Part shown: one piece after another, positions 1-40,329 of the stretch
Numbering within the stretch: position 1 is the stretch's first letter
How the letters are laid out: every line of letters starts with the position of its first letter
The notes under the pieces: model-generated
The model's input: only the letters and a program-made list of their open reading frames with translations
Databases searched by the model: none
Told to the model about the DNA's origin: nothing
Position numbers and translations under genes: made by a program
Assembly (NCBI GenBank): GCA_021890795.1
Contig: JAKKUO010000018.1
Location: forward strand, 1 to 40,329
DNA from: Bacillota bacterium
Lineage (GTDB): Bacteria > Bacillota > Sulfobacillia > Symbiobacteriales > ZC4RG38
DNA: 40,329 bases
Reading direction: 5' to 3'

Positions 1-31
1 TGGCTCACTTTTAAGGGATCACTTGGCTCAC
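1..31. mobile_element. Possible insertion-sequence terminal repeats (IS21-like) at window edge
   Basis: The octamer TGGCTCAC occurs twice, at 1-8 and 24-31, and the first copy continues into CTTTTAAG. Repeated TGGCTCA-TTTT blocks are typical of the multiple terminal repeats of IS21-family elements. No transposase gene is visible because the window begins here, so this may be only a remnant or the right end of an element lying to the left. Confidence 0.3.
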
Positions 32-112
32 CTTCTGTTGATCAAACACACCCTGGCCCCAGGTGGAAATTTGGGTTATAACCAATCTAGAGATGAAAGG
101 TTTTCGGAGTGC

Positions 113-160
113 GGACGAGGAGGCAGACCACGGACTGAGGGGCACGGACGAGGAGGCAGA
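113..160 (+). repeat. Direct repeat duplicating a ribosome-binding-site region
   Basis: The 15-mer GGACGAGGAGGCAGA is present at 113-127 and again at 146-160, a period of 33 bp. The second copy supplies the AGGAGG used by the gene starting at 166. A TATAAC-like -10 lies at 77-82 without a convincing -35 element. Confidence 0.7.
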
Positions 161-165
161 GGGCC

Positions 166-861
166 ATGGCTTTGGTTGCATCGGCGGTGACGGCTCTGCT
201 TTCGCTGGTACTGGCCTGGCGCCTGGGGAAGCGGTACGGGCAGCGCCGGTCGCTGCACTCCCTCTTCTACGCCCTGGGGCTGGCTTTCGCCGCGGTGGCG
301 GCGGGGGCGGACTTCGTTGCCCGGGCGATGGGCCAGTGGCATCCCCTGGCCTTCCGGCTCTACTGGTTCAGCGCCGCCGGCCTCGTGGGGCTGTTGGGGA
401 TGGGCAGCGCCGCCTTGCTCGGCCGCCCGGCGGCCGAAGGCCGGGGCGGGGCCGCGGTGAGGTGGATAGCGAACGCAGCCCTGGCGATCCTGGCGGTGCT
501 GGTCCTCTGGCTGGCCGGGGCAGCGGCCACCTTCCCGGTGGATCCAGCGGTTCTCGGGCAGGTCGGGGAGATCGCCACCCGGGCACCGGAGGGGGTCAAG
601 GCTCCCTTTGTCCTCACCAGCAGCGTCGGGGCCACGGTGATCTTCCTCGGCGCCCTGTGGTCCTGGTGGCTCACCCGGCGCCACCCGGTGCTGCTCATCG
701 CCCTGGGGACGGTCTTCTTCTCCGCGGGCGGCCTGGCCGGCCGATTTGGCGGGGTGGCGGCCTTCTACGCCGCCCAGGCCCTGGGCAGCATCCTCCTCTA
801 CCTGGGTGTGGAGGGTTCCTTCAGCCGGCCGGCAGGCCGCGGCCCAGGGGTAGGCGGCTAA
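166..861 (+). CDS. Seven-helix integral membrane protein of unknown function
   Basis: The 231-residue product is almost entirely hydrophobic. Likely membrane segments lie near residues 3-18, 33-49, 62-84, 100-120, 148-168, 173-190 and 195-213. Basic loops follow the first helix (LGKRYGQRR) and precede the sixth (LTRRHP). The ATG at 166 has an AGGAGG about 8-9 bases upstream. No catalytic or ligand motif is recognisable. The size and helix count resemble small seven-helix sensor modules, but no signalling domain is attached. The gene stands alone, ends in a strong hairpin, and converges on a small minus-strand gene. I do not recognise the family. Confidence 0.75.
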   Translation: MALVASAVTALLSLVLAWRLGKRYGQRRSLHSLFYALGLAFAAVAAGADFVARAMGQWHPLAFRLYWFSAAGLVGLLGMGSAALLGRPAAEGRGGAAVRWIANAALAILAVLVLWLAGAAATFPVDPAVLGQVGEIATRAPEGVKAPFVLTSSVGATVIFLGALWSWWLTRRHPVLLIALGTVFFSAGGLAGRFGGVAAFYAAQALGSILLYLGVEGSFSRPAGRGPGVGG

Positions 862-862
862 G

Positions 863-892
863 GCGCCGCACTCCCTGCGGGGAGTGCGGCGC
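863..892. terminator. Strong hairpin after the membrane protein gene
   Basis: A perfect 13-bp stem (863-875 with 880-892) closes a 4-base loop two bases after the TAA stop. There is no immediate T-run, so it may be a factor-assisted or processing hairpin. It could serve both convergent genes. Confidence 0.6.
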
Positions 893-934
893 ATGCTATT
901 GCTCCGCCTCATTTTCGAAGGGGCAGGCTTCGTT

Positions 935-976
935 GAACGGGTGGGTCTAGTCGAAGAAGGGGTGGGTTTAGTCGAA
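935..976. repeat. Two tandem 21-bp units at a stop codon
   Basis: Units 935-955 and 956-976 differ at two positions (CGGG versus AGGGG context and TCTAG versus TTTAG). Read on the minus strand, each contains TTCGACTA(A/G), so each carries a stop codon. The TAA of the 109-residue gene is at 968-970 and a TAG lies in the next copy. Confidence 0.75.
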
Positions 977-1297
977 GGGGCGGGGCAGGGGAGCCGGACC
1001 CCGGAAAAGGGGCCGGGCGAAGCGGACGTCGATGGACTGTACCCCTTCCACCACCCCGGCATCCAGGCCGCAGACCACCGCGGGACGGCCTGACAGCCGG
1101 TTGAGGTTGACGGTGTGGCTGAAGAGGGTGGCCACCACCTGACCGCTCGAGCCGAGCAGCCGGTGGGTGCCCGGGAGGGGGATCCCAACCTCGGGAGCCG
1201 GCACCACGGTGCCGATCCGGCAGAGGGGAGGCGTGAACGGGTACCGGGGCCGCCGGGGCCAGGGGACACCCGGTGGAGTGCTGGGCGGCAGACGCAT
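968..1297 (-). CDS. Small hypothetical protein, 109 residues
   Basis: The ATG at 1297 is preceded by GGGAGGGAAAGGG, a strong ribosome binding site, which separates this frame from the many antisense frames in this GC-rich DNA. The N-terminal 35 residues are Pro/Arg rich. The remainder looks like a folded beta/alpha sequence (for example VGIPLPGTHRLLG, VVATLFSHTVNLNRL, and AVVCGLDAGVVEGVQSIDV). No known domain is recognised. It is transcribed away from the metG T-box leader, and a TTGACA on the minus strand (1411-1416) lies back-to-back with the metG -35. Its 3' end carries 21-bp tandem repeats containing the stop codon. The real start could be further inside, because the Pro-rich beginning is unusual. 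Confidence 0.5.
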   Translation of the reverse strand: MRLPPSTPPGVPWPRRPRYPFTPPLCRIGTVVPAPEVGIPLPGTHRLLGSSGQVVATLFSHTVNLNRLSGRPAVVCGLDAGVVEGVQSIDVRFARPLFRGPAPLPRPFD

Positions 1298-1410
1298 CCC
1301 TTTCCCTCCCGTTCCTGGGCAGGGTCCTGGTGTATGGTACGCTGCCGGAGGTGCTGGTGCCCGATCCCCGGTTCCTGGGGGGCTTGCGGAACCTACACTT
1401 TCGAATCGAC

Positions 1411-1448
1411 TGTCAACTCTTGACACCGGCCTTTTCCCTCGCTACAAT
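1411..1448 (+). promoter_or_regulatory. Consensus sigma-A promoter of the T-box/metG transcript, with palindromic -35
   Basis: TTGACA (1420-1425), a 17-base spacer and TACAAT (1443-1448) form a near-perfect housekeeping promoter. The -35 is half of a palindrome, TGTCAA-CTC-TTGACA (1411-1425), so a second -35 points the other way toward the 109-residue gene, although no good -10 was found for it. Confidence 0.85.
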
Positions 1449-1454
1449 TCCTCA

Positions 1455-1781
1455 CAACAGGCGATGACGGGGAGGAGTAGCGCCAGGAGGTGCCCCAGCG
1501 AGCCGGGGAGGGTGCGAGCCCGGCGGTGCCAAGCGGCGTGAAGATGGCCCCGGAGCTTCCGGTCGAAGGCTCTGCTCCGGACTTGCCCCGCAGCGGCGCG
1601 GGGACGGGGGCGGGCTGTGTAGGCCAGGACGGGTGGCCTCCGTTACCAGGGCCAGGGTATTGAGGGCCCGCTGCGGCCTGCGTACCCGCCGAGGCTTCCC
1701 GCCGCGAGGCGGGAGCGAACCAGGGTGGTACCACGGGAGCGTCTTGCCCCCGTCCCTGACCGGGACGGGGGCTTTGTGGTT
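1455..1781 (+). promoter_or_regulatory. T-box riboswitch (methionyl-tRNA sensing) upstream of metG
   Basis: The invariant T-box AGGGTGGTACCACGG is at 1722-1736, preceded by a stem III hairpin (CCCGCC/GGCGGG, 1698-1713). Stem I features are visible downstream of the promoter: GGGGAGGAGTA near 1469-1480, a GGGAGGGTGCGAGCCC segment near 1505-1521, and a specifier-type segment GTGAAG-ATG-GCC with the Met codon at 1544-1546. T-box leaders pair with uncharged tRNA through the specifier and the T-box bulge, and then prevent formation of the terminator. Here the terminator is the hairpin at 1746-1772. An ATG specifier fits the downstream gene, methionyl-tRNA synthetase. Confidence 0.9.
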
Positions 1782-1786
1782 TTTTC
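1746..1786 (+). terminator. T-box-controlled intrinsic terminator
   Basis: A perfect 11-bp GC stem (1746-1756 with 1762-1772, 5-base loop) is followed by TTTGTGGTTTTTT. The T-box sequence just upstream can pair with the bulged antiterminator region in the alternative fold. Confidence 0.9.
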
Positions 1787-1839
1787 CGGCCCTTGCCCAC
1801 GAGGCTCTTGCCCACGATGGAGGACGGGAGGGGAACCCG

Positions 1840-3426
1840 ATGGGGGAGCGGTTCTATATCACCACCCCGATCTATTACCCGAGCGACAACCTGCACCTCG
1901 GTCACGCCTACACCACGGTGGCGGCCGACGCCCTGGCCCGGTACTACCGACAGCGGGGGTACGAGACCTGGTTCCTGACCGGCACCGACGAGCACGGCCA
2001 GAGGATCGAGCGCAGGGCGGCGGAGGCCGGCAAGACCCCGAAGGAGTTCGTGGACGGGATTGTCGCTGGCATCCGGGAGCTGTGGCGGGAACTCCACATC
2101 TCCTGCGACGACTTCATCCGCACCTCCGAGCCCCGGCATGAGAAGGTGGTCCAGGCCATCTTCACCCGGCTCTACGAGCAGGGGGACATCTACAAGTCCG
2201 AGTACGTGGGCTGGTACTGCACCCCCTGCGAGACCTTCTGGCTGGAGTCCAAGCTGAAGGAGGGGCGGCTCTGCCCCGACTGCGGCCGGCCGGTAGAGCT
2301 GACCCGGGAGGAGAGCTACAAGTTCCGGCTCTCCAAGTACGAGGATCAGCTCCTCCGGTATATCGAGGAGCACCCGGACTTCATCCAGCCCGAGTCCCGG
2401 CGGAACGAGATGACCAACTTCATCAAGCAGGGGCTGGAGGACCTCGCCGTCACCCGGACCACCGTCAAGTGGGGCATCCCGGTGCCCTTTGACCCCAAGC
2501 ACACCATCTACGTCTGGCTCGACGCCCTCTCCAACTATATCTCGGCCCTGGGGTACGGGACCGAGGACGACACCCTCTTCCGGAAATTCTGGCCCGCGGA
2601 CGTGCACCTGATGGGCAAGGAGATCGTCCGGTTCCATGCGATCATCTGGCCCATCATCCTCCTGGCCCTGGGGCTGCCGCTGCCCAAGAAGGTCTTCGGC
2701 CACGGCTGGCTGCTGTACGGCAAGGCCGGGGAGAAGATGAGCAAGTCCCGGGGCAACGTGGTGGACCCCCGGGAGCTGATCCGGCGCTACGGGGTGGACG
2801 CGGTCCGGTACTACCTCCTCCGGGAGGTGCCCTTCGGGGCCGACGGCACCTACACCGAGGAGCAGCTGATCCTCCGCACCAACGTGGACCTGGCCAACGA
2901 CCTGGGCAACCTCCTGAGCCGCACCACCCAGATGATCAACAAGTTTGCCGGCGGCCGGGTGCCCGCGCCGGTCCCCGCCGTGGACGACGGGATCCTCCAG
3001 GCCGCGGTGGCCGAGGCCCTGGCGGGGATGACCGCGGCGATGGACCGGCTGGAGATCTCCGACGCCCTCGCCTCCCTGTGGAAGGCGGTGGCCCGGGCGA
3101 ACAAGTATATCGATGAGCAGGCGCCCTGGGCCCTGGCCCGGGACCCGGCCCAGGCGGACCGGCTGGCCACGGTGCTCTACAACCTGGCGGAGGCCCAGCG
3201 GATCCTGGCGGTCGCCCTGACCCCCTTCCTGGTGGAGACGCCGGAGAAGATCTGGGACCAGCTGGGGCTGGACCCGACGGGGGTCCGCACCCAGCCCTGG
3301 GAGGAGGCTGTCGCGTGGGGCGGCCTGCCGCCCGGGACGGCGATCCGCCGGGGGGCTCCCCTCTTCCCCCGCAACCCGATGCCCGGATCACGGCGGACTG
3401 GCCCGGCGCCAGCGGCGAACAGGTGA
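1840..3426 (+). CDS. metG: Methionyl-tRNA synthetase
   Basis: This enzyme charges tRNA-Met with methionine in the cytoplasm. The 528-residue product shows the class I signatures HLGH (19-22) and KMSKS (299-303). A zinc knuckle has two CxxC pairs (C127/C130 and C145/C148). The order catalytic core, stem-contact fold, alpha-helical anticodon domain follows. The ATG at 1840 is placed behind GGACGGGAGGGG. The frame stays open to 1633, but that stretch is the T-box RNA. The protein ends soon after the LFPR motif that closes the core and lacks the C-terminal EMAP/Trbp111 tRNA-binding domain found in many long bacterial forms. Its last about 16 residues fall in a tandem DNA repeat (3392-3499) and are probably not functional. 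A tRNA-Met gene follows. Confidence 0.97.
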   Translation: MGERFYITTPIYYPSDNLHLGHAYTTVAADALARYYRQRGYETWFLTGTDEHGQRIERRAAEAGKTPKEFVDGIVAGIRELWRELHISCDDFIRTSEPRHEKVVQAIFTRLYEQGDIYKSEYVGWYCTPCETFWLESKLKEGRLCPDCGRPVELTREESYKFRLSKYEDQLLRYIEEHPDFIQPESRRNEMTNFIKQGLEDLAVTRTTVKWGIPVPFDPKHTIYVWLDALSNYISALGYGTEDDTLFRKFWPADVHLMGKEIVRFHAIIWPIILLALGLPLPKKVFGHGWLLYGKAGEKMSKSRGNVVDPRELIRRYGVDAVRYYLLREVPFGADGTYTEEQLILRTNVDLANDLGNLLSRTTQMINKFAGGRVPAPVPAVDDGILQAAVAEALAGMTAAMDRLEISDALASLWKAVARANKYIDEQAPWALARDPAQADRLATVLYNLAEAQRILAVALTPFLVETPEKIWDQLGLDPTGVRTQPWEEAVAWGGLPPGTAIRRGAPLFPRNPMPGSRRTGPAPAANR

Positions 3427-3510
3427 AGGGAGGGTTGCCGGTGCGGGGCGGACCGGCTCCCGCAGCGGCGAACGGGTGAAGGAAGGGCTCCCGGCGCAGG
3501 GCGGCCCGGA
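3392..3510 (+). repeat. About 53-55 bp tandem repeat spanning the metG stop codon
   Basis: Copies begin with GGCGGAC/CC at 3392, 3447 and (partial) 3500, and share AGCGGCGAAC(A/G)GGTGAAGG(G/A)AGGG at 3411 and 3464. The metG TGA (3424-3426) lies inside copy 1, and the same GGTGAA is repeated in copy 2. Confidence 0.8.
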
Positions 3511-3728
3511 TCCCATGGACCGGCAGCGGGCTCGCCGCGGGTCCGGTACGCCCTGCGCCGGCTCGGCCACGTACGGAGGGAACTCCGTCGACCACGTACT
3601 GGGGGAACCCCGTTGATCGGAATCGTCGAGGGTGGTACAATTAGTTGCTGCCAGCGGCCGGTAGGGCGTCGACCGACGCGCCCCTGGGTGCCGGCGGCAG
3701 CAAGGCAAAGCCGGAAAAGGTTCCGGAT
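3427..3728 (+). other. Intergenic region between metG and tRNA-Met
   Basis: It holds the tandem repeat continuing from metG, a small perfect hairpin (ACGGAG-GGAA-CTCCGT, in the stretch around 3575-3590), the tRNA promoter, and a short leader. No open frame with a ribosome binding site is seen. Confidence 0.6.
3613..3641 (+). promoter_or_regulatory. Sigma-A promoter of the tRNA gene
   Basis: TTGATC (3613-3618), 17 bases, and TACAAT (3636-3641) place transcription start near 3648, about 80 bases before the mature tRNA 5' end. Confidence 0.75.
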
Positions 3729-3804
3729 GGCGGTGTAGCTCAGCTGGTAGAGCAAGCGGCTCATACCCGCTGTGTCGGGGGTTCGAGTCCCTCCACCGCC
3801 ACCA
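3729..3804 (+). tRNA. tRNA-Met (CAU anticodon), elongator type
   Basis: The 76-base cloverleaf is complete. It has a GGCGGTG/CACCGCC acceptor stem, a GCTC/GAGC D stem with loop AGCTGGTA, an AGCGG/CCGCT anticodon stem with loop CTCATAC (anticodon CAT), a 5-base variable loop, a T arm with TTCGAGT, and an encoded CCA. G1-C72 pairs normally, so it is not the initiator, which has a mismatch there. A CAT anticodon could also belong to tRNA-Ile2 read as lysidine. The position next to metG and its Met T-box favours methionine but does not prove it. Confidence 0.93.
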
Positions 3805-3824
3805 CAGGAGGCATGAACGGAAAG

Positions 3825-3897
3825 GGCGACCGGCCATGGGGCTGGTCGCCGCTGGGAGCGAACGGGGAGGTGCGGCCGTCCAGCCTGCACCTCCCCG
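3825..3897 (+). terminator. Two hairpins between tRNA-Met and the next gene
   Basis: Stem 1 is GGCGACC/GGTCGCC (3825-3831 with 3844-3850). Stem 2 is an 11-bp perfect stem (3863-3873 with 3887-3897) followed by ATTTGCG. Either could end tRNA transcription, but T-tracts are poor. Some read-through into the dehydrogenase gene is likely because no other promoter is evident for it. Confidence 0.5.
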
Positions 3898-3922
3898 ATT
3901 TGCGTACAAGGGAGGGTCCGGA

Positions 3923-4858
3923 ATGCACTGCCTGTTGGTCTACCACCCCCGGGAGGCCGAGACCTATCGGCGGCTGCTGGAGGCGGCGGGATACCCGGGG
4001 CCGATCCGGATCGCCCGGGACGCCCGGGAAGCGGTGGAACAGATCGGGGAGGCGGATATCCTCCTGGCCGGCCGGTTGCCCGACGAGGCGTGGCCCCACG
4101 CCCGCCGGCTCCGGTGGATCCAGTCCATGTGGGCGGGGGTGGAGCAGTGGCTCCGGGCTCCCCTGCCGGAGGGGGTATTGCTGACCCACATGGTCGGCCC
4201 CTTCGGCCCGCTGATGGCGGAGTACGTCTTTGCACACCTGCTGGCCCTGGGGCAGCACCTGGAGACTTACCGGCGGCAGCAGGCGGAGGCCCGGTGGGAG
4301 CGGCACAACCCCGAACCCCTCCGGGGGCGGACCCTGGCGGTGGCGGGGCTCGGGGCCATCGGCACCGAGATCGCCCGGGTAGGCCGGGCCTTCGGCATGC
4401 GGGTGGTGGGGCTGAGCCGATCCGGGAAGCCCCACCCCTTGGCGGAGGCGGTCTACACCCCGGACCAGATCGAGGCCTTCTGCGCCCAGGCCCAGGTGCT
4501 GGTCCTGGTGCTCCCCCACACCCCGGAGACCGAGGGGCTCTTCGGGGAGAAGGCCCTCTCGGCCCTGCCCCCCGGGGCGATCCTGGTCAACGTCGGCCGG
4601 GGCGCGATCCTGGACCACGACGCGCTGCTCCGGGCCCTGGAGAGTGGCCGGGTGCGCCACGCGGTGCTGGACGTCTTCCCCACCGAGCCCCTGCCGCCAG
4701 AAAGCCCCCTCTGGCGGCATCCCCGGGTGACCATCACCCCCCACGTGGCGGGCGTCAGCCTGCCCGAGGACGTGGTGGCGGCCTTCATGGACAACTACCG
4801 GCGGTACGTGGCCGGGGAGCCCCTGGTGGGGCTGGTAGACCGGCAGCGGGGGTACTGA
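3923..4858 (+). CDS. D-2-hydroxyacid dehydrogenase, NAD(P)-dependent
   Basis: This cytoplasmic 311-residue oxidoreductase interconverts a D-2-hydroxy acid and a 2-keto acid. The Rossmann loop GLGAIG is at 142-147. The catalytic trio is in its family positions: Arg226 (VGRGAI), Glu255 (PTEPL) and His274 (TPHVAG). The ATG at 3923 follows AAGGGAGGGTCCGGA. A longer in-frame start at 3836 lies within hairpin DNA and lacks a good site. The N-terminal substrate half is short and divergent, as in the glyoxylate/hydroxypyruvate reductase-like branch, so the substrate cannot be named. The gene converges on gapB across a hairpin at 4866-4915. Confidence 0.88.
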   Translation: MHCLLVYHPREAETYRRLLEAAGYPGPIRIARDAREAVEQIGEADILLAGRLPDEAWPHARRLRWIQSMWAGVEQWLRAPLPEGVLLTHMVGPFGPLMAEYVFAHLLALGQHLETYRRQQAEARWERHNPEPLRGRTLAVAGLGAIGTEIARVGRAFGMRVVGLSRSGKPHPLAEAVYTPDQIEAFCAQAQVLVLVLPHTPETEGLFGEKALSALPPGAILVNVGRGAILDHDALLRALESGRVRHAVLDVFPTEPLPPESPLWRHPRVTITPHVAGVSLPEDVVAAFMDNYRRYVAGEPLVGLVDRQRGY

Positions 4859-4865
4859 GAAAGGG

Positions 4866-4915
4866 CCCGGGCCTGACCGGAGGCCCCGCCGATGGGGCGG
4901 CCGACCAGGCCCGGG
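4866..4915. terminator. Bidirectional terminator hairpin between convergent genes
   Basis: A perfect 10-bp outer stem CCCGGGCCTG/CAGGCCCGGG (4866-4875 with 4906-4915) encloses GC-rich sequence that can fold further (CCCC...GGGG). It lies between the dehydrogenase (plus) and gapB (minus). Confidence 0.65.
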
Positions 4916-4918
4916 TCT

Positions 4919-4990
4919 CGGGTTTACCGGCAGCCTGATCCCCGGGGTTACCGGCAGCCCGGGCCCCGGGTTTACCCGGCGGCCACGGCT
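4919..4990. repeat. Three 24-bp tandem units at the gapB stop codon
   Basis: Units begin at 4919, 4943 and 4967, each starting CGGG(T/G)TTACC(C)GGC(A/G)GCC. On the minus strand each contains an in-frame TAA (4972-4974 used by gapB, then 4948-4950 and 4924-4926), spaced exactly 24 bases apart. Confidence 0.85.
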
Positions 4991-6003
4991 CCGGCGACCC
5001 CCACCCGGGCGATGTGGGCGCAGAGGTCCACCACCCGGGCGGAGTACCCCCACTCGTTGTCGTACCAGGCCACCACCTTGACCAGCCCCTCGGGCCCGGC
5101 CATGGTGGAGAGCCCGTCGACGATACAGGAGCGGCTGTCGCCAATATAATCGGAAGAGACCAGGGGCTCCTCGCTGTAGCCGATGATCCCCCGCATCTCC
5201 CCCTCCGCTGCAGCCCGGAGGACGGCGTTGACCTCGGCGGCGGTGGCGGGCCGGGCGAGGCGGAGCGTCAGGTCCACCACGGAGACGTCGGGGGTGGGTA
5301 CCCGGAGGGCAAAGCCGGTCAGCTTGCCCTGGAGTTCGGGCAGGACCAGCCCCACCGCCTGGGCCGCGCCGGTGGTGGTGGGGATGATGGAGAGGGTGGC
5401 CGCCCGGGCCCGGCGGAGATCCTTGTGGGGGTTGTCCACCAGGTTCTGATCGTTGGTGTAGGCGTGGACCGTGGTCATCAGCCCCCCGAGGATGCCGAAC
5501 TCCCGGTGGAGCACCTTGGCCAGAGGCGCCAGGGCGGTGGTGGTGCAGGAGGCGGCGCTGATCAGGTGGTGCCGCTCCGGGTTGTACGCCTCGTGGTTGA
5601 CCCCGTAGACCAGGGTGGCGTCGACCTCCCCCTTGGCTGGGGCGGTCACCACCACCTTGCGGGCGCCGGCGGCCAGATGCCCCCGGGCCCCCTCGCCGCC
5701 CCGGAACTTCCCAGTGGCCTCCACCACCAGGTCGACCCCCAGCTCCCGCCAGGGGAGGTTGGCGGGGGTCCGGTCGCTCACCAGCCGGATCCGGTGGCCT
5801 CCCACCACCAGGGCGTCGGCCTCCGCCGACACCGGCAGGTCGAACCGGCCGTGGACGGTGTCGTACCGCAGCAGGTGGGCCAGGGTTTCGGCGGGATAGG
5901 AGGCGTTGATGGCAACGACCTCCAGGTCCGGATGCCCCACCGCCTGGCGGCAGACCATCCGGCCGATGCGGCCAAAGCCGTTGATCCCGATCCGCAGCTT
6001 CAC
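4972..6003 (-). CDS. gapB: Glyceraldehyde-3-phosphate dehydrogenase, GapB-like
   Basis: The 343-residue enzyme interconverts glyceraldehyde-3-phosphate and 1,3-bisphosphoglycerate. INGFGRIGR opens the Rossmann fold, Cys153 is the nucleophile and His180 (TTVHAYTND) the base. The cofactor loop reads INASYPAETLAHLLRYDTVHG, as in Bacillus GapB, instead of the NDLTD-type loop of NAD-dependent GapA. This suggests an NADP-preferring, gluconeogenic role. The active-site motif is SCTTT rather than the nearly universal SCTTN, an unusual change at residue 156. A GTG start at 6003 follows GGGGAGGAG. Its stop lies in a 24-bp tandem repeat. The upstream AT-rich patch (6055-6100) probably holds the promoter, which I could not resolve. 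Confidence 0.95.
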   Translation of the reverse strand: MKLRIGINGFGRIGRMVCRQAVGHPDLEVVAINASYPAETLAHLLRYDTVHGRFDLPVSAEADALVVGGHRIRLVSDRTPANLPWRELGVDLVVEATGKFRGGEGARGHLAAGARKVVVTAPAKGEVDATLVYGVNHEAYNPERHHLISAASCTTTALAPLAKVLHREFGILGGLMTTVHAYTNDQNLVDNPHKDLRRARAATLSIIPTTTGAAQAVGLVLPELQGKLTGFALRVPTPDVSVVDLTLRLARPATAAEVNAVLRAAAEGEMRGIIGYSEEPLVSSDYIGDSRSCIVDGLSTMAGPEGLVKVVAWYDNEWGYSARVVDLCAHIARVGVAGAVAAG

Positions 6004-6118
6004 CGTGGCTCCTCCCCGTCGGTTTCTACCTACACCCTACCACGGGGCGAGCCATCGGTGTAATCGATATTTTTGTTTAATTCCATAGAAGCAGTTGATT
6101 GACATGACCAGGGAACCG

Positions 6119-6145
6119 GCAGGGGGGCGCTCGACGCCCCCCTGC
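6119..6145. terminator. Hairpin downstream of the DASS transporter gene
   Basis: A perfect 11-bp stem (6119-6129 with 6135-6145, loop CTCGA) lies just after the minus-strand stop at 6159. No T-run follows on that strand. It separates the transporter transcript from the gapB promoter region. Confidence 0.55.
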
Positions 6146-6158
6146 TCCGCGGGGAGGC

Positions 6159-7688
6159 TTAGCCGAGCCCCCACACCCGGGGCAGCCAGAAGGAGGAGAA
6201 GAGGGTGGTGACCAGGATGCTGATGAGATTGAGCCAGAAACCGGTCTTCACCATCTGGCCGATGGTCAGGTGGCCGCTGCCGTAGACGATCGCGTTGGGC
6301 GGGGTCCCGGCCGGCAGCATGAAGCCAAGGGAGGAGGAGATGGAGGCGGTGGCCATCAGGGCCAGGGGCGGGACATCCAGGGCCGTGCCCAGGGAGGCGG
6401 TGAGGGGCAGGAAGAGGGAGGCGATGGCGGTGTTGGAGGTAAACTCGGTGAGGAAGGTCACCAGGGTCGCCACCGCCAGGATCGCCCCCACGAAGCCTAC
6501 GCGCCTCAGGGCGGCCAGCTGGCCGGCCACCCACTCGGAGAGGCCGCTGGACTCGAAGACCTCCGCCAGCGCGAGGCCCCCGCCGAAGAGGAGGAGAATG
6601 CCCCAGGGCACCTTGCGGAGGTCTTCGGCCTCCAGGAGGTGCTGCCGCTCCTCGCCGCCGGCGGGGAGGAGGAAGAGCAGGAGCGCGCCGGCGATGGCGA
6701 TGACCGTGTCATCCACCTGGGGCAGGAAGGGGTTCACCAGCCAGGGGCGCACCACCCAGGCGAGGGAGACCAGGGCAAAGACCAGGGCCACCCGCCGCTC
6801 CGGGGGGCGGACCGGCCCCAGGTCCGAGAGTTGCTGGCGGATCACCTCCCGGCCCCCGGGGATCTCCCGGATCTCAGGCGGCAAGAGCCACAGCAGCAGC
6901 GCCCAGGCGAGGAGCAGGACCGACGCGGCCAGGGGCACGCCGTAGAGCATCCACTGGACAAAGCGCACCTGGACCCCCAGGGTGTTGCTGGCCACGGCGG
7001 CGAAGACCGCGTTGGGCGGGGTGCCGATGAGGGTTCCCACGCCGCCGATGGAGGAGGCCCAGGCGACGCTCAGCATCAGGGCGGCACCGAAGTTGGTCTT
7101 CAGCGCCGGCTCCGCCCCGCCGGGTCGACCCGGCGGCGAGGTGCGGGACCCATCCTCCTCCGGCCGGGAGGCCGCCTCGCCACTGCCGGGAGCCGGCCGG
7201 CGGCCGGTGAGGTCGGTCACCTGGCGGACCACCGCCGTGGCGATGGGCAGCATCATCATGGCTGTGGCGGTGTTGGAGATCCACATGGAGATGAAAGCGG
7301 TGGCACAGAGGAACCCGAGGAGCAACCGGCTTGGGCTGGTCCCGATGACCGAGATGATGCCCAGGGCGATCCGCCGGTGCAGGTTCCACCGCTCAAAGGC
7401 GATGGAGAGGAGAAAGCCGCCCAGAAAAAGGAAGATTACCGGGTCGCCGTAATTGGCGGTCACGGCACCGGCCTTGGCCAGCCCCAGGGCCGGGAAGAGG
7501 ACGATGGGCAGAAGGGAAGTGACCGAGAGCGGGACGGGCTCTGTCACCCACCAGGTGGCCATCCAGAGGGTGACCGCCAGGGTGAGGGCGGCCTGGGGCG
7601 ACATCCCCGGGGGGTGAAGGAACAGGGCGACCAGCAGGAAGAGCGCAGGTCCCAGGATCAGTCCCAGTCGTTGCCGCAGCGCTGGCAT
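6159..7688 (-). CDS. DASS-family (SLC13) anion:sodium symporter
   Basis: This 509-residue inner-membrane transporter shows the inverted-repeat hallmarks of the divalent anion/Na+ symporter family. Two SNT motifs (SNTATAMMMLPI in the first half, TSNTAIASLFLPL in the second) each pair with a later GTPPNA motif. These are the sodium and carboxylate sites. About 11-12 hydrophobic segments are visible. A charged cytoplasmic loop of about 40 residues (GRRPAPGSGEAASRPEED region) is longer than usual. Likely substrates are C4-dicarboxylates or related anions; sulfate or phosphate cannot be excluded. The ATG at 7688 sits 8 bases behind GGAGGAGGG; an upstream extension to 7832 lacks a site. Confidence 0.92.
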   Translation of the reverse strand: MPALRQRLGLILGPALFLLVALFLHPPGMSPQAALTLAVTLWMATWWVTEPVPLSVTSLLPIVLFPALGLAKAGAVTANYGDPVIFLFLGGFLLSIAFERWNLHRRIALGIISVIGTSPSRLLLGFLCATAFISMWISNTATAMMMLPIATAVVRQVTDLTGRRPAPGSGEAASRPEEDGSRTSPPGRPGGAEPALKTNFGAALMLSVAWASSIGGVGTLIGTPPNAVFAAVASNTLGVQVRFVQWMLYGVPLAASVLLLAWALLLWLLPPEIREIPGGREVIRQQLSDLGPVRPPERRVALVFALVSLAWVVRPWLVNPFLPQVDDTVIAIAGALLLFLLPAGGEERQHLLEAEDLRKVPWGILLLFGGGLALAEVFESSGLSEWVAGQLAALRRVGFVGAILAVATLVTFLTEFTSNTAIASLFLPLTASLGTALDVPPLALMATASISSSLGFMLPAGTPPNAIVYGSGHLTIGQMVKTGFWLNLISILVTTLFSSFWLPRVWGLG

Positions 7689-7850
7689 GGATGCTGCCCT
7701 CCTCCAGATTCCGCCCCCACCGGGCTTGTCCGGGGTCACCTCCAGGCGCCGTACTCCGGGCCCTCCGGGTCGGTTCCCCAGATGGAGCAGTGGGGGCATC
7801 TGCCGCGGATGTAGGTCTGTTCTGACAATCAAAGGAAAAATAGTAACATC

Positions 7851-7874
7851 CGGTCAAAGGTTTCCTGTTGACCG
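7851..7874. promoter_or_regulatory. Inverted repeat, possible operator for the transporter gene
   Basis: CGGTCAA (7851-7857) and TTGACCG (7868-7874) form a perfect 7-bp inverted repeat with a 10-base spacer, in an AT-rich stretch about 165 bp before the transporter start. A TACTAT on the minus strand (7840-7845) could be the -10, but no good -35 matches it. Confidence 0.45.
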
Positions 7875-7971
7875 AACTATCAATTCAAGTAGCCATCATA
7901 GCGAGGTCGGGTGGGGAGATCAAGGGCCCTTTTGCTTCTGCGTCTCCGTGCATGACCGAGCGTGCCGATTT

Positions 7972-7988
7972 GTGCAGATAACCTGCAC
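7972..7988 (+). promoter_or_regulatory. Inverted repeat, candidate enhancer site for a sigma-54 activator
   Basis: GTGCAG-ATAAC-CTGCAC is flanked by TTT upstream and TTTTGCAAA downstream. It lies about 145-160 bp upstream of the predicted sigma-54 start, the usual distance for an enhancer-binding protein such as the Bacillus BkdR or AcoR types. The activator gene is not in this window. Confidence 0.5.
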
Positions 7989-8112
7989 GGTTTTGCAAAG
8001 ATAGCGCTGCGAAGAACGGTGTCGGGAAGGGGCCGGCGGCCCAGTGGAGTGGAGGGAGCCGGCCCCAGAGCGGCGGGCCGCCGCAGCCTCGTCGCCCCTG
8101 CTAGTCGCTCAA

Positions 8113-8129
8113 CGGCACGGAACTTGCTT
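8113..8129 (+). promoter_or_regulatory. Sigma-54 (SigL/RpoN) -24/-12 promoter for the 2-oxoacid dehydrogenase operon
   Basis: CGGCACG-GAAC-TTGCTT matches the -24/-12 consensus (TGGCACG-N4-TTGCW) at all positions but the first. The invariant GG and GC are spaced correctly. It is about 190 bp upstream of lpd. In Bacillus subtilis the bkd operon is SigL-dependent, which supports the assignment by analogy. Confidence 0.8.
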
Positions 8130-8319
8130 GGGTTCCCCCGGTGGGGGAGCGTGTGGCGCTGGCAGCTAGCGGCACGGCAGTTCGTCCCATTTGTCAGTAT
8201 ATTGCCTCAAAAAATGCGCCGGTGACCCGTGGCCCGGAGGGGCGGGGCAGCGGCGGTGTGGGGGTGGCCCTGCCCACCCCTCGGCCGGATTTAGCCCCAG
8301 AGGAGGCGGCAAGGCACGG

Positions 8320-9729
8320 ATGTCCGAGTACGACCTGCTGGTACTGGGCGGCGGCACCGGGGGTTACGTGGCCGCCATCCGGGCGGCCCAACTGGGGATG
8401 AAGGTGGCGGTGGTGGAGCGGAACCGGCTGGGGGGTACCTGCCTGCACCGGGGCTGCATCCCCTCCAAGGCGCTCCTGCGCACCGCGGAGGTCTACCACA
8501 CCCTGCGCCACGCCCGGGAGTATGGCCTCACCGCCCGGGAGGTGGGGGTGGACTGGCCCGGAGCCCTGGCCCGGAAGGACCGAATCGTCGCTGCCCTGCA
8601 TAAGGGGGTGCAGGGGCTTTTCAAGAAGCACGGCATCACCGTGGTTCAGGGGACCGGGACCCTGATGCCGCCCTCGATCTTTGCCCCCAACGGCTGGGTC
8701 GCGGTGCAGACCGACGACGGCCTGGAGAAGCTCGAGGCGACCCACATCCTCATCGCCACCGGCAGCCGGCCCCGGACCCTGGGCATCCCGGTGGATGGGC
8801 AGCGGGTCTTCACCACCGATGAGGCCCTCTCCCACCCGGCCCTGCCCCGGAGCGTCGTCATCCTGGGCGGCGGCGCCATTGGCATGGAGTGGGCCTCCCT
8901 CTACAGCGACCTGGGGGCGGAGGTGACGGTCCTGGAACTCCTGCCCCGGATCCTGCCCCAGGAGGACGAGGAGGTCGCGGCAGAACTCCAGCGGCTCCTC
9001 ACCCGGCGGGGGGTGCGGATCGTCACCGGCGCCCGGGTGCGGCCCGAGGCGGTGGAGACCGGCGCGGCCGGGGTCCGGATCCGGTACGAGGCCGGGGGCG
9101 AGGCCCAGGCCGCGGAGGCGGAGATGCTCCTCATCGCCGTGGGCCGGGAGCCCAACTCCCAGGGGATCGGCCTGGAAAACTTCCCCGGGATCCGGACGGA
9201 CCGGGGCTATATCGTGGTGGACGAGTGCGGCCGCACCGGCCAGCCGGGGGTCTACGCCATCGGCGACGTGGTGGGCGGGGGCCTTGCCCACGTGGCCGCC
9301 CACCAGGGGATCGTCGCGGTGGAGACCATGGCGGGGCTGAGGCCTCACCCGGTGCCCCGGGAGGAGATTCCCCGGTGCACCTACACCCGGCCGGAGGTGG
9401 CTTCGGTGGGGCTCACCGAGGCCCAAGCCCGGGAGCGGGGGCACGAGGTGAAGGTGGGCCGGTTCCCCTTCCGGGCCATCGGCAAGGCCCTGGTCCACGG
9501 GGAGCCCGACGGCTTTGCCAAGGTGGTGGCGGACGCGCACACCGGCGACCTGCTGGGGGTCCACATCATCGGCCCCGGGGCGACGAACCTCATCGGCGCG
9601 GCCGGCCTCGCCCGGCTGCTCCAGGCCACCGCCTGGGAGGTCTCGGTGGCGGTCTGGCCCCACCCCACCCTGAGCGAGATCCTCGGCGAGGCCGCCCTGG
9701 CGGTGGAGGGGCGGGCGATTCACCTCTGA
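8320..9729 (+). CDS. lpd: Dihydrolipoamide dehydrogenase (E3)
   Basis: The 469-residue flavoprotein reoxidises the dihydrolipoyl arm of the E2, reducing NAD+. The FAD loop GGGTGG lies at 10-15, the redox-active pair is C41/C46 (GGTCLHRGCIPSK), and the NAD loop is ILGGGAIG. The C-terminal HPTLSE supplies the His448/Glu453 catalytic pair contributed across the dimer. The ATG at 8320 has AGGAGG 13 bases upstream, a long spacing; an upstream frame to 8191 has no better site. It is first in the operon lpd, E1 alpha, E1 beta, E2, an order with E3 first seen in Bacillus-type bkd clusters. Confidence 0.96.
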   Translation: MSEYDLLVLGGGTGGYVAAIRAAQLGMKVAVVERNRLGGTCLHRGCIPSKALLRTAEVYHTLRHAREYGLTAREVGVDWPGALARKDRIVAALHKGVQGLFKKHGITVVQGTGTLMPPSIFAPNGWVAVQTDDGLEKLEATHILIATGSRPRTLGIPVDGQRVFTTDEALSHPALPRSVVILGGGAIGMEWASLYSDLGAEVTVLELLPRILPQEDEEVAAELQRLLTRRGVRIVTGARVRPEAVETGAAGVRIRYEAGGEAQAAEAEMLLIAVGREPNSQGIGLENFPGIRTDRGYIVVDECGRTGQPGVYAIGDVVGGGLAHVAAHQGIVAVETMAGLRPHPVPREEIPRCTYTRPEVASVGLTEAQARERGHEVKVGRFPFRAIGKALVHGEPDGFAKVVADAHTGDLLGVHIIGPGATNLIGAAGLARLLQATAWEVSVAVWPHPTLSEILGEAALAVEGRAIHL

Positions 9730-9773
9730 CTGGCGGGCGCTCCACCTGTGGGCACTCGCAGTGGGCACTCGCC
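9713..9773 (+). repeat. Short tandem repeats overlapping the lpd stop codon
   Basis: GGGCGATTCACCTCTG (9713) recurs as GGGCGCTCCACCTGTG (9735), a 22-bp period that brackets the TGA at 9727-9729. It is followed by two 13-bp units GTGGGCACTCGC(A/C) at 9748-9760 and 9761-9773. A further doublet, CATCGGTA, appears near 9792-9810. Confidence 0.7.
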
Positions 9774-9829
9774 TGTGCCTACGGCCGGCAGCATCGGTAG
9801 CCCATCGGTAAGCCAAGGGAGGGAGTGCC

Positions 9830-10834
9830 GTGGCGACCCAGACCCGGAACCGGCACCAGGAGCTGGGGCTCAGCGACGGGCAGATGCTGGAGATCTACCG
9901 CTATATGCTCCTCACCCGGCGGATCGACGAGCGGCTGTGGCTCTTGCAGCGGGGCGGCAAGATCCCCTTCGTGATCTCTGCCCAGGGGCAGGAGGGGGCC
10001 CAGGTGGGGGCCGCTTACGCCCTCATCCGGGGCAAGGACTGGCTGGCCCCCTACTACCGGGACCTGGGGAAGGTCCTGGTGATGGGGATGACCCCCCGGG
10101 AGGTCTTCCTGGCGGCCTTCGCCCGGCAGGGGGATCCCTCGTCCAACGGCCGGCAGATGGCTCACCACTGGGGCCACCGGCGGTGGAACATCGTCAGCGG
10201 CTCGTCGCCGGTGGCCACCCAGGTGCTCCACGCCGTCGGGGTGGCCCTGGCCGCAAAGATGAAGGGGCACGACGTCGTGGCCATGACCTCCCTGGGAGAG
10301 GGCTCTTCCAACCAGGGGGACTTCCACGAGGGGCTCAACTTTGCCGGGGTGCACAAGCTGCCCTGCGTCTTCCACGTGCAGAACAACGAGTACGCGATCT
10401 CCGTCCCCCTGCGAAAGCAGCTCGCGTGTGAGAACGTGGCCGACCGGGCCCCGGGGTACGGCATGCCCGGGGTGGTGGTGGACGGCAGCGACGTCCTCGC
10501 GGTCTACGCCGCCTTCCGGGAGGCGGTGGACCGGGCCCGGCGGGGGGAGGGGCCCACCTTGATCGAGTCCAAGTGCGTCCGGCTTACCCCCCACTCCTCC
10601 GACGACGACGACCGGACCTACCGGCCCCGGGAGGAGATCGAGCGGGCCCGGCAGCGGGACCCCCTGGTCCGGACCCGGGCCTACCTCTACGAGGTGGGGC
10701 TCCTGGATGAAGAGCGGGAGCAGGCCCTCGAGGCGGAGATCCGCCGGGAGATCGACGCGGCGCAGGAGTATGCCGAGGCCCAGCCCTACGAGCCGGTGGA
10801 GACGGCCATGCGCCACGTCTACAAGGAGGCCTGA
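9830..10834 (+). CDS. bkdA1: Branched-chain 2-oxoacid dehydrogenase E1 alpha subunit
   Basis: This 334-residue thiamine-diphosphate subunit decarboxylates the 2-oxoacid with the E1 beta subunit. The ThDP/Mg motif runs from GEG (156-158) to NN (185-186). The segment NIVSGSSPVATQ (120-131) is typical of branched-chain and related E1 alpha proteins rather than pyruvate E1 alpha. A loop rich in Ser/Asp (TPHSSDDDDRTYRP) matches the region that is phosphorylated in eukaryotic homologues. A GTG start at 9830 follows AAGGGAGGGAG. The next gene begins 7 bases after the stop, with its ribosome site inside this gene's end. Pyruvate or acetoin as substrate is less likely but not excluded. Confidence 0.9.
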   Translation: MATQTRNRHQELGLSDGQMLEIYRYMLLTRRIDERLWLLQRGGKIPFVISAQGQEGAQVGAAYALIRGKDWLAPYYRDLGKVLVMGMTPREVFLAAFARQGDPSSNGRQMAHHWGHRRWNIVSGSSPVATQVLHAVGVALAAKMKGHDVVAMTSLGEGSSNQGDFHEGLNFAGVHKLPCVFHVQNNEYAISVPLRKQLACENVADRAPGYGMPGVVVDGSDVLAVYAAFREAVDRARRGEGPTLIESKCVRLTPHSSDDDDRTYRPREEIERARQRDPLVRTRAYLYEVGLLDEEREQALEAEIRREIDAAQEYAEAQPYEPVETAMRHVYKEA

Positions 10835-10840
10835 TCGCCG

Positions 10841-11824
10841 ATGCCGGTGCTGCAGTATATCGAGGCGGTGCGGGAGACCCTCCGGGCGGAGATGCGCCGG
10901 GACCCGAACGTCTTCATCCTGGGGGAGGACGTGGGCAAGCGGGGCGGGGTCTTCCGGGCCACCCAGGGGCTGGTCGACGAGTTCGGGGAGGAGCGGGTGA
11001 TCGACACCCCCCTCACCGAGTCGGCCATCGTCGGGGTCGGAATCGGCGCCGCCCTCTACGGCTTGAGGCCGGTCTGCGAGATTCAGTTTGCGGACTTCAT
11101 CTGGCCGGCGATGAACCAGATCCTCTCCGAGGCGGCCCGGTTTCGGTACCGCTCCTACGGCACCTGGTTCGTCCCCATGGTAATCCGGGCCCCTTACGGC
11201 GGGGGCGTCCACGGCGGCCTCTACCACAGCCAGAGCGTCGAGGCCCATTTTGCCCACTCCCCGGGGCTGAAGATCGTCGCCCCCAGCACCCCGGCGGATG
11301 TGGCGGGGCTCCTGCGGGCCGCGATCCGGGACGACGATCCGGTGCTCTTCTTCGAGCACAAGGGGCTCTACCGGGCGGTGAAGGGGGAGGTGCCCGAGGG
11401 GGACTACGTCGTTCCCATCGGCAAGGCGGAGGTGAGGCGCGACGGCCGGGACATCACCGTCTTCTCCTACGGCAAGGCCCTGCACTTCTGTCTGGAGGCG
11501 GCGAGCTTGGTGGCGGCCGAAGGGATCGACGCCATGGTGGTGGACCTCCGGTCGCTGAGGCCCCTGGACGAGGAGACGATCCTGAACGCCGCGGCCCGGA
11601 CCGGTAAGGTGCTCATCGTCCATGAGGACAACGCCTTCATGGGCATCGGCGCCGAGGTGGCGGCGCTCATCGCCGAGAAGGTGCTCTTCGAGCTCGACGC
11701 CCCCATCATGCGGCTCTGCGGCCCCGAGGTGCCGGCCATGCCTTACGCTCCGCCCCTGGAGAAGTGGTATATGCTGAGCCCCGAGAAGGTCGCGGCGAAG
11801 ATGCGGGAACTCGCGGCCTTCTAG
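10841..11824 (+). CDS. bkdB1: Branched-chain 2-oxoacid dehydrogenase E1 beta subunit
   Basis: The 327-residue partner of E1 alpha forms the alpha2-beta2 heterotetramer and carries part of the ThDP site. Recognisable blocks are GEDVGKRGGVFRAT near 28, DTPLTESAIVGVGIG near 55, QFADFIWPAMNQI near 82 and GGGVHGGLYHSQS near 119, then the transketolase C-terminal domain (VVDLRSLRPLDEETI). Its ATG at 10841 is served by AAGGAGG within the last codons of E1 alpha, so the two are translationally coupled, as expected for equimolar subunits. Confidence 0.93.
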   Translation: MPVLQYIEAVRETLRAEMRRDPNVFILGEDVGKRGGVFRATQGLVDEFGEERVIDTPLTESAIVGVGIGAALYGLRPVCEIQFADFIWPAMNQILSEAARFRYRSYGTWFVPMVIRAPYGGGVHGGLYHSQSVEAHFAHSPGLKIVAPSTPADVAGLLRAAIRDDDPVLFFEHKGLYRAVKGEVPEGDYVVPIGKAEVRRDGRDITVFSYGKALHFCLEAASLVAAEGIDAMVVDLRSLRPLDEETILNAAARTGKVLIVHEDNAFMGIGAEVAALIAEKVLFELDAPIMRLCGPEVPAMPYAPPLEKWYMLSPEKVAAKMRELAAF

Positions 11825-11849
11825 CGCCGCGGACGGGAGGGGTCTCGCC

Positions 11850-13295
11850 TTGGAGATCAGGATGCCCCAGCTCGGGGAGAGCGTCACGGAGGGGACCATT
11901 GCCCGGTGGCTGGTCCGGCCCGGCGACCGGGTGAGCCGGTACCAGCCCATCGCCGAGGTGATCACCGACAAGGTGACCGCGGAGATCCCGGCTCCCGCCG
12001 ACGGCGTCATCGAGAGCCTGAAGGTGCCGGAAGGGGAGACGGTGCCGGTGGGGGCCCTCATCGCCCGGATGGCGGCGGCAGAGGAGGGGGCCGCTGCCGG
12101 AGCGGCCGCCGAGGTCGGCGCCGGGGCGGCGCCCACACCGTCGGCGGCAGTGGGGGCCATCCCGTCCAACGGTCACCCCGGTCCCGGGGGTGGGCCGGCG
12201 ACTGAGGCCGCGGGCACTGGCCGCACCCGGTACTCCCCGGCGGTGATGCGCCTGGCCCAGGAGCACGGCATCGACCTCAGCCAGATCCGGGGGACGGGCC
12301 TTGGGGGCCGGGTCACCCGCCGGGACGTGGAGCGGTACCTGGAGGAGTTGCGGGCGGGTCGGGCCCCGGTGCCGGCGGTTCCGGGGGCGGGAGACGGGTC
12401 CCAGGGGGCGGCGTCGGGGATGGCGGCCCAGGCCGTGGGCGACAGGTCCCGGGGAGCGGCCCCGGGGGTGGAGGCCCGGCCGGCGGGTTCGACGGAGCCG
12501 GCGCCGGCCGGAGTCCCGGCGACCCCGGCCTGGTCCTACGTCCCTGCTGCCCCCGTCCAGGTAGGGGCGGGGGATCAGCCTATCCCCGTGGGGGCGGGGG
12601 ACCAGCGGATCCCCGTGGGGCCGGTGCGCCGGCGGATCGCGGAGCGGATGCTCCAGGCCCGGCGGGAGCAGCCCCACGCCTGGACCATGGTCCGGGCGGA
12701 CGTCACCGGCCTGGTGGCCCTCCGGAACGCGATCAAGGACGAGTTCCGGGCCCGGGAGGGGACCGAGCTCACCTACCTGCCGTTCCTCATCAAGGCCGTC
12801 ACCGAGTCCCTCCGGGAGTACCCGCTGCTCAATTCCGTCTGGGCCGGGGATGAGATCGTGGTCCGGCGGGAGATCCACATCTCCATCGCGGTGGCCACCG
12901 AGGACGCCGTGGTGGTGCCGGTGATCAAGAACGCGGACCGGCTCTCCATCGCCGGTCTCGCCCACGCGATCCACGACCTGGCCACCCGGGCCCGGGCCGG
13001 CCGGCTCACCCTGGAGGATGTGCAGGGGGGCACCTTCACCGTCAACAACACCGGCGCCTTCGGCTCCTACCTTTCCCAGCCCATCCTCAACTACCCCCAG
13101 GCGGCCATCCTCACCATGGAGGCGATCACGAAGGAGCCGGTGGTGCTGGAGAACGACGCCATCGCCATCCGGAGCATGGTCAACCTCTGCCTCAGCCTCG
13201 ACCACCGGGTGCTGGACGGGCTTATCTGCGGCCGGTTCCTCCAGGCGGTCAAGCGCCGGCTGGAGGCGTACCAGCCGGGGCAGAGGGTGGTGTAA
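11850..13295 (+). CDS. bkdC: 2-oxoacid dehydrogenase E2 (lipoamide acyltransferase)
   Basis: This 481-residue core subunit carries one lipoyl domain (residues 1-75; lipoyl Lys41 in the TDKV motif typical of branched-chain and 2-oxoglutarate E2s), a Gly/Ala/Pro linker, a peripheral subunit-binding domain (about 125-166), a second long linker and the catalytic domain (about 250-481). The catalytic domain has His452/Asp456 in LDHRVLDG. The second linker contains the repeat GAGDQ(P/R)IPV twice. A TTG start at 11850 lies 8-9 bases behind GGGAGGGG; the ATG at 11862 would cut off the first strand of the lipoyl domain. The lipoyl cofactor could come from lipA downstream. The stop codon begins four 27-28 bp tandem repeats. 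Confidence 0.94.
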   Translation: MEIRMPQLGESVTEGTIARWLVRPGDRVSRYQPIAEVITDKVTAEIPAPADGVIESLKVPEGETVPVGALIARMAAAEEGAAAGAAAEVGAGAAPTPSAAVGAIPSNGHPGPGGGPATEAAGTGRTRYSPAVMRLAQEHGIDLSQIRGTGLGGRVTRRDVERYLEELRAGRAPVPAVPGAGDGSQGAASGMAAQAVGDRSRGAAPGVEARPAGSTEPAPAGVPATPAWSYVPAAPVQVGAGDQPIPVGAGDQRIPVGPVRRRIAERMLQARREQPHAWTMVRADVTGLVALRNAIKDEFRAREGTELTYLPFLIKAVTESLREYPLLNSVWAGDEIVVRREIHISIAVATEDAVVVPVIKNADRLSIAGLAHAIHDLATRARAGRLTLEDVQGGTFTVNNTGAFGSYLSQPILNYPQAAILTMEAITKEPVVLENDAIAIRSMVNLCLSLDHRVLDGLICGRFLQAVKRRLEAYQPGQRVV

Positions 13296-13399
13296 GTCCC
13301 AACGGGACGGAGCACGGTGTAAATCCGAACGGGACGGAGCGTGGTGTTCAGTCCCACCGAGACGGAGCGCGGTCTTCCGTCCCAGCGAGACGGGGTCGG
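13290..13399 (+). repeat. Four 27-28 bp tandem units beginning at the E2 stop codon
   Basis: Units start at 13290, 13317, 13344 and 13372. Each has GT(G/C)T, then (G/A)TCC(C/G), then CGAGACGGAGC or a variant. Unit 1 begins with the final Val codon and TAA of E2, and unit 2 repeats GTGTAA in full, giving a second stop 27 bp later. Similarity decays from unit 1 to unit 4. There are no unique spacers, so it is not a CRISPR array. Confidence 0.85.
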
Positions 13400-13421
13400 A
13401 ACCGGCAAGGGATGACAAGAA

Positions 13422-13460
13422 CGGGCACCCGCGGCGGCTGGGCCGCCAGACGGGTGCCCG
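13422..13460. terminator. Bidirectional terminator between E2 and the UPF0173 gene
   Basis: The outer stem CGGGCACCCG/CGGGTGCCCG (13422-13431 with 13451-13460) stacks over the inner stem GGCGGC/GCCGCC with a 3-base loop. CTTT follows on the plus strand. Confidence 0.75.
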
Positions 13461-13464
13461 CTTT

Positions 13465-13496
13465 GGCTCTGTGTACCCCCGGCTCTGTGCACCCCC
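13465..13496. repeat. Two 16-bp tandem units near the UPF0173 stop codon
   Basis: GGCTCTGTGTACCCCC (13465-13480) and GGCTCTGTGCACCCCC (13481-13496) differ at one position. A degenerate third copy (GGGTTCACGCCC) leads to the stop at 13514-13516. Confidence 0.75.
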
Positions 13497-13513
13497 GGGG
13501 GGTTCACGCCCGG

Positions 13514-14230
13514 CTACTTCAGGGTCTCGCCGGGCTTCAGGGTGATCACCTCAAAGTCGCCCCGGGCCTCCTGGATCAGCTGCTCCGGCGTGCCCTTCAG
13601 CACGTCGAAGGTGCCGAAGTGCATGGGCACCACCCGGGGCACCCCCAGGAGCCGGGCGGCGTAGGCCGCCTGCCGGGGATCCATGGTGTAGTGGTCGCCG
13701 ATGGGCAGAAGGGCCAGGTCGGGCTTCCACAGCTCGCCGATGATCTTCATATCGCCGAAGACCATGGTGTCCCCCGCGTGGTAGATCCGGAAGCCGTTCT
13801 CCAGCTCGACGACGTAGCCGCAGGCCTCGCCGCCGTAAACGATCCGGTCCTCATCGGGGTCGAAGATCCCGCAGGAGTGGACCGCGTGGACCATGGTCGC
13901 CCGGACGCCGGCCACCTCCACGGTGCCGCCCTTGTTCATCCCCACCACCTTCGGCACGCCCTTGCGCTCCAGCCAGGCGGCGGTCTCGGCGATGGCCACC
14001 GCGGTGGCGCCGGTCTCCTTGCCCAGGGCAACGGCGTCGCCGATGTGGTCGAAGTGGCCGTGGGTAATCAGCATCGCGTCGGGCCTGAGGCCCCGCTTGA
14101 AGGTGTCCGGGCAGGCGGGGTTGCCCATCACCCAGGGGTCGAGCAGGATGGTCTTGCCTCCCGGGGTCTTGAGGAGGAAGGTGGCATGGCCAAGCCAGGT
14201 CAGTTCGAACCCCCGGCCAATGGTGGTCAT
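13514..14230 (-). CDS. UPF0173-family metal-dependent hydrolase
   Basis: The 238-residue protein has a metallo-beta-lactamase fold. The first strand-turn reads WLGHATFLL, and the metal motif HGHFDH is at residues 57-62. Further ligands are likely in the [18 protein letters not shown] and VPMHFGTF segments. Length and motif order fit the UPF0173 group (YtkL-like), whose natural substrate is unsettled. The ATG at 14230 follows AGAGGAGG. It converges on the E2 gene and diverges from lipA, but a link to lipoate metabolism is not shown by the sequence. Confidence 0.9.
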
Positions 14231-14335
14231 CGGTACCGACCTCCTCTGTCCGAATTGGCGCGGACGGGGTCACAATGGAATCAGAGTGGCTCTGGCTATT
14301 GAGAATACGACCCCGGGAGGGGTCGTCCCTCCCGG

Positions 14336-14364
14336 TTGCTCCCCACCCTCGGGTCCGGTATGAT
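14336..14364 (+). promoter_or_regulatory. Sigma-A promoter of lipA
   Basis: TTGCTC (14336-14341), 17 bases, and TATGAT (14359-14364). A GC hairpin (CGACCCC-GGGA-GGGGTCG) lies just upstream. Confidence 0.7.
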
Positions 14365-14436
14365 GGGAGGCGAAGCCCCGTCCGGCCTGGGGCCGGGCGG
14401 CAGGCCACGGTGCACGTGGACAGGGGATGTGGCGCC

Positions 14437-15522
14437 ATGCAGCAGCCAGACCTGCGTCGGGGGTCGGCCCACCGGCGGCCGCCCATGCGGAAGCCCGAGT
14501 GGCTGAAGGTGAAACTGGAGACCCAGGAGGGCTTCGGGGACCTGAAGCGCCTCCTGCGGCAGCAGAACCTGCACACCGTCTGTGAAGAAGCCCGCTGCCC
14601 GAATATCTTCGAGTGCTGGAACCACCGCACCGCGACCTTCATGATCCTGGGGGACGTCTGCACCCGGAACTGCGGCTTCTGTGCGGTGAAGACCGGCTGG
14701 CCCGGGGGCGTGGTCGACTGGGAGGAGCCCCGGCGGGTGGCTGAGGCGGCCCGGGCCATGGGGCTGCAGCACGTGGTGATCACCTGTGTCGACCGGGATG
14801 ACCTCCCGGACCAGGGAGCCCAGGTCTTCGCCGCCACCATCCGGGCGGTGCGGGAACTGAGCCCCGGCACCGCGGTGGAGGTGCTGACCGGCGACTTCGG
14901 CGGCAGCCGGGAGGCCCTGGCGGTGGTAATGGAAGCGGAGCCGGACATCTTCGCCCACAACATTGAGACCGTCGCCCGGCTCACCCCCCGGGTCCGTTCC
15001 CGGGCTACCTACGAGCGCTCCCTGCAGATCCTGCGCTGGGCCAAGGAGATGAAGCCCCACATCCCGACCAAGTCGTCCATCATGTTGGGCTGGGATGAGA
15101 CCCGGGAGGAGGTCCTCCAGGCGATGGACGACCTCCGGGCCGCGGGGGTGGAGATCCTGACCATCGGCCAGTACCTCCAGCCCACCCCCCGGCACCTGCC
15201 GGTGCTGCGGTACGTCCCCCCCGAGGAGTTTGCCGAACTCCGGGAAGAGGCCCTGCGCCGGGGGTTCAAGCACTGCGAGGCCGGGCCCCTGGTCCGGTCC
15301 TCCTACCACGCCTGGGAGCAGGCGGACCGGGCCCGGGAGCGGGGGGCGACCTACCGGGGGCCGGCCCCGGCGCAGGGAGCGCCCGCCGGGCCGGGGGCAC
15401 CGGGCGCCCTGGGGGCCGCCGGCCTGCCCCGGGCGGCCGGCCTGGCCGCACCGGTGGACGACGTGGCGATCCTCGAGATGGTGGAGCGGATAGAGCGGGA
15501 GACCGCCGATTCGGACCGGTAG
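14437..15522 (+). CDS. lipA: Lipoyl synthase, with C-terminal extension
   Basis: LipA is a radical-SAM enzyme that inserts two sulfurs into octanoyl groups on E2 or GcvH lipoyl domains. The auxiliary cluster motif [12 protein letters not shown] and the radical-SAM motif CTRNCGFC are both intact, and the C-terminal RSSY (287-290) supplies the serine ligand of the auxiliary cluster. Lipoyl synthases usually end about 10-20 residues after RSSY; here about 70 more residues follow. These are a Gly/Ala/Pro-rich stretch and then an acidic helix ([16 protein letters not shown]). The ATG at 14437 is behind AGGGGATG. The neighbouring E2 is a plausible client. It has its own promoter and ends in a 14-bp hairpin. 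Confidence 0.95.
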
Positions 15523-15569
15523 GCCGTGCCGGGCAGCCGTGGAGTCTCCGGCGGCGTCGCCACTCATGT

Positions 15570-15603
15570 CAGGAGCCAGCGGGCCAGGAGCCAACAGGAG
15601 CCA
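15570..15603 (+). repeat. CAGGAGCCA triplicate after lipA
   Basis: The 9-mer occurs at 15570-15578, 15585-15593 and 15595-15603. The third copy runs into the left arm of the lipA terminator. Confidence 0.6.
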
Positions 15604-15632
15604 GGGCCCTGCCAGGGTGCAGGGCCCTGGCT
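15599..15632 (+). terminator. lipA terminator
   Basis: A perfect 14-bp stem (15599-15612 with 15619-15632) with loop CAGGGT is followed by ATCTTCG. The stem is very stable but the T-tract is weak. Confidence 0.7.
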
Positions 15633-15706
15633 ATCTTCGTCGCTGCAGGTGTGTCGGACGTCAGGGAAGTTTGGAATCGGCGTTCGCCAGTTCGTTCGGC
15701 AGGGGA

Positions 15707-15735
15707 TTGTCAGGACCGCTACGAAAAGATAAATC
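15707..15735 (+). promoter_or_regulatory. Promoter of the alpha-glucosidase gene
   Basis: TTGTCA (15707-15712), 17 bases, and TAAATC (15730-15735). The predicted start near 15742 coincides with the left edge of the operator at 15743, the classical position for repression. Confidence 0.6.
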
Positions 15736-15742
15736 AGTAGGT

Positions 15743-15760
15743 TGTGCACACGTTTTCACA
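15743..15760 (+). promoter_or_regulatory. CG-centred operator 1 (LacI family)
   Basis: TGTGCACACGTTTTCACA is an imperfect palindrome (14 of 18 positions symmetric) around a central CG, the style of LacI/CcpA operators. It shares 14 of 18 bases with the site at 18433-18450 and resembles the site at 19581-19598. Confidence 0.65.
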
Positions 15761-15847
15761 GAAGACCGAACCAACCCTGGCAGCTTTGCCCCCGCAGGCG
15801 CCGCCGGTGCTGCCCCGGAGGTGCAGGCCCCTGCCGCCGCGGCGCCT

Positions 15848-15892
15848 CACACCGAAGCCATCCACACCGAAACCCGCCACACCGAAGCCAAC
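15848..15892 (+). repeat. Three 15-bp tandem units upstream of the alpha-glucosidase gene
   Basis: CACACCGAAGCCATC, CACACCGAAACCCGC and CACACCGAAGCCAAC follow each other without gaps, ending about 18 bp before the GGAGGAGG ribosome site. Confidence 0.85.
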
Positions 15893-15924
15893 ATGGGGAA
15901 AAGTCCCTGGAGGAGGAACCCAGT

Positions 15925-18273
15925 ATGTGTGTTCTCGGCCCCTTGCGGACCTACCGGCAGGAGAAGGGGAGCCTGCACCTGGAGGTGGAGGGGGCCCATC
16001 TCACCATCCGGGCCCTGGCGCCGGACCTGGTTCAGGTGCGGCTCTGCCCCGCCGGGACCCAGCCGCCTCCTTCCTTTGCGGTGGTGAAGACCGACTGGCC
16101 GGAGGTGCCGGTCCGGCTGGAAGAGACCCCGGCTGCGTTGCGGCTCTCCACCGGCCGGCTGACGGTGGAGGTGGCCCGTGACCCGGTGCGGCTCCGGTTC
16201 CTGGACCCCGAGGGCCAGGTGGTGGCCGCCGACCATCCGGAGGGGGGCCTCGCCTGGGAGCCCGGCCGGGTGCGCTGGGTCCAGGTCGCACCGGCGGATG
16301 CCCACTACTACGGCTTTGGCCAGAAGGTGGGCCCCCTGGACAAGCGGGGGCAGGCCATGACCATGTGGGCCACCGACGAGCCCCTCCACACCCCGGGTAC
16401 CGACCCGCTCTACCAGTCCATTCCCTTTTTCCTCGCCCTCCGGGAGGGCCGGGCCTTCGGCCTGTTCGTGGACAGCCCCGCCCGGGTCCGGTACGACATG
16501 GCCAAGACCCATCCGGACCGGTACGAGATCGTGGCGGAGCAGGACGTCCTCGACGCCTACTTCTTCGCCGGCCCGGACCCCCGGGAGGTGATCGCCCGGT
16601 ACACCGAGCTCACCGGCCGGATGCCGCTGCCGCCCAAGTGGGCCCTGGGGTACCAGCAGAGCCGGTACAGCTACTACCCTGAGGCCCGGGTCCGGGAGAT
16701 CGCCCGGGAGATGCGGCGCCGGCAGATCCCCTGCGACGTGATCTACCTCGACATCGACTACATGCGGGGCTACCGGGTCTTCACCTGGGACCCGGAGCGG
16801 TTCCCGGACCCCGCGGGGCTGATCCGGGACCTCCGGGAGCAGGGGTTCAAGGTGGTGACCATCGTCGACCCCGGGGTGAAGGTGGACGCCCAGTACCCGG
16901 TCTTCCAGGAGGGCGTCGCTCAGGGTCACTTCATCTGCTACCCGGACGGGGAGCTGTTCATCGGCACCGTCTGGCCCGGCCGGACCGCTTTCCCGGACTT
17001 CACCCGGGAGGCCACCCGGCGCTGGTGGGGGGACCTCCACAAGGAGGCCCTGCTGGACAAGGGCGTCGCCGGCATCTGGAACGACATGAACGAGCCCTCC
17101 TGCTTTGCCCGCAACACCCTGCCCGATGAGGTGCTCCAGGGAGAAGACGGGGCCAGGGTCCCCCATGCCCGGGTGCACAACGTCTACGGCCTCACCATGT
17201 GCCAGGCCACCTACGAGGGGCTCCGGCGCCACCGGCCGGACCAGCGGCCCTTTGTCCTGACCCGGTCGGGCTATGCGGGGATCCAGCGGTACGCGGCGGT
17301 CTGGATGGGGGACAACCACAGCTGGTGGGAGCACCTGTGGATGGCCATGCCCATGTGCATGGGCATGGGCCTCTCCGGCGTGCCCTTCGTGGGCACCGAT
17401 GTGGGCGGTTTCAGCGGCGACGCGGACGGGGAGCTCCTGGTGCGCTGGACCCAACTCGGGGTCTTTACCCCCTTCTTCCGGAACCACAGCTCCGTGAACA
17501 CCCGGGACCAGGAGCCCTGGGCCTTCGGGCCCGAGGTGGAGGAGCGGGTCCGGGAGGCCATCCGCCTCCGGTACCGGCTGCTCCCCTTCCTCTACAACGA
17601 GTTCTACCGGGCGAGCGCGACCGGTCTGCCCATCATGCGGCCGCTCTTCCTGGAGTACCCCGACGACCCGGAGACCTACCGGCTCTCGGACCAGTTCCTG
17701 GTGGGCCGGGACCTGCTGGTGGCCCCCGTCTACCAGGCCGGGGCGGTCCGGCGGCTCGTCTACCTGCCCCGGGGTACCTGGGTGGATTTCTGGACCGGGA
17801 AGCGGTACGAGGGTCCCGCCCACATCATCGCCCCGGCGCCTCTGGACCGGATCCCGGTCTACGTCCGGGCCGGCGCTATTATCCCCATGGGCCCGGTGCA
17901 GAACTACGTGGGCGAGGTGCCGGAGAAGGAGCTGACCCTGGCGGTCTACGCCGGGGCCGACGGCGAGCTGGAGCTCTACGAGGACGACGGCCTAACAATG
18001 GCCTACCAGCAGGGGGAGTTCGCGCTGACCCGGGTGGTGCTGGAGCACGGTGGCGACGGGGGACGGACCGTCACCCTGCGGGTGGGTGAGCCCGCGGGCC
18101 GGTACCGGCCGCCCCGGGAAGCGGTGGTGGTCCGGCTCTACCTGCCGGTGCCGGCCCAGCAGGTGGAGGTGGACGGCCGGCCGGTGGCCTTCACCCGGGA
18201 CGAAGATGGCGCCGCGGTGGTCCGGGTGCCGACCCCCGGGGCCAGGGGCTTTGTCCTCACGGCCCGGATGTGA
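15925..18273 (+). CDS. GH31 alpha-glucosidase
   Basis: This 782-residue cytoplasmic enzyme (no signal peptide) should release glucose from the non-reducing ends of maltodextrins imported by the adjacent transporter. The N-terminal beta-sandwich spans about 1-230 and includes HYYGFGQKVGPLDKRG. The (beta/alpha)8 barrel holds the GH31 nucleophile Asp387 in GIWNDMNEP and the acid/base Asp463 in WMGDNHS. VGTDVGGFSG and a C-terminal beta domain with YEDDG follow. The ATG at 15925 follows CTGGAGGAGGAACC. Alpha-xylosidase activity is possible within GH31, but the context favours alpha-glucosidase. It is preceded by a promoter/operator pair and ends in a hairpin, so it is a separate transcript from the regulator. 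Confidence 0.94.
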   Translation: MCVLGPLRTYRQEKGSLHLEVEGAHLTIRALAPDLVQVRLCPAGTQPPPSFAVVKTDWPEVPVRLEETPAALRLSTGRLTVEVARDPVRLRFLDPEGQVVAADHPEGGLAWEPGRVRWVQVAPADAHYYGFGQKVGPLDKRGQAMTMWATDEPLHTPGTDPLYQSIPFFLALREGRAFGLFVDSPARVRYDMAKTHPDRYEIVAEQDVLDAYFFAGPDPREVIARYTELTGRMPLPPKWALGYQQSRYSYYPEARVREIAREMRRRQIPCDVIYLDIDYMRGYRVFTWDPERFPDPAGLIRDLREQGFKVVTIVDPGVKVDAQYPVFQEGVAQGHFICYPDGELFIGTVWPGRTAFPDFTREATRRWWGDLHKEALLDKGVAGIWNDMNEPSCFARNTLPDEVLQGEDGARVPHARVHNVYGLTMCQATYEGLRRHRPDQRPFVLTRSGYAGIQRYAAVWMGDNHSWWEHLWMAMPMCMGMGLSGVPFVGTDVGGFSGDADGELLVRWTQLGVFTPFFRNHSSVNTRDQEPWAFGPEVEERVREAIRLRYRLLPFLYNEFYRASATGLPIMRPLFLEYPDDPETYRLSDQFLVGRDLLVAPVYQAGAVRRLVYLPRGTWVDFWTGKRYEGPAHIIAPAPLDRIPVYVRAGAIIPMGPVQNYVGEVPEKELTLAVYAGADGELELYEDDGLTMAYQQGEFALTRVVLEHGGDGGRTVTLRVGEPAGRYRPPREAVVVRLYLPVPAQQVEVDGRPVAFTRDEDGAAVVRVPTPGARGFVLTARM

Positions 18274-18301
18274 GCCCTGACGGCGACCTGGCCGGCATAG
18301 C

Positions 18302-18343
18302 GGCGGCCGGAGGTGCGCGCAGGCGTCGGCGCTTCCGGCCGCC
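18302..18343 (+). terminator. Terminator after the alpha-glucosidase gene
   Basis: GGCGGCCGGA/TCCGGCCGCC (18302-18311 with 18334-18343) gives a 10-bp stem with a 22-base loop. No T-tract follows. Confidence 0.5.
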
Positions 18344-18392
18344 GGCAGCCCCAGCCCGTGTGACGGCCCAAGTACCGCACCATTCCACAGCA

Positions 18393-18465
18393 GGAGTTGT
18401 ACTCCGAAGAGCGAATTTCCTTGCAAGTAACCTGTGCAATCGTTATCCCACAAGTGTACAACTCC
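18393..18465 (+). promoter_or_regulatory. Long-range perfect inverted repeat in the regulator gene's upstream region
   Basis: GGAGTTGTAC (18393-18402) and its exact complement GTACAACTCC (18456-18465) flank 53 bases containing the AT-richest part of this gap and operator 2. Two half-sites of one factor, DNA looping, or an RNA stem are all possible. Confidence 0.6.
18433..18450 (+). promoter_or_regulatory. CG-centred operator 2 (LacI family, autoregulatory)
   Basis: TGTGCAATCGTTATCCCA shares TGTGCA--CGTT-TC-CA with operator 1 (14 of 18 identical). It lies about 95 bp before the regulator's start, inside the inverted repeat 18393-18465. It also resembles a CcpA cre site (12 of 14), so catabolite control is an alternative. 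Confidence 0.55.
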
Positions 18466-18542
18466 ACGCATCCCGGGGTAAGCACCGGCAGGTCGCACGG
18501 CCAGCCGGTGCGGCTCCCGAACCGCGACAAGGGGGGTGACCG

Positions 18543-19595
18543 GTGGCAACGATCAAGGATGTGGCCAGGGCGGCGGGGGTGTCGCCCTCGACGGTCTCCA
18601 GGGTGCTGGCCGGCCATCCCCGCATCAGCCAGGCTACCCGGGAACGGGTGCTGCAGGCGATGCAGGAGCTGAACTACCACCCCAACGCCATCGCCCGCAG
18701 CCTCGTGACCCGCACCAGCCGGACCATCGGCCTCATCACCTCCCGGCCGACGGAGCAGGCTTTCGCCAACCCGTTCTTCCCCGAGGTGATCCGGGGCATC
18801 GGCTCGGTGCTGGAGGAGGAGGGCTACAACCTGCTCCTGGCCACCACCCATGGGGAGGATGACGATTACGAGGCGTGCATGCGCCTCTTTCGGGGCCGGC
18901 AGGTGGACGGGGTGATCCTCACCTCCTCCCGGCTGGGCGACCGGCTGATCGCCGCCCTGGTGGCGGAGGAGCAGCCCTTCGTCCTCATCGGCCGGCCCCT
19001 CGACGCCGAGGGCCGCCCGGTCTACTCCGAGGCCCACTGGGTGAACAACGACAACGTGGCCGCGGCCCAGACGGCGGTGGAGCACCTGCTGAGCCTGGGC
19101 CACCGGCGCATAGGCTTTGTGAACGGACCTCCCCACTGGGTCTTCACATACGACCGTTTGGAGGGGTACCGCACCGCCCTGGCCCGGGCGGGGATCGCCT
19201 ACGACCCGGACCTGGTCCTCTCCGGCCACATCACCCAGCAAGACGGCGGCCGGGCGCTGGAGCGGCTCCTGTCGCTGCCGGATCCGCCCACCGCCATCGT
19301 CGCGGTGGACGATACCCTGGCTCTCGGGGTCCTGGACGCTGCTCTCCGCCGGGGGCTGCGGGTGCCGGAGGACCTCGCGGTGGTGGGGTTCAACGACGAC
19401 CCGATCACGGCCTGGACCCGGCCGACCCTGACCACGGTGCGGATACCCGTCTTTGAACTGGGGGTGATGGCGGCCCGGATGCTGGTCAGCATCCTCCGGG
19501 GCCAGCCGGTCCGGCCCCGGCAGGTGATCCTGCCCTGCCAGCTCATCGTCCGGGCTTCGACGGTGGGGGAAGGGCGCGCAGGTGCAAACGTTTGA
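18543..19595 (+). CDS. LacI-family transcriptional regulator of the maltodextrin genes
   Basis: The 350-residue DNA-binding protein begins with the LacI helix-turn-helix (TIKDVARAAGVSPSTVSRVL), then the hinge helix (NAIARSLVTRTSRTIG). A periplasmic-binding-like effector domain follows (NPFFPEVIRGIGSVLEEEGYNLL, VDGVILTSS, RRIGFVNGP, AVDDTLALGVLDAA, VVGFNDDPIT). A GTG start at 18543 follows AAGGGGGGTGACC. Position between the alpha-glucosidase and malE-like genes, and three matching operators, suggest a maltodextrin-responsive repressor (MalR-like). Operator 3 overlaps its own stop codon. Confidence 0.94.
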   Translation: MATIKDVARAAGVSPSTVSRVLAGHPRISQATRERVLQAMQELNYHPNAIARSLVTRTSRTIGLITSRPTEQAFANPFFPEVIRGIGSVLEEEGYNLLLATTHGEDDDYEACMRLFRGRQVDGVILTSSRLGDRLIAALVAEEQPFVLIGRPLDAEGRPVYSEAHWVNNDNVAAAQTAVEHLLSLGHRRIGFVNGPPHWVFTYDRLEGYRTALARAGIAYDPDLVLSGHITQQDGGRALERLLSLPDPPTAIVAVDDTLALGVLDAALRRGLRVPEDLAVVGFNDDPITAWTRPTLTTVRIPVFELGVMAARMLVSILRGQPVRPRQVILPCQLIVRASTVGEGRAGANV

Positions 19596-19598
19596 ACC
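19581..19598 (+). promoter_or_regulatory. CG-centred operator 3, overlapping the regulator's stop codon
   Basis: GGTGCAAACGTTTGAACC contains the perfect palindrome CAAACGTTTG and shares GTGCA--CGTT with operators 1 and 2. It is 71 bp upstream of the substrate-binding protein gene. No clear sigma-A promoter was found next to it, so read-through from the regulator gene may also feed the transporter genes. Confidence 0.65.
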
Positions 19599-19668
19599 AG
19601 GACGCCTTCGGGGCCCGTGAGGGCCTCGGTAGGGGATACACCATCCTCGCGCGAAGGGGGAAACGGAT

Positions 19669-20916
19669 GTGAGGAACGGCAAGTGGTTGGCAGGGCTGCT
19701 GGCGGCAGCGCTGGTGGCGGTGGCACTGGCCGGCTGCGGCGGCGGACAGAGCCAGCAGGGTCAGCAGGATCAGGGGAGCCAGCAGAGCGGGACCGGTGGG
19801 CCGACTGGCAAGACCATCACCGTCTTCAGCCATCTGACCCCGAACGAGATCAAGGAGCTGCAAAGCCTCGCCGCCAAGTACAGCCAGGAGACCGGCAACA
19901 AGGTAAACGTTGTCCAGAGCGAGGCCGATTTCCAGGCTGAGGCTCTTGCGGCCCAGTCCAAGAAGTTTGACGTGATGTACGGCCTGCCCCACGACAACCT
20001 GGGCACCTTCCAGCGGGCCGGCCTGGTGGCGGAGGTGCCCGAGGGGCTGATCGACTGGTCGACCTTCAGCCCGGTGGCCGTCGAAGGGGTGACCATCGAG
20101 GGCAAGAAGTGGGCGGTCCCCGTGGCCCTGGAGACCTATGCCCTGTTCTACAACACCGAGAAGGTGCCGGAGCCTCCGGCCAGCTTTGAAGAGCTGGTAC
20201 AGAACGCCAAGGAGAAGGGCGGTTTCGCCTTCGACATCAACAACTTCTACTACAGCTTCGCCTTCCTCGCGGCCAACGGTGGTTACGTCTTCAAGAACAA
20301 CAACGGTACCCTGGACGTCAGCGACATCGGCCTGGCCAACGAAGGGGCCCTGAAGGGCTGGGAGTTCCTGCAGAAGCTGGTGACCGAGCACAAGTTCATG
20401 GACCCGTCCATCGCCGGCGACATCGCCGAGGGCATGTTCACCCAGGGCAAGACTGCCTTCTTCATCTCCGGCCCGTGGTCGGTGGCGGGCCTCAAGGAGG
20501 CCGGGACGCCCTTTGCCGTGGCGCCGCTGCCCACCCTCAGCGGCAACCCGCTGCGGCCCTTTGTCGGTGTCCAGGTGGCCTTTGTCAACGCCCGGAGCGA
20601 CAACCAGGATGTGGCCTTTGACTTCATCAAGTGGATGGTGAAGAACGGGGCCGAACTGTACAAGGTCGGCAACCGGCTGCCGGTGGTGAACGAGGTGCTG
20701 AACAGCACCGAGGTCCAGAACGACCCGATCCTGCGGGGCTTTGTGGAGAGTTCCAAGAACGGCATCCCGATGCCGAACATCCCCGAGGTGCAGGCCATGT
20801 GGACCCCGGGTGCCAACGCCCTGAAGGCCCTGACCGCCGGCGAGATCACCCCCGAGCAGGCGGCGCAGCAGGTGGTTCAGGAGATGAAGCTTGGCATCGA
20901 GCAGATGCGCAAGTGA
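19669..20916 (+). CDS. malE: Maltodextrin-type ABC transporter substrate-binding lipoprotein
   Basis: The 415-residue protein has a lipoprotein signal peptide with lipobox LAGC (lipidated Cys23) and then a Gln/Ser/Gly-rich tether to about residue 47. A family 1 solute-binding fold follows (ITVFSHLTPNEI, GKKWAVPVALETYALFYNTEKV, GKTAFFISGPWSV, VGVQVAFVNARSDN, FIKWMV). It captures sugar oligomers outside the membrane for MalF/MalG. A GTG start at 19669 lies 8 bases after GAAGGGGG; an ATG overlapping it by one base (ATGTGA) stops at once. It resembles MalE/cyclodextrin-binding proteins by sequence feel and by its GH13/GH31 neighbours. Confidence 0.93.
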   Translation: MRNGKWLAGLLAAALVAVALAGCGGGQSQQGQQDQGSQQSGTGGPTGKTITVFSHLTPNEIKELQSLAAKYSQETGNKVNVVQSEADFQAEALAAQSKKFDVMYGLPHDNLGTFQRAGLVAEVPEGLIDWSTFSPVAVEGVTIEGKKWAVPVALETYALFYNTEKVPEPPASFEELVQNAKEKGGFAFDINNFYYSFAFLAANGGYVFKNNNGTLDVSDIGLANEGALKGWEFLQKLVTEHKFMDPSIAGDIAEGMFTQGKTAFFISGPWSVAGLKEAGTPFAVAPLPTLSGNPLRPFVGVQVAFVNARSDNQDVAFDFIKWMVKNGAELYKVGNRLPVVNEVLNSTEVQNDPILRGFVESSKNGIPMPNIPEVQAMWTPGANALKALTAGEITPEQAAQQVVQEMKLGIEQMRK

Positions 20917-20932
20917 CCTGCGGCCGGGATGC

Positions 20933-20955
20933 GGGGGCGGGCCGGGCCCGCCCCC
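20933..20955 (+). terminator. Intercistronic hairpin between malE and malF
   Basis: GGGGGCGGGC-CGG-GCCCGCCCCC is a perfect 10-bp stem with a 3-base loop, no T-run, sitting before the malF ribosome site. Such hairpins commonly stabilise malE mRNA or reduce read-through, giving more binding protein than permease. Confidence 0.7.
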
Positions 20956-20982
20956 GTCACCCCCGAGGGAGGTGAGGGAACG

Positions 20983-21948
20983 ATGAACGTGCTGCCGTCT
21001 GCCGGGGTTAGCAGGCCGCCGGTGCGGTCCCGCCGCCCGTGGTGGCAGGGTGCGGTGCCTTACCTCTACCTCAGCCCCGCCCTGCTCACCATCGCCCTGA
21101 TGCAGGTCTTTCCCGTCGGTTACACCATCTACGTGGCCTTCACCAACTACAATCTGAATAATTTTGCGAATCCGCGGTTCATCGGGCTGGAAAACTTTCG
21201 GGAGATCATCACCGGGCGGCTCCTGCGGGAGATGGCCCCGGCCTTCGGCTGGACCATCACCTTTGCGGTCCTGGGCACCCTGCTGGCCTTCAGTGTCGGC
21301 CTGGTGCTGGCGGTACTGCTCTCCAATCCCTTCCTGCGGGAGGGCGCCATCTACCGGGGCATCCTGATCCTCCCCTGGGCTCTGCCCGGTACGGTGGCAA
21401 TCCTGGCCTGGTCGGGGCTCTTGAACGACGGCTACGGGCAGATCAACGGCCTGCTCACCCGGCTCTTCGGACCGGAGGCGGCGGTTCCCTGGCTGACCAA
21501 CCCCACCATGGCCAAGGTGTCGGTCCTGCTGGTCAACACCTGGCTGGGGTTCCCCTTCATGATGAGCCTCTGCCTGGGCGCCCTCCAGTCCATCCCACCC
21601 GAACTCTACGAGGCGGCGGAGATCGACGGGGCCAGCTCGTGGAAGCAGTTCTGGCACATCACCTTGCCGATCCTGACCAGCTTCTCCCTGCCCCTGCTCA
21701 TCAGCACCTTCTCGTACAATTTCAACAACTTCGGGGCGGTCTTTCTGCTGACCGGCGGCGGGCCGCCAGTGCCCGGTCGAACCTACGCCGGCGCCACGGA
21801 CCTCCTGATCTCGGTGGCCTACAAGCTGACCCAGCAGTACTTCCAGTGGGGGCTGGGGGCGGCGACCAGCATCATCCTCTTCTTCATCGTCGGCACCCTG
21901 AGCCTCTTGCAGTTCAAGCTCTCGGGGACCTTCCGGGAGGTGCGCTGA
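20983..21948 (+). CDS. malF: Maltodextrin ABC transporter permease, MalF type
   Basis: This 321-residue membrane subunit has six to seven hydrophobic helices and the EAA loop (EAAEIDGASSWKQFWHITLP, about residues 207-226) that contacts the ATPase. It forms the channel with MalG. The ATG at 20983 follows GAGGGAGGTGAGGG; an in-frame extension to 20929 overlaps the hairpin and is unlikely. The small periplasmic loop (no large P2 domain as in E. coli MalF) fits Gram-positive members. Confidence 0.94.
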   Translation: MNVLPSAGVSRPPVRSRRPWWQGAVPYLYLSPALLTIALMQVFPVGYTIYVAFTNYNLNNFANPRFIGLENFREIITGRLLREMAPAFGWTITFAVLGTLLAFSVGLVLAVLLSNPFLREGAIYRGILILPWALPGTVAILAWSGLLNDGYGQINGLLTRLFGPEAAVPWLTNPTMAKVSVLLVNTWLGFPFMMSLCLGALQSIPPELYEAAEIDGASSWKQFWHITLPILTSFSLPLLISTFSYNFNNFGAVFLLTGGGPPVPGRTYAGATDLLISVAYKLTQQYFQWGLGAATSIILFFIVGTLSLLQFKLSGTFREVR

Positions 21949-21949
21949 C

Positions 21950-22855
21950 GTGGCAGCGGTGACCCAAGCCCCTTACCGGGTCCCGGTCGAGACCCGGGGC
22001 CGGAGCCGGACCCGGGTGGTGGACCGCAAGCCCCGCCCCCACGAGGTGGTGCAGCTCTGGATCACCCGGCTGGTGCTCTGGGTGGCCTGCGCCGCGGTGC
22101 TGCTGCCGCTGCTCTTCATCGTCAGCGCCTCCTTCACCGCCGGCGACGCCTTCTTCAGCGGCTCGCTCATTCCCCGGCCCTTTACCTTGAGTAACTACGC
22201 CAAGGTTCTGACCGAGACCAAGTACCTGACCTGGCTGAAGAACACCGTCATCGTGGCCCTGATCACCGGTACCATTCAGGTGATCAACACCAGCCTGAGC
22301 GCCTACGCCTTTGCCCGGCTGCGGTTCCGCCTGCGGCGGGTGGGGCTCATCGGCCTCCTGCTCCTGCAGATGTTTCCGACCTTCCTCAACTTGCCGGCCC
22401 TCTACCTGCTCTTCCTGAAGCTAGACCTGATCGACAGCCTCGTCGGCATTGGCCTCATCATGGTGACCGGCAACGCGTTCAACATCTGGGTAATGAAGGG
22501 GTTCATCGACGGCCTCCCCATCGAACTGGACGAGGCGGCCAAGGTCGACGGGGCCACCGATTTCCAGGTGTTCACCCGCATCATCCTGCCCCTGAGCGCA
22601 CCCATGCTGGCGGTGCAGTTCCTGTGGGCGGTGGTCGGGGTCTTCAACGAGTACCTGCTCTCCAGCGTGCTGATCCAGAGCCCCGACAAGATGATCATGG
22701 GCCCGGGGCTGCAGAACTTTATCGTCAACCAGTTCTCCGCCCACTGGACCCAGTTCGCTGCCGCCGCGGTGCTCACCTCGGTGCCGCTGGTGGCCCTCTG
22801 GCTCTACCTCCAGCGCTACATCGTCAGCGGCCTGGCCGGCGCCCTCAAGGGCTAG
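21950..22855 (+). CDS. malG: Maltodextrin ABC transporter permease, MalG type
   Basis: This 301-residue second permease subunit has an N-terminal cytoplasmic stretch rich in Arg, six helices, and the EAA loop DEAAKVDGATDFQVFTRIIL near 197-216. A GTG start lies one base after the malF stop, with GGGAGG inside malF, so the two are translationally coupled. No ATPase (MalK/MsmX) gene follows, so a shared ATPase encoded elsewhere is required. Three 26-bp tandem repeats follow the stop codon. Confidence 0.94.
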   Translation: MAAVTQAPYRVPVETRGRSRTRVVDRKPRPHEVVQLWITRLVLWVACAAVLLPLLFIVSASFTAGDAFFSGSLIPRPFTLSNYAKVLTETKYLTWLKNTVIVALITGTIQVINTSLSAYAFARLRFRLRRVGLIGLLLLQMFPTFLNLPALYLLFLKLDLIDSLVGIGLIMVTGNAFNIWVMKGFIDGLPIELDEAAKVDGATDFQVFTRIILPLSAPMLAVQFLWAVVGVFNEYLLSSVLIQSPDKMIMGPGLQNFIVNQFSAHWTQFAAAAVLTSVPLVALWLYLQRYIVSGLAGALKG

Positions 22856-22863
22856 GAAGTAGC

Positions 22864-22941
22864 AAAGGCCACAAGGGCCAGGACGAGGGAAAGGCCACGA
22901 GGCCTGAGACGAGAGAAGGGCCACAGAGACTAAGACGAGGG
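22864..22941 (+). repeat. Three 26-bp tandem units after malG
   Basis: Units at 22864-22889, 22890-22915 and 22916-22941 share AA(A/G)GGCCAC and the ending GACGAG(G/A)G. They start 8 bases after the malG stop and end about 20 bases before the ribosome site of the next gene. Confidence 0.85.
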
Positions 22942-22976
22942 ATGGGCAGGGGCGGCGGAAGGAGGCAGCAGTTTCC

Positions 22977-24770
22977 GTGAACCTGGCGGCGCTGGTCCAC
23001 CAGTGCCGGTTCCCGTACGCCTACCCGGTGGACGAGACCCACCTGCGGGTGGTGCTGAAGGCGGCCCGGGGGGACCTGGCCCGGGCCACCTGCGTGTACG
23101 GGGACCGGTACGCCTGGCCCACGGACAACGATGCGGTCCAGCCCCTCCAGTACCTGGGCAGCGACGGGCTGCACGACTACTGGGGGGCCACCCTGCCGGC
23201 CCCGCGGCGGCGGGTTCGGTACCTCTTCTACCTGGAGGGAGCCGACGGCAGCCGGGTCTGGCTGACGGAGCGGGGGCCTTGCCCCCGGCGGCCCCGGCTG
23301 GGGCATTTCCAGTACCCGTACATCCACCGGGGGGACCGCTTCCGCCAGCCGGAGTGGATCCGGGGCGCGGTCTTCTACGAGATCTTCCCGGACCGGTTTG
23401 ACAACGGGGACCCCCGCAACGACCCGCCGGGGTGCCTGCCCTGGGGGGCGCCGCCCACCCGGGAGGGGATGGCCGGCGGCGACCTCGCCGGCATCCGGCG
23501 GCGGCTCGACTACCTCCGGGACCTGGGGGTCACCTGCCTCTACCTCACCCCCATCTTCAAGGCCCCGTCTAACCACAAGTACGACACCGCCGACTACTAC
23601 CAGGTCGATCCCGCCTTCGGCACCGAGGCCGAGCTCCGGGAACTGGTGGCCGAGGCTCATCGCCGGGGCATCCGGGTGATTCTCGACGGGGTGTTCAACC
23701 ACGCCGGCGCCCAGTGGCCCCCCTTCCGGGATGTGGTGGAGAAGGGGCCGGACTCCCCCTACGTGGGCTGGTTCTATCAGATCCACTCCTTCCCGGTGGA
23801 CCCGGCGCAGGTCAACTACGAGACCTGGGGGCCGGATGTCCCCACCCTGCCGAAGGTGGACACCAGCCACCCGGAGGTGGCGGCGTACTTCCTGGGGGTG
23901 GCGGAGCACTGGATCCGGGAGGTGGGCATCGACGGCTGGCGGCTGGACGTGGCCAACGAGGTGAACCACGGCTTCTGGCGGCGGCTGAGGGAGCGGGTGA
24001 AGGCCCTGCGGCCCGACGCCTTCCTCCTCGGCGAGATCTGGCACGATGCCTCGGACTGGCTCCAGGGCGACCAGTTCGACTCGGTGATGAACTACCCCTG
24101 GCGGGAGGCGGTGGTGGCCTTCCTGACCGGGGAACTGGACCCGGTGGAGTTCGACCAGCACCTCACCCGGCTCCGGTTCCGGTACCCCGCCGAGGTGCTG
24201 AAGGGGCTGGTGAACCTCCTGGGTAGCCACGACACGCCGCGGATCCGGACGGTGCTGGGCAGCCGGGAGCGGGCCGCCCAGGCGGCGGTGCTCCTCTTTA
24301 CCGCCGAGGGGGTGCCCATGGTCTACTACGGCGATGAGATCGGCCTGGAGGGCGGCGAGGACCCGGACTGCCGGCGGTGCTACCCCTGGGATGACCTGGC
24401 CCGGCAGGATCGGGGGCTGCTCTCCCTCTACCGCCGGCTGGGAGCGATCCGGCGCCGGTTCCCCTGGCTGAACGATGGCGCCTGGGAGACCTTCCTGGCC
24501 GACCCGGTCCGGGGGATCCTGGGCTACTGCCGCCGTCCCACGCCCCTGGTCTCTCCGGAGCCCGCTGCCAAGGAGGAGGGGCTCTACGTGGTGATCAACC
24601 GCAGCGCCGCGCCGGTGGAGGTGGCTCTTCCCACCGACAGCGACCTGGTGGACCTCCTGGCCGGCGAGATGCTCAGCGGCCGGCTCGAGGGGCGGACCCT
24701 CGCGCTGCCGGCGTACGGGGCCGCCGTGCTGGCTCCCAGGATCCTGCTGATTGCAAGCCCCGGGGGCTAG
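22977..24770 (+). CDS. GH13 neopullulanase / cyclomaltodextrinase-like enzyme
   Basis: The 597-residue cytoplasmic enzyme has an N-terminal beta-domain of about 120 residues (CBM34-like, with PYAYPVDETHLRVVLKA) and then a GH13 barrel. The triad is Asp324 (GWRLDVANE), Glu353 (LLGEIWHDA) and Asp419 (LLGSHDTPR). FYEIFPDRFDNGD and VFNHAG are the other conserved regions. The N-domain, the MPKV-like LPKVD segment and WRLDVANEV place it with maltogenic amylases, cyclodextrinases and neopullulanases, which cleave imported cyclic or branched maltodextrins. A GTG start at 22977 follows GGAAGGAGGCAG. It directly follows the transporter genes. Confidence 0.93.
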   Translation: MNLAALVHQCRFPYAYPVDETHLRVVLKAARGDLARATCVYGDRYAWPTDNDAVQPLQYLGSDGLHDYWGATLPAPRRRVRYLFYLEGADGSRVWLTERGPCPRRPRLGHFQYPYIHRGDRFRQPEWIRGAVFYEIFPDRFDNGDPRNDPPGCLPWGAPPTREGMAGGDLAGIRRRLDYLRDLGVTCLYLTPIFKAPSNHKYDTADYYQVDPAFGTEAELRELVAEAHRRGIRVILDGVFNHAGAQWPPFRDVVEKGPDSPYVGWFYQIHSFPVDPAQVNYETWGPDVPTLPKVDTSHPEVAAYFLGVAEHWIREVGIDGWRLDVANEVNHGFWRRLRERVKALRPDAFLLGEIWHDASDWLQGDQFDSVMNYPWREAVVAFLTGELDPVEFDQHLTRLRFRYPAEVLKGLVNLLGSHDTPRIRTVLGSRERAAQAAVLLFTAEGVPMVYYGDEIGLEGGEDPDCRRCYPWDDLARQDRGLLSLYRRLGAIRRRFPWLNDGAWETFLADPVRGILGYCRRPTPLVSPEPAAKEEGLYVVINRSAAPVEVALPTDSDLVDLLAGEMLSGRLEGRTLALPAYGAAVLAPRILLIASPGG

Positions 24771-24819
24771 CCTGGCGGGGGGTCAGCCCTGTACTTGTGC
24801 GCGTCGATAGGGGGTTGCG

Positions 24820-26343
24820 GTGGTGAAAAAAGCCCGCTGGTGGGTCTTGATCCTGGCAGTGGTCCTGGCCCTGGCAGCGGTGGGGGCGCCCCGGTGGGCG
24901 GACCTGGCCCGGGAGCCCAGGGAGGCCCGCTGGGCCGAGTGGGCCAGGGAGGTGGCCCAGACCCTGGCCAGGGCTTTGGGCCGGGAGGACCGGACCTGGT
25001 CCGATGAACGGATCTACTTCATCCTGATCGACCGGTTCCGGAACGGAAACCCAGAGAACGACCACGATGTCAACCCGGCGGACCCCTGGGGCTGGCACGG
25101 CGGCGACATCGACGGGATCATCGAGAAGCTGGACTACATCCGGGACCTGGGGTTCACCGCCATCTGGATCACCCCCCACGTCCAGAACGCCGGCAAGGAT
25201 TACCACGGCTACGGGGCGGTGGACTTCTTCACCACCGACCCCCACTTCGGGACCAACGAAACGGTAAAGCGCCTGGTCCGGGAGGCCCACCGCCGGAGGA
25301 TCAAGGTCCTGTTCGACATCGTGGTCAACCACACCGGCCCCCAGCACCCGCTGGTCCAGGAACACCCGGACTGGTTCCATCCCCGCCGGCCGATTCGCAA
25401 CTGGGGCGACCCGGTGGAGGTGCAGGAGGGCTGGCTCTTTGACCTGCCTGACTTTGACCAGTCCAAGCCCGAGGTGCGGGAGTACATCCTGAGCTACTCC
25501 CGGTTCTGGCTGGAGGAGACCGGGGTGGACGGTTTCCGGCTGGACACCGTGAAGCACGTGCCCCCGGAGTTCTGGACCTGGTACATCGGGGAGCTGCAGA
25601 AGGTAAAGCCCGACTTCTGGGCCATCGGCGAGGTCTGGAGCGAGGCACCCTGGGAGCTGGCCATCTACCAGGAGGCCGGGGTGCCGGCGGTGCTGAACTT
25701 CCCCGTGAGCCTCGCCGCCCGGAAGGTCTTTGCGGCGGACGGCTCCATGGAACAGCTGGCGGGCACCATCGCCAGTGTCATGGCCCAGCTGCCCGACCCC
25801 CAACAGACCGGGGCTTTCATCGACAACCACGACATGGAGCGGTTCGTCACCCTGGCGGAGTGGGACCGGCCCCTGGAGCGGCTGCGGCTGGCCCTCACCT
25901 TCCTCTTCACCCAGCCTTCCATCCCCATCGTCTACTACGGCACGGAGATCGCCATGCCCGGGGGCCCCGATCCCTACAACCGGGACGACTTCCCCTGGGG
26001 TGAGGAAGAACGCTCGGAACTGGTGCCCTTCATCCGGGATCTCAACGCCCTCCGGGAGCGGCACCCAGCCCTGCGCCGGGGCACCTTCCAGGACCTGTTG
26101 GTGGACCGCTGGCACTACGCCTACGGCCGGGTCCACGAGGGCGACGTGGCGGTGGTGGTGCTGAACAACCACGGCCAGGAGGCCTTTTCAGAACCGGTGC
26201 CGGTGACCGACCTGGGCCTGGCCGATGGCACCGTACTGGAGGACTGGCTCTCGGGCCAGCGGGTGACGGTGACCGGCGGGGTGATCCGGCCCGAGGTGCC
26301 GCCCAAGGCCGGTGCGGTCTTTGTCCGGCCGGGGCGCCGCTAA
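24820..26343 (+). CDS. Exported GH13 alpha-amylase
   Basis: The 507-residue protein begins MVKKARWWVLILAVVLALAA, a signal peptide with likely cleavage near residues 22-23 (VGA-P). The GH13 barrel has FNGNP-type Ca region (RFRNGNPENDHDVN), DIVVNHTG, nucleophile Asp242 (GFRLDTVKH), acid/base Glu271 (AIGEVW) and Asp338 (FIDNHDMERF). A short C-terminal beta domain follows, with no starch-binding module. It would cut extracellular starch into maltodextrins for MalEFG. A GTG at 24820 or 24823 starts it, behind AGGGGG. If the signal is not cleaved it would be membrane-anchored. Confidence 0.93.
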   Translation: MVKKARWWVLILAVVLALAAVGAPRWADLAREPREARWAEWAREVAQTLARALGREDRTWSDERIYFILIDRFRNGNPENDHDVNPADPWGWHGGDIDGIIEKLDYIRDLGFTAIWITPHVQNAGKDYHGYGAVDFFTTDPHFGTNETVKRLVREAHRRRIKVLFDIVVNHTGPQHPLVQEHPDWFHPRRPIRNWGDPVEVQEGWLFDLPDFDQSKPEVREYILSYSRFWLEETGVDGFRLDTVKHVPPEFWTWYIGELQKVKPDFWAIGEVWSEAPWELAIYQEAGVPAVLNFPVSLAARKVFAADGSMEQLAGTIASVMAQLPDPQQTGAFIDNHDMERFVTLAEWDRPLERLRLALTFLFTQPSIPIVYYGTEIAMPGGPDPYNRDDFPWGEEERSELVPFIRDLNALRERHPALRRGTFQDLLVDRWHYAYGRVHEGDVAVVVLNNHGQEAFSEPVPVTDLGLADGTVLEDWLSGQRVTVTGGVIRPEVPPKAGAVFVRPGRR

Positions 26344-26347
26344 GGGG

Positions 26348-26399
26348 GCCGCTCACGAGGCCGCTGCATCCGTGCCGCTCACGGAGGCCGCTGAAGGCC
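26348..26399 (+). repeat. 26-bp tandem repeat after the alpha-amylase stop codon
   Basis: GCCGCTCACGAGGCCGCTG (26348) recurs as GCCGCTCACGGAGGCCGCTG (26374). The array starts 5 bases after the TAA at 26341-26343. Confidence 0.8.
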
Positions 26400-26486
26400 A
26401 GGCACCCGAGGCCGTTCCGGGGAGCCGCGCGACCCGGCTCCAGGTAGGCGGCCGGCCGGGGGTCGAGCCGAAGGGCATTATGAGCC

Positions 26487-26515
26487 GAGGCCACGGGCGC
26501 AGGGCCCGTGGCCTC
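26487..26515. terminator. Terminator between alpha-amylase and protease genes
   Basis: A perfect 12-bp stem GAGGCCACGGGC/GCCCGTGGCCTC (26487-26498 with 26504-26515) with a 5-base loop is followed by TGGCTTTCCCC. Confidence 0.75.
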
Positions 26516-26548
26516 TGGCTTTCCCCGTGGCGGCTGCCGGGAAGCGAT

Positions 26549-26565
26549 GCCGTCGCCCCGACGGC
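26549..26565. terminator. Small hairpin after the protease gene
   Basis: GCCGTCG-CCC-CGACGGC lies about 9 bases after the minus-strand stop codon at 26574 and may act together with the hairpin at 26487-26515. Confidence 0.45.
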
Positions 26566-26573
26566 CGGCGAGG

Positions 26574-28283
26574 CTACTTCCAGCTGGCGTGGAACCAGTA
26601 GCTGCCGGAGCCCTGGTACGAGTAGACCCGCAGCTGGTAGGTGCCGGTCGTGGTGGGCTGGAAGAGGATCTGCTCCTGCCGACTGGTCCCGGTGGACTGG
26701 GCCACCACCTGGCCGGCGGGGTTGTAGAGGTAGATGTCGAAGTCCCGGTTGCTGGCCCAGTTGTTGATGATGAAGGTGATGCCGATGGGCTTGGTGGTGT
26801 CGGTGACGGTGAAGTTCCACCAGTTGGAGGCGCCGGTACCGGAGAGGCTGCCGGTGATGTACTGGTCGTTCAGCCCGTCGCTGAAGGTACCGCTGAAGCC
26901 GCCGGCCTGCCGGATGGCGTTGTAGGCGAGGCTGATGCCGTAGCCAAAGTCGTTGTCCTTCCCCGCGGGGCCGAAATCCTTCAGGTTGCTGCTGCTGTAG
27001 AGGATGGACTTGACCTGGGCGTCGGTCAGGTTGTAGTTGGCGTCGAGCATCAGGGCCACCACGCCGGCCAGGAAGGGGGTCGCCATGGAGGTGCCGCTGT
27101 AGGTGACGTAGCCGTTGCCGCTGCCCGCCCGGGCGGCGGTGATGTTCCGCCCGGGGGTGGCGATGTCGGGCTTCACCCGGCCGTCGGCGGTGGGCCCCCG
27201 GCTGGAGAACTCCGCCAGCGCCCAGCCCTTCTCACCGGGGTCGTAGAGGGCGCCGACGGTGATGGCGTTCGCCGCTGCGGCGGGGCTGCCGATGGTGCAG
27301 CTCCCCGGGCCGGAGTTCCCCGCGGCCACCGCCATGATGATGCCGGCGGCCACGGCGTTGTTCACTGCCTGGGAGAGGGAGTCGGTGCCGTTGGAGCAAC
27401 CGGCGGCGCCCAGGCTCATGTTGCCGATGCGGATGCCGTAGGTGTTCTTGTTCTGGATCATCCAGTTGATGCCGCTGATGATGCCGCTGGTGGAGCCCGA
27501 GCCCGCGGCGTTCAGCACCTTAATCCCCACCAGGGCGGCGCCGGGGGCCACGCCCCGGTAGGCGCTGTTTCCCTCGCCGGTGCCGGCGGCGATGCTGGCC
27601 ACGTGGGTGCCGTGACCGTTGTCGTCGTACGGGGTGCTCCGGCCGCCGACCACGTCGTACCAGCCGATCACCTTGCCGCCGTCCAGGTCCACGTGCCGGG
27701 CGTCAATGCCCGTGTCCAGGACCGCGATGACCACGTCGGACTTGGAGTAGGAGGTGGGGCTGCCGTCCCGGTTGCCGTCCACCCCGAAGTTCGCCCGGGC
27801 CTGGTTGACTCCGGTCCAGGCGGTGGCGGTGCCGAGGAAGGCGCGGACCTCCCGGTCCAGGTCGACCCGTTCCACGAGCGGGTGCTTTGCCAGGGCGTCG
27901 ATCTGGGCCGGGCTCAGTTCCGCGGCGAAGCCGTGGATCGCGTGCTCCCAGGTCTGCTGGGGCTTCAGCGCCCCCGCGGCCCGGTTCAGGTCCTCAAGGA
28001 CCGCCTGGGTGGGCCGGTCCTTGAGGACCACCACCACCGGAACCCGGTCCGCGGCCTTGGCGGCAGCCAGCCGGGCGTCCAGGTCGTCGGAGAGCCGGTT
28101 GCCGTCCCGGTCCCCGAGGAAGGGGAGCGCTTGGGCGGCCTCGTTCGCCAGTTTCTCAGCAGGGACGGGCTCCCGGGGAGGCCTTGGGATCTTGGCCGGG
28201 TCCGGGCCGGTGGTGGCGCGGGCGGGCAGGGCCAGGGCCGCCGCCGTCAGGCAGGTGAGCAGAAAGACCGCAGGCTTGCGCAT
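26574..28283 (-). CDS. Secreted subtilisin-like serine protease (S8)
   Basis: This 569-residue pre-pro-enzyme has a signal peptide (residues 1-23, ALPARA end), a putative Ca-binding DRDGNRLSDDLD at 58-69, and an I9-type propeptide (about 78-150). The S8 catalytic domain follows with Asp190 (VLDTGID), His224 (GHGTHVA), oxyanion Asn323 (AGNSGPG) and Ser399 (GTSMATP). The C-terminal about 105 residues form a PPC-like beta domain (DFDIYLYNPAGQVV, GTYQLRVYSYQGSGSYWF). The ATG at 28283 follows AGGAGGG. Two cysteines in the catalytic domain (296 and 329) could form a disulfide. It probably supplies peptides outside the cell. Confidence 0.96.
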   Translation of the reverse strand: MRKPAVFLLTCLTAAALALPARATTGPDPAKIPRPPREPVPAEKLANEAAQALPFLGDRDGNRLSDDLDARLAAAKAADRVPVVVVLKDRPTQAVLEDLNRAAGALKPQQTWEHAIHGFAAELSPAQIDALAKHPLVERVDLDREVRAFLGTATAWTGVNQARANFGVDGNRDGSPTSYSKSDVVIAVLDTGIDARHVDLDGGKVIGWYDVVGGRSTPYDDNGHGTHVASIAAGTGEGNSAYRGVAPGAALVGIKVLNAAGSGSTSGIISGINWMIQNKNTYGIRIGNMSLGAAGCSNGTDSLSQAVNNAVAAGIIMAVAAGNSGPGSCTIGSPAAAANAITVGALYDPGEKGWALAEFSSRGPTADGRVKPDIATPGRNITAARAGSGNGYVTYSGTSMATPFLAGVVALMLDANYNLTDAQVKSILYSSSNLKDFGPAGKDNDFGYGISLAYNAIRQAGGFSGTFSDGLNDQYITGSLSGTGASNWWNFTVTDTTKPIGITFIINNWASNRDFDIYLYNPAGQVVAQSTGTSRQEQILFQPTTTGTYQLRVYSYQGSGSYWFHASWK

Positions 28284-28577
28284 GGCAAGGATCCCTCCTG
28301 TTGTGGCCCACGGGGTTGCCGTGAACCTGATGTTAATTCTGAGTTTTTGCTATATTCATAAAACACCTGCCGGTCGGCGATTGGAGTTCGACGGAATGAC
28401 CGGCAGAGGCCATCGAGGGAGTCTATCGGTCCTTGCCTGGACTCGCGGTTGGCGCCCGGAGTATCCGGCGCGACGGGAGGTGGCCGGGTACATGCCGAGC
28501 AGATGACTGAAAGGGAAGGCGGCCACCACCCGGTAGGTGGTGGCCGCCGGGAATCCCGGGCCGCTGGTCTCCGCCCC
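28284..28577. other. Intergenic region upstream of the protease gene
   Basis: The AT-rich stretch 28325-28370 probably holds the protease promoter, but I could not fix its -35/-10. The terminator of the next minus-strand gene is at 28518-28548. No gene is supported between. Confidence 0.6.
28518..28548 (-). terminator. Terminator of the metallo-beta-lactamase-fold gene
   Basis: GGCGGCCACCACC/GGTGGTGGCCGCC is a perfect 13-bp stem with a 5-base loop. On the minus strand CCTTCCCTTTC follows. Confidence 0.75.
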
Positions 28578-29567
28578 TCAGGCCAGGCGGTACCGGACCG
28601 TCCCCCCTTCCTCCTCTTCCCGCACCAGTTCGCCCCGCTGGACCAGGTGCTCCGCGTGGGCCAGCGCCTCGGCCATGGCAAACCGCTGGTTGTGGATCGA
28701 GGACTGGTCGCCGAAGAGCCCCCGGCTTAGCTCCCAGCCGGTGAGCCCCCGGGGGCCCGCGGCCCGGCAGAGGACCCGGACCTCCTCCAGCCGCCGGGCG
28801 TGGTGCTCCCGGATCTCCCGGGCCCGGCCGGGGACATCCGGGATCAGATCCCGGTGCCCGGTCAGCCCCAGCCGGACCGGCAGCCGGGCCATCCGGTCCA
28901 GGGACTCGAGGAAGGCGGCGAGGGGATCAGGAATGCCCCATGGCCAGAGAGCGACGTTGGGCGTAATCTTCATCAGCAGCATGTCGCTGAGGAGGCAGAG
29001 CCCGTCTTCCAGGTCCAGGAAGACCATCAGCCCTTCCGAGTGGCCAGGCATCCAGATAGCCTGCATCCGCCGGCCGCCGATCCGCAGCTCTTCCCCGTCG
29101 GCGATGGGCTGGAGGCGGGCGGGCAGGGGCTCCAGCAGGCACCCGTGCTGGAGGTGTTGCTCCCGGACCACCTCGGCGACCTCCGCCGGCATGCCGTGGC
29201 GGCGGAGGAAGGCAACGAGGTTCCCGGCCTGCTCCCCCCGGCGGTCCCAGACCACCGGCACCAGGGCGGCGTCCCGCTCGGGCATCCGGACCACCGGGGC
29301 GCAGGTGACCGCCTGCAGCCACCCCGCGGCCCCCAGGTGATCCGGGTGATAGTGGGTGACCAGGATCTGCTCCACATCCCCCGGGCGGATTCCCAGCCGG
29401 CCCATGGCCTCCCTCCAGGCGGCCTCCGCGCCAGGGTCGTGGAAACCGGTGTCCACCAGGGTCCAGCCGTCTGGTCCCTTGAGCGCGTAACAATTGACCC
29501 ACCGCAGGGGAATCGGCACCGGAATGGGGATTCGGAAGATCCCGTCCGCTACTGCTGCGATTTGCAT
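28578..29567 (-). CDS. Metallo-beta-lactamase-fold hydrolase with winged-helix tail
   Basis: The 329-residue protein has the metal motif HYHPDH (residues 72-77), a later GHSEG and a GLTGHRDLI segment as further ligands. A C-terminal helical domain of about 90 residues resembles the winged helix of LACTB2-like proteins (TGWELSRGLFGDQSS, RFAMAEALAHAEHLVQRGEL). The substrate is unknown. The predicted -10 box ends only 6 bases before the ATG and no ribosome site exists, so the mRNA is probably leaderless. It is divergent from hpt with 57 bp between the two starts. Confidence 0.9.
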   Translation of the reverse strand: MQIAAVADGIFRIPIPVPIPLRWVNCYALKGPDGWTLVDTGFHDPGAEAAWREAMGRLGIRPGDVEQILVTHYHPDHLGAAGWLQAVTCAPVVRMPERDAALVPVVWDRRGEQAGNLVAFLRRHGMPAEVAEVVREQHLQHGCLLEPLPARLQPIADGEELRIGGRRMQAIWMPGHSEGLMVFLDLEDGLCLLSDMLLMKITPNVALWPWGIPDPLAAFLESLDRMARLPVRLGLTGHRDLIPDVPGRAREIREHHARRLEEVRVLCRAAGPRGLTGWELSRGLFGDQSSIHNQRFAMAEALAHAEHLVQRGELVREEEEGGTVRYRLA

Positions 29568-29573
29568 GAGGCT

Positions 29574-29582
29574 ATTATAACA
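29574..29582 (-). promoter_or_regulatory. Extended -10 promoter giving a probable leaderless mRNA
   Basis: On the minus strand TGT-TATAAT is a perfect extended -10 (TATAAT at 29574-29579). Six bases (AGCCTC) separate it from the ATG at 29567, so the transcript should begin at or next to the A of ATG. Confidence 0.7.
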
Positions 29583-29624
29583 TTAGTACAGAACAACGGA
29601 CACGGAACCGGGAGGTGCCTCCCG

Positions 29625-30167
29625 TTGCCCCAGGTCGAAGAGCTGATCAGCCCCCAGGCCCTGGCGGCCCGGGTGAAGGAGTTGGCGGCCCAGATTCGCC
29701 GGGACTACCAGGGCCGGAGCCTCCTGGTGGTGGGGGTGCTCAAGGGGGCCTTTGTCTTCACCGCCGACCTGGTCCGGGCGCTGGACGGTCTGGACGTGCA
29801 GGTGGACTTCATCGCGGTCTCCAGCTACGGCGCGGCGACCGAGACCTCGGGGACCGTGCGGATCCTGAAGGATCTGGACATGCCGGTGGAAGGCCGGCAC
29901 GTCCTGCTGGTGGAGGACATCCTGGACACCGGCCTCACCCTCCGCTATCTCCTGGATTACCTCAGCCGGCAGCGGCCGGCCTCCCTCCGGGTTTGCGTCC
30001 TCCTGGACAAGCCGTCCCGGCGGAAGGTGGAGGTGCCGGTGGACTACGTCGGGTTTGCCATTCCCGACCGGTTTATCGTCGGCTACGGCATCGACTGGGC
30101 AGAGCAGTACCGGCACCTGCCCTATGTGGGCGCGCTGCGGGAGGAAGAAGGGGCGGATCGGGAATAG
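29625..30167 (+). CDS. hpt: Hypoxanthine (guanine) phosphoribosyltransferase
   Basis: This 180-residue purine-salvage enzyme makes IMP/GMP from the bases and PRPP. The PRPP loop is LVEDILDTGLT (95-105). VLKGAFVF, the SSYG flexible loop and the PVDYVGFAIPDRFIVGYGID segment are all typical. A TTG start at 29625 lies 9 bases after GGGAGG; no ATG is available in frame. The GTG of the histidine kinase gene follows 4 bases after its stop, so the two are likely co-transcribed. Confidence 0.95.
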   Translation: MPQVEELISPQALAARVKELAAQIRRDYQGRSLLVVGVLKGAFVFTADLVRALDGLDVQVDFIAVSSYGAATETSGTVRILKDLDMPVEGRHVLLVEDILDTGLTLRYLLDYLSRQRPASLRVCVLLDKPSRRKVEVPVDYVGFAIPDRFIVGYGIDWAEQYRHLPYVGALREEEGADRE

Positions 30168-30170
30168 GGG

Positions 30171-31583
30171 GTGGGGGCCCTGGGGGTCAACCAGAAGTAC
30201 CGGCGGCTGTTGCTCCTGGTCCTTGCCGGCGGGGTAGGGCTGGCGGCGCTGCTGATCCATCCCTGGGGGCAGTACCTGTCGGCCCTCTCTCTTCTGGTCG
30301 CGATCCTGGTGGGGGTGGAGGTTCTGCTGCACGTGGAGCCTCGGCCGGGGATCCCCTCCAGTGACGAACTGGAGCGGCTCTCGGCCTCCTTCGACACCAC
30401 CCTGCGGATCAGCGACGAGACCATGGCCTACATGCGCCAGGGGCTGAACGAGGAGTCGGCGCAGAAGATCACCGACATCATGAAGTCCATCCTCGAGGTG
30501 GATGCCGTCGCCATCACCGACACGGAGAAGATCCTGGGCTTCAGCGGCGTTGGCTGCCGGCGGCACCGGCAAGGGGGGCCGATCCTCACCGGCGCGACCC
30601 GGGAGGTCCTCCAGACCGGCCAGCCCAAGGTGGTGGTGGACCCCCGGCTCCTGGCCTGTGACGAGCCCGGGTGTCCCCACCCCCTGAAGTCGTCGGTCAT
30701 CGCCCCCTTGAAGTTCCGGGACCAGGTGGTGGGGACTTTCAAGCTCTACAGCACCTCTCCCCGGCCCCTGCCGCCCCATGTGGCCCGGCTGGCGGTGGGG
30801 ATCGCCCAGCTCCTCAGCCTGCAGATGGAGCTGGCCGAGGCGGATCGGCAGCGGCAGCTCGCGACCAAGGCCCGGCTGGAGGCCCTCCAGGCCCAGATCC
30901 GGCCGCACTTCCTGTTCAACGTGCTGAACACCATCATCCACTTCAGCCGCACCGACGTGGAGCGGGCCCGGGAGATGCTGGTGCAGCTCGCCAACTTCTT
31001 CCGCCGGTCCCTCAGTTACCGGGGGAACTTCATCACCCTCCAGGAGGAGATCGAGTATATCAATACCTACCTCAGCCTGGAGAAGGCCCGGTTCGGGGAG
31101 AAGCTGACGGTGCAGATGAAGCTCGACCCCAAGGCCCTCGCGGTCTCCATCCCCATTCTGACCATTCAGCCTCTGGTGGAGAACGCGGTGGTCCACGGCA
31201 TCGCCCCCAAGGAGGAGGGGGGCAAGGTCGGGGTCCGGGTCCGCCGGGTTCGGAACGAGATCCAGATCCTGGTGGCAGACTCCGGGGTGGGCATGGACCG
31301 GGAGACCCTCCGCCGGGTCTTCCAGGAGGGCTACGCTACCGGCATGGGCCTCGGCATTTCCAACGTCAACGACCGGCTGGTGAGCCTCTATGGGCCGGAG
31401 TACGGCCTCCGGATCCGGAGCAGTCCCGGCCGGGGCACCGTGGTCCGGTTGCGGATCCCCCTGGCCGGCGGGGCGGCCGGGCGGCCGGAGGCCGGGCAGG
31501 GCCAGGGATTGAGCCGCAGCGGAGACCGTGGGGCCGTGGCACCGGCCGGCGCCGGTGCCTACCTGGAGGGCCCGGGGGATTAG
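30171..31583 (+). CDS. LytS-type sensor histidine kinase
   Basis: The 470-residue membrane kinase has two N-terminal helices (about 12-29 and 35-54) instead of the five-helix LytS sensor. A GAF-type domain (about 80-220) retains the family's conserved Cys-rich segment (LLACDEPGCPHPLKSS) and GVGCRRHRQGG. The phospho-acceptor is His246 in QIRPHFLFN, and the HATPase domain has N338 and DSGVGM. The last about 40 residues are Gly/Ala/Arg low complexity with no domain. A GTG start at 30171 abuts AGGGG and follows the hpt stop by 3 bases. The likely partner is the LytTR regulator at 32903, separated by one opposite-strand gene. Ligand unknown. Confidence 0.92.
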   Translation: MGALGVNQKYRRLLLLVLAGGVGLAALLIHPWGQYLSALSLLVAILVGVEVLLHVEPRPGIPSSDELERLSASFDTTLRISDETMAYMRQGLNEESAQKITDIMKSILEVDAVAITDTEKILGFSGVGCRRHRQGGPILTGATREVLQTGQPKVVVDPRLLACDEPGCPHPLKSSVIAPLKFRDQVVGTFKLYSTSPRPLPPHVARLAVGIAQLLSLQMELAEADRQRQLATKARLEALQAQIRPHFLFNVLNTIIHFSRTDVERAREMLVQLANFFRRSLSYRGNFITLQEEIEYINTYLSLEKARFGEKLTVQMKLDPKALAVSIPILTIQPLVENAVVHGIAPKEEGGKVGVRVRRVRNEIQILVADSGVGMDRETLRRVFQEGYATGMGLGISNVNDRLVSLYGPEYGLRIRSSPGRGTVVRLRIPLAGGAAGRPEAGQGQGLSRSGDRGAVAPAGAGAYLEGPGD

Positions 31584-31601
31584 ACCCGCCGGAGACGGCT
31601 A

Positions 31602-31630
31602 CGGGCCGCAGGTCATCGACCTGCGGCCCG
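31602..31630. terminator. Bidirectional terminator between kinase and diguanylate cyclase genes
   Basis: CGGGCCGCAGGT/ACCTGCGGCCCG is a perfect 12-bp stem with loop CATCG between two convergent genes. Confidence 0.75.
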
Positions 31631-31644
31631 CCGTGAAACGCCCC

Positions 31645-32733
31645 CTACCGCCGGGGAGCCTGCCACCAGGTGTAAGGGGACTGGGACGGCATCCAGGTGC
31701 CGCCCGGAGGGGCTCCGGGGGCCGCCGCAAGGCAGCACTGGTTCTTCCCCCGGGACTTGGCCCGCCGCAGCGCCCGGTCCGCCGCCTCCAGGAGTTGCCG
31801 GGGGCTGGTGCCGTGGTCGGGGAAGGCGGCGATCCCCGCGCTGAGGGTGACGTAGATGGGATGGGGACACCCCGGGCAGGTGAAGGGGTGCCGAGCCACG
31901 GTCTGGCGGATCCGCTCCGCCCGCTCCAGGGCGGCCCGGGAGTCCGCCCCCCGGAGGAGCAGGGTGAACTCCTCGCCGCCGTACCGGGCCAGAAAATCCT
32001 CCGGCTGGAGCAAGGAGGCCAGGAGGTCCGCCACCTGCTGCAGGACCGTGTCTGCCCCGGGGTGGCCGATGGTGGCGTTCAGGTGCTTGAAATCGTCCAC
32101 GTCCAGGAAGGCCACCGCCAGGGGCTGGCCGGTGGCCCGGGCATGCTCCAGGGCCTGCAGGAGCCGGGCGTGGAAGGCCCGGAAGTTCGGCAGGTGGGTC
32201 TTGAAGTCCGTGAGGGCCCAGGACCGGGCCTGCCGCTCCCGGCCGGACAGGATGCCGACCACCCCGCCGAGGAGGACCAGGTACGCGCTGCGCAGGAAGG
32301 CCCGGCCCGTCAGGTCTCCTTGCACCAGGGCTACGGTGGACAGGTACGCCAGGGCGCATCCCAGGCTGACGGTGAGCCCGGCCCTGGGCCCGTGGATGAG
32401 GTTGGCCTGGGCGGCAATCAGGGGGTAAAAGTGGTAGGCGTCGGAGCGCAGACCCCCCCGTAGCCCGATGGCCAGGGTCACCACCGCGGCGTCGGCCAGA
32501 TAGACCAGCGCCCAGAGCCGGGACGGCCCCTCCCGGGGCTGGCGCCAGGTCTGCCGGAGCCGGAAGTAGAGGACTCCGGTGACCAGAGCGTAGGCCAGGA
32601 CCAGCAGGCTCTGGCGACCGGCCGGGCGGTAATCGCTGACCAGCGGCAGCAGGGCCACGACCGGAATGAGCAGAATCCGTATCAGCAACAGTACCAGTTC
32701 GGCGGCCCGGGGATGGGACCACAGGCTGTTCAT
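31645..32733 (-). CDS. Membrane diguanylate cyclase (GGDEF domain)
   Basis: The 362-residue protein has about six N-terminal helices (residues 10-165) and a GGDEF domain (about 175-335) with an intact GGEEF signature (252-256), so it should make cyclic di-GMP. The inhibitory I-site position reads QPED instead of RxxD, so product inhibition may be lost. A CxxC (CPGC) is inserted after HPFT. The ATG at 32733 follows GAGGGAGGA; an alternative ATG 15 bases earlier is possible. It lies between the LytS-type kinase and LytTR genes on the other strand, starting 170 bp from the LytTR start. Confidence 0.92.
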   Translation of the reverse strand: MNSLWSHPRAAELVLLLIRILLIPVVALLPLVSDYRPAGRQSLLVLAYALVTGVLYFRLRQTWRQPREGPSRLWALVYLADAAVVTLAIGLRGGLRSDAYHFYPLIAAQANLIHGPRAGLTVSLGCALAYLSTVALVQGDLTGRAFLRSAYLVLLGGVVGILSGRERQARSWALTDFKTHLPNFRAFHARLLQALEHARATGQPLAVAFLDVDDFKHLNATIGHPGADTVLQQVADLLASLLQPEDFLARYGGEEFTLLLRGADSRAALERAERIRQTVARHPFTCPGCPHPIYVTLSAGIAAFPDHGTSPRQLLEAADRALRRAKSRGKNQCCLAAAPGAPPGGTWMPSQSPYTWWQAPRR

Positions 32734-32902
32734 GGGTTCCTCCCTCATAGCCGGTCACCTTCCGCCGGCGGTGGTGTCTTGCCGGGGCACGGCGGACGGC
32801 GGCCCCGGCCCGGCGGGCCGGGCGAGGACCGGTGCGCCGCCCGGCAGGGGTGGGCGCTGCTCGCAATACGGTGCTGGTGACTTCTCGTTGCAAGGGAGCG
32901 GA

Positions 32903-33676
32903 ATGCCGGTGGTGCTGAAGGCGCTGATCGTCGACGACGAGTATCCCGCCCGGATGGAACTCCGGTACATGTTGGAGAAGCATCCGGACGTGGAGATCAT
33001 CGGTGAGGCGACCAACGCCCGGGAGGCACTCCGACTGATCGAAGCCCTGGACTACGACGTGATCTTCCTCGACGTGCAGATGCCGGGCATGAGCGGGATC
33101 GACCTGGCGGCACAGTTGAAGAACCGCCCCGTCCCGCCGAAGGTGGTTTTCGTCACCGCTTACGAGCACTACGCCGTGCCGGCCTTTGCCCTTCGGGCCG
33201 TGGACTACCTGCTGAAGCCCTTCGACGACGAGCGGCTGGCGGAGACCATCCAGCGGCTCCGGGAGATGCACGGCGGGTCCGGGCAGGGGGAGGGGGACCG
33301 GGGGGAGCCGCCGGCCCGGGAGGGACGGAAGGGCCCGACCCTGAACTGGGTCCTCTGCGAGCGGGACGGACGGCAGATTCCGGTGCCCCTGGACGAGATC
33401 GTCTACATCTTCTCCGAGGGATACAACGTGTATGTACAGACCTACTCCGAGCGGCTCCTGACCCGGTACACCCTCCAGGAGCTGACCGAACGGTTGCCCG
33501 GCGACCAGTTCTTCCGCTGCCACCGGAGCTACCTGATCAACATCTACCAGGTGCGGGAGCTGAGCCCGTACTTCAACGGGGCTTACCTCCTGCGGATGAA
33601 GGACAAGAACCACAGCGAGGTGCCGGTCAGCCGGGCGAACGTCAAGCGCCTGAAGGAGCTTTTCTCCATGGACTGA
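32903..33676 (+). CDS. LytTR-family response regulator
   Basis: The 257-residue DNA-binding regulator has a receiver domain (1-120; acidic pair D11/D12, phospho-acceptor Asp57 in IFLDVQMPG, Lys in YLLKPFD). An acidic/Gly linker follows, then a LytTR domain (about 150-255: IVYIFSEGYNVYVQT, LPGDQFFRCHRSYLINI, VPVSRANVKRLKELF). The ATG at 32903 follows CAAGGGAGCGGA. The LytS-type kinase at 30171 is the obvious partner. No autoregulatory LytTR repeat could be picked out in the 170-bp gap before it. Confidence 0.95.
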   Translation: MPVVLKALIVDDEYPARMELRYMLEKHPDVEIIGEATNAREALRLIEALDYDVIFLDVQMPGMSGIDLAAQLKNRPVPPKVVFVTAYEHYAVPAFALRAVDYLLKPFDDERLAETIQRLREMHGGSGQGEGDRGEPPAREGRKGPTLNWVLCERDGRQIPVPLDEIVYIFSEGYNVYVQTYSERLLTRYTLQELTERLPGDQFFRCHRSYLINIYQVRELSPYFNGAYLLRMKDKNHSEVPVSRANVKRLKELFSMD

Positions 33677-33693
33677 CCGGTTTGGCCCGCCCT

Positions 33694-33723
33694 GGCCCGC
33701 CCCGAGCGGCGGGCCTTTTTCTT
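33694..33723 (+). terminator. Intrinsic terminator of the LytTR gene
   Basis: GGCCCGCC/GGCGGGCC (33694-33701 with 33708-33715) is followed directly by TTTTTCTT, the clearest Rho-independent terminator in the window. Confidence 0.92.
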
Positions 33724-33784
33724 GGTGGGCTCTGGCCGATGAGCCGAGCCTCCGGTGGCCACTACCCGTGGGCCGAGGCACTCC
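33724..33784. repeat. Degenerate 30-31 bp tandem repeat at the EamA stop codon
   Basis: Copy 1 (33724-33753) and copy 2 (33754-33784) both begin GGTGG and share GCCGAG and a CTCC ending. Identity is only moderate. Copy 2 contains the stop codon (33762-33764). Confidence 0.35.
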
Positions 33785-34745
33785 CCAGCTGGGCCCCGGT
33801 CACCCCGGCCAGCACCGCCAGGGCCCCGAGGACCTGGACCGGGGTGAGGGCCTCCCCCACCAGCACCCAGGCCGCGGCGGCCCCCACCACCGGCTCCAGG
33901 GTACCCATGATCACCGCCGGGGTGGGCGGCAGGCTCCGGAGCCCCCACAGGTAGAGGCCGAAGGGCACTACCGTGGCCAGCACGGCGATATAGAGGAAGT
34001 AGCCCCACAGCCAGGGGGACCGGACCTGGGCCAGGGCCTGCCAGGGAGGCAGGACCAGGTGCCAGAGGAGGCTCCCGATGCCCAGGCCCCAGAGCAGCAC
34101 CGTCCAGGAGTTGAGGCGCTCTACCAGCCGGCTGCCGTAGAGGGTGTAGAAGGAGAGGGCCACCGCGGAGGCCAGCCCGGAGAGGACGCCCAGGGGAGAG
34201 AGGCGCAGCCCCTCCCGGCCGCCCAGGACCAGGAGGCCAGATCCGGCCAGGGCCAGGGTCAGAGAGAGGAGCAGCGCCGGGCTAAGGGGCTGGCGCCGGA
34301 CCACCCGGACGTAAAGGGCGGTCAGCAGGGGGGCCAGGTACTGGAGGAAGATGGCCGTGGCCACGTTGGTGGCTTCGATGGCGTAGAGGTAGGTGAACTG
34401 GACCGTCGCCATTCCTCCGAGGCCCCAGAGGGCCACCGGTCCCCACTCCCGCCGGGGGAGCACCACCAGGGCGGGCCGGGTGCAGCCGAGCCACAGGAGC
34501 AGGATAAGGAAGGCGAGGGTCATCCGGAAGTCGACCAGCAGCAGGGCGTCGATCTCGCCTTGAAAGAGCCGTTTGGCTACCGCACCGGCCACACCCCAGA
34601 GGGTGGCTGCGGCGGCCACCGCCAGATACCCCGCGGCGGGCCGCGCGAGCCTGGGGCCAGGCCGGGAAGGGGTCGGGGCGGTCACGGCCTTCGACTCCCC
34701 TGCCGCCTGGGACGGATATCCAACCGTTTGGTTATTCTCAACCAA
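33762..34745 (-). CDS. EamA-family (DMT) transporter
   Basis: The 327-residue inner-membrane protein has ten predicted helices in two homologous EamA halves. Half one contains AAAATLWGVAGAVAKRLF and EATNVATAIFLQYLAPLLTALY. Half two contains YTLYGSRLVERLNSWTVLLWG and PAVIMGTLEPVVGAAAAWVLVGEALTPVQVLG. It should export or exchange a small metabolite such as an amino acid or nucleotide derivative; the substrate cannot be told. A TTG start at 34745 lies 4-5 bases after AGGAGG; further upstream the frame has no site. A short inverted repeat (TTGGTT/AACCAA) overlaps the start codon. Confidence 0.9.
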   Translation of the reverse strand: MVENNQTVGYPSQAAGESKAVTAPTPSRPGPRLARPAAGYLAVAAAATLWGVAGAVAKRLFQGEIDALLLVDFRMTLAFLILLLWLGCTRPALVVLPRREWGPVALWGLGGMATVQFTYLYAIEATNVATAIFLQYLAPLLTALYVRVVRRQPLSPALLLSLTLALAGSGLLVLGGREGLRLSPLGVLSGLASAVALSFYTLYGSRLVERLNSWTVLLWGLGIGSLLWHLVLPPWQALAQVRSPWLWGYFLYIAVLATVVPFGLYLWGLRSLPPTPAVIMGTLEPVVGAAAAWVLVGEALTPVQVLGALAVLAGVTGAQLGSASAHG

Positions 34746-34786
34746 GGAGCCTCCTTCCTGCAAACTTTCAGATGGACATGGGACCA

Positions 34787-34814
34787 CCGACCCAGGGCCT
34801 GGGCCCTGGGTCGG
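34787..34814. terminator. Hairpin after folE
   Basis: CCGACCCAGGGC/GCCCTGGGTCGG is a perfect 12-bp stem (34787-34798 with 34803-34814) just after the folE stop, separating it from the EamA gene. Confidence 0.7.
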
Positions 34815-34819
34815 CCGGA

Positions 34820-35464
34820 TTACCGGAGGGTCCCCCGGATCAGGGCCAGGGCTTCCTTCCGGGCCACCTCGCTCTTCCGGAAGATCCCCCGCACCGCGGA
34901 GGTGACGGTGACGGCGCCGGGCTTGCGCACGCCCCGCATGGTCATGCACATGTGCTCCGCTTCCATCACCACCATGACCCCCATGGGCTGGAGCCGCTCC
35001 ATGATCAGGTCGGCCACCTGGCTGGTCAGCCGCTCCTGGAGCTGGGGCCGCCGGGCGTACTCCTCGACCACCCGGGCCAGCTTGGAAAGCCCCACCACCT
35101 TGCCCTTCCGGGGGATGTAGACCACGTGGGCCTTGCCGACGAAGGGCACCAGGTGGTGTTCGCAGATGGACTGGAAGGGGATGTCCTTGACGATGACCAT
35201 CTCCTCGTGGTCCTCGGAGAAGGTGACCTCCAGGTGCCGGGCCGGATCGACCCGTAGGCCGAGGGTTACCTCTTCAAAGTAGTCGGCGACCCGGCGGGGG
35301 GTATCCACCAGCCCCTCCCGGTCCGGGTCCTCGCCGATCGCTTCCAGGATCATGCGGACAGCGGCCTTGATCTTCTCCTTGTCCACCGGCCGGGGCTGTC
35401 CGTTCTCTGCCCGCCCGGGCATCAGGTTGTCCACCTGTCGGGGCTGTGGGTTCAGCTGCGCCAT
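34820..35464 (-). CDS. folE: GTP cyclohydrolase I
   Basis: This enzyme makes 7,8-dihydroneopterin triphosphate from GTP, the first step of folate biosynthesis. The 214-residue product has the zinc ligands of type IA enzymes: Cys101 and His in [10 protein letters not shown], and Cys173 in [19 protein letters not shown] and the C-terminal RKEALALI are also present. The ATG at 35464 follows AAGGAGG; a GTG at 35488 would overlap the upstream gene's TGA by four bases. It is cotranscribed with the DHPS-like gene. Confidence 0.96.
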
Positions 35465-35484
35465 GGGCTGTTCCTCCTTACCGT

Positions 35485-36759
35485 TCACAACTCCAGCAGG
35501 CCCTCGATCTCCTGAAGGGCCGGGGCCAATTCAGGCCACTTGCAGGCGTCCGCCCGCAGGAAGGCGGCGCCCCCGCAGAGGGCTCTGGCGCTGGCCGCGG
35601 CCATCGCGGCCACCGGCCCCGGCCACGGGGAGAAGGCCACCGGTGGGCCGTAACTGGTCAGTTCCCGGAGCCGCCGGGTGAGGGTGCGGGCTGCCGGGCC
35701 CGGCGGCAGCCACGGGGCCGGGCCTGGGTCAAGGATGCAACGGCCGGGGCTGAGCCCTGCATCGAAAAGGGCGACGGTCACCTGCCAGGCTTGCCGGCCC
35801 AGGGCGGCCATCCCTTCTGTCCAGTCCTCCTCGTCCCGGCCCCGGGGGGTGTCCTGGGGCGGCGGCCCCTCGGGCATCGGCACCCCCGGGGGAACCGGCA
35901 GCCCCACCCACAGGTACCCGCCCGCGGCCTCCACCAGAGGGGCGAGGTCCGGGGCGAGGCCGGCCTCGGTCCGGAGGATGTCCGCCCCCCCGGCCAGGGC
36001 CTGCCGGGCCTCTTCCGGGTTGCGGACGGGAACAGCGAGGAGCCGGTCGGGCCAGGCCGGCCGCAGGGCCGCCAGGGCGGCCAGGCCCCCCTCCGCCGGC
36101 GGCGTTCCCAGTTCCAGGACGATGACGCCGGCGGCCGCCGCCACCCGCGCCGCCTCCTGTACCTCTTCCAGACTGGCGCCAGGGGCCGGCAGGACCGCCA
36201 CCCCCCAGACCCGGCGGCCGAAGTCCCAGCGCAGGTCGGGCAGCCGGGCCGGCGGCAGCAGTTCGGGCACCCCGCGGGCCCGGCCCCCGTCCCCCAGGGG
36301 GATGCGGCCGCCGTGGAGGTCGTCCAGGGTCTCTTCCACCACTTGCCCCTGACGGGCGGGCTGCCGGGCCACCGGCAGGTACCCGGGGACGGTGCGGATC
36401 AGCACCCCCTGCAGGGCGTCGGCGAACTCCGGCAGATGGTAGACGGTCTGCCGGTAGAGCTTGGCGATCAGGCTCCGGAGGGTGACCAGGTTGCCGATGA
36501 CGATGACATCCACCTCGTCCGCGGCGAAGTCGGCGCACGACCAGGGGGTGGCCAGGTCCCCGCCCCGGGCCAGGATCTCCTGCTTGATGATGTTGGCGGC
36601 CTTGGTGGGTACCCGCTCCACCAGGATGGCCAGGGAGACCCCCTTGGGGGCCATCAGGGGGATACCGCCCCGGTCCACCTCGATCCGCCGCATCTCCCGG
36701 GCGAGTGCGGCGATGGACCGGCGGTCGAGCAGTCGGGCATGAAACCGGGTACCTGACAT
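35485..36759 (-). CDS. Dihydropteroate synthase-like protein with degenerate catalytic domain
   Basis: The 424-residue protein has an N-terminal domain (about 5-115) like the extension found on DHPS of Clostridia and Thermotogae ([39 protein letters not shown]). The C-terminal 240 residues are in the right place and length for a DHPS TIM barrel. Where DHPS has NVTPDSFSDGG this reads [19 protein letters not shown] becomes [11 protein letters not shown]; the SRK loop reads FSPWPG; and RxHD is not found. Catalysis is therefore doubtful. Overlap of its TGA with a folE GTG and shared promoter tie it to folate. The ATG at 36759 is served by GGTGGGAGG; a GTG at 36789 lacks a site. Confidence 0.7.
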
Positions 36760-36792
36760 TCCCTCCCACCTTGCCTCCGGGTCTAGCACAAG

Positions 36793-36824
36793 CGCCCGGC
36801 GGCTCCGTCGCTGGCCGCCGGGCG
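36793..36824 (-). promoter_or_regulatory. Leader hairpin of the folate operon
   Basis: CGCCCGGCGGC/GCCGCCGGGCG forms a perfect 11-bp stem with a 10-base loop, about 15 bases from the predicted 5' end and about 35 bases before the start codon. It does not match the THF riboswitch core as I know it. Confidence 0.55.
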
Positions 36825-36845
36825 ACGCGCGGTAACACTTCCTCT

Positions 36846-36874
36846 ATTTTAGCAATCCCTCCAGCGGGGGAAAA
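36846..36874 (-). promoter_or_regulatory. Probable promoter of the DHPS-like/folE operon
   Basis: On the minus strand TTTTCC (36869-36874), 17 bases, and TAAAAT (36846-36851). The -10 is good and the -35 weak. Confidence 0.5.
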
Positions 36875-36954
36875 GTGGAGGTTATTGATCGGAAATAGGG
36901 AAAAGAAATAGGGGGCAGGCCCCCGGGCCGCCGGAACCGAAGGGCTCCAGCGCC

Positions 36955-36984
36955 TTGCCACAAGGGGCGACCCTCTTCTATAAA
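36955..36984 (+). promoter_or_regulatory. Promoter P1, upstream of the DUF2203 gene
   Basis: TTGCCA (36955-36960), 18 bases, and TATAAA (36979-36984). The AGGAGG just after the -10 lies at or before the predicted start of transcription and so is not a ribosome site. Confidence 0.65.
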
Positions 36985-36990
36985 GGAGGT

Positions 36991-37115
36991 AGATAGCGAG
37001 AGTGCGGCGAGACCGAGCCAGCGGACCAGCACCAGGAGGTGGCTGGATCTCAGGACGCTGCAGGCTCTGGGCAAGGTTCCTGGCGGCCCCGGTCGGTGGG
37101 CGCACCCCCGGTCAG
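36991..37115 (+). ncRNA. Candidate structured leader or small RNA from P1
   Basis: The transcript from P1 could fold with GAGA/TCTC and CCAG/CTGG closing around CCAGC...GCTGG (about 37006-37062). AGGA...TCCT can pair further on (about 37052-37082). I do not recognise a known riboswitch or housekeeping RNA. A 66-codon frame at 37002 has no acceptable ribosome site once P1 is considered. Confidence 0.3.
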
Positions 37116-37144
37116 TTGACGCAAATGGCCGCTGGCCGTATAAT
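37116..37144 (+). promoter_or_regulatory. Promoter P2 of the DUF2203 gene
   Basis: TTGACG (37116-37121), 17 bases, and a perfect TATAAT (37139-37144). Transcription should begin near 37151, 65 bases before the start codon. Confidence 0.85.
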
Positions 37145-37215
37145 TTCAGGAACAACCGGAGGATGCGGGTCGGGGCTCCGGCCTTGTCCCGCTTTCAGGT
37201 AGGGCGGGGTATGCC

Positions 37216-37665
37216 ATGTTCGTCCGGTATTTTACGCTGGCAGAGGCCAACGCCTGCATTCCGGAGCTTGAGCGGATCATCCGGCACCTGCAGTCCCTGC
37301 TCTCGGAGATGGAAGAGAAGCTGAACCGGCTACGGGAGGAGAAGGAGCGGGCCCGGAAGGCGGGGGTGCGGGTGGATGCTTCTACCTTCTTTGCCCAGGA
37401 GGCAGAACTGGACTTCCTGAAGCTGGAGGCCCAGAGCCACATCAACCGGATCAAGGAGATGGGCGCGGTGCTCCAGGACATCCACAGCGGCCTGGTGGAC
37501 TTCCCGGCGCTGGTGGATGGCCAGGAGGTTCTGCTCTGCTGGCGGCTCGGCGAGCCGTCCGTCCAGTACTATCACGGCCTGACGGAAGGGTTTGTCGGCC
37601 GCAAGCCCGTCCCGCCGGAGTGGCTGAAGGAGTCTCCCCCCGGCCAGCCCGGTGCCCAGGGGTAA
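37216..37665 (+). CDS. DUF2203 family protein
   Basis: The 149-residue cytoplasmic protein has an N-terminal helical half (FTLAEANACIPELERIIRHL, then a charged coiled-coil-like helix to about residue 90). A compact C-terminal half carries the family hallmarks GLVDFPALVDGQEVLLCWRLGE and YYHGLTEGFVGRKP. The function of the family is unknown. The ATG at 37216 is preceded by GGTAGGGCGGGG; an ATG five bases earlier is out of frame. Two strong promoters upstream suggest high or dual control. Confidence 0.88.
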   Translation: MFVRYFTLAEANACIPELERIIRHLQSLLSEMEEKLNRLREEKERARKAGVRVDASTFFAQEAELDFLKLEAQSHINRIKEMGAVLQDIHSGLVDFPALVDGQEVLLCWRLGEPSVQYYHGLTEGFVGRKPVPPEWLKESPPGQPGAQG

Positions 37666-37740
37666 GGGGAAAACCCTCGGAACCGCAGGTAGCCACACCG
37701 TTCGAACATCCTTGCGCCCCCAGGAAGGCGGGCGCCGCCC

Positions 37741-37771
37741 GGGACCCCGGCCCGGTATGGGCCGGGGTCCC
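37741..37771 (+). terminator. Terminator after the DUF2203 gene
   Basis: GGGACCCCGGCCC/GGGCCGGGGTCCC is a perfect 13-bp stem with loop GGTAT, followed by GCTTGC. Confidence 0.75.
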
Positions 37772-37821
37772 GCTTGCATACATCTGGGATGGGCAGCGAG
37801 CGGGGTGCGAAGAGGTAGGTG

Positions 37822-38295
37822 ATGGCCGTGGTGCGGCTGCGGCCTGGGTTGGCCGGGGACTTGGGCTGGGTGCTCCAGCAGGCGGCCCGGGGGGCGTGGG
37901 AGCAGCTCACCCCCTGGGAGCGCCGGGCGGCGGAGTTTCCCACCATCGCCCGGCGGGTGGAGGCGATGGCGCGGATGGCCCTCGCCCAGCCGGGGGGCGG
38001 CTTCCTGGTGGCCGAGAGCGGGGGCCAGCCCCTGGGCTACGCGCTCTACTACCTCCAGCCCAACCCCTTCACCGGGACCCCCGAGGGGGTACTCGCGGAC
38101 CTGCACGTGGTCGAAGGGGCCCGCCGGCGGGGGGTCGCAGGGGCCCTGCTCCGGTCCGCGGAGGAGCACCTCCGGGGGCAGGGGGCCCTGGGGTGCGCCG
38201 CGGTGGTCGCGCTGCACCAGCAGCCCGCCCTGCGGCTGCTGACCGGCGCGGGCTACTGGCCGGAGCGGGCTCTGGTGACCCGGCCCTTTGGGTAG
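37822..38295 (+). CDS. GNAT-family N-acetyltransferase
   Basis: The 157-residue protein has the acetyl-CoA loop in VLADLHVVEGARRRGVAGALLRSAEEHL (the R-x-x-G-x-A type motif), a preceding GFLVAES and GYALYYLQ pair of strands, and a C-terminal QQPALRLLTGAGYWPE. It should transfer an acyl group to an amine; the target is unknown. An ATG at 37822 or the overlapping GTG at 37819 may start it, behind AGAGGT. Its stop is one base from the stop of the convergent HExxH gene, with no terminator between. Confidence 0.88.
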   Translation: MAVVRLRPGLAGDLGWVLQQAARGAWEQLTPWERRAAEFPTIARRVEAMARMALAQPGGGFLVAESGGQPLGYALYYLQPNPFTGTPEGVLADLHVVEGARRRGVAGALLRSAEEHLRGQGALGCAAVVALHQQPALRLLTGAGYWPERALVTRPFG

Positions 38296-38296
38296 C

Positions 38297-39118
38297 TCAG
38301 GTTAGGGCGACCGCGAGGATCCGATCCGTCGGGGTGAGGAGGATCGCCACCGGGTCCTCGCCGGTAGCCTCCTGGTACCGGCGCACCAGGGCGAGGCCGA
38401 GGGCGTAGCCGGAGATCGGGGCGCCGGTGCCGAAGTAGCGGGTGAAGATGGACATGCCCCGCTCCCCCAGCTCGGGTTGGATGGCCCGGAGAAGGAGTGG
38501 CCCGGCCGCGACGACCCGCACCAGGTCCGGGACCGGGAGGAAGGAAGGGAGGGTCTCCCGGCCCAGGAGCCAGTCGGTAAAGAGGAGCGCGGTGCCCTCG
38601 AGGAGGAGCATGTCGGCCAGGGAGAGGAGCCGGGGGGTAGGGGGCAACCCCAGGGCCCGGAAGCGGGCGGAATGGGCGGCCTCGTGGGGCAGCATCTCCT
38701 CCAGCTCCCCCGGGTGGTAGAGGCTCCGGGGGGGCGGTCCGGGCCGGGCCGCCGGGTCGAACCGCTCCAGCCCCACCGCGATCACCGGCTCACCGCTCCT
38801 GGAGAGGGTAGCCGCGGGTCCCAGGCCCAGCAGGGTGCCCAGGTAGCAGACCGGCGGCGGGCCCGGGAGGTGCCGGTGAGCGGCCCGGAGGAGGGCCGCG
38901 GCCCGGTCCTCCCAGCCGGCCCCGGCGCAGCGCCGGATCTGGGCCAGGGCAGCCGGGATCGCCGGGTGGTCCGGATCCCACACCCCCCAGGGCCCGAAGG
39001 GCTCCGGGCCGTACGTCTCTTCCAGGGCGGCCGGGTACTCCGGATACCGCCGGGCGACCTCCTGCCAGCCGCCGGCGAGCAGGCTGCGGTAAAGGGGGAC
39101 CACCGGCACCGGTCTCAC
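38297..39118 (-). CDS. Putative zinc metalloprotease-like protein (HExxH)
   Basis: The 273-residue cytoplasmic protein has HEAAH at 145-149 and a downstream Glu174 in LLLEGTALLF, the arrangement of a gluzincin active site and similar to DUF2268/YjaZ-type proteins. No signal peptide is seen. The N-terminal half is rich in Pro and Trp with PVIAVGLERFDP before the motif. The GTG start at 39118 has only a weak ribosome site (CCGAGGTGAG), so the exact start is uncertain. It is divergent from ypdA. Family assignment is tentative. Confidence 0.7.
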   Translation of the reverse strand: MRPVPVVPLYRSLLAGGWQEVARRYPEYPAALEETYGPEPFGPWGVWDPDHPAIPAALAQIRRCAGAGWEDRAAALLRAAHRHLPGPPPVCYLGTLLGLGPAATLSRSGEPVIAVGLERFDPAARPGPPPRSLYHPGELEEMLPHEAAHSARFRALGLPPTPRLLSLADMLLLEGTALLFTDWLLGRETLPSFLPVPDLVRVVAAGPLLLRAIQPELGERGMSIFTRYFGTGAPISGYALGLALVRRYQEATGEDPVAILLTPTDRILAVALT

Positions 39119-39123
39119 CTCGG

Positions 39124-39152
39124 TTCAGGCTATGAGGCCGGGGTGGTACAAT
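39124..39152 (+). promoter_or_regulatory. Probable promoter of ypdA
   Basis: TTCAGG (39124-39129), 17 bases, and TACAAT (39147-39152). The -10 is good and the -35 poor. Confidence 0.5.
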
Positions 39153-39203
39153 GGAACCCGACCTCTCTAGCCCCTTACATCCCGTCGAGGAGTTGAGCTG
39201 TGG

Positions 39204-40181
39204 ATGCATGAGGTTGCCATCATCGGTGCTGGCCCCTGCGGCCTGGCGGCTGCCCTGGCAGCCCACCGGGCGGGGCTGGATTACGTGGTGGTGGAGCAGG
39301 GCTCCATCGCCCACTCCATCACCCGTTACCCGGTGTTCATGACCTTCTTCAGCACCGCCGACCGGCTGGAGATCGGCGGCATCCCCCTGATCTCCCAGAG
39401 CCCGCGGCCGAGCCGGACCGAAGCCCTCACCTATTACCGGCGGATCGCCGAGAACTTCGGGCTGCGGGTCCGGCAGTGGGAGAAGGTGGTGGGGGCGGAG
39501 CGGCTGCCCGAGGGCTTCCGGCTCCGCACCCAGCACCGGGACGGCCGCCCGGACCAGGTGGAGGCCCGGAACCTGGTGGTCGCGACGGGATACTTTGACT
39601 CGCCGAACCTCCTGGGCGTGCCCGGGGAGGACGACCCCAACCTCTGCAGCCACCACTACACCGAGCCGGGGCCGTACTACGGCCTGCGGGTGGTGGTGGT
39701 GGGCGGCGGGAACTCCGCGGTGGAGGCGGCCCTGGACCTCTACCGCCACGGCGCCCGGCCGGTGCTGGTCCACCGGGGTCCCGACCTGAGCGAGAAGGTC
39801 AAGCCCTGGATCGTGCCGGAGATCCGGGCCCGGCTGGCGGACGGGTCGATCCCGGCCCACTTTAACACCGTGGTCCGGAAGATCGAGCCCGGTGCGGTTA
39901 CCCTGCAGCGGGACGAGACCGTCTGGCAGGAGCCCTGCGATTTCGTCTTCGCACTCACGGGCTACCGGCCGGATCACAGCCTGATCCGGTCCCTGGGGGT
40001 GGCCATCGACCCGGAGACCGGGGTGCCGCAGCACAACCCGGAGACCATGGAGACCAACGTCCCGGGCCTTTTCCTGGCTGGGGTGGTGGCCGCGGGCTAC
40101 GATGCCAACAAGATCTTCATCGAGAACGGGCGGGAGCACGGCGAGCGGATCGTTCGCTGCCTGCTGGCCCGGCGGCAGTAG
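39204..40181 (+). CDS. ypdA: YpdA-family bacillithiol-disulfide reductase
   Basis: The 325-residue FAD/NADPH enzyme has the FAD loop GAGPCG (8-13), the NADPH loop VVVGGGNSAVEAAL near 165, and the late FAD motif NVPGLFLAGVVAAGYDANKIFIENGR. The Cys in GAGPCG is the family's active-site residue near the flavin. It lacks the CxxC of thioredoxin reductases. In Bacillus and Staphylococcus it reduces bacillithiol disulfide, so its presence suggests bacillithiol is made by this organism. The ATG at 39204 has a weak GAGGAG upstream. It ends in a strong terminator. Confidence 0.93.
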   Translation: MHEVAIIGAGPCGLAAALAAHRAGLDYVVVEQGSIAHSITRYPVFMTFFSTADRLEIGGIPLISQSPRPSRTEALTYYRRIAENFGLRVRQWEKVVGAERLPEGFRLRTQHRDGRPDQVEARNLVVATGYFDSPNLLGVPGEDDPNLCSHHYTEPGPYYGLRVVVVGGGNSAVEAALDLYRHGARPVLVHRGPDLSEKVKPWIVPEIRARLADGSIPAHFNTVVRKIEPGAVTLQRDETVWQEPCDFVFALTGYRPDHSLIRSLGVAIDPETGVPQHNPETMETNVPGLFLAGVVAAGYDANKIFIENGREHGERIVRCLLARRQ

Positions 40182-40237
40182 GGCCGGGGGAGCAGCGGTT
40201 GTCACCACGCCAGGGGCGGCGGGCGTCCTGCGATTTC

Positions 40238-40277
40238 GGCGGCGGGCCGAGAGTGGCGCGGCCCGCCGCCTTTCTCT
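40238..40277 (+). terminator. Terminator of ypdA
   Basis: GGCGGCGGGCCG/CGGCCCGCCGCC (40238-40249 with 40259-40270) is a perfect 12-bp stem followed by TTTCTCT. Confidence 0.88.
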
Positions 40278-40279
40278 GG

Positions 40280-40329
40280 TGGCGCTCCGGGATGTGTCCG
40301 GGTCTGGCGCTTCGGGATGGGTCCGGGTC
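40280..40329 (+). repeat. 25-bp tandem repeat at the window's right edge
   Basis: Units 40280-40304 and 40305-40329 (TGGCGCT(C/T)CGGGATG(T/G)GTCCGGGTC) differ at two positions. The array may continue beyond the window. Confidence 0.85.

Follow-up and report, generated by a model that had tools for sequence, protein, structure and literature searches.

The gene at positions 35485 to 36759 of the 40,329-nucleotide stretch of DNA analysed here (the window) most probably encodes a formerly bifunctional FolP that has kept only its reductase half, a dihydropteroate/dihydrofolate reductase domain carried on a dead dihydropteroate synthase (DHPS) barrel. Judged by homology and by phylogenetic profile, the protein probably replaces dihydrofolate reductase (DHFR), which the bacterium appears to lack. 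The gene itself is real (Table 1). GGTGGGAGGGA stands upstream of its ATG, and a sequencing artefact or a frameshift is ruled out as the cause of its degenerate state, since the open reading frame is intact in four genomes. The ATG of folE lies behind AGGAGG, 20 nt downstream of the stop codon of the folP2-like gene, and the two genes are closely coupled in four genomes. The first-pass annotation had the gene closely preceding folE in a folate operon: the spacing bears this out, and the operon holds for folE but not for folP and the folB and folK look-alikes, which lie on another contig. In the related genome G003, DUF2203 and folE are adjacent with no folP2 between them, and in G004 one unrelated gene separates the two, folP2 being absent there. 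No Rfam elements were found near the folP2-like gene. Elsewhere in the window, genes for a histidine kinase (GAF, HATPase) and a LytTR response regulator flank a GGDEF protein gene of the opposite strand (30171-33676), and a pyridine nucleotide-disulphide oxidoreductase family protein (39204-40181; PF13738, 262 bits) may be a flavin reductase partner.

Table 1. The folP2-like gene, its parts and its neighbours (positions of the window)
Feature	Position	Strand	Description	Basis
folP2-like gene	35485..36759	minus	ATG at 36759, stop at 35485; 424 aa; reductase-type N-terminal domain and degenerate DHPS barrel	open reading frame and orthologues
N-terminal domain	36394..36759	minus	residues 1-122; putative flavin-dependent dihydropteroate/dihydrofolate reductase	profile A2, dN/dS, Sulfurovum FolP homology, L013 model
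Linker	36280..36393	minus	residues 123-160, TVPGYLPVA...RQG.VVEETL.DL.GGRIP	alignment
Degenerate DHPS (beta/alpha)8 barrel, predicted	35488..36207	minus	residues 185-424	motif table, AlphaFold model, Foldseek/VIA
folE	34820..35464	minus	GTP cyclohydrolase I	TIGR00063, 247.7 bits
DUF2203 gene	37216..37665	plus	divergent; synteny marker	PF09969

Firstly, the C-terminal half of the protein is, as traced by sequence through intermediate orthologues, a relative of DHPS. Searches of Pfam and NCBIfam with the window protein returned no family at E≤1, hence neither Pterin_bind nor TIGR01496, by which a FolP would be recognised. It aligns with N-terminally extended FolP proteins (13-row alignment), and against canonical FolP gives E 0.008 over merely 42 residues. 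Its orthologues are 94% (G001, a sister species, with the same start), 57% (G002) and 47% (G007) identical to it. The G002 orthologue matches Pterin_bind at 2e-23 and is 34% identical to the intact canonical FolP in an alignment of 270 residues (E 7e-30). Against TIGR01496 (cut-off 162.6 bits), the genome's own canonical FolP scores 318.7 bits, the G007 orthologue 248.6 and the G002 orthologue 90.6, while the window protein gives no match. The catalytic set of DHPS comprises loop 1, loop 2, Asp96, Asn115, Lys221 and RxHD (E. coli numbering). This set, expected of a FolP, is not found in the window protein: its barrel is missing NVTPDSFSDGG (loop 1), GGESTRPG, SVD, IND, MH, GFGK, SRK and RVHD, and the remnants are LDPG and the R of RxHD only. 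The motif table thereby confirms the loss of NVTPDSFSDGG, GFGK, SRK and RxHD reported in the first-pass annotation, that R excepted. The same annotation held that orthologues with intact motifs would make this a local degeneration, which fits G007 in part: it retains several motifs, but its loop 1 is already altered to GATPDACSDDG and its SVD to SIN, with loss of the Asp. Most motifs are gone in G002 and nearly all in the window's own genome (G000) and in G001. Compared in this way, the orthologues are a stepwise decay series of the synthase half.

Modelled in full by AlphaFold (pLDDT 71, pTM 0.53), the protein has eight strand-helix units in residues 185-424, a predicted fold that is not independent of the homology described above, as the input alignment contained true DHPS sequences. 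Each of the 50 rows shown of a Foldseek search with the barrel is a DHPS, an HPPK-DHPS or the DHPS-like Rv1207, the best having E 2e-10, and VIA aligned 230 residues with Z 21.3 and rmsd 3.6. The barrel is thus predicted to have the (beta/alpha)8 fold of DHPS. A better match to another TIM-barrel family, which would have spoken against the first-pass assignment, was not found; such a family is ruled out by the 50 Foldseek rows shown and by the orthologue chain, and phmmer matches to KDPG aldolase and malate dehydrogenase (E 0.03-0.6) are weak and were judged to be chance. The first-pass annotation had also proposed a search for a canonical folP. Searching G000 with PF00809 gave a single gene, on contig C87 (G000:C87:17191; 286 bits), with all motifs present and followed by reading frames that resemble folB and folK (named by eye). 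Since this intact folP stands elsewhere in the genome, the folP2-like gene is not the DHPS of this cell. The loss of motifs, the canonical folP and the stepwise decay together mark the synthase half as a pseudoenzyme; for the whole protein, which is most probably a working reductase, that earlier label would not hold.

M. tuberculosis (Rv1207) and M. leprae (FolP2) likewise have an additional protein of the DHPS fold while an active folP stands elsewhere; according to a passage of PMC1971073, M. leprae FolP2 fails to complement an E. coli folP mutant. Rv1207 ranks with the best fold matches of the window barrel (VIA Z 20.9); in contrast to the window protein with its putative one, no N-terminal reductase domain is reported for these two proteins. 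A tree of 58 barrels, in which folP2 is represented by G002 and G007, places these two on very long branches and groups 8 of the 9 canonical folP of the order with the N-fused FolP L007 at 97/82. This grouping is suggestive only, and would fit a history in which folP1 lost the N-terminal domain and folP2 the synthase. G007 has three DHPS-type genes (L005, L023, L024) in a genome 77% complete, and one of them may be contamination. A Spirochaetes metagenome-assembled genome carries a second, apparently independent, degenerate N-domain FolP (L014, 5971-7188; TIGR01496 155.9 bits, below cut-off), with the usual loop 1 and SRK missing and no evident folate gene neighbourhood.

Secondly, selection has kept the two halves very differently. 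The first-pass annotation had sought a function in the barrel, as a regulator or as an enzyme with a new pterin substrate, and had suggested checking whether the remaining charged residues are conserved among orthologues: across the four, 67 of 122 residues are invariant in the N-terminal domain versus 46 of 240 in the barrel, so that the conserved part is the N-terminal domain instead. The linker is invariant at 28 of its 38 residues in the same four proteins and mostly gapped in the other aligned FolP. Between the window and its sister species G001, the N-terminal 122 residues are 98% identical, with a dN/dS of 0.057 (95% interval 0-0.139) versus 0.280 (0.163-0.502) for the barrel; canonical folP (0.245) and folE (0.159) serve as references. 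Compared with G002, the values are 0.79 for the barrel, 0.32 for the N-terminal domain and 0.24 for canonical folP. The contrast is smaller with G007 (0.69 and 0.48) and absent between G002 and G007 (0.44 and 0.57), which puts the relaxed constraint on the barrel mainly on the side of the window.

These values bear on two other readings. That the protein is decaying as a whole, as a paralogue which the cell can do without and which has no current role, its N-terminal domain just decaying more slowly, would be in keeping with the graded decay of the barrel and with the lack of the gene from this locus in G003 and G004. We consider it highly unlikely, given an N-terminal dN/dS below those of folE and canonical folP of the same pair, a reading frame intact in all four genomes, and the fact that the lineages of the order without the gene all have folA, the gene being absent only where DHFR is present. 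A new pterin-related catalytic or regulatory role of the degenerate barrel, for example pterin binding to control FolE, is a quite unlikely reading. The barrel is not a free-running part of a pseudogene, since it is constrained between sister species, and purifying selection still acts on it, which a pure remnant need not show; the coupling to folE in four genomes and the intact predicted fold also point this way. Against such a role stand the loss of all catalytic motifs except LDPG and loop lengths that vary among orthologues; moreover, 83 of 216 barrel residues are identical between the window and G002, versus 94 of 122 in the N-terminal domain, and together with the dN/dS of 0.79 this leaves no shared barrel function evident across the family.

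Thirdly, the N-terminal domain is widespread and occurs without DHPS. Of 398 genomes sampled from the window's phylum, 221 match a profile of the domain (A2), and most of the matches listed lie in frames long enough for a DHPS barrel. All 64 fused frames examined, namely 40 that were fetched and 24 from the short loci L044-L070 (27 in all, three of them stand-alone), carry the domain before a barrel that keeps TPDSF. Strict motif patterns fail in 14 of them: 13 have variants (GGVS, GGIS, GGAS, GLGK, SNK and the like), and the remaining one, L066, is a fused frame broken within its contig by unread bases. Hence the domain, earlier described as of a DHPS type, is indeed the kind that precedes FolP in the fusions of this phylum. 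These proteins (TIGR01496 plus an unnamed 115-aa domain) have the same architecture as the window protein, but the TPDSF loop is lost in the latter and in its two closest relatives.

Among the matches listed, at least 23 are stand-alone frames of less than 200 aa. Within two genes of the domain, 11 of 20 stand-alone loci have fhs, 10 have a folate-family ECF transporter gene (folT) and 18 have either; L085 and L087 have neither nearby. DHPS scored above cut-off in 13 of the genomes of the 23 listed frames and was absent at that cut-off from the other 10, so that the domain must be more than an accessory of DHPS. From these neighbourhoods and from the genomes without DHPS, we conclude that the domain goes with reduced folate and not with DHPS as such. 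The stand-alone proteins tested against Pfam and NCBIfam matched no family, the domain sequence gave nothing credible against solved structures, and no copy was found in viral contigs or in phages. A passage in PMC3584212 reports a 'partial dihydropteroate synthase' near fhs, there without a reductase reading. In L013, L071 and L072, the stand-alone gene lies between fhs and look-alikes (by eye) of methylmalonyl-CoA mutase and its chaperone. A fused N-domain FolP shares its short locus with fhs in L045, L046, L047, L054, L055, L066, L069, L070, L100, L103, L106, L111 and L123. L010 holds a 261-aa frame resembling two tandem N-terminal domains with no barrel (1129-1914, minus strand), which diverges from the gene of a FolP whose DHPS barrel is intact (1949-3157, plus strand; TIGR01496 303.8 bits).

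Fourthly, the domain is homologous to that of a FolP from the order of H. pylori, whose own FolP has a reported reductase activity. The FolP of H. pylori is described as a flavin-dependent dihydropteroate reductase fused to DHPS ('DHFR2'; Levin et al. 2007, as cited in PMC1971073), an account that also draws on parts of PMC10339729, and a section of PMC2474590 extends the H. pylori-type reading to Methylacidiphilum, which is without FolA. We made the link through the FolP of Sulfurovum mangrovi (L095), a member of the Campylobacterales, the order of H. pylori. Found in a search of a plasmid collection, this protein carries the domain (tblastn 1e-5, 36%), and hhalign relates the two N-terminal domains at 99.6%; K39, A55, N56, K59, Q60, G66 and L109 are common to all 19 N-domain sequences aligned. 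The neighbours of the Sulfurovum gene encode HobA (matched to the PDB) and DNA polymerase III delta', and we take the gene order in H. pylori to be hobA-holB-folP. Presumably the H. pylori protein also has the domain order of the window protein. Both have a homologous N-terminal domain of about 115 aa (via Sulfurovum mangrovi FolP), and the window's genome is likewise without folA; unlike in the H. pylori type, the active site of the DHPS half is lost in the window protein, and it is a second FolP that does the synthesis.

Finally, the domain exchanges with folA. In the window's order, the carriers of the gene (G000, G001, G002 and G007) have neither folA nor thyA (0/4) and all have a two-domain Thy1-family protein (4/4), versus profile matches to thyA and folA 2 nt apart in each of the non-carriers G003-G006 (4/4), which have no Thy1 (0/4). 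Profile searches found no folA or thyA in G000, an absence that, in an assembly of 103 contigs, rests on an estimated completeness of 100% and on agreement with the single-contig G002. The only RibD_C match in G000 lies in a long frame, which suggests that it is RibD. The two-domain Thy1-family proteins of G000, G001 and G002 (L136, L137, L138) have an unusual stretch, RHCRKVEF or RHSRKVDF, where ThyX has RHR; no other candidate for a thymidylate synthase was found in the three genomes. In the phylum sample, the domain is found in 221 genomes, folA in 72 and both in 9, versus 40 expected (Fisher p 8.5e-17, the test ignoring relatedness and both searches being taken to cover the same 398 genomes); 114 have neither. 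The genomes with both are G153, G191, G237, G245, G248, G262, G309, G335 and G396, the folA match of the last being weak and partial. The swap recurs within families: f68 has three genomes with the domain only, six with folA only and none with both, and it is also seen within f62, f86, f91, f138 and f156. The domain thus replaces folA in the phylogenetic profile.

The predicted fold offers a lead in the same direction. The AlphaFold model of a stand-alone homologue (L013; pLDDT 93, pTM 0.83) has ThyX as its top four VIA matches (Z 8.9, 8.8, 7.2 and 7.0; next 6.1 and 5.1), with rmsd about 4 over 107-111 residues; the best, 4fzb, covers 110 of 121 residues. Foldseek of this model against the PDB gave no match at E≤0.001. 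Among viral models, ThyX ranks third with a TM-score of 0.58, the highest among the rows shown, at a non-significant E. Like the domain on our reading, ThyX is flavin- and folate-dependent; unlike ThyX, the domain is much shorter, no sequence relation to ThyX was detected and no RHR-type flavin motif was seen. A comparison by hhalign showed no sequence kinship with the order's own ThyX-family proteins (0.4%), and neither the window protein nor its stand-alone homologues match Thy1 (PF02511) in Pfam. The ThyX-like fold is a lead and not a demonstration, and fits the reductase reading in that the best match is an enzyme that depends on flavin and folate. The same model has PII-like folds among its lower VIA matches (Z about 5-6), which, with the fhs and folT neighbourhood and the lack of a named family for the stand-alone proteins tested, would suit a folate-binding carrier or regulatory module for one-carbon enzymes. 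That the domain is such a module and not a reductase is unlikely: it would leave unexplained both why the domain and folA exclude each other across the order and the phylum and the reductase activity that a passage in PMC1971073 reports for the H. pylori fusion.

In the reductase reading, FolE, FolB, FolK and the C87 FolP would make dihydropteroate (folB and folK as read by eye). The N-terminal domain would bind a flavin which, once reduced, would turn dihydropteroate or dihydrofolate from the separate FolP and FolC into the tetrahydro form, as inferred from homology and profile. In the H. pylori enzyme, the flavin is reportedly FMN. With ThyX in place of ThyA, dihydrofolate is not regenerated, according to a passage in PMC9931769. 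As a ThyX-type enzyme does not oxidise tetrahydrofolate, a slow or low-capacity reductase would suffice. The synthase function would have decayed once a second folP made the synthase half redundant, and the barrel may have been kept as a structural scaffold, at a guess for dimerisation.

The first-pass annotation had singled out the gene as a candidate for a new protein function. The function is likely not new in kind: a dihydropteroate reductase is already in print, though poorly recognised, and the N-terminal domain matches the Helicobacter-type FolP, stands without DHPS near fhs and folT, and replaces folA. What we did not find in print, in the open-licence literature, is the uncoupled form, the stand-alone genes and the ThyX-like fold. 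More broadly, and with somewhat less than even confidence, we propose that this 115-residue domain, for which neither Pfam nor NCBIfam has a name, has a ThyX-like fold and acts by itself as a flavin-dependent reductase of dihydrofolate and dihydropteroate. It would be the working DHFR of much of the phylum, usually fused to FolP, sometimes encoded on its own beside fhs or folT, also in genomes that have no folP and salvage folate, and on a dead barrel in the window's family; ThyX and the reductase would then be two branches of one flavin-folate fold. If true, such a fold would connect the two enzymes of folate metabolism that take the place of the ThyA-FolA pair, and would fit the joint replacement of ThyA and FolA by a ThyX-family protein and the N-terminal domain.

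Bacteria without folA are often described as missing DHFR or as depending on others for folate, and a section of PMC11974145 infers help to a folA-lacking host. If the N-terminal domain is the reductase, many such genomes would be self-sufficient, and trimethoprim should have no effect on them, its target having been replaced. The window gene would then be a natural separation of functions, in which evolution has removed the synthase and kept the reductase, and it directs biochemical work to a minimal reductase and to small proteins that stand alone.
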